Part shown: piece after piece, positions 1 through 43,994 of the stretch
Layout: each line of letters opens with the position of its first letter
Position numbering within the stretch: position 1 is the first letter of the stretch
DNA from: a virus
IMG/VR virus record: IMGVR_UViG_3300020215_000081
Coordinates: 1-43,994 of that record
Strand: one strand, 5' to 3'
DNA length: 43,994 nt
Position numbers and translations under genes: made by a program
The notes under the pieces: model-generated
What the model was told of the DNA's origin: nothing
Databases searched by the model: none
What the model saw: only the letters and a program-made list of their open reading frames with translations

Positions 1-2
1 TG

Positions 3-671
3 CTGCGCGACGCGCTCGGCGGCGTGCTCGCGCAGATCGAGGCTGGCATCGCGCAGATGAACCAGCAGCTCACCGAGGGGATGAGCTCGGCCGGCATGAC
101 GCTCTCGGAGCTCGGGATCGAGCAGCTCGTCCAGGAGATCAAGCGGTTCGAGCGGATCTTCTCGGGCGCCGTGGTGCCGATCAACGTCAACGTCGTCCAG
201 GTCGCCTCGGACACGTCGAACTTCCTGTTCAACAAGTACGAGGCGAGCATCTCGGCCTACTCCGAGCAGATGCGCTCGCTGTTTGCGCAGAACCTCTCGC
301 TCGCCGCGGTCGAGGAGATCCCGATGGGCGAGGTGGTCGCGCGCGTCGGGAAGTTCTTCCTGGGTGAGGAGTGGCGGCTCACGCGGATCGTCCGGACCGA
401 GCTCATGGGCGTCTACTCCTACGGGAAGCTCGCGGGGATGCGCGAGGTCCAGCAGAAGGATCTCCCGGACCTCATGAAGACGCTCTATATCCCGCTCGAC
501 GCTCGCACAGGCGACGACTCCAAGGTGCTCTCGAAGAACATCCCGGTCGTCCCGGTCGATGAGCCGTTCGTCGAGTACTCGCTCGGCCACAAGGCGACCT
601 ACATGGCGCCGCCGAACCGCCCGAACGACCGATCGATCCTGATTCCGTACCGCGAGTCGTGGAGCGGCTAG
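3..671 (+). CDS. Minor head protein, Mu gpF-like (3' part)
   Basis: This is the C-terminal portion of a gene that starts at 43690; joined across the circle it encodes about 278 residues. Seen: a helical N-terminal half, then the segment RIVRTELMGVYSYGKLAGM followed by a conserved Asp-rich stretch (LDARTGDDSK). This resembles the core of the Mu gpF / SPP1 gp7 head morphogenesis family (PF04233). Such proteins sit inside or near the portal in low copy and assist head assembly or genome delivery. Order portal, cassette, this gene, scaffold, capsid fits. The histidine usually found late in the family motif is not obvious. Bases 1-13 diverge from the other copy (LRDA in place of AQK). Confidence 0.75.
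   Translation: MRDALGGVLAQIEAGIAQMNQQLTEGMSSAGMTLSELGIEQLVQEIKRFERIFSGAVVPINVNVVQVASDTSNFLFNKYEASISAYSEQMRSLFAQNLSLAAVEEIPMGEVVARVGKFFLGEEWRLTRIVRTELMGVYSYGKLAGMREVQQKDLPDLMKTLYIPLDARTGDDSKVLSKNIPVVPVDEPFVEYSLGHKATYMAPPNRPNDRSILIPYRESWSG
14..139. repeat. Terminal overlap, left copy
   Basis: These 126 bases are identical to 43869-43994, so the contig closes into a circle. The 13 bases before the repeat (1-13) do not match the 13 bases before the right copy, although both read in frame within the same gene. A length near 127 is what a k-mer assembler leaves at the ends of a circular contig, so this is more likely an assembly overlap than a biological terminal repeat. Confidence 0.9.
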
Positions 672-725
672 CGGATTCCGCGGAAGAGTCGATGACTCTC
701 CCAAGGAAAAGAAAGGAGGTCACTC

Positions 726-1433
726 ATGAAGCCAGGAGCTACTGAGCAGACCCAACAGGCTGAGGGCGATAAGTCGGGCACTGCCGCCCAAGGTGAGAAG
801 GATCAGGGGAAGGCCGCGGCTGCGGGACAGCAAGGCGACCAGAACCAGCAGGCCGATGACGACTCGATCTACTCCGACCCCGCGAAGGTGAAGGAGCTGG
901 TCAAGTCGCTTCGGGATGAGAACGCCAAGCATCGCAACAAGAACAAAGACCTCGAAGGTCGGTTCACTGCGCTCGAGGCGACTCAGAAGAAGCTCAAGCA
1001 GGCGCTTGGCGTCGGCGAGGAGGAGACTGACCCGGCAGAGCTGGCGAAGTCTCTCTCGACCGAGAAGCAGGCGCTCGAGGTCGAGCTCGGGATCGCTCAT
1101 CTGGCGCTCGAGCACGGAGTTCCCAAGGACGGCATGAACTACTTCCGGTTCCTCCTGAGCTCGAAGCTCGAGGGCTTGGAAGAGGGTGCCGAGCTCACCG
1201 AAGACGACGTCCAGGCGATCGTCACTGAGGTGACCAAGGTCGGCGGCAAGAAGGCCGGTGGTGGTTCGACGGGGATTGATGCCTCGTCGCGCCCGAATGC
1301 TGACGCCACTTCGGCGGTGACGGCAGAGGCCTTCGCCAAGATGAATCTTGGGGAAAAATCCGCGCTCTACCAGAAGAACCCCGAGCAATACAACAAACTG
1401 TTCAACGAGGCGCGCGAGAAGCGGCTTCTCTGA
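726..1433 (+). CDS. Capsid scaffolding protein
   Basis: A 235-residue acidic protein. The first 45 residues are Gln/Gly/Ala/Asp-rich and probably disordered. Residues 53-125 are a charged heptad-like helix (Lys/Glu/Leu) with coiled-coil character, and the C-terminus ends in a basic helix (NEAREKRLL). This is the usual form of phage scaffolds of the gp20 minor structural type, which direct prohead assembly and then leave. It lies directly before the major capsid gene, the normal position. The start follows a strong ribosome site, AAAGGAGGT, 5 bases before ATG. No separate prohead protease was recognised anywhere in the genome. Confidence 0.75.
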   Translation: MKPGATEQTQQAEGDKSGTAAQGEKDQGKAAAAGQQGDQNQQADDDSIYSDPAKVKELVKSLRDENAKHRNKNKDLEGRFTALEATQKKLKQALGVGEEETDPAELAKSLSTEKQALEVELGIAHLALEHGVPKDGMNYFRFLLSSKLEGLEEGAELTEDDVQAIVTEVTKVGGKKAGGGSTGIDASSRPNADATSAVTAEAFAKMNLGEKSALYQKNPEQYNKLFNEAREKRLL

Positions 1434-1453
1434 ACATCTCGGAGGAATGATAG

Positions 1454-2356
1454 ATGGGTGCAACTCAGAAGTCGGATATCGCGTTCGTCCCAAAGGTTTG
1501 GTCGGACCACATCCTGGCCTACTTCGATCGGAAGATGGGCCTCGGCCAGCTCGCGCTGGTGGACAAGACCCTGACCGGCAAGCCGGGCGAGACCGTGACC
1601 TTCCCGTACTGGAAGAAGGTCGGCGCGGCTCAGAAGCCTGCCGAGAACGAGTCGCTGGTCGTCGATAAGCTGTCCGACGACGCCTTCTCGTGCACGGTGT
1701 ACGAGCTCGGCAAGGCCGTCGGCTGGAACGACGCCTCGATCCGCAAGAGCGCCACGGGTCCGGATGACGCCGCGGCCGAGAGCGAGGCTCAGCGCCAGAT
1801 GGCTCAGGTCATCGCTGAGCAGGTGGACGCCGATCTCATCACCGAGATCAGCACGTCGGGCAAGTACGCCGATGGCTTCGTCGCCGCCGATGCCAACGGC
1901 AAGGCGACCGTCGCCAACATCCTCGAGGGCAAGGTGCTCGGGTTCGGCGACAAGCACGACCAGGCCATCGCGATCGCGATGCACTCGCTGTGCTTCCTGG
2001 ACCTGATGAAGGACGCCGGGACGGCGTTCCTCTCGGCGCAGGCCACCGACCCGATGTACGGCGCCCCTGGTTTCCAGGGTCGTCTGCTCGGCCAGGCGCT
2101 CTTCACGCTCGACTCGATGCCGCAGCTCGCGAACGTCGCGTCGAAGAAGACCTTCGCCGCGTACTCCTTCAAGGCCAACCCGTTCGGGATCTACATCGCG
2201 AACGACCTGCACCCTGAGAAGGATCGCGACATCCTGGCTCGCGAAACGATCGTGACGGCGACCATGTGGCTCGGGATCCTCTCGCTCCACGCCAAGGTCT
2301 CCGCGAGCGACAAGCGGATCCTCCAGCACACGTTCGCCACCAGTCAGGCGGCGTGA
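1454..2356 (+). CDS. Major capsid protein
   Basis: A 300-residue protein lying between scaffold and connector genes and followed by the strongest terminator of the late region. The sequence has the features of the N4-gp56-like branch of HK97-fold coat proteins: an early segment (FDRKMGLGQLALVDKTLTG), then GETVTFPYWKKVGAAQ, and the VYELGKAVGWNDASIRKS stretch around residue 95. It should form the icosahedral shell. The ATG follows GGAGGAATGATAG. No Ig-like insertion or long N-terminal delta domain is present, which agrees with a separate scaffold gene. The fold assignment is from pattern recognition, so the subfamily is less sure than the role. Confidence 0.8.
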   Translation: MGATQKSDIAFVPKVWSDHILAYFDRKMGLGQLALVDKTLTGKPGETVTFPYWKKVGAAQKPAENESLVVDKLSDDAFSCTVYELGKAVGWNDASIRKSATGPDDAAAESEAQRQMAQVIAEQVDADLITEISTSGKYADGFVAADANGKATVANILEGKVLGFGDKHDQAIAIAMHSLCFLDLMKDAGTAFLSAQATDPMYGAPGFQGRLLGQALFTLDSMPQLANVASKKTFAAYSFKANPFGIYIANDLHPEKDRDILARETIVTATMWLGILSLHAKVSASDKRILQHTFATSQAA

Positions 2357-2369
2357 CCGCAACCACCGT

Positions 2370-2413
2370 GCCCGGCTTCCCCTCCAGCAGCGCAGGGGGA
2401 GTCGGGCTTTTTT
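2370..2413 (+). terminator. Rho-independent terminator after capsid gene
   Basis: A 14-bp stem (2370-2383 with 2394-2407) has only two G-U pairs and a 10-base loop, and is followed by six T (2408-2413). It begins 14 bases after the capsid stop codon. It probably caps the abundant capsid transcript while letting some polymerase read on into the connector genes. Confidence 0.9.
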
Positions 2414-2443
2414 CAACAACTTCTATTCAAAGAGGGTTTCTCA

Positions 2444-2827
2444 GTGAACAATGACAATAACCGGCACGTCGTAGTTATCCCGCTCGGCTCTCCGAGCGCC
2501 GACAAGACCGTCCCGGGCCTCTACTGCACGGAGAAGATGGTCATCAAGAGCGTGGCGCTGATCAACGGCGCCGGCATCGCGGCGAGCAACACGGACTTCG
2601 TGCAGCTCCAGCTCATGAACGGCTCGACCGAGGTCGCCGAGCTCGACACGCGCGCGGCCCACGAGGGCGCCGTGACGGCGAACGTCGCCAAGGCGCTCAA
2701 CATCGTGAGCGGCCAGGAGGAGCAGGCTGCCGGCTCCACGCTCAAGGTCGTCTACAACGAGACCGACTCGGGCACCGCGGTCGCGCTGACCGACGCCGTC
2801 CTGGTCGTCGAGTACTACCCGCTCTGA
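2444..2827 (+). CDS. Possible capsid decoration protein
   Basis: A 127-residue protein starting at GTG just after the capsid terminator. It is predicted all-beta, with alternating hydrophobic strands (HVVVIPLG, VIKSVALINGAG, VQLQLMNGS) and a C-terminal TDAVLVVEYYPL, a pattern common in phage head accessory and decoration proteins. There is no signal peptide and no membrane segment. Its place, immediately after the coat gene and before the connectors, supports a head-surface or stabilising role, but I do not recognise the family. The start at 2444 gives the longest frame; the ribosome site is weak (AGAGGG, 8 bases upstream). Confidence 0.6.
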   Translation: MNNDNNRHVVVIPLGSPSADKTVPGLYCTEKMVIKSVALINGAGIAASNTDFVQLQLMNGSTEVAELDTRAAHEGAVTANVAKALNIVSGQEEQAAGSTLKVVYNETDSGTAVALTDAVLVVEYYPL

Positions 2828-2911
2828 TCGGGTAACCAAGTGTGGGGCGGGAGGGCCGGACTTTTCCCCGGAACCCTTCCGCCTCACTCCATTCCAACCA
2901 GGAGGAAAAGC

Positions 2912-3052
2912 ATGGGCGGAACAATGGCAGGGCGCCGCGCGCTCGCCAGAATGAAGGCAAAGAAGGCCGCGGCGACGGCCCCGGCTCCGGAAGCCGATTC
3001 GGCGGCGCAAGCGAAAGTCGAGCCGAAGTCGAAGAAGAAGAAGGGGGAGTAA
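2912..3052 (+). CDS. Small lysine-rich protein
   Basis: A 46-residue protein with ATG preceded by AGGAGGAAAAGC, a strong ribosome site, so it is very likely translated. The N-terminus is basic (RRALARMKAKKAA), the middle is Ala/Pro-rich and the tail ends in KSKKKKGE. There are no cysteines and no membrane span. A second protein of the same design (58 residues, Lys/Ala/Pro/Gly) is at 7431-7607 after the tail tube gene. Function unknown; a small virion-associated or DNA-neutralising protein is possible. Confidence 0.7.
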   Translation: MGGTMAGRRALARMKAKKAAATAPAPEADSAAQAKVEPKSKKKKGE

Positions 3053-3055
3053 CCC

Positions 3056-3409
3056 GTGGCTCTATCCAGCGCGCAGAAGACCAAGATCCTCCGACTCCTC
3101 GGGTGGCCTTACGGCACGCTGGTCTCCACGTCGCTGGACTACTCCAACATCGTCAAGCGCCAGCTCGACGGGATCTCGGGCGACGCGCAGACCGAGGTCG
3201 AGTCGCTCCTCACGCGGCTCGATACGATCGACACGCAGCTCGACGCCAAGCTCAAGCAAGCCGGCATCAAGCGCCTCGACGACATCGAGTTCTACCAGGA
3301 CAGCCATAAGGTTCTGAAGTCCGAGAAGAACCGCGTGCTCATCGACCTAGCCACCCTAATCGGCATTCCGATGCGGAGCTGCGGAGCCAACGGCAACGTC
3401 GTCGTATGA
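3056..3409 (+). CDS. Putative head-tail connector protein
   Basis: A 117-residue, mostly helical protein starting at GTG three bases after the previous stop, with AAGGGGG upstream. Residues about 38-72 form a long amphipathic helix (GDAQTEVESLLTRLDTIDTQL). The small helical form and the place directly after the head genes fit the gp15/gp6-type adaptors that extend the portal. It overlaps the next gene by four bases (ATGA), so the two are translationally coupled. Function is inferred from position; no decisive motif is visible. Confidence 0.55.
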   Translation: MALSSAQKTKILRLLGWPYGTLVSTSLDYSNIVKRQLDGISGDAQTEVESLLTRLDTIDTQLDAKLKQAGIKRLDDIEFYQDSHKVLKSEKNRVLIDLATLIGIPMRSCGANGNVVV

Positions 3410-3810
3410 TCGAGGAGCTTAGAGAGAACATCAATTCGATCCTGACTCTCCGAGATGACCTCGGGGCTGCGAAGGCGCCGGTCTACCTAGTAACCCGTCG
3501 CTGGTCCGGATCTGAGCCCGGCGATGGGGAGTACCGTGACACGGAAGTCCCGGTTCTCCCCTCTCCGGCGATCCAGCAATACACCGACGACATTCGAATC
3601 AAGGAGGGCGGCGCGATCCAGCAGAGCGACATCAAGCTCCGATGGGTCTCGCGCCAGAGCTTCCCGGTGAAGTCCGAGATCGACGGAACGACCGACGACC
3701 AGGCGGTCGAGAAGCTCTATCGGGTGGGCGACGTCTACTACACCGTTATCGCGGTCGAGGAGCGCCTACTCTGCTGGCATGTCCTACTTCGGAGGAAGAG
3801 CAAGCAATGA
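3406..3810 (+). CDS. Putative head closure / neck protein
   Basis: A 134-residue protein beginning in the ATGA overlap with the gene before. Its C-terminal half is beta-rich (IKLRWVSRQSFP, VEKLYRVGDVYYTVIAVEERL), reminiscent of the small beta-barrel head-closure proteins that seal the filled head. It overlaps the start of the next gene by four bases. Position between connector and gp10-like genes supports a neck role. The assignment is inference. Confidence 0.5.
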   Translation: MIEELRENINSILTLRDDLGAAKAPVYLVTRRWSGSEPGDGEYRDTEVPVLPSPAIQQYTDDIRIKEGGAIQQSDIKLRWVSRQSFPVKSEIDGTTDDQAVEKLYRVGDVYYTVIAVEERLLCWHVLLRRKSKQ

Positions 3811-4424
3811 GCGAAGACAGAGTGAGATTCATTCGGCGCCGCGGGCGCGTGATTCCGATTCGCGAAAAGGGCAGCAAGGTAAAGCGGGCTCCGGGGGGCT
3901 GGGTTGTCTCCAGTCGCAGCCCGACGCTCGAGGCAATCCGTCGCGAAGAGCGCAAGCTTGACCGAGAGGAGCTCGCTCGTTCGTTGGCTCCCCAGAAGTC
4001 AGGCGGGGGAGGTGGATTCGGCTCGCGGTTCCTCGCTGGTGCAAAGATCGGCTCAGGCGTAGGAGCCTACTTAGGCATCTTCGCGGCCGGGAGCTCAGGG
4101 GCGATCTTTAAGTCGATCTCGCGCGGCGCAGCCATTGGCGCCGCAGCCGCGGGAACGCTGAATGCGGTAGCGGGCTCGAGCACCGAAAAGGAGACCACCG
4201 GCCCGGTCGGTCTAGGGATGCTCGGCCTGGCTTCGTATGGCGGCGCTAGCTTCGCGGCCCAGACCAAGCCGGGAATGCGCGTCCTTGCCGCTCTAGGAAA
4301 GGCTCGCATTGTTGCGGGCGAGGCTACCATCTCGCGCGCACAGCGGGCGGCGTGGCAAGCGAAGGCCGAGACCGAGACCGCAAAGATCCTCAAGAAGCTC
4401 AACCTCAAGGTCAAGCGGCCTTGA
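3807..4424 (+). CDS. Motif-tagged glycine-rich membrane-active protein
   Basis: A 205-residue protein starting at ATG 3807 after GGAGGAAGAGC. Residues 8-18 carry the short motif FIRRRGRVIPI found also in four proteins at 41.7-43.1 kb. A charged helix follows (about 38-65), then a Gly/Ala-rich region, about residues 69-150, with SGVGAYLGIFAAG and AIGAAAAGTLNAVAG, resembling glycine-zipper membrane segments. The C-terminus is a basic amphipathic helix. The plan matches 43051-43689. No enzymatic motif. A plausible role is an internal head protein that inserts in the host membrane during DNA ejection. This is inference from composition and location among neck genes. Confidence 0.6.
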   Translation: MSEDRVRFIRRRGRVIPIREKGSKVKRAPGGWVVSSRSPTLEAIRREERKLDREELARSLAPQKSGGGGGFGSRFLAGAKIGSGVGAYLGIFAAGSSGAIFKSISRGAAIGAAAAGTLNAVAGSSTEKETTGPVGLGMLGLASYGGASFAAQTKPGMRVLAALGKARIVAGEATISRAQRAAWQAKAETETAKILKKLNLKVKRP

Positions 4425-4434
4425 GCTCCAGGCC

Positions 4435-4953
4435 GTGACCGAGCGGAAGGTCGTCAAGCTCGAGGAGCTCGCGCGCGAGCTCGGGGCCTTCTCAGACGCT
4501 CATATCGAGCGCCTGAAGAACGCCACGCTCTCCGGGATCATGAAGTCGATCCCGATGCTGGTCGAGCGATCTCCGATCGATACAGGCCTCTACGCGCAGA
4601 GCTGGGGCTTTCAGCGCGAGGAGTGGGGCGCGATCCTGGGCAACTACGCGCCGCACGCGCCGATCATCGAGTACGGGGCGCGGCCGTTCACGCCTCCGAT
4701 CGGGCCGCTTCTCGAATGGGCAAACCGTGTGCTCCGCAACCGAGTGAAGGATCCGGAGACTGGCGAGAAGTTTGTGACCGGGCCGCAAGGGAGCGGGCCG
4801 GATTACGAATATTCGAGCGACGTGTGGGCGCTCGCCAAGACGGCACAGAAGAAGATCGCCGAGCGCGGCATCCAGCCCCGGCACATCATGGAAGACGCAA
4901 TTCCCGAAATCATCGAAAACATCAAACGGGAGTTCGAGAACCTTGGCAAATAA
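4435..4953 (+). CDS. HK97 gp10-like tail/neck protein
   Basis: A 172-residue protein. The segment SPIDTGLYAQSWGF, followed by HAPIIEYGARPFTPP and a helix beginning LLEWANRVL, is the typical signature of the HK97 gp10 family (PF04883) and of neck or tail-completion proteins, in which a 'hAp..E.G.....' core is conserved. It helps join tail to head. The likely start is GTG 4435, eleven bases after the previous stop; no better start lies nearby. The end overlaps the next gene by 11 bases. Confidence 0.75.
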   Translation: MTERKVVKLEELARELGAFSDAHIERLKNATLSGIMKSIPMLVERSPIDTGLYAQSWGFQREEWGAILGNYAPHAPIIEYGARPFTPPIGPLLEWANRVLRNRVKDPETGEKFVTGPQGSGPDYEYSSDVWALAKTAQKKIAERGIQPRHIMEDAIPEIIENIKREFENLGK

Positions 4954-5527
4954 GAGCGTCACCTATGCCCTAAGCCACGCGTTCGCCGACTACCTCAAGG
5001 CAGAGGTCGATGGCCTGGTCGCGGTCTACGATGATTTCCCGAGCGCAAGCCAGCAGCTCAAGTACCCGTGCGCCTCTCTCTTCATGCGCTCGCCGACGCT
5101 CCAGAACGCCATGCCTTACGTCGTGGCTCGAGGCGAACCCAACGCGAGCACGCACAAGGCTCTCGTCCGGCGCTGCGTAGGGCGCTGGGAGGTGAAGTTC
5201 CAGCTCGACGTCTGGTGCGCGAACAAGTTCGAGCGCCACGCGTTCCAGGAGAAGCTCTTCCTCGCGCTCAAGCAGGGCGTGACCCTCACGCTCGCGGACT
5301 ACTTCAACGAGCTCGCCTCCTACACGATGCTCGGGCTCACGTTCCCGGATCGCATGGAGGAGTCCCAGCGCGACGAGTGGCGAATCAAGATCGACCTGGT
5401 CGCCGACGTCCGCGCGACGACCGAGTCGTTAGACTATTTGATGGAAACCATCGAGAACAACTTCGACGTGAAGCTCGAGATTCCGACTCCGCCATCTGAT
5501 GAGCAGGAAGCGGAACCAATCCTGTAA
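4943..5527 (+). CDS. Putative tail terminator protein
   Basis: A 194-residue protein with a probable TTG start inside the end of the previous gene. The N-terminal part (LSHAFADYLKAEVDGLVAVYDDFP) and the central VKFQLDVWCANKFERHAFQEKLFLAL resemble tail-terminator and tail-completion proteins of myophages, which cap the sheath and tube at the neck. Its position right before the sheath gene is the standard one. No catalytic motif. Start-codon choice is uncertain because no strong ribosome site is seen. Confidence 0.55.
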   Translation: MANKSVTYALSHAFADYLKAEVDGLVAVYDDFPSASQQLKYPCASLFMRSPTLQNAMPYVVARGEPNASTHKALVRRCVGRWEVKFQLDVWCANKFERHAFQEKLFLALKQGVTLTLADYFNELASYTMLGLTFPDRMEESQRDEWRIKIDLVADVRATTESLDYLMETIENNFDVKLEIPTPPSDEQEAEPIL

Positions 5528-5545
5528 CCAAAAGGGGAGAACGAA

Positions 5546-6991
5546 ATGGGAATCTTCAGGACGACCGATCCCACCGCGTGGGATGACGTGGACGGAATCA
5601 TCATCAACGAGTCGGCGCCGGCGCCCAATGTGGCTGGCGTGGCCGCGAACATCGCGATCATGGTCGCCCAGGCGCAGCGCGGGCCTTCCGCTCTGACCGA
5701 GGTCGGCTCGATCGGCGAGTTCCACGAGCTCTACGGCAAGAGCGACGCCTTTGGCGCCAACAAGGCGCTCAAGAACAAGAAGTTCGGCCGGCTCAGGGTG
5801 ATTCGCGTGATCGCAGCCGACGCCGTCCAGGCCTCCAAGGCCTTCCAGTCGAGCTCGACCGACCGGATCACGTTCTACGCCAAGCAGGGCAAGGGCGCCT
5901 ACGGCAACAACATCCAGGTCAAGATCGAGGCCGGGACCACTTCGGGCAAGAAGTACACCGTGAAGGACACCACGCCCGACTCGGTCATGCTCCAGGAGGT
6001 CTACGACAACGTCGTGATCACCGCGATCGCGGCCTCCAACCCGTTCGCGGGCTCGAAGCTCATCTCGGTGGTCGTCAATAGCGACGCCGCGGAGCCGACC
6101 AACGCCGCGTTCACCGCGCTCGCCTCGGGCTCCGATGGCACCGTGGTCGATGGCGACTACGAGGACGCGATCGCGATGGCCGAGCAGGAAGGCGCCGGCA
6201 ACGTGCTCTTCCTCGACGCGTACAACGCGGCTCGGAATGGCTATCTCGAGGCGCACGCCGCGGCGACGCAGGACAAGATGGTCATCCTGTGCGGCGACGA
6301 GGACGACACGGTCTCGGACGCCGTCACCGACGTCGCGAGCTACCGCGACACCGATGGTCGCGTGATCTACGCCTACCCGTGGGTGCAGACCAGCATCGGC
6401 GGCGAGCTCGTCTACACGCCGCCCGCCTCCTGGCTGGCCTCGATCCTCTCGCAGACGGCTCCCAACGTGGACCCGGCCGCGAAGAAGAACTCGGGCTTCC
6501 TGTTCGGCGTCACCGGGCTCAAGCAGAGCCTGAGCCGCGCGAACTACATCGCGCTCAAGGACGCCGGGATCTGCGCGTTCGAGCACGACTCGGACATCGG
6601 CTACTCGGTGAAGTCGGGCGTGGTCACGCAGATCGCAGACAGCTCGAAGGTCATGATCCTCCGTCGTCGCATGGCGGACTTCCTGACCAACAGCGTCGCC
6701 AAGTACCTGAAGAACTACCAGAACGCGGTCAACTCGAAGGAGAACCGCACCCTGGTTCAGGCGGCGATCACGCGGTTCGACCAGAGCCTCGAGCAGGCGG
6801 GGATCCTCCCGACCGACGCGGACGTGAAGACCGGCAAGGCGAAGCTCATCGACACCGAGTCGCTCAACACCGACGACTCGATCGCCGCGGGCTTCTTCAA
6901 GATCCTCTACAAGCGCCGGATCTTCAGCTCCATGCGCTACATCGTGCTTTCGGCCGAGATTGGCGAAAGCGTCGTCGTCACCGAACAGTAA
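5546..6991 (+). CDS. Contractile tail sheath protein
   Basis: A 481-residue protein after AAAAGGGGAGAACGAA and ATG. It has the signature of phage tail sheath: an early ANIAIMVAQAQRGPS, then GSIGEFHELYGK, and a C-terminal domain with LINTESL-like wording (KLIDTESLNTDDSIAAGFFKI) used for interstrand contacts. The sheath surrounds the tube and contracts at infection, so the virion is a myovirus. The tube gene follows by 15 bases, as in P2 and Mu-like phages. Confidence 0.93.
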   Translation: MGIFRTTDPTAWDDVDGIIINESAPAPNVAGVAANIAIMVAQAQRGPSALTEVGSIGEFHELYGKSDAFGANKALKNKKFGRLRVIRVIAADAVQASKAFQSSSTDRITFYAKQGKGAYGNNIQVKIEAGTTSGKKYTVKDTTPDSVMLQEVYDNVVITAIAASNPFAGSKLISVVVNSDAAEPTNAAFTALASGSDGTVVDGDYEDAIAMAEQEGAGNVLFLDAYNAARNGYLEAHAAATQDKMVILCGDEDDTVSDAVTDVASYRDTDGRVIYAYPWVQTSIGGELVYTPPASWLASILSQTAPNVDPAAKKNSGFLFGVTGLKQSLSRANYIALKDAGICAFEHDSDIGYSVKSGVVTQIADSSKVMILRRRMADFLTNSVAKYLKNYQNAVNSKENRTLVQAAITRFDQSLEQAGILPTDADVKTGKAKLIDTESLNTDDSIAAGFFKILYKRRIFSSMRYIVLSAEIGESVVVTEQ

Positions 6992-7006
6992 GGAAAGGAC
7001 TAACAG

Positions 7007-7429
7007 ATGGCTCCAAGCATTCGCGGACATAACGGGACGATCAAGCTCTTCCAAGACGGCGCGATCGTCGGGATCGTGGACATCACGAGCGTCGATATCA
7101 AGCAGGACTCGAGCTTCTCGCGCGCGTTCTACGTCGGCCGGCCGGTTCCGGAGGGCGATCAGACGATCGAGGGCTGGTCTGGCTCGCTCGAGACCGAGGT
7201 CAAGGACGCGGAGGTGGACAAGTTCATCGATGCGCTCGTGACCAACAACCTGGCTGGCATCGGCGTGTCCGACTACACGTTCGTCACGACCGAGAACTAT
7301 CCGGACGGCCGCTCGCAGAGCTACGTCTACTTCGACTGCCAGTTCAAGATGAGCCGGAAGCAGGGCGGTCTGAACGAGAAGATCGTCAAGACGCTCGAGT
7401 TCCAGGCCTCGGGAAGGCAGGCGCTCTAA
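7007..7429 (+). CDS. Tail tube protein
   Basis: A 140-residue protein beginning after AAGGAAAGGACTAACAG. The sequence is beta-rich (GTIKLFQDGAIVGIVDITSVDIKQ, QSYVYFDCQFKMSRKQGG) and of the normal size for a myovirus tube monomer. It lies directly after the sheath gene. Hexameric rings of this protein would form the inner channel through which the tape measure and then DNA pass. No unusual insertion is present. Confidence 0.85.
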   Translation: MAPSIRGHNGTIKLFQDGAIVGIVDITSVDIKQDSSFSRAFYVGRPVPEGDQTIEGWSGSLETEVKDAEVDKFIDALVTNNLAGIGVSDYTFVTTENYPDGRSQSYVYFDCQFKMSRKQGGLNEKIVKTLEFQASGRQAL

Positions 7430-7430
7430 C

Positions 7431-7607
7431 ATGGGAATGCAGATGCGCAAGTCCCTCGAGAAGCAGAAGGCCAAGGTGGCGAAGGCCGCGGCCGGCCCTG
7501 CCGAGCTCGAGGGCTCCAAGGAAGGGTCGAAGAAGCCTGCCGGCGACAAGTCGGCGACGAAGAAGCCAGGCGACAAGCCTGCTGCCCCGAAAGGGGCCGC
7601 GGAGTAA
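7431..7607 (+). CDS. Small lysine-rich protein after tail tube
   Basis: A 58-residue protein that starts one base after the tube stop codon. It opens with MGMQMRKSLEKQKAKVAKAA and continues as a low-complexity Lys/Gly/Pro/Ala tail (KKPAGDK, KKPGDKP). It has no hydrophobic segment or cysteine. The composition matches 2912-3052, suggesting two related small basic proteins placed after highly expressed structural genes. Its real existence rests on codon pattern, spacing and the immediate downstream location. Function unknown. Confidence 0.6.
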   Translation: MGMQMRKSLEKQKAKVAKAAAGPAELEGSKEGSKKPAGDKSATKKPGDKPAAPKGAAE

Positions 7608-7621
7608 CCCGCGAGACGGAT

Positions 7622-7701
7622 GGGGCCGTAGCTCAGTGGCTAGAGCACCTTCGCGCGATATCGCGCGACGGTTGTCGGGGGTTCGACTCCCTCCGGCCCC
7701 A
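7622..7701 (+). tRNA. tRNA-like gene with aberrant anticodon arm
   Basis: The acceptor stem is a perfect 7 bp (7622-7628 with 7694-7700), U8-A9 are present, the D arm is GCTC/GAGC with GG in its loop, the variable loop TTGTC is a normal 5 bases, and the T arm has loop TTCGACT. The anticodon arm, 7648-7671, is 24 bases instead of 17. It contains an 18-base perfect palindrome (7651-7668) centred on GATATC, leaving no 7-base loop with U33 before an anticodon. CCA is not encoded. It lies between the tail tube/Lys-rich genes and the chaperone gene. It may be a decoy, an RNA-processing signal in the late mRNA, or a decayed tRNA. Confidence 0.7.
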
Positions 7702-7736
7702 CCCCTCTCGCAATCCATCGAGAAAGGAAAAGTGAG

Positions 7737-8078
7737 ATGGACAACGCAGTGAACGCGATCCGAGTCGTGCTCGGATCCAAGAAGGTCGTCATGCTCCGGG
7801 AGCCCAAGATCCGGGACCAGGAGATGGCGATGCAGGTAGCGGCCAGCAAGTCGAAGGACAACGCATTCCTCTTGGCGACCAAGTCCAATGCGGAGCTCCT
7901 GAAGATCCTCCTGCTCGAGGTCGATGGGCGCCCGATCGCGCGCTCGGAGTGCGAGCAGCTCGACGCGCTCTTTTCGCTCGCCGAGTTCAATCAGCTCCAG
8001 CAGGTCGTCGGCCAGCTCTCGGGGGGCACTGATATGGGGGAGTTCCAGATCGAACACGCAACCTCTGGAGGCAAATAG
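7737..8078 (+). CDS. Tail assembly chaperone (short form)
   Basis: A 113-residue protein after GAGAAAGGAAAAGTGAG. It stands between the tube and tape measure genes, the place of the G/GT (lambda) or E/E' (P2) chaperone pair that coats the tape measure during tail assembly. Its sequence is acidic-helical (SNAELLKILLLEVDG, LFSLAEFNQLQQVVGQL), consistent with the role. As in those phages an overlapping second frame follows, described separately at 8033-8203. Family membership is inferred from location, size and the two-frame design. Confidence 0.65.
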   Translation: MDNAVNAIRVVLGSKKVVMLREPKIRDQEMAMQVAASKSKDNAFLLATKSNAELLKILLLEVDGRPIARSECEQLDALFSLAEFNQLQQVVGQLSGGTDMGEFQIEHATSGGK

Positions 8079-8203
8079 CCTGGCTGTGCCGCTACACGAG
8101 CCTGCGGCCGGCTGACATCCTGGATCTGACGGCAACGCAGTTCCGGATCGTATGCGAGCAAGTGGCTGATCTCCTCTCCAAGGAGTCAGGAAGGGAATCC
8201 TGA
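8033..8203 (+). CDS. Chaperone extension in -1 frame (recoded)
   Basis: The -1 frame relative to 7737-8078 is open from 8033 to the TGA at 8201-8203, exactly before the tape measure ATG at 8204. From about 8063 it reads like real protein: LWRQIAWLCRYTSLRPADIL and then DLTATQFRIVCEQVADLL, similar in feel to the T part of GT chaperones. No ATG, GTG or TTG occurs in this frame before it, so it needs ribosomal frameshifting or an unusual start. The best slip point is GGG at 8037-8039, which re-pairs as GGG one base back. A GGAGG at 8067-8071 could instead support restart near the overlapping stop codon. Confidence 0.6.
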   Translation, partial: YGGVPDRTRNLWRQIAWLCRYTSLRPADILDLTATQFRIVCEQVADLLSKESGRES

Positions 8204-10060
8204 ATGGGTCTGGGTCCGCAAGTTTTCACTGTCCTAACCGAATTCCGTTTCGACATTGGGAACGCGGTCGTCAACTCCCGTGCGGTTCAAGACGCGGTCG
8301 GCGGCATCTCGGCTGCCGCCGACAACGCGCTGCTCTCGTTCCAGCGCCTCTCCGCGGGCCTGGTCGCCTCAATGGGGCTCGGTACGGGCGGAATCCTTGG
8401 GGTCATGCACACGGCGATGCAGGCCTCCGACAAGTTCGGCCAAAGCCAACGCGCGCTCGCCAACATCTTCCTCTCCAATAACCTCTTCAAGGGCGCCGAC
8501 TCATTTGAGCAGGCGATGGCCGCTGCAGCGAAGAACATGGAGGTCATCCGCAACAAGGCTCAGGGCCTCTCGCTGCCGGCGGGCGACATGCTCACCACCA
8601 CCAAGCTCATCGGAGCGAGTCTCGTTTCCCACGGGCTCGACGATGCCTCGCTTCACCGATCGACGGAGATCGCGCGCGGGTTCCTCAAGTCCGCTCCCAT
8701 CCTCGGCATCGACCCGAGCCTCGCCCAGGGCCAGCTCCTCGATGCGGCGATGGGTCGCGCCTCGATGGGTGACACGTTCATGCAGCGGCTCATGAACGAG
8801 ACTTCGGAGATGAAGCAGTTCAAGGGCAACGCGCAGGCCTTCAACGCGCTCCCCGACGCCAAACGAATCCAGACGCTCACTGCGGCACTCCTCCAGTTCG
8901 GGAGCAACACGAAAGTGGTCGAGGCGAACGCGCGCTCGCTCTCGGGCGAGTTCCAGCGGCTCAAGGACTCGCTCTTGGGCACGTTCTCGATCCTCCGCCC
9001 TATCGGCGACGTCATCAACGCCGCGGTCGTCCCGACCCTTCATCGCGTGAACAATTTCCTCCAGAAGGAGGGGGCGATCATCGTCAAGCACTTCGCCAAG
9101 ATCATGGAGGGGATGGTCACCCATGCCGAAACGACGCTCGCGACCCTGATGCAGGCGCGCGCGCTCAACCAGGATCTCAAGCGAGCGGGCCTCCTGACGT
9201 TCCTCTACGGTCTCGCGCTTGGGGCCGTGGCGATCATGAAGTACTTCGGGATCGCAACGTCAGTGCTCAGGCTCTTCGGCGTGGGGCTCCTGTCGCTCGT
9301 CACCACGCTTTGGACCGGCCTGGTCGCCTTTGGCTCCTGGGCGGCGCGCTTGGCGATCTTTGCAACGGGAGCGACCTCCTTGGGAGCGGCGCTCTTCACG
9401 CTCGCCAACGGGTTCGTGATCCTGGCTTCGCGGATCCTGGTGCCGCTTGCGATCGTGACGACCGTGCTCCAGCTCATCTCGCGGGCGATCGCGATCGCAC
9501 GGATCGACGACGTCAAGGCGCTCGCCAACGCGATGGGCGAGATCACGCGGACGATCGCCAAGCTCAAGGTCGGCTTCATGCACGTCGCGCGACCGTTCCT
9601 CGAGATTTTCGATGCCATCGCGCGCGGGATCGCGCCGGTCTTCAAGTTCTCCTACTACCTCGAGTACCTGGTCTCCGTGCTCGACTTCGCAGGCGATGTG
9701 CTGATCGCGGCCCAGGCGGGCCTCAACGGGGTCTTCTTCGCGATCTTCCAGTTCGTCGAGAACATCGTGAACCTGGTCAGGGGGCAGGGGAGCCTGAACA
9801 TCTTCAAGGGCATCGGCGACGCGTTCAACGCCGGGATCGATACCACGATCGACGAGATCATGAAGAAGATCGAGTCGGGCGACGCGGTGATGAACCAGAC
9901 GACGAACATCGCGAAGGTGGAGATCAACAACGCCTTCAAGGAGCAGATGGAGCCGGACCGGATCGCGTTCACGCTGCAGGATCAGCTCCTCAAGGTCGCC
10001 GCGAACCGCGGACAGTCTTCAGGCCGGAGCCTTCGCGCGGCTGAAGTGGGAGGATTCTGA
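8204..10060 (+). CDS. Tape measure protein
   Basis: A 618-residue protein after AGGAAGGGAATCCTGA. It is mainly helical, Ala/Leu-rich, with a hydrophobic stretch about residues 325-430 (FLYGLALGAVAIMKYFGIA, LSLVTTLWTGLVAFGSWA, GFVILASRILVPLAIVTTVL), typical of tape measures that span the tail and may enter the host membrane. Length sets tail length; by the usual 1.5 angstrom per residue rule the tail would be roughly 90 nm. It follows the chaperone frames directly and overlaps the next gene by one base (TGATG). Confidence 0.88.
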   Translation: MGLGPQVFTVLTEFRFDIGNAVVNSRAVQDAVGGISAAADNALLSFQRLSAGLVASMGLGTGGILGVMHTAMQASDKFGQSQRALANIFLSNNLFKGADSFEQAMAAAAKNMEVIRNKAQGLSLPAGDMLTTTKLIGASLVSHGLDDASLHRSTEIARGFLKSAPILGIDPSLAQGQLLDAAMGRASMGDTFMQRLMNETSEMKQFKGNAQAFNALPDAKRIQTLTAALLQFGSNTKVVEANARSLSGEFQRLKDSLLGTFSILRPIGDVINAAVVPTLHRVNNFLQKEGAIIVKHFAKIMEGMVTHAETTLATLMQARALNQDLKRAGLLTFLYGLALGAVAIMKYFGIATSVLRLFGVGLLSLVTTLWTGLVAFGSWAARLAIFATGATSLGAALFTLANGFVILASRILVPLAIVTTVLQLISRAIAIARIDDVKALANAMGEITRTIAKLKVGFMHVARPFLEIFDAIARGIAPVFKFSYYLEYLVSVLDFAGDVLIAAQAGLNGVFFAIFQFVENIVNLVRGQGSLNIFKGIGDAFNAGIDTTIDEIMKKIESGDAVMNQTTNIAKVEINNAFKEQMEPDRIAFTLQDQLLKVAANRGQSSGRSLRAAEVGGF

Positions 10061-11196
10061 TGGGCGCGCTCTCGGATCTCGGAAGCTCGATTCCCGGCTT
10101 CGGCGGCACCCGGCAGATCACGCCGAGCTACCGCGCGAACGACTTCGACGGCGGGCTCGAGATCGTGGAGCTCGTGGACGGCAGGCTCGCCGAGAAGGAC
10201 AAGGTCACGCTGCTTGGGGCCTTCATGCCTCACGTTCCTTTCGAGTTCGGCGGCACCCAGCAGATCGTGAAGGACTATTACCCGGGGAGCTCCGAGCCCG
10301 CCGTCCAGGTGCTTGGGCCGCGCGAGAGCGACCAGACGATCAAGGGGAAGCTCAAGCTCAAGCACGTCGCCGATCGCTCGCTTCGGGAGGCCGCGCTCGA
10401 GTTCCAGCGCCTGATCGATGCCATGCGAATCCGGGGGAACCTGGTGCGCGTGACGCTCGGGCCTTGGCAGCGGTACGGGTTCATCGAGGAGACCCGCTTC
10501 TCGCTCAACCTGATCACCGACATCGATTACGAGATCAAGCTCTCGATCGTCGGTTTCAACAAGCCGATCGGCTACAAGTTCACGCTCGGCGATCGCGACC
10601 CGCAGTCGCCCAACAAGAAGCTCACGAACGCCGTCCTGGACGCGCTCAAGAAGGCCGACTCCACGCCGATCTCGCTCCCGAAAACCATCTTCGACACGCT
10701 CAACGGGTACATCAACGCGGTTGCGAACGAGGTCCACAAAGTGACCTCATTCGTGGACGGGATCATGTCGGACCTCGACCAGATGCAGGCCTCCGCGAAT
10801 CGCGCGATCGGCATGATCCGCTACGCCAGGAGCTACATCTCCACGACCAACCGTCGCCTGGGCGTGCTCGTGGCCTCGATCCGCTCAACCCCTTCGCTCT
10901 TCGGCTCCGAGGCCGAGAAGACGCGGGACATGGTCAAGGGGATGCGCCACGTCTACGAGGTCAGAGCGCTGAACCTGACGCTCGCCGCCTACCTGGCCGA
11001 ACTCCAGGCGCGCTTCGCCGCGCTCGCCAGGACGGTCCCGATGGTTCGGCACCGGGTCGCCGAGGGCGACACGCTTCAGCGCCTCGCGCTCCGCTACTAC
11101 AACAACGCGGACCTCTGGGAGGCGATCTACAAGCACAACAAGCTGCGCTCGACCCAGCTCGCGGTGGGCTCCGTGCTGGAGATCCCGAAGCAATAG
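10060..11196 (+). CDS. Baseplate/tail protein with C-terminal LysM
   Basis: A 378-residue protein. The last 50 residues form a LysM-type domain (HRVAEGDTLQRLALRYYNN, then LWEAIYKHNKL and GSVLEIP), which binds glycan in peptidoglycan and is common in T4 gp53-like and Mu-like baseplate proteins. The first 180 residues look like the DNA-circulation/gpN type N-terminus, with beta strands and a GFNKPIGYKF end. It lies between tape measure and hub genes, so it likely belongs to the tail tip. The ATG overlaps the previous stop. Confidence 0.75.
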   Translation: MGALSDLGSSIPGFGGTRQITPSYRANDFDGGLEIVELVDGRLAEKDKVTLLGAFMPHVPFEFGGTQQIVKDYYPGSSEPAVQVLGPRESDQTIKGKLKLKHVADRSLREAALEFQRLIDAMRIRGNLVRVTLGPWQRYGFIEETRFSLNLITDIDYEIKLSIVGFNKPIGYKFTLGDRDPQSPNKKLTNAVLDALKKADSTPISLPKTIFDTLNGYINAVANEVHKVTSFVDGIMSDLDQMQASANRAIGMIRYARSYISTTNRRLGVLVASIRSTPSLFGSEAEKTRDMVKGMRHVYEVRALNLTLAAYLAELQARFAALARTVPMVRHRVAEGDTLQRLALRYYNNADLWEAIYKHNKLRSTQLAVGSVLEIPKQ

Positions 11197-11209
11197 TCGA
11201 TAACGCTGC

Positions 11210-12679
11210 ATGGGTGGCGTCTTCTATCCTCAGTGCGCGGTGCTGTTACGGGTGCGCTGGGAAGACTTCGGGGACACGCACCAGGAGTCGCTGCAGAAGG
11301 TCTACGAGCTGCCGATCCTGGCGCGCAACGTGACCGTGAACATCAACGACTACTCGCACGCCGACACGTTCGAGCTCGAGGTCGAGTACAAGCACTTTCC
11401 CTTTGACCCGCGCGCGATCCGCGCCTGCGGCGTCACCGTGTTCATGGACAACATGGGGAAGCTCTACGACCCGGACAACTCCATGCGCCAGGTCGCGCCC
11501 AAGCGCGAGAACGCCGTCTTCATGGGGTTCGCCGACGAGGAGTCCATCCACTTCGACGACACCCATCGGACGGTCAAGCTCGAGGGCCGCGACTTCACGG
11601 GCCTCCTGGTCGATCGGAAGTACCCGCACGGGACGGTGAACGTCGAGAAGCCGCTCGACCAGGTGCTCATGGAGATCCTCTCGGGTCTCCCGGAGACCAA
11701 GGAGCTCGTGCTCGATAACCGGGTGGTGCTGCTCCCGGGCGAGCGGCTTCCCGTACTCTCGAAGTTCTGGAGCGAGCGCGACAAGCTCTCCGGCCGCGTG
11801 AACGTGCCCGCGAACAAGACCTATTGGGATGTGATCCAGGACGTGGTCGGCCGCGCCGGTCTGATCGCGTACATGGAGCTCGACAAGCTCGTCCTCAGCC
11901 AGCCGCGCGTGCTCTACGACAAGGGCCGGCCCGCGGTGTTCGTCTACGGCCGCAACCTCAAGAGCCTCGAGTTCAAGCGCAAGGTCGGGCGCATGAAGAA
12001 CTTCAACGTCGCGGTGAGGAGCCTCAACGTCGCCTCGAAGGAAGTGCTGCTCGCAAAGATCCCCGAGGAGGCCTCCGCGGAGTGGTCCAAGCGCACCGGG
12101 ATCCCCAACAAGGAGATGGTCGTCCAGACCTTGAAGCCGGACGGCACGCCGGTCGATGTCACCAAGGGGTCGGGTGGAAACGGGGCGCAGTCGCAGCCCG
12201 AGGTCGCGCCCTACATGAGCTTCCGGGTGCCGGATGTCTCGAGCAAGGCCCAGCTCATCACGATCGGCGAGCGGATCTACGAGGAGATCAGTCGGCAGCA
12301 GATCGAGGGCTCGCTCGAGACCCACGACATGGAGGTTCCGCGCGCGGCGATCCACGACGGAAGGCTTCACGACGTCAGTCGCTTCGACGTGCTCAAGCTC
12401 CGCGTCGGCGCGCCCATCCGAATCGAGATCGACCAGGGCGATCTCCAGGGGATCAGCCGGATCGCGGACCGCTCCGAGCGAGTCCGCTTCCTGGTCGCCC
12501 GCGGCTACAACGCGAAGGTCGCCGCGGCGTTTGCCGAGAGCATGGGTCGCTATAACCCGGTTTTCTACACGAAGGCCGTCACCTATCGGATGGACGCCGA
12601 CCAGGGCTTCGAGTGCAAGGTCGAGTTCCTGAACTTTATCGAGCTCCCCAAGGCGCTCGCCGGCACGGGGGGCGCCTGA
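11210..12679 (+). CDS. Baseplate hub protein (gpD / gp27-like)
   Basis: A 489-residue protein. The opening region describes a duplicated beta-barrel hub (NVTVNINDYSHADTFELEVE, RACGVTVFMD, then RTVKLEGRDFTGLLVDRKY), matching P2 gpD, Mu gp44 and T4 gp27 proteins. These form the trimeric hub that joins tube and spike. The order LysM protein, hub, spike, gp25, gpJ is conserved in P2/Mu-like tails. No enzymatic domain is visible. The start ATG is 13 bases past the previous stop. Confidence 0.8.
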   Translation: MGGVFYPQCAVLLRVRWEDFGDTHQESLQKVYELPILARNVTVNINDYSHADTFELEVEYKHFPFDPRAIRACGVTVFMDNMGKLYDPDNSMRQVAPKRENAVFMGFADEESIHFDDTHRTVKLEGRDFTGLLVDRKYPHGTVNVEKPLDQVLMEILSGLPETKELVLDNRVVLLPGERLPVLSKFWSERDKLSGRVNVPANKTYWDVIQDVVGRAGLIAYMELDKLVLSQPRVLYDKGRPAVFVYGRNLKSLEFKRKVGRMKNFNVAVRSLNVASKEVLLAKIPEEASAEWSKRTGIPNKEMVVQTLKPDGTPVDVTKGSGGNGAQSQPEVAPYMSFRVPDVSSKAQLITIGERIYEEISRQQIEGSLETHDMEVPRAAIHDGRLHDVSRFDVLKLRVGAPIRIEIDQGDLQGISRIADRSERVRFLVARGYNAKVAAAFAESMGRYNPVFYTKAVTYRMDADQGFECKVEFLNFIELPKALAGTGGA

Positions 12680-13288
12680 ATGGGTAAGCCCCTGGATCTC
12701 GAGGCGCTCCGAGCGGTGTTCGCCGATCCCGCCGTCCACATCGCGCTCGGCACGATCAGCCAGCTCTCGCTCGCCGACGACCGCTCGGGCCTGAAGGCCC
12801 TGGTCTCGCTGTTCCCAAACCAGCGGGAGATGGTCTGTCGGATGACCTGGGAGGCCGTGGGGCCGGAGTCGGGGATCTTTGCCTTCCCGGAGGCCGGCGA
12901 CCTGGTGCTCGTGGCTTTTGCCGAGGGGGATGCGAACCAGGCGTTCGTGATCCGGCGCCTGACCTCGCGCGAGGAGAAGATCCCCGAGCGCGCGACCGAG
13001 GGCGACACGGTCGTCAAAGCCCGCTCGGGGAAGCGGAGCTGGCTCACGGGCGACGAGCTCCGGCTCTCCCGCGGGGATGACCTGCCGACCGAGCCGCTCG
13101 TGCTCGGGAACGTGCTCAAGGAGCTCCTGGGCGACCTCCTGCAAGCGATCGCGACCCATACCCATACGTCGGCTCCTCCGGGTGTGCTGACGACGCCTCC
13201 GACGAACGTCGCGGAGTTCACGGCGCTCCAGACCTCGCCGGTCAACGACGCGGGGATCCTCTCAGACTTCGCCTACACGGAGAAATGA
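12680..13288 (+). CDS. Baseplate spike protein, gpV/gp45-like
   Basis: A 202-residue protein immediately following the hub stop codon. Residues 30-100 look like an OB-fold (LVSLFPNQREMVCRMTWE, PEAGDLVLVAFAEGD, QAFVIRRL). Near the end it has ATHTHTSAPPG, a His-rich turn typical of spike tips. Such proteins are the membrane-piercing needle at the tail end. There is no lysozyme domain. The lack of an obvious PAAR gene nearby suggests this protein carries its own tip. Confidence 0.75.
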   Translation: MGKPLDLEALRAVFADPAVHIALGTISQLSLADDRSGLKALVSLFPNQREMVCRMTWEAVGPESGIFAFPEAGDLVLVAFAEGDANQAFVIRRLTSREEKIPERATEGDTVVKARSGKRSWLTGDELRLSRGDDLPTEPLVLGNVLKELLGDLLQAIATHTHTSAPPGVLTTPPTNVAEFTALQTSPVNDAGILSDFAYTEK

Positions 13289-13292
13289 CGCA

Positions 13293-13496
13293 ATGGCACT
13301 AAGCGCCTCGAGCCTGAAGGGAAAGATCAAGACGAAGCTGCAAGCCACCTGGCCGGCCACGCAGAACGCGGACTGGATGGATGACTTCTGCCAGGCGATC
13401 GCCGAGGCCGTGGTTGAGGAGGTCACCACGAGCGCGGTGGTCACCGTGAACGGCGTGCAAGCGGGCGGCTCGACGGCAGTGGGGACGGTCGCGTGA
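13293..13496 (+). CDS. Small conserved baseplate-region protein
   Basis: A 67-residue protein between spike and gp25-like genes. The N-terminus is basic (SSLKGKIKTKLQ), then an amphipathic helix (WMDDFCQAIAEAVVEEV) and a short beta tail (AVVTVNGVQAGG). Proteins with this design are often seen at this place in myophage baseplate operons, but I cannot name the function. It overlaps the next gene by four bases (GTGA), so it is coupled to it. Confidence 0.6.
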   Translation: MALSASSLKGKIKTKLQATWPATQNADWMDDFCQAIAEAVVEEVTTSAVVTVNGVQAGGSTAVGTVA

Positions 13497-13891
13497 GTAC
13501 CGCAGCAGAGGTCTACGGCAAGGACATCGCTTTCCAGGGGGACTTCATCCCGACCGCGACCGGCGACCTGGACACGGTCGAAGGGCTCGAGAACGTGAAG
13601 GAGGCGCTCATGCGGCGCCTGCTCACGGTGCCCGGCACGCTCGTCCATCGACCGGACTACGGCGTGGGGATCAAGCAGTACCAGAACACGCTCAACTCGC
13701 TCGACGCGCGTAGACGGCTCGCCTCACGGATCATGGAGGAGTTCAAGAAGGATCCGCGGGTCGAGTCGGTAACTGGCGTTTCGTTCACGATCGCCGATGA
13801 CTATTCCGGACGAGTGGAGATTTCGGTGCGGATCAAGCTCGCGGGCTACGACGAGCAGACCCTGAGCTTCATTTCCTTCGGAGAGGCGTGA
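13493..13891 (+). CDS. Baseplate wedge protein, gp25-like
   Basis: A 132-residue protein with a GTG start. The sequence shows the gp25/gpW (GPW_gp25) pattern: DLDTVEGLENVKEALMRRLL, then TVPGTLVHRPDYGVGI, and a closing strand VEISVRIKLAG. This wedge protein contacts the sheath and triggers contraction. It stands before the gpJ-like gene as in P2, Mu and T4-type baseplates. Confidence 0.85.
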   Translation: MSTAAEVYGKDIAFQGDFIPTATGDLDTVEGLENVKEALMRRLLTVPGTLVHRPDYGVGIKQYQNTLNSLDARRRLASRIMEEFKKDPRVESVTGVSFTIADDYSGRVEISVRIKLAGYDEQTLSFISFGEA

Positions 13892-13895
13892 CGGA

Positions 13896-15074
13896 ATGGC
13901 ACTGAAGACAACCGAAGAGCTGCGCGAGCTGTTCATCGAAGAGCTCCAGTCGCGCCGACCGGACCTGACGGACACGAACGAGGGCTCGCTGATTGACGTC
14001 ATGGCCGGGGTCTGCGCCGCGGTGACGGGCGAGGTCTGCGCGCTTGTGGTCTCCGAGTTCGGAAAGACCTTCTTCGACACGGCGAACGGTCCGGAGGTCA
14101 CTGGCGGGCCTGACGACCTCGAGCGCCTCGCTGTGGATCACTTCGGGGACGAGTTCGCGCGGCCGGCTGCGAGCAAGGCGACCGGCACCGTGACGTTCTC
14201 GCGCGCGACCGACGACGCGGGCGACGTGGAGATCGCGGCCGGCACGGTCGTCAAGACCAAGGCCAACGCCGCGGGGAGCTCGCAGCGGTTCGTGACCCTG
14301 AGCGACGTGACGCTCACCGGGCTTTCAATTAACGCCTCGGTCGAGGCTGTGGAGGCCGGGGTCGCCGGCAACGTGCTCGCCGCCAAGATCGAAGAGATCG
14401 AGACCTCGCTCACGGACTCGAGCGTGGTCGTGACAAATACCGGCGCTTGCTCGGGTGGATCCGACCAGATGGGTGACTCCGCTTACCGCGAGCACATCCG
14501 GAACCTCATCGAGTCGCTCAAGGGCTCCTCGCTGCCGGCCATCGAAGCGAAGGCCAGGACCGTTTCGGGAGTCGCGATGGCGACGGCGATTGAGAAGACG
14601 ATTCCGGTCATCGAGTACGACATCGCGACCGGCGACTCCATTGGGAGCTACTTCCGCGTGCCGCGCGCGATTGTCTACGTCGCCGATGTGAACGGGACCG
14701 CGAGCGCGTCGATGGTAGACGCCGTGAAGGATGCGATCGATGAGATCCGCTCCGCCGGCGTCAAGATCGACGTCGAGGGAGCCTCTGCGCTCTCGCTCAA
14801 CTGGACGGCCGAGATCGCGCTCAACCCGAGCGGCCCGAACTACGCCGAGCTCGCGGCCGACCCGACCAAGCTTCTCGAGAGCATGGCGGCCTACGTCAAC
14901 AATCTTGCGATCGGCACGGACTTCGACAAGTCAACGGCCGACGCGGCGATGCTGGCGATCTGGGGGCCTTCCGGCACGGACGATCTGACGACCTTCTCGA
15001 CCACGATCCCCTCGGGCGATGTCTCCGTGGCTGAGAATGAGAAGCTCGTCGCCGGCACGATGGCGGTGACCTAA
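13896..15074 (+). CDS. Baseplate wedge protein, gpJ / gp6-like
   Basis: A 392-residue protein of the baseplate J family (PF04865). Signs are the N-terminal EGSLIDVMAGVCAAVTGEV, the central GTVTFSRATDDAGDVEIAAG and GTVVKTKANA, the YREHIRNLIESLKGSSLPAI segment and the later VYVADVNG. It forms the outer wedge ring. The gene follows gp25 and precedes the gpI-like gene, the typical trio. ATG 13896 has GGAGAGG about 13 bases upstream. Confidence 0.87.
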   Translation: MALKTTEELRELFIEELQSRRPDLTDTNEGSLIDVMAGVCAAVTGEVCALVVSEFGKTFFDTANGPEVTGGPDDLERLAVDHFGDEFARPAASKATGTVTFSRATDDAGDVEIAAGTVVKTKANAAGSSQRFVTLSDVTLTGLSINASVEAVEAGVAGNVLAAKIEEIETSLTDSSVVVTNTGACSGGSDQMGDSAYREHIRNLIESLKGSSLPAIEAKARTVSGVAMATAIEKTIPVIEYDIATGDSIGSYFRVPRAIVYVADVNGTASASMVDAVKDAIDEIRSAGVKIDVEGASALSLNWTAEIALNPSGPNYAELAADPTKLLESMAAYVNNLAIGTDFDKSTADAAMLAIWGPSGTDDLTTFSTTIPSGDVSVAENEKLVAGTMAVT

Positions 15075-15075
15075 G

Positions 15076-15687
15076 ATGGCGCTCTCCCGCGAACAGTGGC
15101 TTTCCAAGATCCAGACTTGGGTGCCGACATGGTTCTGGGAGCGCGAGCAGTACAACGTCGCTGTGTTCGCCGCGCTCGCCGCTACGGCCGCGAGCGCCCA
15201 GGCCGACGCCGAGGGGATGGTCTCGGAGACATTCCTCGAAGAGGCCGCTGGAGCCTATCTCGATCTCCACGGGCTCGAGCGGAGCGTCGAGCGCGTCGAG
15301 GATGAAACTGACGCGACCTACCGGCCGCGCATTCAAAACCTGATCTCGAGCACGACGAAAGCCAGAATCAAGGAGATCGTCGATAAGGTTCTTGCAGAGG
15401 GCGAGTGTGAAGTCCGCGAGGGTTTCCAGGATCTCCTCTTCTGCGATCGCGACCAGTATTGCGATGACGACGAGCCGCTGATCGACCAGACCTTCAACTT
15501 CTTTCTGATCCTGGTCGATCGCCAGGCGCCGGATCCGCTCTCTTTCGTGGATCGAAGCGACTACGCCGATCGCGATACGTTTGCGAGCTACGACTCAGGA
15601 TCGAGCAGTGTCTACGAGCGCGTCGTCAGTGCGGTGAACAAGACCAAGGCGCTCGGAGTGACCTACATGATCGTCGAGCGGCACTAA
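15076..15687 (+). CDS. Tail protein, gpI-like wedge
   Basis: A 203-residue protein starting two bases after the gpJ-like gene. Its place and helical N-terminal half (FAALAATAASAQADAEGM, AYLDLHGLERSVERVEDETD, with TYRPRIQNLI) match gpI or gp7-like wedge connector proteins, where the phrase about a short path length and position in the baseplate links wedge to fibres. The Asp/Cys-rich middle (CDRDQYCDDDEP) is odd and could bind a metal. No enzyme motif. Function is inferred from position. Confidence 0.65.
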   Translation: MALSREQWLSKIQTWVPTWFWEREQYNVAVFAALAATAASAQADAEGMVSETFLEEAAGAYLDLHGLERSVERVEDETDATYRPRIQNLISSTTKARIKEIVDKVLAEGECEVREGFQDLLFCDRDQYCDDDEPLIDQTFNFFLILVDRQAPDPLSFVDRSDYADRDTFASYDSGSSSVYERVVSAVNKTKALGVTYMIVERH

Positions 15688-15699
15688 AGAGGGAGCGAA

Positions 15700-16554
15700 A
15701 TGCCAAGACAAAACTGGAACGAGGGACAGGCCCTACAGAGTGCGGACATCAACAAGATCGCGCCCGCGATCGAGCGGATGCTCTTTGACCGGCTCGCCTA
15801 TCAGATGTGCGACCGGCAAACGGACTTCTGCTTTGGCGACAGCTTCAAGGTCGAGTACCTCTCGAGCTCCCAGGTCACCGTGCGCGCCGGCCTCGGGTTT
15901 CAGACGGACGGTACGCAGCTCAACCCCGAGCCGGAGAAGCGGCTGGTGTATCTGCCGGGCCAGGTTACCAAGTCGGTTACCGCGGCTGACGCCTCAAACA
16001 GCCGGATCGACATCGTCTGCATCAAGGCGGCTCGAGCCGACTCGGTGACCGAGAGCAAGAACATCAAGGCCGTCGATGGGACGGTCGCGGCGAGCTCCGT
16101 GACCACCCAGACCGATTGGGAGGCGGACCTCCTGGTCGTCGCAGGCACCCCGTCCGGTTCGCCTGCGGTGCCGGCCACTCCCGCGGGCTATCTCAAGCTC
16201 GCGGAAGTCACGGTGACCGCGGTCACCGGAATCTCTGGCTCGAGCGCCATCACCGACAAGCGGACGCTCTACAAGAAGCCGAGCTCCTATCGCTCGATCT
16301 CGACAAAGACCGCGGCTTACACGGTGGACAAGGACGACGAGACCCTGCTTGCGGATCTCACCGCTGGTGCCTTCGCCTTCACGCTCCCGGCGCCCGGCCT
16401 GGTGGTCGGCAAGCGGTTCACGTTCAAGAAGATCGACAGCACTTCCAACGCGCTGTCTTTCTCGCACAACTTCGACGGCGCAAGCCAAACCATCGACCAG
16501 CAATACACCTCTATCACGGTCGAATCTGACGGAACGGGGTACTACATCGTATGA
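15700..16554 (+). CDS. Tail fibre / baseplate appendage protein
   Basis: A 284-residue protein. The first 90 residues look like a baseplate attachment region (NWNEGQALQSADINKIAPAI, then SSQVTVRAGLGFQTDGTQL), followed by beta-rich repeats (VTAVTGISGSSAITDKRTLY) and a C-terminal segment ending GTGYYIV. Such proteins are found directly after gpI and anchor fibres. It overlaps the next fibre gene by four bases (ATGA). The N-terminal wording resembles short tail-fibre adaptors, but no named family is certain. Confidence 0.65.
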   Translation: MPRQNWNEGQALQSADINKIAPAIERMLFDRLAYQMCDRQTDFCFGDSFKVEYLSSSQVTVRAGLGFQTDGTQLNPEPEKRLVYLPGQVTKSVTAADASNSRIDIVCIKAARADSVTESKNIKAVDGTVAASSVTTQTDWEADLLVVAGTPSGSPAVPATPAGYLKLAEVTVTAVTGISGSSAITDKRTLYKKPSSYRSISTKTAAYTVDKDDETLLADLTAGAFAFTLPAPGLVVGKRFTFKKIDSTSNALSFSHNFDGASQTIDQQYTSITVESDGTGYYIV

Positions 16555-17690
16555 AGACCAAGATCCTTGTTGCTCTCCTGGCGCTCCTGGCGAGCGCGCA
16601 GCCGGCGCTCGCCGCCTACGAGACCGGCCCTGCGAACTCCGTGCTCCGCGTGCCATCAGGCGGCGGGCGTCCGAAGTACGGCGCGGTGGACCTGAGTCAG
16701 TCGGCGGCGGTCACGGGCATCCTCTCGGAAGCTCGCGGCGGCAGCGGCAACGGCTCGGCCACGAACCCGAACGAGCTGAACAACGTCGCGATCTCGGCCT
16801 CGGTCGGATCGAACGCGCTCACTCTGGCGCTCAAGCAGTCCGACGGCTCGACGAACTGCTCCTCCACCGCTGCGTGCCGGATTGGCTTCCGCAGCTCGAC
16901 GGCGACGAGCGGCGCGTACAACGTGCGCTCGGTCACCGCGGCGCTTACCCTCGTGGTCAGCTCGGGCTCGACGCTTGGCCACTCAAGCGCCAACGCCCAC
17001 TACGCCTACCTCTACGCGATCGACAACGCGGGCACGGTCGAGCTTGCGATCTCGAGCGCACTCTACGACGACGGCACGATCGTCTCGACGACCGCCGAGG
17101 GCGGCGCGGGTGCTGCCGACTCCAACGCTGCGATCTACTCGACGACCGCGCGCTCGAACGTGCCGGTTCGCCTGATCGGGCGGCTCAAGAGCACGCAGAC
17201 GACGGCAGGCACCTGGGCGGCGGTTCCGACTGAGATCAGCCTGGTGCCGTTCAAGAAGCTCTCCGTCCGCGCCCGGTACTACCTGGGCGGCGCGCAGAAC
17301 CTGCTGAACAACACCCTGGACATCATCAACTACTCGACGAAGGTTCTCGACTCGCACAACGCGGTCACGATCGGGTCAGGCTGGAAGTTCACGGCTCCCG
17401 AGTCGGGGGTCTACCTCGTCACGGGCCAGTTCCTCCTGGATAGCTCGGTGAACCCGTTCGTCTTCTACGCGGAAGTGTACAAGAACGGGAGCGTTCAGAA
17501 CGGTTTCTGCCGCAAGGACAAGGCTGTGACTAGCGCCGAAGCCGGGACCATGCAGTGCGTGCTCCAGATCGAGCTGGTCACGGGCGACTACATCGACGTG
17601 CGTGCCCATCAGAACTCGGGTGGGACGCTCGCTCTGGGCGCATCGGCTCTCGGCAACCGCATCGAGATCACGAAGCTCACCGACCTCTGA
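16551..17690 (+). CDS. Fibre protein with signal peptide and C1q-like tail
   Basis: A 379-residue protein. The first 21 residues are a textbook Sec signal peptide: basic start MKTK, hydrophobic core ILVALLALLASA and a cleavage site QPALA before AYET. The middle is Ser/Ala/Thr-rich beta fibre. Residues about 245-379 read as a C1q/TNF-like jelly roll (YSTKVLDSHNAVTIGSGWKF, ESGVYLVTGQFLLDS, VYKNGSVQNGFC, GDYIDVRAHQNSGG). C1q-like ends bind receptors. A signal peptide is unusual for a tail fibre assembled in the cytoplasm. It may be a secreted or surface protein made in the lysogen, or a mis-recognised attachment helix. Confidence 0.75.
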   Translation: MKTKILVALLALLASAQPALAAYETGPANSVLRVPSGGGRPKYGAVDLSQSAAVTGILSEARGGSGNGSATNPNELNNVAISASVGSNALTLALKQSDGSTNCSSTAACRIGFRSSTATSGAYNVRSVTAALTLVVSSGSTLGHSSANAHYAYLYAIDNAGTVELAISSALYDDGTIVSTTAEGGAGAADSNAAIYSTTARSNVPVRLIGRLKSTQTTAGTWAAVPTEISLVPFKKLSVRARYYLGGAQNLLNNTLDIINYSTKVLDSHNAVTIGSGWKFTAPESGVYLVTGQFLLDSSVNPFVFYAEVYKNGSVQNGFCRKDKAVTSAEAGTMQCVLQIELVTGDYIDVRAHQNSGGTLALGASALGNRIEITKLTDL

Positions 17691-17826
17691 GTCGGGCCAC
17701 AGGCTGCGCTGCATCTAAAAAATTTCTTGAAGAATGGGATTGCAGTGCGGGTTACAGCGTGCGAAATGCAATCTCTCAATTCTGACGGGAATATCTAGTC
17801 TGATCTCTCGGTGTGGGGGAAAAGCG
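17691..17826. other. Short intergenic region before lysogeny module
   Basis: This 136-bp gap separates the late fibre genes from the lysogeny genes. It is AT-richer than its surroundings near 17716-17732. It contains ATTGCA and TGCAAT about 25 bases apart (17739 and 17767). No clear terminator with a T tract and no confident promoter were found here. Confidence 0.4.
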
Positions 17827-18051
17827 GTGCCGCAACATCTGATTCCGCAACTACGGCAGGCCATCGTGAGCGCGACATTGGCGCTCGCCGAGCTTGAGTC
17901 TAAAGGGCTCTGGAGCGAGGTCGAGCTCGGGCCAGCCCGCGCGACGGCGCGCGACCTCTCAACGCTTACGGCGCATGCTCGGATGCGCCTGGATGACGGG
18001 AAGGATGATCCCGCGGAGCGTGTGGACGAGGTCAGCCGGCGCCAGGCGTAG
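17827..18051 (+). CDS. Small hypothetical protein, convergent with repressor
   Basis: A 74-residue frame with GTG at 17827, preceded by GTGGGGGAAAAGC. It reads HLIPQLRQAIVSATLALAEL, then ELGPARATARDL and ARMRLDDGKDDPAERVDEV, a helical, plausible protein. Its last 93 bases run opposite to the end of the repressor gene, which lowers confidence. No motif is recognised. It may instead be a chance frame. Confidence 0.4.
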   Translation: MPQHLIPQLRQAIVSATLALAELESKGLWSEVELGPARATARDLSTLTAHARMRLDDGKDDPAERVDEVSRRQA

Positions 18052-18294
18052 CCACGCGACGACTTCCGCAGTCTCATCCTCGAGCCCAGAATCCATAAGC
18101 CCCATCACCGGCACGCCGAGCGCGGCTGCGATCTTCTCGGCGAGCACCAGGTCAATCCCGCTCTCTCCGCTCTCATAGCGGAGATACTGCACTCGGTTCA
18201 CGCCGAGCTTTTCCGCCATGTCGCCTTGAGTGAGGCCGACCTTCTTCCGCAATTCCTTCATTCTTCTTCGGAAAATCGCGTCGAGTGATTCCAC
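17959..18294 (-). CDS. XRE-family phage repressor
   Basis: A protein of about 111 residues from GTG 18294; ATG 18261 gives 100 residues, and a longer TTG frame begins at 18432. The helix-turn-helix is clear: RMKELRKKVGLTQGDMAEKL, then GVNRVQYLRYESGES, in the Cro/CI-type HTH_3 family. The C-terminus is short and helical, with no LexA-type autoprotease domain, so induction would not follow the lambda CI route. It is transcribed away from the recombination operon and the operator at 18329-18352 lies just upstream. It probably maintains lysogeny by repressing the divergent early genes and itself. Confidence 0.8.
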   Translation of the reverse strand: MESLDAIFRRRMKELRKKVGLTQGDMAEKLGVNRVQYLRYESGESGIDLVLAEKIAAALGVPVMGLMDSGLEDETAEVVAWLRLAPADLVHTLRGIILPVIQAHPSMRRKR

Positions 18295-18328
18295 TCTCGA
18301 GGGTGCCTTTCGCAAAGTAACACTTCTC

Positions 18329-18352
18329 TGCACATTTCTATTGAAATGTGCA
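18329..18352. promoter_or_regulatory. Palindromic repressor operator
   Basis: Perfect 10-bp inverted arms TGCACATTTC and GAAATGTGCA are separated by four bases. It lies between the repressor gene and the divergent early operon. On the minus strand TTGTCA (18360-18365) stands 17 bases before AATAGA, a weak leftward promoter that would overlap the site. It fits the binding site of a dimeric XRE repressor. Confidence 0.75.
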
Positions 18353-18441
18353 TTTTCTGTGACAAAACGATCGAAAGAAGTCGGGGATAGGTAACACCCA
18401 GCTTCACCAACGCACAACAACGAAAGGGGCAAGCTCTCGTT

Positions 18442-18615
18442 ATGTTGAATTATATTCCGACATGCATCGACGAACCAACGGAGGTCAGGGTCTTCTGGTT
18501 CGTCTGCTCTCTCTGCCTGACCGCTTCCGACGCCACTACCGAGCCTGATGACGTTTCGATGATGTGCTCGAGCTGCGGCTGCGAGGACGGAACGATCCAG
18601 GAGGAATGGGCATGA
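18442..18615 (+). CDS. Small zinc-ribbon protein, first early gene
   Basis: A 57-residue protein beginning at ATG 18442. It has CSLC near residue 22 and CSSCGC near residue 42, a two-knuckle arrangement that should hold one zinc. It is the first gene of the rightward operon under the repressor operator, with AAAGGGG upstream. Its stop overlaps the next start as ATGA, so it is coupled to the exonuclease gene. Such small treble-clef or ribbon proteins are common in early phage operons, with DNA or protein binding roles. Exact role unknown. Confidence 0.7.
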   Translation: MLNYIPTCIDEPTEVRVFWFVCSLCLTASDATTEPDDVSMMCSSCGCEDGTIQEEWA

Positions 18616-19391
18616 GCACCACCCTGGCGCGTCCGAAGTACCACCAGAGCCATCTCCAGACCTTCCTCAAGTGCGGCAAGCAGTACGAGTTCCGCTACAT
18701 CAAGGGGCTGGTCATCCCGCCGCGCGCGGCCCTGACGGTCGGCAAGACCGTCGATCGCGCGGTGAACGCGAACATGATCTCGAAGATCGTGGGCAAGCCC
18801 GCGACGCTCGAGGAAGTGCTCGCCGTGACCTCCGACGAGTTCGACAAGGAGATCACCTCGACCGTGCTCGAGGAGGATGAGCAGCCGGGCGAGCTCAAGG
18901 ACCAGGCCATCCAGCTCAGCCAACTCCACTTCAAGCACGTCGCGCCGACGATCGAGCCGGTGACCGTGCAAGAGGAGTTCGTGATCGAGATGGAGGGCGG
19001 CTACGACGTCGGCGGCACGATGGATCTGACCGACAAGGACGGCCTGATCCGCGACACGAAGACGGCCGCGCGCCAGAACGCTTCGGGCTACACGGTGAGC
19101 CGCGCGTTCCAGCCCGCGATGTACGACTTCGCTTACGAGGCGATCCGCGGCGAGCGCGCCAAGGGTTTCGTCTTCGACGTGCTCAAGAAGCCGACCAAGC
19201 GCATCGCGGCCGAGTACGAGCGGCACGACGGCAAGGTCGAAGAGGATGACCGCAACTGGCTCTTCGACTCGATCGACGCAGTCCACAAGGCAATCCAGGC
19301 CGGCGTCGCACTGCCGGCGCCGGAGGGCAGTTGGTACTGCTCCCCGAAGTGGTGCGGCTACTGGAACATCTGCAAAGGAAAGAGGAACTAA
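18612..19391 (+). CDS. PD-(D/E)XK exonuclease, RecB/Cas4-like, Fe-S
   Basis: A 259-residue nuclease. The catalytic core is GGTMDLTDKDG with D138, followed by D148-T-K150, the PD-(D/E)XK signature. C21 near the N-terminus together with C243, C248 and C254 near the end (YCSPKWCGYWNIC) match the four-cysteine 4Fe-4S arrangement of AddB/Cas4-type RecB nucleases. It lies next to a RecT-like annealing gene, so it likely resects double-strand ends to give 3' single strands for that protein. Start 18612 is chosen over 18606 because AGGAGG at 18599-18604 is then 7 bases away. Confidence 0.85.
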   Translation: MSTTLARPKYHQSHLQTFLKCGKQYEFRYIKGLVIPPRAALTVGKTVDRAVNANMISKIVGKPATLEEVLAVTSDEFDKEITSTVLEEDEQPGELKDQAIQLSQLHFKHVAPTIEPVTVQEEFVIEMEGGYDVGGTMDLTDKDGLIRDTKTAARQNASGYTVSRAFQPAMYDFAYEAIRGERAKGFVFDVLKKPTKRIAAEYERHDGKVEEDDRNWLFDSIDAVHKAIQAGVALPAPEGSWYCSPKWCGYWNICKGKRN

Positions 19392-20434
19392 TGACCACCC
19401 CGAAAACCGTAGTGAAGTCCCAGGCTGTACAGCAACCCCAGCAGGCTCCCGCGCAGGCCGCACCCGCGGCGCAAGTGCCGGCAGCCAACCCGCAGGCCAA
19501 GGCGCTCGCCGACGTGCGAGCACTCTTCACCAAGAACAAGAAGGAGATCGAGAACGCGCTCCCGCGGCACCTCAACCCGGATCGGATGCTTCGGATCATC
19601 ATGACCGAGGTCCAGCGCACTCCGAAGCTGCTCGAGTGCGATCAGAAGAGCCTGTTCGGCGCCGTGATCCAGGCCTCCCAGCTCGGGCTCGAGCCGGGCT
19701 CCGCGCTCGGGCATGGTTACTTGATCCCGTTCTTCAACTCCCAGCGGCGCGTGTTCGAGGTTCAGTTCATGCCCGGCTACCGGGGCTTCCTGGATCTCGC
19801 CAGGCGCTCGGGCGCGGTGACGAACATCGTGTCTCGCGCCGTCTACGAGGGCGACACGTTCGAATACGAGTACGGGCTCGACGAGCGCATCGTGCATCGG
19901 CCCTGCGATGTCCCGGAGGAGCGCGGCGACCTCACCTACGTCTACGCGATCGGCTTCCTCAAGGACGGCGGCAAGCAGTTCGAGGTCATGAGCCGCGCCG
20001 AGATCGAGGCGGTCCGGAGTCAATCGAAGTCCGGCACGAGCGGACCCTGGAAGACTCACTTCGACGAGATGGCGCGCAAGACGGTCGTGCGCCGGCTCTT
20101 CAAGTACCTCCCGGTCTCGATCGAGATGCAGACCGCGGTCGGGCTTGACGAGCAAGCCGAGGCGGATCTCCCGCAGGACAACCGCGCGATCATCGACGTC
20201 GAGGCCACGATCGAGGAAGGCGTCCAGGCCGCGCAGGAGGCGACCGAGCGCAAGATCCACAAGGTCAAGGGCGTCCGGGTCACCGACGACGTCAAGCGTG
20301 CCCAGGAGGCCGCCCAAGCGCCACAGCAGCCCGCACAGGAGCCGCGCGAGCCGGGGTCCGACGAGGACGGCATCGCGCTCACGTTCGACCAGCAGCAGTA
20401 CAACGGGCCGGTCGTTACCGCAGCAACGCAGTAA
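19391..20434 (+). CDS. RecT-family single-strand annealing protein
   Basis: A 347-residue protein. The family core is very clear: LNPDRMLRIIMTEVQRTPKL, then SLFGAVIQASQLGLEPGSAL, GHGYLIPF and QFMPGYRGFLDLARRSG. Residues 1-35 are Gln/Pro/Ala-rich and the C-terminal 60 residues are Glu/Gln/Pro-rich, both probably flexible. RecT anneals single strands coated after exonuclease resection and drives homologous recombination. The ATG overlaps the exonuclease stop (TAATG). Together they form a RecE/RecT-type pair. Confidence 0.93.
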   Translation: MTTPKTVVKSQAVQQPQQAPAQAAPAAQVPAANPQAKALADVRALFTKNKKEIENALPRHLNPDRMLRIIMTEVQRTPKLLECDQKSLFGAVIQASQLGLEPGSALGHGYLIPFFNSQRRVFEVQFMPGYRGFLDLARRSGAVTNIVSRAVYEGDTFEYEYGLDERIVHRPCDVPEERGDLTYVYAIGFLKDGGKQFEVMSRAEIEAVRSQSKSGTSGPWKTHFDEMARKTVVRRLFKYLPVSIEMQTAVGLDEQAEADLPQDNRAIIDVEATIEEGVQAAQEATERKIHKVKGVRVTDDVKRAQEAAQAPQQPAQEPREPGSDEDGIALTFDQQQYNGPVVTAATQ

Positions 20435-20460
20435 CCCCAACAACAAGGAGAACCTGAGAG

Positions 20461-20589
20461 ATGAAATTGGACATTTCCATGAAGGGAAGTCCAGGAGTGA
20501 AGGGAATCCGCAGTACCCCCGCCCCACGGCCGATCGAGCTCGCCTCGACGTTGATCCGCTGGAGCGAGATGCAAGTGATCAGTGCGTAA
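20461..20589 (+). CDS. Small hypothetical protein after RecT
   Basis: A 42-residue frame with ATG 20461, AAGGAG 11 bases upstream. It begins MKLDISMKGSPGVKGIR and ends with a helix (IELASTLIRWSEMQVI). It sits between RecT and a strong terminator, so it is the last gene of that transcript. No motif. The good ribosome site and exact fit before the terminator argue that it is real. Confidence 0.55.
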   Translation: MKLDISMKGSPGVKGIRSTPAPRPIELASTLIRWSEMQVISA

Positions 20590-20595
20590 CTAGCG

Positions 20596-20638
20596 GAGGC
20601 GCGGCGGCCGAGTGTGGGTCGCCGCGCCTCTCTTTTTT
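20596..20638 (+). terminator. Rho-independent terminator after recombination genes
   Basis: A perfect 11-bp GC stem (20596-20606 with 20620-20630) has a 13-base loop and is followed by TCTTTTTT. It ends the exonuclease-RecT transcript, or acts as a site for antitermination before the small-gene chain. Confidence 0.93.
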
Positions 20639-20662
20639 CAAGGATCCTAAAGGGGAATAGGA

Positions 20663-20824
20663 ATGGAGAAGCGATACACGGTCAAGCAGGCTGCAGAGAT
20701 CCTCGCGCGCACGGAGAACGCCGCGCGCTGTCTGGTGAAGCGAGGAAAGATCCGGTCGTCTATCACCGCCGATGGGCGCCGGCTGATCCCGGAGAGCGCG
20801 TTGCAGGAGTTCCTCAATGGCTGA
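20663..20824 (+). CDS. Excisionase-like HTH_17 DNA-binding protein
   Basis: A 53-residue protein. The pattern YTVKQAAEILARTENAARCL followed by VKRGKI and GRRLIPESALQEFL is that of MerR/excisionase-type winged helix proteins (HTH_17), where a Tyr-Thr-Val-Lys-Ala-Ala start and a terminal Leu-Ile-Pro strand are typical. It might act with the integrase as a recombination directionality factor, although it lies about 2.3 kb from that gene. It overlaps the next gene by eight bases. Ribosome site AAAGGGGAATAGGA precedes the ATG. Confidence 0.75.
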   Translation: MEKRYTVKQAAEILARTENAARCLVKRGKIRSSITADGRRLIPESALQEFLNG

Positions 20825-20969
20825 TCAGGGCGAGTTCTACTTCCAGGAGGAAGTCATCGAGCTCTGTGAGTGCGGAGCTCGAGCCGAGGTCGGCGCTCAC
20901 GAGATCCGCGGGCTCGAGGTCATCTCGGCGAGCATGTGCGAGCCCTGCTATCGGGCCTCGCGCAAGTGA
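20817..20969 (+). CDS. Small Cys-rich zinc protein
   Basis: A 50-residue protein starting inside the end of the HTH gene. Two cysteine pairs, CEC and a later CEPC, frame a central stretch, compatible with a single zinc knuckle. It is one of a run of very short coupled genes. Partner and role are unknown. Confidence 0.6.
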   Translation: MADQGEFYFQEEVIELCECGARAEVGAHEIRGLEVISASMCEPCYRASRK

Positions 20970-20982
20970 AGGGGTGGCTACG

Positions 20983-21171
20983 ATGACCAAAGACGAAATG
21001 CAGAAGCTGGTGAATCGATTCCTGACGTGGGAGCTGCCCGCAAGCGTCTGCGCCGACCAGTGCGCAACGGAGCGGGACTACCCCTACAAGCGGTTCGGGA
21101 CCAACCTCCTGACCGCGACGGAAGCGGAGGACATGCTCCGGCACGTTTTGAAGGTGGACCCAAAGTCATGA
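20983..21171 (+). CDS. Conserved small phage protein
   Basis: A 62-residue protein with ATG 20983. The wording LVNRFLTWELPASVCADQCA followed by YPYKRFGTNLLTATEAEDML recalls a group of short proteins seen in many phage early regions, in which 'P.SV.AD......G.NLLTA.EA..ML' is conserved. No biochemical role is known to me. It ends in an ATGA overlap with the next gene. Confidence 0.7.
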   Translation: MTKDEMQKLVNRFLTWELPASVCADQCATERDYPYKRFGTNLLTATEAEDMLRHVLKVDPKS

Positions 21172-21287
21172 GCATCGCGAATCCCGAGCACTGCCCGAAC
21201 TGCGGAGGAGCCATGGAGTCCGTCTTGGACTACTACTACTGGCACTGCATGAAGTGCTGCGCGGCCTGCAAGGACGACGAAGAATGA
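21168..21287 (+). CDS. Tiny zinc-ribbon protein
   Basis: A 39-residue protein. CPNCGG near the start and CMKC plus CAAC near the end give six cysteines in 30 residues, enough for one zinc ribbon. It begins and ends in ATGA overlaps. Two or three extra cysteines in the second knuckle (CMKCCAAC) are unusual. Confidence 0.6.
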   Translation: MSIANPEHCPNCGGAMESVLDYYYWHCMKCCAACKDDEE

Positions 21288-21481
21288 AGCCGTCACGAGC
21301 GCGGAAGCCAAAGAACTTCGACGTGGACACCGAGATTCATGGCGGCTTCATCTGGCTGCGCGGCTACAAGGCGCTCGACGCGAGCACCGCTCGCCAGCTC
21401 GCCTGGTGGCTGCTCCGCGCCGCCGCTTACCTGGACGCGAGGGAAAGAGAAAGGGGGCGCTCCGGTGACTCTAAAGGCTAG
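21284..21481 (+). CDS. Small basic hypothetical protein
   Basis: A 65-residue protein starting in ATGA overlap with the gene before. It has a basic N-terminus (KPSRARKPKNFD), a central strand-like piece (GGFIWLRGYKALD) and a helix LAWWLLRAAAYLDAR. The end of the protein at 22675-22932 has a similar WWLLRRA segment. No known family. It overlaps the next frame by 17 bases. Confidence 0.5.
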   Translation: MKPSRARKPKNFDVDTEIHGGFIWLRGYKALDASTARQLAWWLLRAAAYLDARERERGRSGDSKG

Positions 21482-21722
21482 TACCCGGTACGTCGCGCGG
21501 ATGATGATGGGCCGACTCGCGTCCGGCCTCCAGGGCGGCCACGGCGTCCGGATCCACGCGACGGAGCCAGGCAAAACCGCGGCCTACTGCCGCGGCAAAG
21601 CTCTCTGCGGAGCAGAGCCGGGCAGACGGAGCGCCGGCTGGTCGCCGCCCGAGGAGCTGCCGGTCAACTGTCCGAAGTGCCTGAAGAAGATGGGGCCGGA
21701 GTCGATAACTCTGGACCGATGA
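21465..21722 (+). CDS. Small protein with CPKC knuckle
   Basis: An 85-residue frame from GTG 21465, with AAAGGGGGCGCTCCG upstream. It has YCRGKALC and NCPKCLKKM, which together could bind zinc. It ends in an ATGA overlap with the glycosyltransferase gene. Similar Cys-pair proteins are common in actinophage and proteophage early operons. Function unknown. Confidence 0.5.
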   Translation: MTLKASTRYVARMMMGRLASGLQGGHGVRIHATEPGKTAAYCRGKALCGAEPGRRSAGWSPPEELPVNCPKCLKKMGPESITLDR

Positions 21723-22678
21723 CTCCAGAAAAACTCTACGTCGTTACCTGCATCAGCAACCCCCTCCGATTCAAGAGCCGCGAGCGGCTCTACCGCCAGT
21801 TTGCCGAGCACATGCGCGAGTCAGGCGTCACGCTCGTCACTGCCGAGATGACGTTCGGTGAACGCCCCTACCAGGTCACCGAGCTCGGGAATCCCCACCA
21901 CGTCCAGGTCCGCGGGCACACCGAGCTCTGGCACAAGGAGTGTCTGTTGAACCTGGGGATGCAGCGAGTGGTGCAGCTCTATCCCGACGCCAAGTACCTC
22001 GCGTGGATCGACGCCGACGTGGAGTTCGTCGATCGCCGCGGCTGGGCCGTCGAAACGATCCAGCAGCTTCAGCACTACCAGGTCGTCCAGCTCTTCCAGA
22101 AGTGCATCGACATGGACCCGCAAGGCGTGGGCTTCCAGCAACACAATGGCTTCGCCTGGTCCTACGCCACCGGCCGGCCGCGGGGCCGCGGCTACGGGCA
22201 CTGGCACCCTGGCTTTGCATGGGCGATCCGGAGATCCGCGCTCGACTCGCTTGGCGGCCTGTATGACATGGCGGCACTCGGATCCGGCGACCACCTGATG
22301 GCCTGGAGCTTCCTCGGCCAGGGCGCCAAGCAGCTCGAAGGCTCGGGCGTCATCAAGCTCGAGGGGAAGATGAGCCCGGGTTACGTCGGATCCGTCGCGG
22401 ATTGGGAGCGGCGAGCGGTGCAGTACCTTCACCGCGATCTCGGCTACCTGCCCGGCATGATCCTGCACCACTGGCACGGCAAGAAGGCCGACCGGCGCTA
22501 CGAGTCCCGCTATACGATCCTGAGCAAGTACCAGTTCGACCCGTACACCGATCTCAAGCGCGACACGCAAGGGCTCTGGGTGCTCGACATGGACGGCACG
22601 GAGCGAATGATCAACATGCGCGACGGCTTCCGCCGCTACTTCCGCGGGCGCAACGAAGACTCCATCGACTTCGTATGA
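21719..22678 (+). CDS. Glycosyltransferase, GT-A type
   Basis: A 319-residue protein. YLAWIDADVEF places a DxD metal/sugar-nucleotide motif at D98-A-D100 after a Rossmann-like first half. The later GHWHPGFAWAIRRSALDSLG and GSGDHLMAWSF look like the acceptor and catalytic-base region of GT2-like enzymes, and HHWHGKKADRRY follows near the end. No membrane span, so it is cytosolic. It may modify phage DNA or host surface sugars; no hydroxymethylase or base-modification enzyme is seen here. It is coupled to its neighbours by ATGA overlaps. Confidence 0.75.
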   Translation: MTPEKLYVVTCISNPLRFKSRERLYRQFAEHMRESGVTLVTAEMTFGERPYQVTELGNPHHVQVRGHTELWHKECLLNLGMQRVVQLYPDAKYLAWIDADVEFVDRRGWAVETIQQLQHYQVVQLFQKCIDMDPQGVGFQQHNGFAWSYATGRPRGRGYGHWHPGFAWAIRRSALDSLGGLYDMAALGSGDHLMAWSFLGQGAKQLEGSGVIKLEGKMSPGYVGSVADWERRAVQYLHRDLGYLPGMILHHWHGKKADRRYESRYTILSKYQFDPYTDLKRDTQGLWVLDMDGTERMINMRDGFRRYFRGRNEDSIDFV

Positions 22679-22932
22679 GCACGGCACAGAGATCGGATGG
22701 CTGCGAGCTCGCGCTCGCCCGGATCTCCGATGCTGGCTGGCGGGACGGCGAGGCCTTCATGCACCTCGAAGGAGCTGGTTGGGTAACTGGCACGCCGCTC
22801 ACTGACCAGGAGGCCGCGCACTTGCTTCAGGCCGGCAACGTCGAGGATCTTACGCAGCTCAGGGAGCGCGCGATCGAGTGCGAGTTCCGAGGCGGCAAGC
22901 TGACGGCCTGGTGGTTGCTCAGGCGGGCCTGA
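22675..22932 (+). CDS. Small hypothetical protein after glycosyltransferase
   Basis: An 85-residue protein starting in an ATGA overlap with the glycosyltransferase. It contains ALARISDAGWRDGEAFMHLE and TPLTDQEAAHLLQAGNVEDL, a neat mixture of strand and helix, and ends KLTAWWLLRRA. It closes the rightward chain, two bases before the tRNA. Function unknown. Confidence 0.55.
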   Translation: MSTAQRSDGCELALARISDAGWRDGEAFMHLEGAGWVTGTPLTDQEAAHLLQAGNVEDLTQLRERAIECEFRGGKLTAWWLLRRA

Positions 22933-22934
22933 AG

Positions 22935-23010
22935 TGGTGCCCCGGGCTGGACTCGAACCAGCAACGCGGCGATTTTAAGTCGCCTGTCTCTGCCATTGGA
23001 CTACCGGGGC
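22935..23010 (-). tRNA. tRNA with anticodon UAA (Leu), short variable loop
   Basis: On the minus strand the cloverleaf is complete: 7-bp acceptor (GCCCCGG/CCGGGGC), D stem GTCC/AGAC with one mismatch, anticodon stem GGCGA/TCGCC with loop CTTAAAA (anticodon TAA), 5-base variable loop GCGTT, T stem GCTGG/CCAGC with TTCGAGT, discriminator A and an encoded CCA (22935-22937). Leu tRNAs normally have a long variable arm, so the charging identity is uncertain. It lies six bases beyond the integrase stop codon, on the same strand. Confidence 0.92.
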
Positions 23011-23016
23011 GCCCAG

Positions 23017-24285
23017 CTACTTCTGTAGCAGGCTCGCCATCGTTTGCAAGGATCGCGCGGTGTTGATCTTGCCGGCGTAGTGCTTGCGCATGACCTCGAC
23101 GTTGTCGCCGATCTGGTTGGCGGCGAAGACGTCGTTCCCGGTCTTCTCGATGATGTAGACGGCGTGAGAGGCGCGGAGCATGTGGAGCGCCTTGTACTCC
23201 CGCTGCGCGTCGAGATCGGGGATCGAGTCGTCGTCGAAGAAGAAGCCCTCGCCCTCCTGGTCGCCGGAGCCTTTGGTCTGGAAGAGCTTCTGACAGAGCT
23301 CGTGGACGAGGCGGGCGCCGCGGTAGCGGTAGCGATCGCGGTCCTCAAGCTTCGGATAAGCTTTGAGCCACTTGGCGAGCGCCTGAAGGGTCGCCTCTTT
23401 GTCGAGCGGCACGACCGGCCGGCCGTGCTTGTTCTTGGTGGTCCGGACGCGCGTGCCATCCGGGTTGGCCGCGGAGCTCTGGACGAACTGGCGCTGCACG
23501 TTCACGACGACGATCCCGTTGGCCTTGACCACGTCGGCCTTCTCGAGCGCGAGCGCCTCGCTGATCCGGAGGCCGAGGTTGAAGAGGATCACCAGGAGCT
23601 CGCGCATGAGCGGGTAGCTCTCGAGCACGTCCGCGGGGACCGCCTCGACCAGGGCGTGGAACTGCTCCTTGGTCAGGTAGGCCGGCATCTTCTTCTCGAA
23701 CTCCTTCATCCGGAGCTTCTCCGCGTCCTGGTGCCGGTTGATGTACCGGAGGAGCGCGCGAGCCGCCTTGTAGAGCTGCTTGAAGCCGCCCTCGGACTCC
23801 TTGGCGTTCAGCCGGCGCTGGATCTCATTGACGGAGGCCCTGGCGAACGGCTGCGGGCCGAAGAGGCTCGCGAGGCGCCAGAAGGTATTGCGCTCGGACT
23901 CGCGCGAGCAGGGGAGGATGTCCACCTTCACGTCGATCCGCTCCTTGCAGTACCGCTCGACGAGCTCGAGGTTGTCCCGGTTGAGCTGGGAGAGCTTCGC
24001 CTTCCGGATCTCGGCGTAGAGCTCCTCGCGGATCTTGAGCAGCTCGCGCTTGCCGGCGACGACGGTCAGGGCGCCCGAGGCGAACCGCTCGTTGAGCTCG
24101 AGCAGCTCGGGCGTGACGTGGTTGGAAGACTTGCGCTTGCCCTCGGGCGTCCACTCGACTCGCAGAAGCGAGAAGGAGGCGCGGCCCTTCATCCACGGAC
24201 CTTTGGGGATGAAGTGGATGTCCTGGTGGACCTCGGGGATCGAAGCGCGACGACGGACGCGAGACTTATGAGCTTGCCCTCTCAT
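23017..24285 (-). CDS. int: Tyrosine integrase
   Basis: A 422-residue recombinase. The catalytic domain starts near residue 203. Arg240 (GLRISEALAL), Lys near 284-286 (TTKNKHG), His368-x-x-Arg371 (HMLRASHAV) and the nucleophile Tyr403 (MRKHYAG) are all visible. The usual second His/Trp, after Gly393 in QIGDNVEV, is Asp394, which is unusual. Residues 1-200 hold the arm-binding and core-binding regions. It integrates the phage genome at attP/attB. A start at Met32, with AAAGGT before it, is an alternative. The region 24286-24691 with its repeats probably contains attP or its arms. Confidence 0.93.
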   Translation of the reverse strand: MRGQAHKSRVRRRASIPEVHQDIHFIPKGPWMKGRASFSLLRVEWTPEGKRKSSNHVTPELLELNERFASGALTVVAGKRELLKIREELYAEIRKAKLSQLNRDNLELVERYCKERIDVKVDILPCSRESERNTFWRLASLFGPQPFARASVNEIQRRLNAKESEGGFKQLYKAARALLRYINRHQDAEKLRMKEFEKKMPAYLTKEQFHALVEAVPADVLESYPLMRELLVILFNLGLRISEALALEKADVVKANGIVVVNVQRQFVQSSAANPDGTRVRTTKNKHGRPVVPLDKEATLQALAKWLKAYPKLEDRDRYRYRGARLVHELCQKLFQTKGSGDQEGEGFFFDDDSIPDLDAQREYKALHMLRASHAVYIIEKTGNDVFAANQIGDNVEVMRKHYAGKINTARSLQTMASLLQK

Positions 24286-24344
24286 GCGGCCGTTTTGTCA
24301 CAAGCCGCGCACGTTACAAGAGAGATGTCGCAAAGAACGCACTT

Positions 24345-24568
24345 ATTGGTAGGCGGAAGACCGAAATCTCGCCTACCAACCGGCTACCAAAAACCGGATT
24401 AATCTTTTGAAATCAACAGTCTACTGGTCGCAGCAAATTCTTTTAAGTCCTGTGCGCCTACCAATCCCGAACGGTGAAATCTTGTTGAAGCTGTTGGGGA
24501 TTTCCCGCGGAGCGCGCTTTTCCTCGCGCCCCGCGGGGCTCTTCTTTGTGTGATTCCGGTCTACCAAT
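24345..24568. repeat. CTACCAA repeats, direct and inverted
   Basis: ATTGGTAGGCG at 24345-24355 is the inverted copy of CGCCTACCAAT at 24455-24465, and its core is again inverted at 24370-24379. Further CTACCAA copies are at 24384-24390 and 24561-24567. This is compatible with integrase arm-type sites or an operator series upstream of int. Confidence 0.65.
24504..24546 (+). terminator. Terminator-like hairpin
   Basis: A 13-bp stem with one A-C mismatch (24504-24516 with 24525-24537), loop CTTTTCCT, then GCTCTTCTTT. The T-tract is interrupted, so it may be a weak terminator or only a hairpin. It would stop rightward transcription entering from the integrase side. Confidence 0.45.
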
Positions 24569-24613
24569 GAGGCGCGCGCGCCGACACGGAAGGCCGGCGC
24601 GGGCCGAAAATGA

Positions 24614-24643
24614 TGGGTCTGAGTGGGTCTCGGTGGGTCGGAT
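24614..24643. repeat. TGGGTCT iterons, cluster 1
   Basis: TGGGTCT at 24614 and 24624 and TGGGTCG at 24634 recur every 10 bases, one helical turn. The same unit in the opposite direction is at 27482-27511. It lies about 50 bases before the gene at 24692. Confidence 0.7.
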
Positions 24644-24691
24644 CGATTATGCGATCCGCGTCAGATTGAGGCGGGTGGTAGGGTCGCGGTG

Positions 24692-24958
24692 ATGCGACGG
24701 GGAGGCCCTTTCATCGCTTTCGTCTGGGATCCGGACAAGCTCCTGAGCGAGGAGAACGCTGCGCTCAAGGCGCGCATTCGCTCGCTCGAGCTCCAGATCG
24801 AGCTCCTGACGACGATCAGGCATCGGGCAGGGGAGATGCTCCAGGAGGCCACCACGCGAGCGCGCGACGGCCTCCTGGAAGCGATACAGGCTTTCGAGGG
24901 GTACTTCGGGGAGTCTAGTGCGGACGAGCCGCCTGGGCCTTCTGGATCAGCCCCTTGA
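24692..24958 (+). CDS. Small coiled-coil protein
   Basis: An 88-residue protein from ATG 24692; GTG 24689 is equally possible. Residues about 18-70 form a continuous helix with heptad spacing (LLSEENAALKARIRSLELQI), then a Pro/Ser/Gly-rich tail. The last 44 bases overlap the end of the ribbon-helix-helix gene on the other strand. It follows iteron cluster 1. It might be a dimeric regulator; this is a guess. Confidence 0.5.
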   Translation: MRRGGPFIAFVWDPDKLLSEENAALKARIRSLELQIELLTTIRHRAGEMLQEATTRARDGLLEAIQAFEGYFGESSADEPPGPSGSAP

Positions 24959-25106
24959 TCACCTGAGACTTCTCGCGCGCGAGGCGCTCGACCAAGGCGT
25001 TCGTGATGTAGGTGGTCTCGGTCGTCCCGTGGGCGAGCGCGGCGATCTTGAGCGCCTGGACCAGGGGCTCGGGCAGGCGGAAAATCTTGTGCTGCTTGGG
25101 GCTCAT
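24915..25106 (-). CDS. Ribbon-helix-helix type regulator
   Basis: A 63-residue protein. KHKIFRLPEPLVQALKIAAL, then AHGTTETTYITNALVERL, is typical of Arc/MetJ/CopG proteins: a short strand for the DNA major groove followed by two helices. It is the last gene of the leftward operon and starts in an ATGA overlap with the 387-residue gene. It could bind the palindrome at 26417-26442 or the iterons. No toxin partner is seen next to it. Confidence 0.7.
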   Translation of the reverse strand: MSPKQHKIFRLPEPLVQALKIAALAHGTTETTYITNALVERLAREKSQVIKGLIQKAQAARPH

Positions 25107-26266
25107 GCTGACCTTTCGAACAGGGGAAGGCCGACCGTGGGGAACATCTCCTGCTGGACGGCGTTAGCGAGCTTCTGGATCCGTACCTCGAGCGGCTGCT
25201 CGAGGAAAGGGGGCTCCTCCTCGAGCTCGTCGTCGGCGAGCGACTCGGCATACTGCCGGCCGAGCTCGGGCGTGTAGGTGTAGGCGTTGTCCTTGCGCTC
25301 CTGCTTGCGGCACGGGGGGCACAGGTAGATCGAGTCGCCGAGCGCCGCGAGCTCGGGCCGCTCCTCGTCGTCGTAGAGGTTCGGGTAGCGTTTCCAGTCG
25401 CCGCGGTCGTTGCAGAGCGCGCACGGATGGGTCACGCGGGGGTAGGGGTGCCGGGCGAGCCAGGAGCGGATGAGCTTCCGCGCGCGCGCGTAGATGCTGT
25501 TGTGGTCCAGATCCTTGCTGACGGCCCACTCGGCGATCTTCTCTCCTTCGGGTCCGGTGACGGAAACGCGCTCGCGGACGCGGTGGCTGTCGCTCTCGAA
25601 GCGGCGCCAGGGCGTGGTGCGATCGATCCGAACGGTGCAGCCCTTGTAGGTGAGCGTCTTGCCCTCGTGCTTGTAGTAGTTCGTCTTGCCCGTGACCTTC
25701 ATCTCGGCGCGGGATGCCTCGACGCGCTCGACGTCGGTCTCGAGCACAGCCGCGGCGCGGGTGGCGTCGAGCTCGACCGCTTCGCGCTCGCGCATCGCCT
25801 CGAGCGCCCGCTCGTGCTGCTCGAGCTCGGCCTGGGCGCGGCCGTCGATGTAGGTCTCGATGACCTTCCGAGCTTCAGCCTCGGTCGCGTAGCTCTGGCA
25901 GGGAGCGTACCCGCTGCGGCGGGTGCGGCAGCTCGGGGACCAGCCGCGATCATCCGGCTCGATCTCGACCGAATAGCCGCGGTACTTGTAGCGGACCGGC
26001 TTGCGCGGAGCGCGCGCCGCGTGCCACTCGCGCAGCTCGCGCTTGGCGTGCGCGATGATCGAGGCGTTCGGGTAATAGCTCGAGTGCCGGCAGGACCGCG
26101 GGAACGGATTGGTCACGTTGATCTTGCGCTCGGTGCCGTCCGGGTAGGTCACGGTCGCCGTCTTGATCTGGCGATCGAGGACCGGCGAGCGCCACTCGCT
26201 GATCCGGATGGTCGCGCCCATGTAGGAGGTCTCGGAGACCTTGGTGCCGTCGTTGAGCTCGATCAC
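25103..26266 (-). CDS. Three-repeat protein with zinc knuckle
   Basis: A 387-residue protein that I cannot place in a family. It has three diverged copies of a unit that begins with a 'Y-x-G-x-x-x-x-I' strand and ends with a helix: residues about 14-82 (YMGATIRI ... AHAKRELREWH), 93-141 (YRGYSVEI ... EARKVIETYI) and 205-272 (YKGCTVRI ... ARARKLIRSWL). A helical, Glu/Arg-rich link lies between copies two and three. C282/C285 and C316/C319 form a likely zinc site. The GTG start overlaps the stop of the gene before. The design suggests a nucleic acid or protein binding scaffold. Confidence 0.65.
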   Translation of the reverse strand: MIELNDGTKVSETSYMGATIRISEWRSPVLDRQIKTATVTYPDGTERKINVTNPFPRSCRHSSYYPNASIIAHAKRELREWHAARAPRKPVRYKYRGYSVEIEPDDRGWSPSCRTRRSGYAPCQSYATEAEARKVIETYIDGRAQAELEQHERALEAMREREAVELDATRAAAVLETDVERVEASRAEMKVTGKTNYYKHEGKTLTYKGCTVRIDRTTPWRRFESDSHRVRERVSVTGPEGEKIAEWAVSKDLDHNSIYARARKLIRSWLARHPYPRVTHPCALCNDRGDWKRYPNLYDDEERPELAALGDSIYLCPPCRKQERKDNAYTYTPELGRQYAESLADDELEEEPPFLEQPLEVRIQKLANAVQQEMFPTVGLPLFERSA

Positions 26267-26412
26267 TGGCCGGCCTCCTGGGTCGCCTTATGGGCCTCGG
26301 CGAGGCACTCGGCGCAGTAGCCCATCTCGGGATCGAGCACGCTCTCGCACTCAACGATGCGATCGCAGCAGTTACAGGTCGGGATCAGGGTCAAAGGTTT
26401 GATCGGCTTCAT
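26263..26412 (-). CDS. Small zinc-ribbon protein
   Basis: A 49-residue protein, ATG 26412, directly after the 26-bp palindrome. It has CNCC near residue 14 and YCAECL near residue 33, plus a further Cys at position 22, consistent with a zinc ribbon. The stop overlaps the GTG start of the 387-residue gene. It is probably the first gene transcribed from the palindrome-controlled internal promoter, if there is one. Confidence 0.65.
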   Translation of the reverse strand: MKPIKPLTLIPTCNCCDRIVECESVLDPEMGYCAECLAEAHKATQEAGQ

Positions 26413-26416
26413 GAGT

Positions 26417-26442
26417 ACTGTATATACGATCGTATATACAGT
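26417..26442. promoter_or_regulatory. 26-bp perfect palindrome (operator)
   Basis: Two halves, ACTGTATATACGA and its exact complement, meet without a gap. It can also be read as GTATATAC, GATC, GTATATAC. It lies in the 31-bp gap between two leftward genes, five bases before an ATG. It is more AT-rich than anything nearby. It resembles a regulator binding site more than a terminator, since no T-run follows on either strand. Confidence 0.8.
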
Positions 26443-26443
26443 G

Positions 26444-26599
26444 TCAAACGTCGATTAGCCCGCCCCGATCAGGGAGCTGCTCGTGGAGCCGATCCAGGAG
26501 CTCGTCGCACCGATCGCGGACCTCTTCGAGGCCTTTGACGATCTCAGCGACGAGCTCCGGATCCAGCTCGACCTTGGAGGGCTTCTTCCTCCGCGGCAT
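26444..26599 (-). CDS. Small acidic helical protein
   Basis: A 51-residue protein. A basic start (PRRKKPSK) is followed by a long helix LVAEIVKGLEEVRDRCDELL and a short acidic tail. It starts one base from the stop of the NlpC/P60 gene and is thus in the same transcript. It could be a small dimeric regulator or lysis-related peptide; nothing decisive. Confidence 0.5.
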   Translation of the reverse strand: MPRRKKPSKVELDPELVAEIVKGLEEVRDRCDELLDRLHEQLPDRGGLIDV

Positions 26600-26600
26600 C

Positions 26601-27023
26601 TCAGGCCTTCGCGTAGGGAGGCATGAGGATGGCGACCAGGTCGGCGCGCCGGTCGTGCGGACGCATCCGAATATAGGCGTTCTGCGCGGCAGCCGCCGCG
26701 GCGCTGGTCGTCTTCGATCCGCCACCGCCCGCCTCGACCACCACGCTCTCGTCGAACATCATCGCGACGTGCGTGATGTGCGTCAGACTCGAGCCGTAGA
26801 AGCAGAGCGCGCCGCAGCCGCGAACACCCGGCGCCCATCCCGCTTTCTTGCCGAGGTCGTAGAGTGCCTGCGCGTTCTGGTCACCCGGGAAGTCCTTGCC
26901 GGCCGCGGCGAGAAACTCCTGGGCGAGCCCCGAGCAGTCGAAGCCGACGACCGGGTCGTCGCCTCCCCAGATGTAGGGGAGGCCGACGAAGCAGAGCATG
27001 TACCGCTGAAGCGCGCTCAACAT
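26601..27023 (-). CDS. NlpC/P60 peptidoglycan hydrolase (endolysin candidate)
   Basis: A 140-residue protein. PYIWGGDDPVVGFDCSGLAQ contains the NlpC/P60 motif with catalytic Cys30, and THITHVAMMF gives the catalytic His85. These enzymes cut the peptide part of peptidoglycan. There is no signal peptide, so it would need a holin. It is encoded on the minus strand in the operon that holds regulators, far from the membrane-protein lysis genes at 37.2-38.7 kb. A third polar residue of the triad is not obvious. The ATG overlaps the previous stop by one base. Confidence 0.8.
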   Translation of the reverse strand: MLSALQRYMLCFVGLPYIWGGDDPVVGFDCSGLAQEFLAAAGKDFPGDQNAQALYDLGKKAGWAPGVRGCGALCFYGSSLTHITHVAMMFDESVVVEAGGGGSKTTSAAAAAAQNAYIRMRPHDRRADLVAILMPPYAKA

Positions 27024-27286
27024 CAGCCTTTCCCCTTCTTCGCGGGGCGGACGCCGATCGCGCGATCGAGCGCCTCGAGCACCATGCCGATCGGCATGTC
27101 GGCAGTCTCGACCACCGTGATCACGCAGCCGCCCTTCAGGAAGATCGTGACCTTCGCGGGAGCCGGCTCGGCGCCGGCCGGAGTGGGCGCGCTCGGCGCG
27201 ACCTTGTAGGCGATGACTTCGCCAGTGTCCACCCGCGCGTCGGCGAGCTGAAGCAGGGTACGACCAAACAGAGATTCCTTCGGCAT
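27023..27286 (-). CDS. Small hypothetical protein, first leftward gene
   Basis: An 87-residue protein beginning after CAAGGACTGTGGA. A Pro/Ala-rich middle (PSAPTPAGAEPAPAK) separates an N-terminal piece from a strand-rich second half (VTIFLKGGCVITVVETAD) and a basic tail. It is the promoter-proximal gene of the leftward operon. No known family. Confidence 0.5.
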   Translation of the reverse strand: MPKESLFGRTLLQLADARVDTGEVIAYKVAPSAPTPAGAEPAPAKVTIFLKGGCVITVVETADMPIGMVLEALDRAIGVRPAKKGKG

Positions 27287-27481
27287 TCCACAGTCCTTGT
27301 TGAAAAAGGTTGGAGCGGCGACCAGGTCGCGCTCGGCAAGGGGTTCAACTTGCGTGTGGGATTATCGGCGGAAGGAGTGGAGCCGCTACTCGGGCAAGGA
27401 GCAGCGGCCCCGCGGTTCTTATCGCTGAATTCTCGCGGGATTGCAAAGCGCACTACGGTTTACGCAGCGCAGTGACTCACA

Positions 27482-27511
27482 CAGACCCATGCAGACCCAC
27501 GCAGACCCACG
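27482..27511. repeat. TGGGTCT iterons, cluster 2 (inverted)
   Basis: Three 10-base units, CAGACCCATG, CAGACCCACG and CAGACCCACG, are tandem. Read on the other strand they are TGGGTCTG units, the same as cluster 1 at 24614-24643. They lie upstream of both divergent genes. Confidence 0.8.
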
Positions 27512-27585
27512 ATCAATTTCGCGCGGTTCTCGATCCGCAATCCATCGTGTGAAGTGCCAATTATCTGATCGTTGTTGATTCTCCT

Positions 27586-27627
27586 GGGAGCGTCGGCTCC
27601 CCCGCCCCGGGCGACGGCTCGGGGCGG
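27586..27627 (+). promoter_or_regulatory. Two tandem hairpins in leader of replication operon
   Basis: Hairpin 1 pairs GGGAGC with GCTCCC around GTCG (27586-27601). Hairpin 2 pairs CCGCCCCG with CGGGGCGG around ten bases (27602-27627). They touch each other and end 36 bases before the replication gene ATG. No T tract follows, so an RNA control element or protein binding site is more likely than a terminator. Confidence 0.45.
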
Positions 27628-27663
27628 TTCCTGGATCCTCCGGTCAGACAGGAAAGGACTCCG

Positions 27664-28590
27664 ATGGCACGGATCAACTTCGACGACGACGTGGAATCAA
27701 AGCGCCAGTTCTGGGAGCTGCTCAAGCTCTGCGGCGGCAACCGCTACGAGGCGCTCGGCCGGCTCGTCTGCTTCTTCCGGCTCGCGCAACGCTGGTACGG
27801 TCGCGAGCTCCCGATCCCCGCGGAGGAGCTCGCCGCGGAGGACATGCAGTGCATGGTCGAGTCCGGCTGGGCTCTCCCGGTCGAGGGTGGCTTCCAGTCC
27901 CTCGGCGCCGACAAGTACTTCGCCTGGTATCTCCAGAAGCGCGAGGCCGGCAAAAAGGGCGGCAGACCTCCGAAACCGGAGACCGATCCCGGAAACCGGC
28001 CGGTTTCTCCCGCTAACCGTCCGGTTCCGCCCGTTAACCTCCCGGTTCGTCCCGAAAACCCTCTTGCTCTTGCTCCTGTTCTTGCTCCCGCTCCTGCTCC
28101 TGCTCCTGCTCAAAAACCAACTCCTACTACTACAGGCGCGGGAAACGCCGAGCTGAAGGCTCAGGTTTCGGAATGCTGGAGCGCCTGGACGGAGACCCTC
28201 GAGCACTTCGGGATCCAGGCGCCGGGGATGAACGCCCTTCAGCAGACCTCGATCGCGCGAGCCATCACCCAGATCGGCTTTGAGAACGCGCTCGACGCGA
28301 TCCGCGGCGTCCGACTCGAGGGCTCCGAAGAATTCGATCCGAGGCGCGGCCTTTCGCTCGACCGCGTGCTCCACCGCAACCCGAAGACCGGCCAGCAGAA
28401 CTGGGACCGGCTCGGAAATCTCTGGCGAGCGAAAAACCCCAACAAAACGAGAACAACCAAGGAGGACGAGATGGATTGGTCCGCGCGGTTTAACGAAGTG
28501 AGCCGGCAATGGATGGGTGCGGAGATCACCCGTGAGGAGTACGAGGACCGCATCGCCGAGTGCATGAAGCACCTGGGAGCCGCGCAGTGA
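27664..28590 (+). CDS. Replication initiator / replisome organiser-like protein
   Basis: A 308-residue protein. Residues 1-100 look like a winged-helix domain (KRQFWELLKLCGGNRYEALG, then LAAEDMQCMVESGWALPVEG, and FQSLGADKYFAWYLQKRE, in the style of phage replisome organisers), followed by KKGGRPPK. A Pro/Ala/Asn-rich linker from about 105 to 155 is encoded by DNA repeats. The C-terminal part is helical and may bind a helicase loader or DNA. Genes after it are small replication genes and a RusA-like resolvase. As in lambda O, repeats inside the gene could be the origin. Start has AGGAAAGGACTCCG upstream. Confidence 0.65.
   Translation: MARINFDDDVESKRQFWELLKLCGGNRYEALGRLVCFFRLAQRWYGRELPIPAEELAAEDMQCMVESGWALPVEGGFQSLGADKYFAWYLQKREAGKKGGRPPKPETDPGNRPVSPANRPVPPVNLPVRPENPLALAPVLAPAPAPAPAQKPTPTTTGAGNAELKAQVSECWSAWTETLEHFGIQAPGMNALQQTSIARAITQIGFENALDAIRGVRLEGSEEFDPRRGLSLDRVLHRNPKTGQQNWDRLGNLWRAKNPNKTRTTKEDEMDWSARFNEVSRQWMGAEITREEYEDRIAECMKHLGAAQ
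27994..28056. repeat. Three 21-bp iterons inside the initiator gene
   Basis: Copies at 27994-28014, 28015-28035 and 28036-28056 each start AACC and hold CCGGTT in the middle; the first contains the perfect palindrome AACCGGCCGGTT. They encode a seven-residue NRPVxPx unit. The layout, iterons in an initiator gene, resembles the lambda origin. Confidence 0.7.
28063..28110. repeat. Eight hexamer repeats (CTTGCT/CCTGCT)
   Basis: Eight six-base units, three CTTGCT, three CCTGCT and two variants, lie directly after the iterons. They encode Leu-Ala and Ala-Pro steps of the linker. They could be part of the origin or simple slippage DNA. Confidence 0.65.
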
Positions 28591-29075
28591 GCGCCGCCGA
28601 GCAGTGGTCCGCGCTCCCCACCCGTGACGTCTTTGCTGAGATCATCCGCGAGCGCCGCTCGGGAGCTCTGGACGAGCGGGGCTTTCACGCGATGACCGCG
28701 GCCATGACCGCGGCCAATGTGGGATCCCTCCGGCCGGCGCTCTACCCGCCGCTCCCCCAGCAGCTCCAGAACTACATCCGGCAACGCTCGGCCGGCGCGC
28801 TCGACGACGACCCGGCGACGACCAAGCGGCTCTCGGATTGGATCCAGTCCGTGATCCGCGCGCGCGAGGAGAACGACGCCATCGAGCGGACGATCCGTTG
28901 GGGGCTCGAAAAGACCCAGGATGTCGGCCTCGGGAAGGAGTCCCAGGCGCTCGAGGCTGCCCTGGATTGGTTCAAAGAGGTCCGCTACCCCGCGGAGTCC
29001 ATGCGCGACGCGATCGCCATCCAGCGGGCCGACTGGCGCGCCAGGCAGACCCGGGAATCAGGGAGGAGCAGGTAG
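28587..29075 (+). CDS. Hypothetical replication-operon protein
   Basis: A 162-residue protein starting at GTG in an overlap with the initiator gene (GTGA). It is helical throughout (ALPTRDVFAEIIRERRSGAL, then RLSDWIQSVIRAREENDAIE). The place is that of a helicase loader, but no AAA+ motif (no Walker A) is visible, so an adaptor or loader of the lambda P type is the most one may suggest. It is followed directly by a small membrane protein. Confidence 0.5.
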   Translation: MSAAEQWSALPTRDVFAEIIRERRSGALDERGFHAMTAAMTAANVGSLRPALYPPLPQQLQNYIRQRSAGALDDDPATTKRLSDWIQSVIRAREENDAIERTIRWGLEKTQDVGLGKESQALEAALDWFKEVRYPAESMRDAIAIQRADWRARQTRESGRSR

Positions 29076-29192
29076 ATGTTCTCGCAAGCAACTTCGGCTG
29101 TCGGACTCGGCAAGGACGCTGTGATTTTCATCCTGTGTTGCTCGGTCGGATATGCGGTCGCCTTCTGGATCGTCGATCGATGGTCGCGATGA
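29076..29192 (+). CDS. Tiny single-pass membrane protein
   Basis: A 38-residue protein with GGGAGGAGCAGGTAG in front of ATG. A single hydrophobic segment (VIFILCCSVGYAVAFWIV) fills residues 16-33, with Asp-Arg after it. The stop overlaps the resolvase start as ATGA. Small membrane proteins of this type are common among early phage genes. Role unknown. Confidence 0.5.
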   Translation: MFSQATSAVGLGKDAVIFILCCSVGYAVAFWIVDRWSR

Positions 29193-29683
29193 GCCCGGCC
29201 GCGCGCCAGATCACGGTCCTCCTCGACGGACTCCCCAAGGGCCTGAACGGGAGCCACGGGCACTGGAAGGTCGCGGCCAAGCGTCGGCGCGTATGGCGAG
29301 CTCGGGCCGGCTGGCTCGCCAAGAAGCAGATGCTCGCCCGCGGCTGGCGCCAGCCCTTTGCGGCCGCGACCATCCGCTGTGTCCGGCACTCCTCGACCCA
29401 CATGGACTACGACAACCTCGTCGCCGGCTTCAAACCCATCATCGACGGCCTGGTGGACGGCGGCGTGATCGCCGACGACTCGGACGCCGTGATCGTCGGC
29501 CGCCAGTACGCGCACGCCGTCGCCCCGCTCAAGCACGGATTCGTCGAAGTGACCGTTACCGAAGTGCAACCCCAACCCCAAGAAGGAGACTCGAGTGTTC
29601 CCCAACATCACGAAAAGAGAACTGTTTGCAGCGTTCGCCCTGGTCGGAATCAACGCCGCAAACCGCGCCGACATGAAGACTGA
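29189..29683 (+). CDS. RusA-like Holliday junction resolvase
   Basis: A 164-residue protein. HMDYDNLVAGFKPIIDGL holds Asp73 and Asp75, and GGVIADDSDAVIVG has Asp96 and Asp97, matching the acidic catalytic set of RusA, which cuts Holliday junctions in recombination and late replication. The N-terminus (ITVLLDGLPKGLN) matches the beta strand that opens the family. The last 89 bases overlap the small gene starting at 29595; the extra 40-residue C-terminal tail rich in Gln/Arg/Pro is unusual. Confidence 0.8.
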   Translation: MSPAARQITVLLDGLPKGLNGSHGHWKVAAKRRRVWRARAGWLAKKQMLARGWRQPFAAATIRCVRHSSTHMDYDNLVAGFKPIIDGLVDGGVIADDSDAVIVGRQYAHAVAPLKHGFVEVTVTEVQPQPQEGDSSVPQHHEKRTVCSVRPGRNQRRKPRRHED

Positions 29684-29762
29684 GCCTCTCAGCCCGACCG
29701 AGTGTACGCAGCTCGCCGTGCTCCAGGCGGACCGGCTCCTTGAGCAACTGGCGGACTACTGA
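29595..29762 (+). CDS. Small protein of the 'TKREYFAA' type
   Basis: A 55-residue protein from GTG 29595, AAGAAGGAGACTCGA upstream. ITKRELFAAFALVGINAANR is a phrase typical of short early proteins in many proteobacterial phages, although no role is known. It lies inside the end of the resolvase gene and continues 79 bases past it. Confidence 0.6.
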   Translation: MFPNITKRELFAAFALVGINAANRADMKTEPLSPTECTQLAVLQADRLLEQLADY

Positions 29763-29763
29763 G

Positions 29764-29934
29764 ATGGCGACCAAGAAGCAGAAGCGGAGCTCCAGGGCCA
29801 TGATGGCGAACCGCCACGGCTACCGCCGGCAGCCCGACAAGGCGATGGCCGCGGCGCCGCCCGTCGCGCCCGGGTTCGGAGCCGTCCTCGCGTTCACCCT
29901 CGCGCGGCTGTTCCACAGGAGGTCGGCGGCATGA
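29764..29934 (+). CDS. Small basic protein with hydrophobic end
   Basis: A 56-residue protein beginning two bases after the previous stop. The first half is very basic (KKQKRSSRAMMANRHGYRR); the second half has a hydrophobic stretch (GFGAVLAFTLARLF) that could sit in a membrane. It overlaps the next gene by four bases. No known family. Confidence 0.45.
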   Translation: MATKKQKRSSRAMMANRHGYRRQPDKAMAAAPPVAPGFGAVLAFTLARLFHRRSAA

Positions 29935-30341
29935 ACCAGGCGGTGAAGTTCGACGGAGATGGACTCACCGCCGCAGACGAGCGCCGCCTTTCGAAGCAGC
30001 TCGAGGCCGTCAAGCGCCTCATGCTCGACGGAAGGTGGCGCACGCTCGCCCATATCGCCCTGGCTACCGGCGCCCCGCAGGCATCGGTCTCAGCCCGGCT
30101 ACGGGATCTGCGCAAGGAGGCGTTCGGTGGCTTCAAGGTCGAGCGTCGCTCCTGCGGCGCCGGCCTCTACGAGTACCGGGTCGTGCTCCCCAAGGAAGAC
30201 GACGGGCAACTGGACCTCCTCTTCGGCGAGAGCGCGCCCGAGTGCTCGCTCTGCCGCGGAAAGGGTTTCGTCACGCTCCTCGCCGGCCCAGACGAGTCCA
30301 CAACCCCATGCCGCGAGTGCGGCGGAAAGGCCACCCAATGA
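29931..30341 (+). CDS. Winged-helix protein with zinc ribbon
   Basis: A 136-residue protein starting in an ATGA overlap. Residues 20-75 form a winged helix-turn-helix (LDGRWRTLAHIALATGAPQA, then SVSARLRDLRKEAFGGF). The C-terminus has CSLCRGKGF and CRECGGK, a DnaJ-like zinc knuckle with CxxCxGxG. This looks like a DNA-binding regulator of the middle or late genes. Confidence 0.65.
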   Translation: MNQAVKFDGDGLTAADERRLSKQLEAVKRLMLDGRWRTLAHIALATGAPQASVSARLRDLRKEAFGGFKVERRSCGAGLYEYRVVLPKEDDGQLDLLFGESAPECSLCRGKGFVTLLAGPDESTTPCRECGGKATQ

Positions 30342-30631
30342 AGACCTTTTATATCAACTACGACTGCCGCATCGCGGGCGAGGTGAAGAGCTGCGCCATT
30401 GTGCTCGGGTTCAAGAACACGTCCCACTTCGGGTGGGCGCACGACTTCGATCTGGTCGTGGCATCTCAGTTTCTCCTCGAGCTCCACGGGAGCCTGCCGA
30501 TCATCACCGGCTGGCGCGAGATTCCTCGCGACCAGGCTTCCCGCTACATCGCCTGGTCCAAGAGCCTGCTCGAGGGATCCGGGACCAAGACGCCCACCCT
30601 GACTGTCATCGACGGAGGGAAGGAGCCATGA
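30338..30631 (+). CDS. Hypothetical protein
   Basis: A 97-residue protein starting in an ATGA overlap with the gene before. It is strand-rich in the first half (FYINYDCRIAGEVKSCAIVL) and contains FLLELHGSLPIITGWREIP. No motif known to me. It overlaps the sigma-like gene by four bases, so it is coupled to it. Confidence 0.5.
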   Translation: MKTFYINYDCRIAGEVKSCAIVLGFKNTSHFGWAHDFDLVVASQFLLELHGSLPIITGWREIPRDQASRYIAWSKSLLEGSGTKTPTLTVIDGGKEP

Positions 30632-31470
30632 GGCTACTCACCGCCGAGATCGAGGCGTCGCCTAGCCCTGCCGCCCTGGTCGCCGATCACTTCTCGGGAG
30701 GGTCCGCGATGCAGAAGCCGTCCAGGGAGGAAGTGCTCCGCTACGCGAAGCCCCAGGTGCTCAAGTTCATCCACCAGCTCGCGGGCGACCTGCCCCACGA
30801 GCAGAAGGAGGAGATCGAGCAAACCGCTTACGTCCGCCTGCTCGAGGCCTACGCCGAGCTCGACGCCGCGGCCGGATGGAAGTCCTACGTCTACAACCAC
30901 TGCCGCGGCGCCGTGCTGGACTATCTGAAGTTCGGCAAGGGGTTCCAGGAAGACAAGTGGAGCATTGCCAAGCAGGAGGAGCATGGCTCCCGGCACGTCG
31001 GCAAGATCCGGGAGCGGGTCTCGATGCAGGGGCCGGAAGACTCGGAGATCGACATCGACGCCGTGCTGGGGATGCATCGGGTGTTCACCGAGATCGACCA
31101 GGACTCGCCGACGATCCAGTGGACGCTGCTCGCGCGCATGGCCTCGACCGATCCCGCGCTCCATGCCTTCCTGAAGTGGCTGCGCGGCTTTCAGATCGAG
31201 GAGCTCGGGCCGATCCTCGGGATCTCGCGCGCGCGGGTCGGGCAGCTCATCGTCGAGTTCGTCGCGCGCTTCGATGATCCGGAATGGGCGATGTCGCCCT
31301 GGTTCTGCCAGACGGTCTGGGCGCTCGGGCTCGCTCGGCGATTCGGAGTCGAGGACCGGGACCAGTCCGAGCTCGCCGGCTACTCGATCGGCTGGAACCT
31401 GAAGCCCGTAGACCTCGACTCGAGCGACGTGAAGCCGATCCCGCGCTCGTACCAGATGAGTCTGTTCTGA
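30628..31470 (+). CDS. Sigma-70-like regulator
   Basis: A 280-residue protein. Residues about 60-95 (KEEIEQTAYVRLLEAYAELD, then WKSYVYNHCRGAVLDYLKFG) resemble sigma region 2, which melts the -10 box. Residues about 190-215 (FQIEELGPILGISRARVGQL) resemble the region 4 helix-turn-helix. The region between is short, as in ECF sigma factors. It lies directly before the terminase genes and probably turns on late transcription. A resolvase-like or other regulator is less likely. The ATG overlaps the previous stop. Confidence 0.65.
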   Translation: MRLLTAEIEASPSPAALVADHFSGGSAMQKPSREEVLRYAKPQVLKFIHQLAGDLPHEQKEEIEQTAYVRLLEAYAELDAAAGWKSYVYNHCRGAVLDYLKFGKGFQEDKWSIAKQEEHGSRHVGKIRERVSMQGPEDSEIDIDAVLGMHRVFTEIDQDSPTIQWTLLARMASTDPALHAFLKWLRGFQIEELGPILGISRARVGQLIVEFVARFDDPEWAMSPWFCQTVWALGLARRFGVEDRDQSELAGYSIGWNLKPVDLDSSDVKPIPRSYQMSLF

Positions 31471-32024
31471 TGCCGAGACACAAGGAGGGGCTCTCGCCCA
31501 AGCAGCGGGAGTTCCTCCGTCAGTACCTCCTCACTCGCAACGCGTCCGAGGCCTACCGCAAGAGCCACAACTACAAGGGCAAGAACGCGGACGTGCTCGC
31601 GTCGCAGCTGTTGGTAAAACCTAGTATTCAGGTCGAGATTAAGAAGCACGAGGCGCGCCGGCAGGAGGAGTTCGAGCTCTCGGAGAAGGCCATCATCCAG
31701 GAGCTCGCGGCGATCGCCTTCGGGCACGCGGGCAAGGTCATGGAGTGGAACGAGGAGCATATCTCGCTGATCCCCAAGGACGAGATGAGCGAGAACGACC
31801 AGAAGTTCATCGAGTCGCTCGGCGAGACCGCTGGCGAGTTCGGTAACTCGCTCTCGATCAAGACGATGGCCGGGCAGAAGGTCCGCGCGCTCGAGCTGCT
31901 CGGGAAGCACATAGGGATGTGGAAGGATGGAAGAAGCGGAACTGATCCGGGAGATCGGGGCGCTGTCCTCAAGCGCCTTTCAGAGCACTTTAGAAAGCGC
32001 CGAGAGCGAGGAGGAGAAGGATGA
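31470..32024 (+). CDS. terS: Terminase small subunit
   Basis: A 184-residue protein. The N-terminus (LSPKQREFLRQYLLTRNASE, then AYRKSHNYKGKNADVLASQL) is the helix-turn-helix of the Terminase_2 family (PF03592), which recognises the pac/cos DNA and regulates the large subunit. The end is basic (KRLSEHFRKRRERGGEG). It overlaps the large subunit gene by 98 bases, an unusually long overlap. The first ATG touches the stop of the sigma-like gene (TGATG). Confidence 0.85.
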   Translation: MPRHKEGLSPKQREFLRQYLLTRNASEAYRKSHNYKGKNADVLASQLLVKPSIQVEIKKHEARRQEEFELSEKAIIQELAAIAFGHAGKVMEWNEEHISLIPKDEMSENDQKFIESLGETAGEFGNSLSIKTMAGQKVRALELLGKHIGMWKDGRSGTDPGDRGAVLKRLSEHFRKRRERGGEG

Positions 32025-33570
32025 GCTCGTGCGGCTTCGCTGCGCGACTGATCTGGAACTTTTTGCTGCTCTGTTTTTTCCGCACTACTGCACTCGCGAG
32101 TTCAATCCGTTCCACCGCGATCTTTTCAAGAGCATTCGCTTCGGCGAGCGCAACGTGCGACGCGTTCGTGCTGCGCCTCGTGGAGCGGCAAAATCAACGC
32201 TCGCCACTCTCATCAAGCCCATTCACGACGTCTGTTATGGACTCGAGAAGTTCATCCTCATCATCTCAAACACGACTCCTCTGGCGAATAAGAAGCTCAA
32301 AGACATCCGCGCGGAGGTACTTGCGAATGGCGCTCTCCGCGCTTTCTTCGGAGTGCGCTTTCCAACTAAGAAGCCGGGCGAATCAGAGTTCGTTGTTCAT
32401 AGTCGAGCGGGTAGCTGTCACTTTGCGGCGCTGGGACGTGGCTCTGAGGTTCGAGGCATCCGCGTCGGCGAGGCCCGCCCGAGCAAGATCATCCTGGACG
32501 ACGTGGAGCACTCGGACGAGGTCTATAACGAAAAGATTCGTGAGAAGACTCTCGACTGGTTCTCAGAAGACGTTACGAAAGCTGGAGACTCAGGCACAAA
32601 CATTGAATTCGTCGGGACAGTGCTTCATAAGGACTCGCTACTTGCGAAGCTACTGAACAACCCCTCTTACACAGGCAAAGTGTATCAAGCGATTCTCTCC
32701 TGGTCGGAGCGAGAGGATCTCTGGAACGAGTGGCGGACGATCTACCGGAGCCTCGACGATCCGGACCGCCTCGAGAAAGCGCAAGCGTTCTACGAGCGAA
32801 ACAAGGAGGAGATGCTCCGCGGGACCGCGGTGCTCTGGCCTGAGAAAGAGTCGTATCTCGACCACATGAAGGACATGGAGGAGATCGGCAAGCGCGCCTT
32901 CATGAAGGAAAAGCAGAACGACCCGCAGGGATCCGACGATCAGATTTTCCAGACGTTCCACTGGTACAAGGAGCGGCCGGATGGCCTCCTGGTCGAGTCG
33001 AGCCAGGCGCTCATCCCTTGGCGCGAGCTCATCTCGATCGGCTGCATCGATCCAGCGACCGGCCAGGGCTCGGCGAAGAACATGGGCGACTTCACCTGCA
33101 TCCTCACGGGCTACAAGCACCCGCCGACGAAACGGGTGTTCGTCCACCACGACTGGACCAAGCGGGCGCCGCCATCGACCTACATCGGGACGATCTTCGA
33201 TCTGCACGCTCGATTCAAATACGAGCAGTTCTCGGTCGAGACGAACCTCTACCGCGACCTCCTGCTGCCGAACATCCAGGCCGAGCGCAAGCGGCGCGAG
33301 GAGCAGGGCAAGCAGAAGATCGAGCTCGCTTTCTACGACTGCGTCCAGACCGAGAACAAGATGGAGCGCATCTTCCGGCTCGAGCCCAAGGTGAACTTCG
33401 GGCACGTCGTCTTCAACCGTGCGCTCTCCCGCCAGTTCATGATGCAGCTCGAGGAGGTTCCCAAGGGCACGCACGACGACTGCCCAGACGCGCTCGAGCA
33501 GCTCTACTCGCTTGCCAACAACCGCTACAAGCCCGCGGGTGTCAGCATCTCGGCGACGGCTGGACGATAG
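31927..33570 (+). CDS. terL: Terminase large subunit
   Basis: A 547-residue packaging motor. The ATPase has a Walker A-like AAPRGAAKST at residues 82-91 and Walker B KIILDD at 187-192. The nuclease has Asp375 (GCIDPATGQG), Glu438 (SVETNLY) and Asp517/518 with Asp521 (HDDCPDAL). It cuts concatemers and drives DNA into the prohead through the portal. The base composition from about 32030 to 32690 is visibly richer in A/T with other codon choice than the second half, so the gene may be a mosaic. Start 31927 follows GGAAGG. Confidence 0.95.
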   Translation: MEEAELIREIGALSSSAFQSTLESAESEEEKDELVRLRCATDLELFAALFFPHYCTREFNPFHRDLFKSIRFGERNVRRVRAAPRGAAKSTLATLIKPIHDVCYGLEKFILIISNTTPLANKKLKDIRAEVLANGALRAFFGVRFPTKKPGESEFVVHSRAGSCHFAALGRGSEVRGIRVGEARPSKIILDDVEHSDEVYNEKIREKTLDWFSEDVTKAGDSGTNIEFVGTVLHKDSLLAKLLNNPSYTGKVYQAILSWSEREDLWNEWRTIYRSLDDPDRLEKAQAFYERNKEEMLRGTAVLWPEKESYLDHMKDMEEIGKRAFMKEKQNDPQGSDDQIFQTFHWYKERPDGLLVESSQALIPWRELISIGCIDPATGQGSAKNMGDFTCILTGYKHPPTKRVFVHHDWTKRAPPSTYIGTIFDLHARFKYEQFSVETNLYRDLLLPNIQAERKRREEQGKQKIELAFYDCVQTENKMERIFRLEPKVNFGHVVFNRALSRQFMMQLEEVPKGTHDDCPDALEQLYSLANNRYKPAGVSISATAGR

Positions 33571-33594
33571 TCCGACCTGGTCGATCACTTAGGG

Positions 33595-33873
33595 ATGGAT
33601 CGACCGCTTGACGCTCCCCCAAGGATGGTGCGCCTTGCGTCGCCCGGGGATCCGATCTGCCTGAGCCGGGGATGCAAGGAGCGCGTGGTTTACCGCTACG
33701 AGTACGTCGTGCGTATGGTTCGCACTTTTCGGCCGGCGCCCGGGTCGCAGTGGAAGATGCGCTTCTACTGCGAGCAGCACGGGCGGAAGGTGATCGAGCG
33801 CAACGGAGTCGAGGAGGTGGCTGCTTTGGCCCGACCCGTCGATCACACCATGAGGGGTGCGGCTCATGGCTAA
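33595..33873 (+). CDS. Small hypothetical protein after terminase
   Basis: A 92-residue protein; ATG 33625 preceded by AAGG is an alternative start. It has CLSRGCKERVVYRYEYVVR and later FYCEQHGRKV, so three cysteines and a histidine could bind zinc. It overlaps the next gene by eight bases. No family known to me. Confidence 0.5.
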   Translation: MDRPLDAPPRMVRLASPGDPICLSRGCKERVVYRYEYVVRMVRTFRPAPGSQWKMRFYCEQHGRKVIERNGVEEVAALARPVDHTMRGAAHG

Positions 33874-34231
33874 AATCTACGACATCCAGATCGACCAGGG
33901 CGCGACGTTTCGCCGGACGCTAGAGCTCCAGGACGCGGAAGGGGAGCCCTACGCTCTGACGGGCGCGACCGCGAAGGCCCAGATCCGCGAGACCTACTCA
34001 TCGGATGAGGTGATCGCGGAGTTTGAGATTCAGATCGACGAGCCCGCGGGGAAGATCACCTTCTCGATGGAGCCGGAAGATACCGCGGCCATCGATGTGC
34101 CGGCCGCGAAGGACCATCGGCGCCCGAGTAAGTTCTTCATCTACGACCTCGAGCTCACCGAGGCGGATGGCACCGTCACCCGCCTGATCCAGGGCACGGT
34201 CGAGGTCAGTCCGGAGGCGACTCGTGAGTGA
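33866..34231 (+). CDS. BppU-like structural protein
   Basis: A 121-residue protein. [18 protein letters not shown], then [17 protein letters not shown] and a strand-rich end ([20 protein letters not shown]) follow the pattern of the N-terminal domain of baseplate upper/BppU-type proteins, a beta sandwich that anchors fibres. It stands before the collagen-like fibre gene. Its name is inferred from form; the exact role is open. Confidence 0.6.
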
Positions 34232-35459
34232 CCTGAAGCTCCTGGTGATCCGGGAGCCAACTCCGGACACGGTGGTCATCCGCGAGCCGGCTCCGATCTC
34301 CTTGAAGCTCTCGGCCCAAGGCCCGCAGGGTCCGGTCGGACCGCAAGGGCCTACCGGACCGCAAGGTCCGCAGGGCGCGACGGGCCTCACGGGTCCGCAG
34401 GGGCCGCAGGGGCCGCAAGGCGCTGTTGGGCCGCAAGGCCTTACCGGACCCGAGGGGCCGCAAGGCGAACAAGGTCCGTCCGGCTCGCCAGGCCCGCGCG
34501 GTGCAACCTGGTTCTCGGGCAACGGAGCTCCCGGCGCGCAGGTAGGGCAGCTCAACGGCGACCGCTACCTCGACCTCGATAACGGCAACGTCTACGAGCT
34601 GATCGAAGGCACCTGGACGCCGACCGGAAGCCTTGCCGCGAGCGCGGGCGGCCTTGAGCTGCATTACACCTGGTCGGCTCCGCGCACGGTCAACAATGGC
34701 GATACCCTGCCGATCCCGTTCGTCACGATGGCGACCGCCTACTTCCTCAGCCCTAACGGAAGCCAGATCAGCTTCTCGATCGCGGACGGGAACCTCCCGT
34801 ATCAGCGCGTGCTGCTGTTCCTCACAGGCGGCGATACCGCGACCCTGACCAACGTCGAGGGTACGGGCTTCGGCGCAGATCCGAAGATTCGGGCTCAGCG
34901 CGGCCAGTGGATTATGTGGAATGGCTCGCAGTGGGTGCTGGAGGGCGGCGGGAGCGTCGCCATCAGCAACCGGGGCGCATGGGACGAGTTCGGAAGCTAC
35001 AACGAGGGCGATCTCGTCACGAACGACGGCGGCGTGTTCGTCTGCACGCTCGACGACATTGGCGACGGAACGGAGCCCCAGGACAAACCTTCGCATTGGC
35101 ACGCCCTGGTGCCGGTCCCGGTGGACATGGGCTATTACTTCTCCACCGAGGGCTCGCAGGCGGCACCGCTCACAGTCGCAGACGGCGCGACGATCGACGC
35201 GACCGGCGACCACCTCCGCGTCGTCTTCGTGGAGGGCGACGGTGGGCCTGTAACCGGCGTGCTCCTCGAGAACGGCTCTTTTGTGGGCGAGGAGCTCGAG
35301 CTCGAGGGCACGAGTGACACGAACACGGTGACGCTCGACGCCGCGGCGTCAAACCTCAAGATCGCCGACGCGGGCGACGTCGTCCTGGTCGATGGCTCCT
35401 GCCGTCGTTTTCGCTGGGGCGGCAGCAAGTGGACTCTCACCTGGAGCAACTATGTCTAG
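34224..35459 (+). CDS. Collagen-like tail fibre protein
   Basis: A 411-residue protein from GTG 34224. Residues 33-95 are 21 uninterrupted Gly-X-Y triplets rich in GPQ and GPT, predicting a collagen-type triple helix. An N-terminal beta part repeats VIREPxP twice. After the triple helix come beta domains with two Trp-rich pieces ([20 protein letters not shown], then [16 protein letters not shown], similar to carbohydrate-binding-like repeats). Phages use collagen-like segments in long thin fibres. It overlaps both neighbours by eight bases. Confidence 0.8.
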
Positions 35460-37194
35460 GCTGATTCTTTTCCTCGCACTCCTCTCCGGCTCGGCGCACG
35501 CCGCGCTCCCCACCATGAAGGCGAACATCACGGGCAATGCGGCGACCGCGACCGCACTGCTCGCGAATCCGGCCGCGTGCTCGGCTGGGCAGTTCGTCAA
35601 TGACATCGCTGCGAACGGAACGCTCTCCTGCGCGGCTCCGACGGGCGGCATCACCGCGTTGACGAGCGATGTCTCCGCAAGCGGGACGGGCTCCGTCGCC
35701 GCCACAGTCAACTCGGTCGGAGGCTCGAGCGCCGCGAACGTCCACGCGGCCGAGCTCTTAGCGAACGCCGCGACCCCGTTGAACACCGCCTCGGCGATCG
35801 TGAAGCGCGGATCCTCTGGCGAGTTCAGCGCGGCCTACCTCACGCTCCAGAATGCCCAGACGGCGGGCACGCCCGGCACGGAAACGAAGATCACGACCGG
35901 CGATCCGACGACCAAGGGCCTCGTCATCAAGGCCACGAGCTACACGGGCGCGCCGATCTCCCAAACCCCCGGCCAGGTCTCGGGCATCCAGGCGTGGCTC
36001 AAGGCCGACGCGCTCTCGCTCTCAAACAGCGATCCGGTCGCGACCTGGACGTCGAGCGACTCGAACGCCTACGCGTTCACGTCCTCGGGAGCCCTGCGTC
36101 CGACCTATGTGACGAACGTGCAGAACGGGCTGCCCGTCGTGCGGTTCAGCGGGGCGAACGTCGTCTCGCGCGCAACCACGACACTTCTCAACGGGGCAAC
36201 GGACTTCACGGTCATCGCCGTCATCAAGCCGAGCGCATCCCAGCTCTCTCTCGCCAACCTGTTTAACTACGACATGTCCAGTGCGAGCGGGCGCATCGCG
36301 TTCGAGCAGAACGGCGCGAGCACCAACACGTCGTACTTCACCTATCGCGACGGCTCGGGCTCGTTCCAGGCTGTCGCGAACACCCAGACGCTCTCGACGT
36401 CGTGGCAGATCCTCGTCTGGAAAAAGAGCGGCAGCGTCCTCTACAAGTACGTCAACGGGGCTGCGGGGACTCACTCCACGGGGCTCTCGACCACGGTCGC
36501 GCAGGCTGCTGGGACTTTTCACCTGGGAGCCACCGACACCACTCAGCGGTACTGGTCCGGTGACATTGGCGAGTTCGCCTTCTTCAATCGGTCTGTCACC
36601 GAAGCCGAGCAGAAGGGCATCGAGCAGCAGCTCGGCAGCAAGTGGGGCATCTCCGTCAGCGGCGGGTCCATCACGCAGCCGCAGTCGGCGAACCTTCTGG
36701 AGATCCAGGACAACGGAGGTACGCGCATCGCGGGCTTCGATGGCTCTGGGTATCTGACCGCGGCGAACCTGAAACTCGCCTATCCGACAGCCGACGTGAC
36801 GACCGTGAGCGATGTGGCTGCGAACGTGACCGGCATGGCCGTCACGGTCCCCGCGAGTGAGCGGTGGGCTTTCGAGGCCTACATCCAGAACGGTTGCAAC
36901 GGTACAGGCGGCATCAAGTTCGCCTTCACGGCCCCGTCCGGCGCGACGATTCGCGCGAACGCGTTCGGCATGAACACCGGATCGACGACCTTCCGCGCCG
37001 ATCTCATGTCGGCTCTCTCGAGCCTCACCGGCGCATTCAACGCGTTTAGCGGAACGGGCGGATTCACTCGCATCATCGGGTCCGTTACCAACTCCGTCAA
37101 CGCGGGCGATCTCCAGCTCCAGTTCGCTTCGACGACCTCGGGTCAGACCTCGACCGTCTACAAAGAGAGCTGGATGCGAGCCTGGAAGCTCTGA
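35452..37194 (+). CDS. Large fibre protein with signal peptide and LamG-like domain
   Basis: A 580-residue protein. A Sec-like signal ([16 protein letters not shown] before ALP) stands at the N-terminus. Then come fibre repeats ([36 protein letters not shown]) and, at about residues 180-410, a concanavalin/LamG-like domain ([20 protein letters not shown], then [46 protein letters not shown]). The last 120 residues are another beta domain. It resembles the signal-peptide fibre at 16551. Lectin-like domains bind sugars on host cells. Confidence 0.75.
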
Positions 37195-37237
37195 GCGAAG
37201 CGCGCCTTATCCGTTGCCCTGAATGGAGAGAGAACTC

Positions 37238-37471
37238 ATGTCCCAAGTCGTCAAGACACTCACCAAGCGAACAGCAATCTCTTTCGGCCTGATCGCGCCC
37301 CTGTGCTCTGCGGTCTGGGTGGCCTCGAACCTCTCGAGCAGGGTCGAGGCGAACTCGAGCAGGCTCGAGCGCCACGACCGGCTGATCGAAGAGAACTCGC
37401 GCGAGGTCATGAATTACCTGCGCTCGATCGACCGGCGCCTCTCTGTCATCGAGGGAGCGATGAGCAAGTGA
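37238..37471 (+). CDS. Small membrane coiled-coil protein (holin-like)
   Basis: A 77-residue protein. ATG 37238 is preferred over 37223 because GGAGAGAGAACTC precedes it. A membrane segment (AISFGLIAPLCSAVWVAS) fills residues about 14-31, and the rest is a Glu/Arg/Ser coiled coil (SNLSSRVEANSSRLERHDRL). The plan fits type II holin or XhlA-like proteins. It overlaps the next gene by four bases (GTGA). Confidence 0.6.
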   Translation: MSQVVKTLTKRTAISFGLIAPLCSAVWVASNLSSRVEANSSRLERHDRLIEENSREVMNYLRSIDRRLSVIEGAMSK

Positions 37472-37809
37472 TCTACGATCGCAAGGGTCTGAAAGCAGAG
37501 ATGCGCCGGGCCTCGATCGTGCTCAACCAGGTAGCTGCTGTCGCCGAGAGCTATCTCTACAGGCTCTGCGACCGCCCGCTCGTGATCTCGGACGTTCCGA
37601 GCCCATTCCGCTTCACTGCGGTCTACCAGCGGGCGGAGAAGTGGCTTGGGCTCACTCGGGACGAGGCCGAGATGCTCGTCGCGGAGGTCAACCGCCGCTT
37701 CCTCCGTCGTGACGGCAAGAAGGTCGCGACGATCGCCTATGACCAGTACGCGATGGCCTACCTGAACTTCGAGCTCCCCGAGCGCCTCGAGCTGGTCGAA
37801 ATCCGCTAA
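37468..37809 (+). CDS. Hypothetical protein in lysis module
   Basis: A 113-residue protein from GTG 37468 (GTGA overlap). Helical, soluble (EMRRASIVLNQVAAVAESYL, then EKWLGLTRDEAEMLVAEVNR). Its position between membrane proteins suggests a link to lysis or virion assembly, but no motif proves it. Confidence 0.5.
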   Translation: MIYDRKGLKAEMRRASIVLNQVAAVAESYLYRLCDRPLVISDVPSPFRFTAVYQRAEKWLGLTRDEAEMLVAEVNRRFLRRDGKKVATIAYDQYAMAYLNFELPERLELVEIR

Positions 37810-37852
37810 CGCTCGATCACTCCCTAGAACCGAAAACTAAAGGAGCTATCTC

Positions 37853-38203
37853 ATGAGCATTGACACCATTGCCGCGATCGTCGGCTACATCACGAACCTT
37901 CCCATCGTCGGAACCTACGTCGCCAATGCGGTGATCGTCCTGGTCTCGACCTCTGCCGTCGTGACGACGTTCGTCGCTCTCTGGCACGCGCTGATCCTCT
38001 TCATCGACGCCGTGGGCGTCACCATCGTTCTCGCTGCGCAGATCCCGGGGCTCTCCTGGATGCTCGGCATCGCTACCGCGCTCGAGCGCGTCGAGCAGAA
38101 ACTTCGCACCAAGCAGGACGAGGTCGGCGGGTTCATCACTCTGCGCGTTCTGCCGATCCTGAACCGGCTCAGCACGATCCCGCTCCCGCGGCCGATCAAG
38201 TGA
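37853..38203 (+). CDS. Holin-like membrane protein
   Basis: A 116-residue protein after AAAGGAGCTATCTC. It has two hydrophobic segments, about residues 20-42 (NAVIVLVSTSAVVTTFVALW) and 46-68 (ILFIDAVGVTIVLAAQIPGL), followed by a charged C-terminal tail (EQKLRTKQDE). Two spans plus a polar tail fit a class II holin that opens the membrane for an endolysin. It may cooperate with the NlpC/P60 enzyme encoded 11 kb away. Confidence 0.6.
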   Translation: MSIDTIAAIVGYITNLPIVGTYVANAVIVLVSTSAVVTTFVALWHALILFIDAVGVTIVLAAQIPGLSWMLGIATALERVEQKLRTKQDEVGGFITLRVLPILNRLSTIPLPRPIK

Positions 38204-38213
38204 GAGGCCTGCG

Positions 38214-38393
38214 ATGAGTCTCAAGATCATCCTCGAGATCGTGCTCGGGATCCTGAAGTTTCCGGACCAGTTGCTCAAGATCATCCGGCTCTTCCGAAAG
38301 ACCCCGCAAGAGGTTCACGAGGAGATCATGAAGAAGGTCGCGGCCGAGGCTGCGAAGTTCGAGGAAAGTGGGAGGCCGACATGGGATCGCTGA
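38214..38393 (+). CDS. Small amphipathic protein
   Basis: A 59-residue protein. The N-terminal half is a hydrophobic/amphipathic helix (LKIILEIVLGILKFPDQLLK), then basic and acidic segments (RLFRKTPQEVHEEIMKK, AAKFEESG). It lies directly between the holin-like and lipoprotein genes and overlaps the latter by 13 bases, so it may be an inner-membrane spanin partner or antiholin. Confidence 0.5.
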   Translation: MSLKIILEIVLGILKFPDQLLKIIRLFRKTPQEVHEEIMKKVAAEAAKFEESGRPTWDR

Positions 38394-38671
38394 AACCGAA
38401 GTGGGCATTCCTCGCCGGCTGGTGGGTCTGCCTGATCCTGGTCGGATGCGCCGGCTTCACCTTCCGCTACTACGGGCTCGAGGGCGTCAGGTACGAGGAC
38501 GGGAAGCTCCTGGGCGCCGAGCCCAAGGACGATCTCCCGTTCTCGGCCTGCGCTCCTGATGGCCGCGTCAAGCAAAAGTGCGTCGTCATGTTCGTCAGCG
38601 AGTTCTTCAAGCTCAAGACGGACTACGAGGACACCAAGGAGCAGCTCAAGCAGTGCCAGCAAGGCGACTGA
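38381..38671 (+). CDS. Small lipoprotein (spanin-like)
   Basis: A 96-residue protein. Residues 8-22 are hydrophobic (WAFLAGWWVCLILVG) and end in a lipobox with Cys23, so the mature protein should be lipidated. The rest has three further cysteines and ends in a charged helix (FFKLKTDYEDTKEQLKQCQQ). Outer-membrane lipoproteins at this position are typical Rz1-type spanins, but this one is longer than most. Its presence argues for a diderm host. Confidence 0.65.
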   Translation: MGSLKPKWAFLAGWWVCLILVGCAGFTFRYYGLEGVRYEDGKLLGAEPKDDLPFSACAPDGRVKQKCVVMFVSEFFKLKTDYEDTKEQLKQCQQGD

Positions 38672-39989
38672 GCTCGAGCGGCGCCTCCACGGATCGGGGG
38701 TCTGTCTGGACGGAAATCAGGGGAAGAGAGAGCAAGCCAAAGCAATCTATCGGCGGGTTCAGACCGAGCTCGGGCGGCGGCCATCCTATCGCGAGCTCGT
38801 CAAGCTCGGGCCGCTTTCCAGTCGCCAGATAGCCAAGCACTTCGGCACGTTCAACGCAATGGCGGCCGAGTGCGCAGCGGCTCCGGAAAGTGCGCAGGCA
38901 CCCACCGAGGCCACGCCTGCCGAGGCGACCCCTGGCGAGCGGCTCCAGATCGTTCGGCTCCGGAACGAGCTCGAGCAGACCCGCAAGCTCCTCCGTGACG
39001 CCGAGGAAACGGCACTGACTTCGAACAAGATGATCGAGCTCATCGGCTCGATCGACTGCTCGAAGATCGGGGAGAGCGCCTCCTGGCTCACTCCTCCTGA
39101 GCCGGCCGCGGATACGATCGGGATCCCGGTTCTCTTCTTCTCCGACTGGCACTTCGACGAGGTCGTGGATCCGGCTCAGATCGGATTCGTGAACGCGTAC
39201 AACCGCGAGATTGCCGAGGCTCGCGCTCGTCAGACATTCCTGACGACCGTGCGGCTCACGAAGCGGCACATGGTGAATCCCAAGTACGAGGGGATCGTGC
39301 TCGCCCTGGGCGGCGACCTCCTGAGCGGCAACATCCATGAGGAGCTCCGCGAGTCGAACGAGGCGAGCATCAACATGTCGCTCCTGCGCGCGACGGACAT
39401 CCTGATCGAGGGGATCGAGCTCCTCCTCGCCGAGTTCGGCCGGGTGTTCGTGCCGTGCGTGGTCGGTAACCACGGACGCATCGACAAGAAGCCGCGGGCA
39501 AAGAACCGGGTGTTCGATAACTACGAGTGGCTGATCTATCAGTACCTCGCGCGCCACTTCAAGAGTCGGCCCGAGGTCAGCTTCTACATCCCGGACGGAC
39601 CCGACGCGCTCTTCCAGATTTACGGGAAGCGTTTCATGCTCACGCACGGCGATCAGTTCAAGGGCGGCTCCGGGATCTCCGGGATCCTCACGCCGCTCTC
39701 GCTCGGCTTCGCGCGCAAGCAGAAGCGCCAGCAGGCCATCGGGCAGCCTTTCGACATCATGATGTTCGGGCACTGGCACCAGTACATCCACACGCAGAAC
39801 TTGATCGGCAACGGCTCGCTCAAGGGTCTCGACGAGTACGCATTCCAAGGGAATTTCGGCTACGAGCCGCCGCAACAGAGCCTCTTCATCGTGCATCCGG
39901 ACCACGGGATCACCTTCCGAATGCCGGTGCTGTGCGATCCGCAGCCGTCGCGCGAGGTGCAGCCGACCCCGCTCTCGGTCATCTGGTAG
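38559..39989 (+). CDS. HNH-repeat / calcineurin-like phosphoesterase fusion
   Basis: The listed start is the first ATG, but the first 35 residues are a Ser-rich frame inside the lipoprotein gene, so the real start is probably later; no ATG, GTG or TTG follows for 60 codons, and CTG 38706 after GGGGGT is possible. Residues about 71-108 (GRRPSYRELVKLGPLSSRQI, then AKHFGTFNAM) match the homing-endonuclease-associated repeat, a DNA-binding unit. From residue 190 a metallophosphoesterase follows: Asp196-x-His198 (FFSDWHFD), GGD253, GNH305, TH363GD, H405-W-H407. Role may be DNA or nucleotide processing. Confidence 0.7.
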   Translation: MAASSKSASSCSSASSSSSRRTTRTPRSSSSSASKATELERRLHGSGVCLDGNQGKREQAKAIYRRVQTELGRRPSYRELVKLGPLSSRQIAKHFGTFNAMAAECAAAPESAQAPTEATPAEATPGERLQIVRLRNELEQTRKLLRDAEETALTSNKMIELIGSIDCSKIGESASWLTPPEPAADTIGIPVLFFSDWHFDEVVDPAQIGFVNAYNREIAEARARQTFLTTVRLTKRHMVNPKYEGIVLALGGDLLSGNIHEELRESNEASINMSLLRATDILIEGIELLLAEFGRVFVPCVVGNHGRIDKKPRAKNRVFDNYEWLIYQYLARHFKSRPEVSFYIPDGPDALFQIYGKRFMLTHGDQFKGGSGISGILTPLSLGFARKQKRQQAIGQPFDIMMFGHWHQYIHTQNLIGNGSLKGLDEYAFQGNFGYEPPQQSLFIVHPDHGITFRMPVLCDPQPSREVQPTPLSVIW

Positions 39990-40039
39990 CGGAATCGCGG
40001 GAGAAGACGACAACCCAGAGTGCATAGCGGAGGACGCCA

Positions 40040-41512
40040 GTGATCACCCAGCTCGTCAACGGTATCCGTAAGGTGAGTCGCTCCGAGCGGCGTGCGAGGA
40101 ACAATCTCGGCGTCGTCAACCTCACGGGCACGCAGGCGAACAAGCAGTTTCGCAAGCCCGAGCTCGAGCGGTACGACGCCTATTACGAGTCGCGCCAGTA
40201 CGACCATCTCATGGGATGGGACTCCGCGGCCGAACAGGACAGCTACGTCGCGATCCGCAGGCGCAAGCCGCGCTTCAAGGTCGCGTTTGCCAAGACGCTC
40301 GCCGAGCGCGTGGTCTCGAAGCTCCTGGGCGACCAGCGTTTCCCGATGCTCGAGGTCGCCGACTCCCCGGACGATCAGGCGTTCCTGAAGGCCGTGATCC
40401 GCGAGTCGAAGCTCAAGAGCCGGCTGCTCGAGCCGATGCGCCGGTGCGTGAATGCGGGCTCGATCTTCGTCCGCTTCTACCTCTCGGGCGGCGCGATCCG
40501 GGTCGAGTGGTACTCGGCCAAGGTCTGCTACCCGTTCTTCGGGCCGGCCGGCGAGCTCGAGCTCCTCACGGTCAAGTACACCTACGAGGACCAGGAGGAC
40601 AAAGACGCGATCGGCAACCCGCGGAAGAAGTGGTTCCGCATGGACTTCGGGACCGAGTCGGAGATCCTCTACGACAATCCGCTCTACGTCGAGGGCCAGG
40701 AGCCGGAGTTCCAGGAGGTCGCGCGCGTCGATCACGGCTTTGGATTCGTCCAGGGCGAATGGTTCCGCACCGCGGAGATCCCCAACTCCGAGGACGGCTA
40801 CGGCCTGGTCGCCGACCTCACGGAGTACATCGACGAGCTCTGCTATTCCCTCTCGCAGAGCTCGCAGGCGGTCTCCTACAACCAAGACCCGCAGCTCACG
40901 CTCAACGGCATGGACGAGGAGGAGATCGGCACCCTCATCCGCTCGGCGATGAAGAGCTGGAACCTCGGGCGCGAGGGCGAAGCCAAGTTCCTCGAGAGCA
41001 ACCTGGCCGGCGTCGAGCGCGCCATCGAGCTCCGGGACAAGGTCCGGCTCAACATCCAGGACATCTCGCGCGTCGTGCTGCTCGACCCGGAGAAGATCGT
41101 CGGAAACGCGCAGAGCGCAAAGGCGATGGAAACGCTTCACGGGCCGCTCGTGGATCTCGTCAACGAGCTCCGCGCGCCGATCGGCGACTCGATCAAGAGC
41201 CTGGTGCTCAAGATGGCGATGGCCGTTCTGATTGCCAAGCAGCAGGGCCTCGACGTGCCGATGGACATCCCCGCGGGCTACGCGCCGAAGGGGATCTTCG
41301 CGGCCGAGCTCGTCTGGAATCCGATCTTCCAGGAAACGATGGAGGATCTCCAGAAGAAGGTCCAGGTAGCCTCCACCGCGACCTCGGCGAACATCATTTC
41401 GCGCGCGACCGCGACCAGGTGGCTCGCCAAGGACTTCGGCATCGAAGACGTCGAGGCCGAGCTCGCGGAGATCGCCAAGCAACCCATCCTCAACCCCTTC
41501 GGGAGCTTCTGA
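40040..41512 (+). CDS. Portal protein
   Basis: A 490-residue protein from GTG 40040 with GCGGAGGACGCCA in front. The layout is that of SPP1 gp6-like portals: an early KPRFKVAFAKTLAERVVSKL, a beta wing (GAIRVEWYSAKVCYPFFGPA), the central EYIDELCYSLSQSSQAVSYN, and the long helix plus VLLDPEKIVGNAQSAKAMET near residue 350. The dodecameric portal is the gate for DNA. It is followed by small motif-tagged proteins and the minor head protein. Confidence 0.88.
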   Translation: MITQLVNGIRKVSRSERRARNNLGVVNLTGTQANKQFRKPELERYDAYYESRQYDHLMGWDSAAEQDSYVAIRRRKPRFKVAFAKTLAERVVSKLLGDQRFPMLEVADSPDDQAFLKAVIRESKLKSRLLEPMRRCVNAGSIFVRFYLSGGAIRVEWYSAKVCYPFFGPAGELELLTVKYTYEDQEDKDAIGNPRKKWFRMDFGTESEILYDNPLYVEGQEPEFQEVARVDHGFGFVQGEWFRTAEIPNSEDGYGLVADLTEYIDELCYSLSQSSQAVSYNQDPQLTLNGMDEEEIGTLIRSAMKSWNLGREGEAKFLESNLAGVERAIELRDKVRLNIQDISRVVLLDPEKIVGNAQSAKAMETLHGPLVDLVNELRAPIGDSIKSLVLKMAMAVLIAKQQGLDVPMDIPAGYAPKGIFAAELVWNPIFQETMEDLQKKVQVASTATSANIISRATATRWLAKDFGIEDVEAELAEIAKQPILNPFGSF

Positions 41513-41730
41513 TGCTGAAGAAAGTCGCGTACTCGAAAGAGCCGATCCTCAAGGTCCACCGCTACGTTGTCGTGGTGGGCACTGAGAGCAGCGGGTTCTG
41601 GAAAGCGGTCCACCACTACGCGATGAACCTCAAGGAGGCGCGCGAGATCGCGAACAAGGCGCCGAAGACCGCGATCGTCGAGCTCTATCGCGCGCGCCAC
41701 GACTTCATCCAGGCCTACCAGAGGCTCTAG
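41512..41730 (+). CDS. Small hypothetical protein after portal
   Basis: A 72-residue protein that starts in a TGATG overlap with portal. Basic and strand-helix-mixed (KEPILKVHRYVVVVGTESSG, then NLKEAREIANKAPKTAIVEL). It resembles short phage proteins that fold as one alpha-beta unit. It lacks the shared motif of the genes that follow it. Confidence 0.55.
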   Translation: MLKKVAYSKEPILKVHRYVVVVGTESSGFWKAVHHYAMNLKEAREIANKAPKTAIVELYRARHDFIQAYQRL

Positions 41731-41731
41731 C

Positions 41732-42217
41732 GTGGCAAAGACGATCTTCCGCAAGATCGGCGGGCGGATCGTGCCCATCCGGATCGGCTCCGTCCGCCTG
41801 GACACCGACTTGATGGGAGGCAAGGCTCGAGACGTCTTCGCTAAGGTCGGCGACACCGTCCTGGGGCACGCCAGGATCGTCGTACCGGACGAGGGGAAGT
41901 TCGCGACGCTCGACTATGTCCGCGTCAACCACGAGTTCCGCGGCAAGGGCATCGGCCGGTCTCTCTTTAAGCACGCGCAGGAGCTCCTGGGCCGCGCAGG
42001 GAAGTCGTTCCTTCGCGCCGACAAGATCCAGCATCAGGCGCAGGTGAAGATCCGCGCCAGCGCGGGGAAGTCCGTCTTCATCGGTTACGGACGCGGACAG
42101 GCGAAGAAGCTGAGCCCGCTTGAGGCCATCAACGAGGTCAAGAAGCTGCGCAAGGGCCTCGACTACCGCGATGTCCAAGCCACCACGATGATCCCGAAGA
42201 AGTGGAGGAGGAAGTAG
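41732..42217 (+). CDS. Motif-tagged GNAT-like acetyltransferase
   Basis: A 161-residue protein from GTG 41732. Residues 6-16 are the motif FRKIGGRIVPI. Residues 59-90 are the acetyl-CoA binding motif A of GNAT enzymes (TLDYVRVNHEFRGKGIGRSL, with R70-G-K-G-I-G-R76), preceded by strands with a beta-bulge like GHARIVVPD. The C-terminus is basic (TTMIPKKWRRK). GNAT enzymes transfer acetyl groups to amines. In a head-gene cassette the enzyme could be a cargo injected into the host or act on capsid proteins. Confidence 0.7.
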   Translation: MAKTIFRKIGGRIVPIRIGSVRLDTDLMGGKARDVFAKVGDTVLGHARIVVPDEGKFATLDYVRVNHEFRGKGIGRSLFKHAQELLGRAGKSFLRADKIQHQAQVKIRASAGKSVFIGYGRGQAKKLSPLEAINEVKKLRKGLDYRDVQATTMIPKKWRRK

Positions 42218-42505
42218 ATGGGCTGGCGGGTCGTCTTCAGACGCGTCGGGCGCCGCGTGATCCCGATTGCCACGACCACCGAGACCATCTCCGAGATGCG
42301 CGCCGCGGGTAAGTCGTTTGCGAAGATCGCCGATCACTATGGAGTCAGCCCGACGAGCATCGAGCGCATCGCCAAGAACTTCGACCAGAAGGCCTACCGG
42401 GCAGCCCTGAAGCGACCGGCCCAGGTAGCGAGCGCGAAGGTTTCGTCGAAAGACGCGAGGCAGCTCGAGGCCAAGTTCCTCGAGTGGCTCAAGAGGAGGA
42501 AGTGA
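42218..42505 (+). CDS. Motif-tagged helix-turn-helix protein
   Basis: A 95-residue protein directly after the GNAT-like gene. Residues 7-17 are the motif FRRVGRRVIPI. Residues about 22-52 form a resolvase/homeodomain-like helix-turn-helix (TISEMRAAGKSFAKIADHYG, then VSPTSIERIAKNF). The C-terminus is basic and helical (QLEAKFLEWLKRRK). A DNA-binding protein in the head cassette is notable. It overlaps the next gene by one base (TGATG). Confidence 0.7.
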   Translation: MGWRVVFRRVGRRVIPIATTTETISEMRAAGKSFAKIADHYGVSPTSIERIAKNFDQKAYRAALKRPAQVASAKVSSKDARQLEAKFLEWLKRRK

Positions 42506-43047
42506 TGGAGCTCATCAAGCCCAACCCGCACGCGCCGCAGGTCCGCTTCATCCGGCGCAATGGCCGCGTGATCCCTCTCATCTCGGGCAACCGTGCCGGC
42601 GTGAAGCCGCGGGTCGCGACCCGGATCGTGCGCGACCAGGTCGAGGCGATGAGTCAGGCCGTCGAGGTCGCCGAGAAGGGTCAGCGCGTTCACCTCGGCT
42701 ACGGCACGAGCCACGAGGTTCGCGGCTTCGGCAGCTCCTTCCCGAAGTTCTACGGCGAGCTCGGCTTCCGCAACAAGGCAGACTTCCGCAAGGTGCTCAA
42801 CACGCCGGGAGCGCGCCAGTTCCGGCTCATGGATCAGGCCGTGCGGGACATCAAGGCCGGCCATTCCTACGGCACCGGGCTCCCGAACCAGTCGAGGCGG
42901 TTCGAGCTCGCGACGCGCCAAGTTTTCGACAACACGAACGTCGTCTTCCGGAAGATCGACGGCAAGGTTCGGCCGCTCCGGCTCAAGGGAGCCCGAGGGT
43001 CGCAGGTAACCCGGGACTCGAGCTCCTGGATGGACTTCATGGGGTGA
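42505..43047 (+). CDS. Protein with the shared motif at both ends
   Basis: A 180-residue protein. The motif stands near the N-terminus, residues 15-25 (FIRRNGRVIPL), and again at residues 148-158 (FRKIDGKVRPL). Between lies a soluble alpha/beta region (VEAMSQAVEVAEKGQRVHLG, then YGTSHEVRGFGSSFPKFYGE). The last residues (TRDSSSWMDFMG) are polar. Two copies in one chain could bridge two partners or mark a cleavage. I recognise no enzyme. Start ATG 42505 lies in a TGATG overlap after GGAGGAAG. Confidence 0.7.
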   Translation: MELIKPNPHAPQVRFIRRNGRVIPLISGNRAGVKPRVATRIVRDQVEAMSQAVEVAEKGQRVHLGYGTSHEVRGFGSSFPKFYGELGFRNKADFRKVLNTPGARQFRLMDQAVRDIKAGHSYGTGLPNQSRRFELATRQVFDNTNVVFRKIDGKVRPLRLKGARGSQVTRDSSSWMDFMG

Positions 43048-43050
43048 ACA

Positions 43051-43689
43051 ATGGCTGATGTCGTCTTTCGCAGAGTACGGGGCCGCGTGGTCCCGATCAG
43101 AGCCCGGGGCGCGACTCATCCCGCGACTGGCTCACGGAGCCCCGGCCCGCAGCGTTCTAATGGGGTGGACTCGCGCGGCGCCGGGGCTTCCGTTGGCAAG
43201 AAGGTCGCCGGAATCGCGGCCGGCATCGGGGCTGCGCTCGGAGGCGTGGCGGTGAGTGCCGGCTCCGGCCTGGCCGCCGCGGCGATGGACATCCGCGCCC
43301 ACAAGTTCCGCTCCGTCGCTGGTGCGGCTGAGCGGCGGGCGTTCAAGATTTGGGGCAAGAGGCCCGCCCAGGCGCACCGCTACATGCGGATCAGCGAGGA
43401 TCTCATCCAGCGCGGCGTGCGCGCGGGCAAGCTCGGCACGCACATCGGATCGGTCGGCAAGCTCGCCGGGACGGCCATGATCGGCTACGGGATCAACCGG
43501 ATCCTCCGCGAGACACCGGCCAAGGACAATCCGGAGGCCCGCGGCGCGGCCTCCACCGTGGCAGCCTTCGCCGCGACCCATTCCCTCCAGGGCGTCTACA
43601 TGACCCGATTCTATCGCGACGTGAGCGGCATGGGCGCGATCCGCAAGGCCCTGTCGCTCGCCATCGGCAAGGGCAAGAGGCTCTTCTAA
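43051..43689 (+). CDS. Motif-tagged glycine-zipper protein
   Basis: A 212-residue protein. Residues 6-16 are the motif FRRVRGRVVPI. Residues about 47-80 (GKKVAGIAAGIGAALGGVAV, then SAGSGLAAAAMD) form a glycine-zipper hydrophobic segment, and a second Gly/Ala-rich stretch (GKLAGTAMIGYGINRI) stands near residue 138. The C-terminus is basic (AIGKGKRLF). The plan of motif plus glycine-rich membrane-active region is shared with 3807-4424. It may assist membrane passage of DNA at infection. Confidence 0.7.
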   Translation: MADVVFRRVRGRVVPIRARGATHPATGSRSPGPQRSNGVDSRGAGASVGKKVAGIAAGIGAALGGVAVSAGSGLAAAAMDIRAHKFRSVAGAAERRAFKIWGKRPAQAHRYMRISEDLIQRGVRAGKLGTHIGSVGKLAGTAMIGYGINRILRETPAKDNPEARGAASTVAAFAATHSLQGVYMTRFYRDVSGMGAIRKALSLAIGKGKRLF

Positions 43690-43994
43690 GTGGCCGAAGA
43701 GTTCCAGGCCAACCCCGAGGTCGAGACCGTGCTCGAGGGGCACGCGCGCCAGCTCTCCAAGCTCAACCAGGAGGAAATGAAGCGGGTACTCGAGCTCTAC
43801 AAGCGGGCTCGCCAGGACGTTCGCGACCGGCTGGACGCCTACTCGGGCGGAACCTTCACCGCGCAGAAGCTCGGCGGCGTGCTCGCGCAGATCGAGGCTG
43901 GCATCGCGCAGATGAACCAGCAGCTCACCGAGGGGATGAGCTCGGCCGGCATGACGCTCTCGGAGCTCGGGATCGAGCAGCTCGTCCAGGAGAT
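43690..43994 (+). CDS. Minor head protein, Mu gpF-like (5' part)
   Basis: This is the start of the gene whose end is at 3-671. It begins at GTG 43690 directly after the previous stop. The first 60 residues are charged helices (EEFQANPEVETVLEGHARQL, then NQEEMKRVLELYKRARQDVR), typical for the N-terminal stalk of minor head proteins. Bases 43869-43994 repeat the left end of the window, so the reading frame continues at base 140 for a total of 837 bases. Confidence 0.75.
   Translation, partial: MAEEFQANPEVETVLEGHARQLSKLNQEEMKRVLELYKRARQDVRDRLDAYSGGTFTAQKLGGVLAQIEAGIAQMNQQLTEGMSSAGMTLSELGIEQLVQE
43869..43994. repeat. Terminal overlap, right copy
   Basis: Identical over 126 bases to 14-139. It lies within the minor head protein gene and shows that the window represents one full circular or circularly permuted genome. 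Confidence 0.9.

Follow-up and report, generated by a model that had tools for sequence, protein, structure and literature searches.

A tRNA-like element without an anticodon loop between tail genes of a phage, a probable structured boundary of the late mRNA

The DNA analyzed here, referred to as the window, is a virus contig of 43,994 bases from IMG/VR. On its plus strand, at positions 7622–7701, between the genes assigned to the tail tube and to a tail assembly chaperone, it carries an element in which the acceptor, D, variable and T parts of a tRNA are all canonical, while a palindromic hairpin takes the place of the anticodon arm. The element is probably a structured intercistronic boundary of the late mRNA, acting in cis, since a tRNA body is retained without its decoding end, occupies fixed intercistronic slots and is exchanged with hairpins in relatives.

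The tRNA-related nature of the element is confirmed by a covariance-model search: cmscan reports an RF00005 match at 7622–7701 (+) with 49.5 bits, the gathering score being 29, and ARAGORN calls it "tRNA-???", with a four-base "anticodon", atat, and no isotype. A custom model, R1, assigns 69.1 bits to the window element, which is itself part of the R1 training set. The acceptor stem (GGGGCCG/CGGCCCC) is paired at 7 of 7 positions, and T8 and A9 are present; the D-stem (GCTC/GAGC) is accompanied by A14, G15 and G18G19; the variable loop, TTGTC, includes C48, the Levitt pair being G15-C48; the T-stem (GGGGG/CCCTC) is paired at 5 of 5 positions, with one G-U, and its loop reads TTCGACT. The discriminator A is followed by CCC, and CCA is not encoded. 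Paired acceptor, D and T arms and the elbow nucleotides are thus found as in a decoding tRNA. This cloverleaf is based on the covariance model and on covariation across elements, not on the minimum free energy (MFE) fold of the single sequence; when the element is folded alone and unconstrained, some bases of the D- and T-arms are paired otherwise. ARAGORN finds no tmRNA in the window, and no site resembling an intrinsic terminator, a GC stem running straight into a T tract, is present at the element, whose 3' side reads ACCCCTCTCGC.

Positions 27–43 correspond to 24 nt at 7648–7671 (+), CCTTCGCGCGATATCGCGCGACGG, instead of the 17-nt arm with a 7-nt loop and U33 of decoding tRNAs. They include an 18-nt palindrome, TCGCGCGATATCGCGCGA, and no U33-anticodon-purine loop, as already read in the preliminary description and confirmed here from the sequence. 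The predicted fold of the arm consists of an AUAU loop, a 7-bp closing stem, one mismatch and 2 bp, with an energy of -14.4 kcal/mol (z -3.3), equalled in stability by 3 of 200 shuffles. No exact match to the palindrome is found elsewhere in IMG/VR. An assembly error is unlikely, because the element is not a one-off.

The gene upstream (7007–7429, +) follows a tail-sheath gene (phrog_279/phrog_23). Its product is assigned as the tail tube by this position and by Foldseek matches of a structure model to tail tube and Hcp-type tube proteins, with E values down to 3e-5; the first version of the model had low confidence, raised to moderate by a deeper alignment. Downstream of the element, a leader (7712–7736, +), including the Shine-Dalgarno-like AGAAAGGAAAAG and, in common with the relative L003, AAAGGAAAAGTGAGATGG, precedes a putative tail assembly chaperone gene (7737–8078, +), in turn followed by a putative tape-measure gene (8204–10060, +; 618 aa). 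Neither of the two has a PHROG or Pfam match: they are assigned from order, size and an overlapping G/GT-like second frame of the chaperone gene, open to a stop at about 8203, just 5' of the tape-measure start. A second frame such as the one at 7737–8203 (+) is typical of the programmed frameshift product of tail chaperones. In most records of the family a relative of the 7737–8078 gene is found at the same place, and the tape-measure gene is conserved. The localization of the element between the tube and the chaperone/tape-measure genes is therefore confirmed, but the tube gene is not its direct neighbor: a small ORF of 58 aa (7430–7606, +), with no PHROG or Pfam match, separates the two. This ORF is absent in L003 and L004, where the element begins 12–16 nt past the tube stop codon.

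A further tRNA is located at 22938–23010 (-) of the window, beginning a few bases past the end of the integrase gene (23017–24285, -). It is a tRNA-Leu(UAA), but its variable loop is short and not Leu-like. In the relative L061, a similar gene end is followed by a tRNA-Leu(UAA) whose variable arm has the normal, long form. Of the 652 Leu codons counted in the main window ORFs, only 6 are TTA.

On both sides of the tRNA-like element, the complementary segments GCGAGA (7611–7616, +) and TCTCGC (7706–7711, +) are predicted to form a 6-bp helix, clamping the element. Taken alone, the window clamp has a p of 0.02; it is part of the MFE fold, with z -5.1. The clamp measures 8 bp in L003 and likewise in L062, and is missing from L004; taken together with the window, p is 3e-4. 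In the whole element set, a clamp helix is not enriched as a general trait.

A search with the tube protein returned 13 relatives, and one with its alignment 44 loci. Within this family, three phages only feature the element in the tube/chaperone slot: the window phage; L003/L016, at 86% tube identity, whose element scores 47.6 bits with RF00005 and has a 25-nt arm, CTCGCG-13-CGCGAG; and L004/L017, at 73% tube identity, with a 23-nt arm forming a 7-bp stem. The L004 element, at 28.5 bits, falls just under the Rfam threshold. A 17-nt arm of normal type, which would have spoken against the preliminary reading, is thus seen in neither relative. As the window, L016 and L017 group together, with moderate support, in a tree of concatenated tube and sheath (0.65; 0.89 for sheath alone), a single gain of the element, followed by divergence, is plausible. 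A fourth family member, L062, features a 25-nt stretch replacing the anticodon arm; its element is encoded by the opposite strand and comes after replication-like genes. A weak further element, L347 (record G034, 2857–2937, -; 23.9 bits with R1), does not share the strand of the tube gene; no clear gene match is seen between its site and that of L062.

Among the 36 other relatives, 23 have a significant stem-loop in the same slot; the sequences of these stem-loops are unrelated and come with or without a T tract, and the relatives without one mostly have short slots. Since relatives have stem-loops where the window has the tRNA-like element, the idea that the element marks an operon boundary is supported. 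In the annotated phage collection, searched at the DNA and protein levels, neither the element nor the tube has relatives, nor was the tube protein found in 84,980 genomes.

Similar elements were looked for in the virus collection by a pattern where only parts of the D-arm and the T-loop are fixed, and the gap is 4–9 nt above normal. Five of the matches listed shared a tight position between two small structural genes, leading to the recognition of a second phage family, described by an upstream-protein search (39 loci, 19 distinct element sequences). The element is present in every readable locus with at least 45% identity (24 of 24), and in L214, lying 7–12 nt past the stop codon of one gene and 10–21 nt ahead of the start of the next, which matches a major tail protein PHROG. 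The more distant relatives do not feature the element; several, when read by eye, show plain hairpins. Covariation within the second family alone is 0.81 for the 19 distinct sequences, compared to 0.24. No relatives of the second-family proteins were found in the annotated phage collection.

In three loci of the second family (L195, L208, L209), the Shine-Dalgarno AAGGAG is found directly past the stop codon, and none is present between the element and the AUG, 10 nt after it; a folded element would accordingly bring the two together. The candidate split ribosome-binding sites are located at 2477–2577 in L195 and at about 2828–2928 in both L208 and L209. In L187, L191, L197, L203, L204, L207 and other loci of the family, the arms enclose a mini-hairpin, its loop being GACG and its closing pairs variable. 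Two candidate traits of the elements at large were discarded: the GACG loop, frequent in the second family, shows no enrichment elsewhere, and an extra CC at 74–75 is clear in the second family only.

Among the matches listed, 113 distinct elements were parsed, including four from the family of the window. All seven acceptor pairs are formed in 79 of these 113, as opposed to 1.3% with shuffled partners, and only 8 of the 113 have a canonical anticodon arm. For 85 good elements among the same matches, the Levitt pair 15:48 is G15-C48 in 32, A15-U48 in 33 and a mixed C/U type in 7, the search pattern limiting position 15 to A or G and leaving position 48 free; the p for this covariation is 3e-13, or 5e-12 when similar arms are left out. 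In an alignment of 57 elements, also from the matches listed, 97.8% of the helix cells are paired and covariation is 0.85, against 0.18 in shuffles; these 57 were partly chosen for their good stems, so the figures from the 113 elements are less biased. Arms with a closed stem of at least 5 pairs are more common than in shuffles (30% vs 4%, among the matches listed). No acceptor identity pair is enriched across the set, whose acceptor stems show no isotype identity. The preservation of the L-shape by selection, anticipated in the preliminary description, is thus supported by the covariation of acceptor, T-stem and Levitt pairs; as acceptor stems and Levitt pair covary while the anticodon arm is free, selection appears, at the sequence level, to keep the L-shape and not decoding.

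Elements with long arms make up only a small part of the phage tRNA matches: when gaps of 26–40 were allowed, the first 127 matches listed were nearly all 27–28 long, with none of 32 or above. A complete scan of bacterial and archaeal genomes (257 Gb) gave only 100 matching stretches, with a good tRNA body in 49 of the 90 parsed. Long-arm elements differ from canonical phage tRNAs by being more often solitary (53 of 85, among the matches listed, vs 21 of 116) and by less often encoding CCA (16 of 85, likewise among the matches listed, vs 59 of 116). Diverse neighbors in the wider set, together with the 32 elements, of the 85 among the matches listed, found near other tRNAs, do not establish a single role for all of them.

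As to self-dimerization through palindromes, a reading set aside for the class, palindromes of at least 8 bases are found in 23 of the 113 arms among the matches listed, only a modest excess by rough estimate, partly contributed by related elements. Arm palindromes of 8–12 nt occur in L077, L079, L082, L092, L094, L103, L123, L164, L168, L177, L179 and L183; an AACA-like motif mostly comes next, and in several of these loci late-regulator-like genes are located upstream. In this subset a dimerizing loop is possible. One palindromic element was searched for in the annotated phage collection, where no relatives were found; in Streptomyces phage Dagobah, which shares the capsid with L100, no element is annotated after the capsid gene. 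A tRNA-like element of non-decoding type is also conserved in chromosomes, mostly those of Chitinophaga and its relatives (genome contigs L356, L361, L375, L378, L388, L390, L399, L404, L424, L427), where it follows Thr-Tyr-Gly-Thr tRNAs, shortly 5' of the EF-Tu gene; it could be a leader element of the tuf mRNA.

The role proposed for the window element is that of a non-decoding, tRNA-like part of a polycistronic late mRNA, acting in cis. The part under selection is the top of the tRNA, that is the acceptor/T stack and the D-T elbow, while the anticodon arm would merely close the fold, a task for which any hairpin may do. At the tube/chaperone junction the element would replace the plain stem-loops of the relatives, probably doing the same job: a compact, exonuclease-resistant boundary may let the tube message and the chaperone/tape-measure message differ in stability and translation. 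Free acceptor sequences do not imply any single synthetase, and hypervariable arms do not imply a common trans target; for both reasons, action in cis fits better than either aminoacylation or a target in trans. Extended to phages of several lineages, the proposal is a more tentative one: full non-decoding tRNA folds may serve as cis-regulatory intercistronic elements, setting the expression ratio of virion genes and, in some cases, bridging a split ribosome-binding site.

A cutting step may be added to the boundary, with which it is compatible: host RNase P would cut at 7621/7622, with RNase Z or exonucleases acting after 7701, so that the chaperone message would begin at a new 5' end, apart from the tube mRNA. 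Such cutting is possible, but rather doubtful. RNase P is known to act on hisCD mRNA, phi80 M3 RNA and phage C4 RNA (PMC10731613, PMC11143913), and the window element has known determinants, namely 12 stacked acceptor/T pairs, the T-loop and an ACC 3' end in agreement with the RCC rule (PMC10731613). U occupies N-1 in the window, just as in 41 of 85 elements among the matches listed and in 62 of 116 canonical phage tRNAs; in the second family, in contrast, 15 of 18 have a purine (A or G) there, often able to pair with N73. Moreover, the clamp predicted in the window, L003 and L062, where leader pairs with trailer, would hinder RNase P, and in L195, L208 and L209, where the only Shine-Dalgarno is upstream of the element, a 5' cut could not be tolerated, because it would remove this site from the next gene. 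Clamp helix and upstream Shine-Dalgarno both argue against obligatory cleavage. A serious, though rather unlikely, rival places the effect on the downstream gene: the fold would act as a leader, raising initiation, or bridging a Shine-Dalgarno split off from its AUG, in the manner of the intercistronic hairpins that affect initiation at T4 genes 25 and 38 (PMC3014915). In L195, L208 and L209, the element is indeed found between Shine-Dalgarno and AUG. A tRNA set in cis 5' of a Shine-Dalgarno is reported to increase translation 2- to 6.3-fold in vitro (PMC9142559), which also agrees with the boundary acting in cis; the next gene in the second family is the one for the major tail protein, and the Chitinophagaceae element is 5' of the EF-Tu gene. 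In the window, however, high abundance is not expected of the chaperone encoded downstream, whose start is 35 nt from the element, compared to 10–21 nt in the second family. Boundary, cutting and leader are not mutually exclusive, and the confidence given to each overlaps with that given to the others.

Three further explanations are much less probable. Decay of a tRNA gene to a functionless remnant, having lost its anticodon loop, could account for the low score of the L004 element, but is very improbable: acceptor, T and Levitt pairs covary in many lineages, slots are fixed, and the one at issue is kept at both 86% and 73% tube identity. A decoy RNA for tRNA-cutting defence nucleases had been suggested, and phages do counter anticodon nucleases; the suggestion finds no support and deserves slightly less credit still, as no anticodon loop is offered, arms vary in sequence and length from phage to phage, acceptors carry no isotype identity, and the elements are built into late structural operons. 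A role as DNA, for instance as an integration site of tRNA-gene origin, has the faintest likelihood. Tyrosine recombinases do use tRNA genes, and the window integrase adjoins the other tRNA; but the integrase is 15 kb away from the element, which is found among structural genes, and acceptor and Levitt pairs covary as RNA pairs. The boundary acting in cis is accordingly preferred.

Compared to canonical tRNAs (RF00005), with which it shares acceptor, D, variable and T parts, elbow nucleotides and Levitt pair, the window element differs by the 24-nt hairpin arm, the absence of anticodon loop and isotype, and the position among structural genes. The mascRNA of MALAT1 is also a tRNA-like 3' end of a longer transcript with an abnormal anticodon arm, but it is eukaryotic, and the window element scores 15.4 bits with the mascRNA-menRNA family (RF01684), whose threshold is 42.5. 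The hisCD hairpins, phi80 M3 RNA and C4 antisense RNA are simpler than a full tRNA body. They resemble the element as tRNA-like or hairpin structures within bacterial or phage RNA (PMC10731613, PMC11143913); unlike these simpler structures, the window element features the full body and is an RNase P substrate only putatively. The yjdF riboswitch also presents a tRNA L-shape in cis, in the leader of a bacterial mRNA (PMC9142559); the window element, in contrast, belongs to a phage structural operon and shows no sign of the yjdF ligand junction, nor is the yjdF family among its Rfam matches up to E 10. The T4 hairpins of genes 25 and 38 are similar to the elements of L195, L208 and L209 in lying between Shine-Dalgarno and AUG; they are, however, plain hairpins, and the window differs in that its Shine-Dalgarno comes only after the element. 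While cis-acting tRNA-like elements are known, one that retains the whole tRNA body, has another hairpin for its anticodon arm, marks an operon junction and recurs in phages appears to be new: in the open-access papers searched, tRNA-like elements of non-decoding type are not described between structural genes of phages.

ARAGORN, run on the 85 elements among the matches listed, labels 30 as "tRNA-???" and misses 17; a class of phage regulatory RNAs may therefore be hidden among odd tRNAs. If confirmed, these elements would be a case of a tRNA body kept by selection without its decoding end, a counterpart in bacterial viruses of the tRNA-like elements of eukaryotic transcripts, and a test case, provided by nature, for the action of tRNA-shaped leaders on ribosomes and nucleases.

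Follow-up and report, generated by a model that had tools for sequence, protein, structure and literature searches.

The window analysed here comprises 43,994 nucleotides of the IMG/VR virus record IMGVR_UViG_3300020215_000081 (positions 1 to 43,994). About 126 bases at one end recur in direct orientation at the other (14-139 = 43869-43994), which indicates that the genome is circularly permuted and probably complete; the MuF-like gene is split by these ends and continues across the junction. Judged by its genes, which include those for portal, MuF-like protein, a probable scaffold, capsid, neck, tail completion and sheath, the phage is contractile-tailed. The portal protein anchors the lineage described below, with about 39-65% identity across related contigs. 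Immediately 5' of the portal gene is an exonuclease-like gene (38559-39989; phrog_284, 6.8e-48), and a gene for tRNA-Leu (anticodon taa) is found on the minus strand at 22935-23010. The head-gene map is given in the table, together with five genes for small proteins that carry a common 11-residue sequence, here called the tag.

Head genes and tagged genes of the window, in order around the circular map (aa, amino acids; L003 is a relative)
Feature	Position	Strand	Tag, match or other basis
Portal protein, SPP1-type	40040-41512	+	SPP1_portal 7.8e-20; phrog_64 1.9e-23
Tagged protein 1, GNAT acetyltransferase, 161 aa	41732-42217	+	N-terminal tag 41747-41779, FRKIGGRIVPI
Tagged protein 2, helix-turn-helix body, 95 aa	42218-42505	+	N-terminal tag 42236-42268, FRRVGRRVIPI
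Tagged protein 3, two-motif, 180 aa	42505-43047	+	tags at both ends, 42547-42579 and 42946-42978
Tagged protein 4, glycine-zipper, 212 aa	43051-43689	+	N-terminal tag 43066-43098, FRRVRGRVVPI
MuF-like head morphogenesis protein, part 1	43690-43994	+	relative L003:309-1136 matches head morphogenesis/minor head PHROGs
MuF-like head morphogenesis protein, part 2	139-671	+	across the circular junction
Probable head scaffolding protein	726-1433	+	relative L003:1191-1925 matches scaffolding phrog_172, 3.8e-5
Major capsid protein	1454-2356	+	phrog_544 2.4e-24
Two neck-region genes	3056-3409 and 3406-3810	+	position and conservation across the lineage; no strong PHROG name; upstream border of the second tag slot
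Tagged protein 5, second glycine-zipper protein, 205 aa	3807-4424	+	N-terminal tag 3828-3860, FIRRRGRVIPI; neck/tail-completion slot
Tail-completion/Neck1 protein	4309-4953	+	phrog_5 1.1e-9; downstream border of the second tag slot

A preliminary description of this DNA had reported six ungapped copies of the motif, five near N-termini and one near a C-terminus, and all six are found where it placed them, on the plus strand and in frame; a six-frame scan of the window shows no further match. The F of the N-terminal tag is residue 6, 7, 15, 6 and 8 in proteins 1 to 5, respectively, and the sixth copy stops 22 residues short of the end of protein 3, for which the ATG at 42505 is a likelier start than the GTG at 42484. 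The same description had located all five genes between portal and neck. This is accurate for four, which lie between the portal and MuF-like genes; the fifth follows the second neck gene and precedes the tail-completion gene. Chance or amino acid composition is ruled out as the origin of the motif: the window read in six frames should hold about 0.0015 matches by chance, versus six found, and residue shuffles of the five proteins give one match per 200,000. With the related set in hand, the motif is better written [FY][RIV][RK]xxG[RK][VI][VI]P[IV]. Position 6, first read as G or R, is G in 181 of 183 distinct copies, the R of the copy at 42236-42268 being an exception; the conserved residues are R/K at 3 and 7, together with F1, I/V8, I/V9, P10 and I11.

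It is the peptide that is conserved and not the DNA, since the DNA has diverged while the residues were kept: the window copies have merely 14-24 of 33 bases in common, with frequent third-base codon differences at the same residues, and one peptide alone, FRRIRGRIVPI, is encoded by 12 different 33-mers. These data bear on the idea that the motif is a recombination or regulatory element of DNA or RNA, translated incidentally. Repeats beside the junctions of mosaic genes would fit such an element, but the motif is always on the coding strand and in frame, and the silent sites vary, for which reason a DNA repeat or recombination element was rejected; the idea is close to refuted.

The bodies behind the five tags had been described as entirely different from one another, and two of the proposed identities stand. 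Tagged protein 1 matches Pfam Acetyltransf_1 above the cut-off (7.7e-9), a fold search with its model matches RimI (Z 12.2, 2.8 A over 122 residues), and its RGKGIG fits the acetyl-CoA motif R/QxxGxG/A; it is a GNAT. The body of tagged protein 2 matches HTH_38 at 1.2e-5, slightly under the Pfam cut-off. The two-motif protein and both glycine-zipper proteins match no family well, and a fold search with the model of the former (mean pLDDT 60) found nothing significant. The two-motif family has 12 members in the analysed set, retaining one or both tags; the family of tagged protein 4 is the most widespread, with 47.

The motif is not peculiar to this genome. The first relative, IMGVR_UViG_3300038701_001717, was reached via the capsid (capsid 59% and portal 52% identical) and has three motif copies: two are carried by genes lying between portal and MuF-like, the third by a gene that follows the neck. 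Of the two portal-MuF genes, the first has a body unlike any in the window, so that tag and slots persist as the cargo changes. Three degenerate DNA patterns were then run against 2.9 million viral contigs and yielded 67 contigs with 72 loci, 199 tagged reading frames and 185 distinct proteins. Loci were mapped with window-derived profiles for portal, MuF-like, scaffold, capsid, neck, tail completion and sheath, and gene starts were set by rule, without a trained gene caller. The tag is terminal in all but one of these distinct proteins, and the one exception belongs to the window itself, where the gene was read from an improbable start further upstream. The preliminary description had named hits scattered with no link to phage head genes as evidence against itself; in the event, 65 of the 67 contigs carry the head genes of one lineage, and the other two are a 3.3-kb fragment (L058) and an out-of-frame chance match (L071). 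Tagged genes occupy the slot between portal and MuF-like in 35 of 37 loci and that between the second neck gene and tail completion in 16 of 27; a few lie just 5' of the portal, and none was found in the remaining gaps between marker genes of these loci. Untagged genes occur in the slots as well (15 versus 91 tagged in the portal-MuF slot, 19 versus 33 in the neck slot), several of them with degraded tags, although loci chosen by the motif cannot yield the true frequency of untagged genes.

To avoid choosing loci by the motif, a second set was assembled by a search blind to the tag, in which a 38-sequence portal alignment as query gave 112 relatives, with the best 80 retained and scanned with a slightly looser motif. 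In these 80, there are 211 matches: 176 N-terminal, 35 C-terminal and none internal. No match falls in the portal, capsid, neck or sheath markers of this set, or on the opposite strand. Among contigs that the tag had not found and that have a complete portal-MuF slot, 22 of 27 carry the tag there. Together with the pattern scans, this brings the viral contigs with the motif to over 85, from a single myovirus lineage, with 1 to about 7 tagged genes per genome.

This distribution speaks to a proposal in which the tag acts in the infected cell, docking late proteins on some host or phage factor (a membrane or a replication site), with the position among head genes reflecting only late transcription. 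Many tagged bodies do contain membrane-like hydrophobic stretches. Tail-tube and sheath genes are likewise late, however, and none of them has a tagged gene among them; and in 12 whole viral records the matches lie on one strand only, while a reversed control pattern has no match. We regard a role of this kind as very unlikely.

Clustering of the 179 distinct tagged proteins by sequence, with their tags masked, gives 71 groups, the largest being the glycine-zipper family of 47; this rules out a single duplicated gene family. Enzymes are evident among the bodies. Of 140 tagged proteins scanned, up to 8 match a Pfam GNAT model, and one of these GNATs has its tag at the C-terminus (L033:4863-5345), so that GNATs are tagged at either end. 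The same locus encodes an ADP-ribosyltransferase of the polyvalent type (L033:3536-4279; ART-PolyVal 2.6e-14); a PARP-like match is weak. A peptidase-like HExGH motif appears in eight tagged proteins, one of them also with a weak match to Tox-MPTase4. Three further proteins look by eye kinase-like (L039:5501), ATP-grasp-like (L042:4422) and NlpC/P60-like (L059:1066), readings without library support. Most PADLOC and NCBIfam matches of tagged proteins are single and weak, and are probably chance. Recognised enzyme domains number at most one per tagged protein among those scanned singly, and the proteins are small (median 174 aa; 5th-95th percentile, 91-278 aa).

Such variety bears on one of the two main rivals to loading into the head, namely that the tag serves as an assembly hairpin for a structure near portal or neck, and that its carriers are variable structural subunits, not delivered cargo. 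The genes directly adjoin those for portal, MuF-like and neck proteins, and in most loci one glycine-zipper family is the last gene before the MuF-like gene. Yet structural subunits should be conserved like their neighbours, and here the bodies differ wholly between relatives, enzymes included, and vary in number from genome to genome. A structural role seems quite unlikely to us.

The other main rival is DNA binding. All 179 tagged proteins are net basic, with a median of +15 charges per 100 residues, or +13 without the tag; head and tail marker proteins of the same loci range from -5.5 to +3, most being at about -3. The tag could then be a DNA-binding or DNA-condensing hairpin that holds basic proteins on the phage genome, entry into the head following from DNA binding, and the conserved R/K at positions 3 and 7 would suit this. 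Against it, the motif is equally hydrophobic, the bodies are basic even when the tag is removed, and DNA binding would not need confinement to genes beside portal and neck. We think it unlikely, while noting that basic charge would suit DNA binding outside the head equally well, which counts against head loading.

The end at which the tag sits can change within a family. Members of the two-motif family have an N-terminal tag only, a C-terminal tag only or both, with N-only and C-only proteins pairing at E values down to 1e-21; a protein with both tags (L009) is homologous to one with a single tag (L026; E 6e-78). Elsewhere, an N-terminally tagged protein (L024) has a C-terminally tagged homologue (L032; E 2.5e-6, tags masked). 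One protein (L070) has a degraded C-terminal tag and, near its N-terminus, a full tag that precedes a degraded copy. From these comparisons it seems that one tagged end would suffice and that which end matters little.

The shape of the tag is predicted to be a hairpin. In an AlphaFold model of the GNAT, built on a family alignment, the tag forms a beta-hairpin with strands at 3-9 and 12-23 (pLDDT 87-93 over residues 1-20; 88 overall). In the model of the two-motif protein, hairpins are placed at 13-18/21-26 and 148-151/154-157, with lower confidence that becomes low at the C-terminus. Most alignments with known GNATs start at residues 12-16, and their first aligned strand overlaps the second strand of the hairpin, which may thus join the GNAT sheet in tagged protein 1; because of this overlap, the tag is not neatly set apart from the body in that model.

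Untagged occupants of the slots have some features of their own. In the portal-MuF slot, two similar proteins (L033:4312-4860 and L061:5688-6245) start MGLF.R..S.F and form an untagged class; in the neck slot, three untagged proteins of 72-77 aa (L042:10288-10506, L021:635-868 and L057:2036-2263) have repeated glycine-rich stretches, for example GPQGxGG or SGGxGIAQE. Two of the five portal-chosen contigs that lack the tag in the slot, L103 and L108, encode a glycine-zipper protein there, related to the tag-less family profile at E 2e-10 and 0.0016, with a different N-terminal motif. On these proteins (L103:4111-4689 and L108:4270-4974) the tag is replaced by a second motif, GEGS[RK]GGKIIGHTKSGKPIY. 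It recurs in about 30 other viral contigs (L148-L182), often of larger phages and up to four per contig, and may be another localisation tag. Scanned carriers gave no convincing Pfam family, and the strings of the second motif that were tried are not printed in the literature searched.

The preliminary description knew of no named family for the first motif, and the searches agree: the tagged proteins are brought together by no family of Pfam, PHROGs, NCBIfam or PADLOC, the motif strings tried are not printed in the literature searched, and the collections and papers searched contain no description of the tag. Named phages are distant. Portal relatives among them reach only about 24% identity; the bodies and tag peptide tried found none except a marginal jumbo-phage acetyltransferase; and in phiKX2, which has the nearest portal, the motif is absent from the stretch examined. 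In 257 Gb of genome sequence from bacteria and archaea, one of two patterns had no match and the other had two, so that viruses of the lineage seem not to integrate, or else their hosts seem to be unsampled. The contigs L061 (JAFCCX010000028.1), from a Pacearchaeota MAG, and L062 (JANQEN010000293.1), from a Chitinivibrionales MAG, both bear the portal and other head genes of the lineage. They may be mis-binned viruses; L061 is equal in length to a viral record of the set, which suggests that its binning may be wrong.

What, then, could the tag be for? Its occurrence at either end, on unrelated basic bodies, in genes placed only by portal and neck, is best explained by a portable signal that loads basic proteins into the prohead for delivery with the DNA, and we consider this rather probable. 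A capsid-loading signal had already been suggested in the preliminary description, and the terminal position, the unrelated bodies, the exchange between N- and C-terminus and the uniform basic charge all fit one. Points against it are the imperfect separation of the tag in the GNAT model, the untagged genes in the slots and the five tagless contigs of the portal-chosen set. If prohead loading is correct, an 11-residue terminal hairpin would recruit unrelated basic proteins during assembly by attaching to a constituent of the prohead's interior, be it the scaffold, the lining of the capsid, the portal or the MuF-like protein; the probable scaffold and the major capsid protein of the window are candidate partners. 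Once loaded, the proteins would stay packaged alongside the DNA and be carried into the host when the phage infects. GNAT, ADP-ribosyltransferase and peptidase-like cargo might then act on host or defence targets, and glycine-zipper cargo may assist the entry of DNA or work at the membrane. From the gene pattern we infer that the proteins are in the virion, that the tag has a docking partner, and that the cargo reaches the host and has targets there. A broader version is possible, though its chances fall a little short of even: a lineage-wide hairpin system that delivers changing effector enzymes, attached at either end, and replaceable on the same cargo by the unrelated GSRGGKIIGHTKSGKPIY-type tag of other, often larger phages.

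Should the tag indeed load heads, sequence would be enough to list candidates for delivery with the DNA across the whole lineage, mostly proteins of unknown function, some of them presumably aimed at host defences. If usable at either terminus, such a tag would also be a convenient means, in the laboratory, of loading phage particles with proteins of choice. The known signals of T4 and P1 came from genetics, phage by phage.

Short terminal peptides that load unrelated cargo are familiar from encapsulins, tail-less compartments with an HK97-fold shell. The tag shares this anatomy; the loci described here differ in having genes for portal, MuF-like, neck, tail-completion and sheath proteins.

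In phage T4, the internal proteins IPI-III bear a capsid targeting sequence (CTS), about 10 residues long, that suffices to load foreign proteins, and gp21 cuts after L/I-x-E; the internal proteins are small and basic, with unrelated mature parts, and some act on the host (PMC9026906). Likewise, the tag is a short terminal sequence (all 211 matches in the portal-chosen set) on small and uniformly basic carriers with unrelated bodies. It differs in sequence, and the T4 signal is N-terminal, whereas 35 of those 211 tags are C-terminal. L/IxE cleavage signals are not enriched near the tag (20 seen versus 17.6 expected), and neither an S78 nor a CLP prohead protease turned up in the window (the model for S77, the gp21 family, gave no signal in controls). 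For these reasons, the tag resembles the T4 and P1 signals in anatomy and yet is no member of the T4 type. In P1, the N-terminal 30 residues of DarB are enough to direct a foreign protein to the head (PMC9024508). That too is a short N-terminal signal directing cargo to the head, as the tag would do, but it is described for DarB only, in an unrelated phage.

The cargo invites two further comparisons. Polyvalent proteins combine 2-15 domains in one polypeptide and have been proposed to be packaged in the head, encoded near portal and MuF genes, and injected (Iyer et al. 2017, PMC5512222). Effector chemistry, in the form of the ART-PolyVal domain, and the idea of head packaging are held in common; the carriers described here are instead small, mostly single-domain proteins united by a short tag. 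In MuF fusions, the effector domain is joined to the MuF head protein itself (PMC5512222). Both arrangements tie effectors to the portal-MuF neighbourhood, but in the lineage described here the effector has a gene to itself and bears a short tag.
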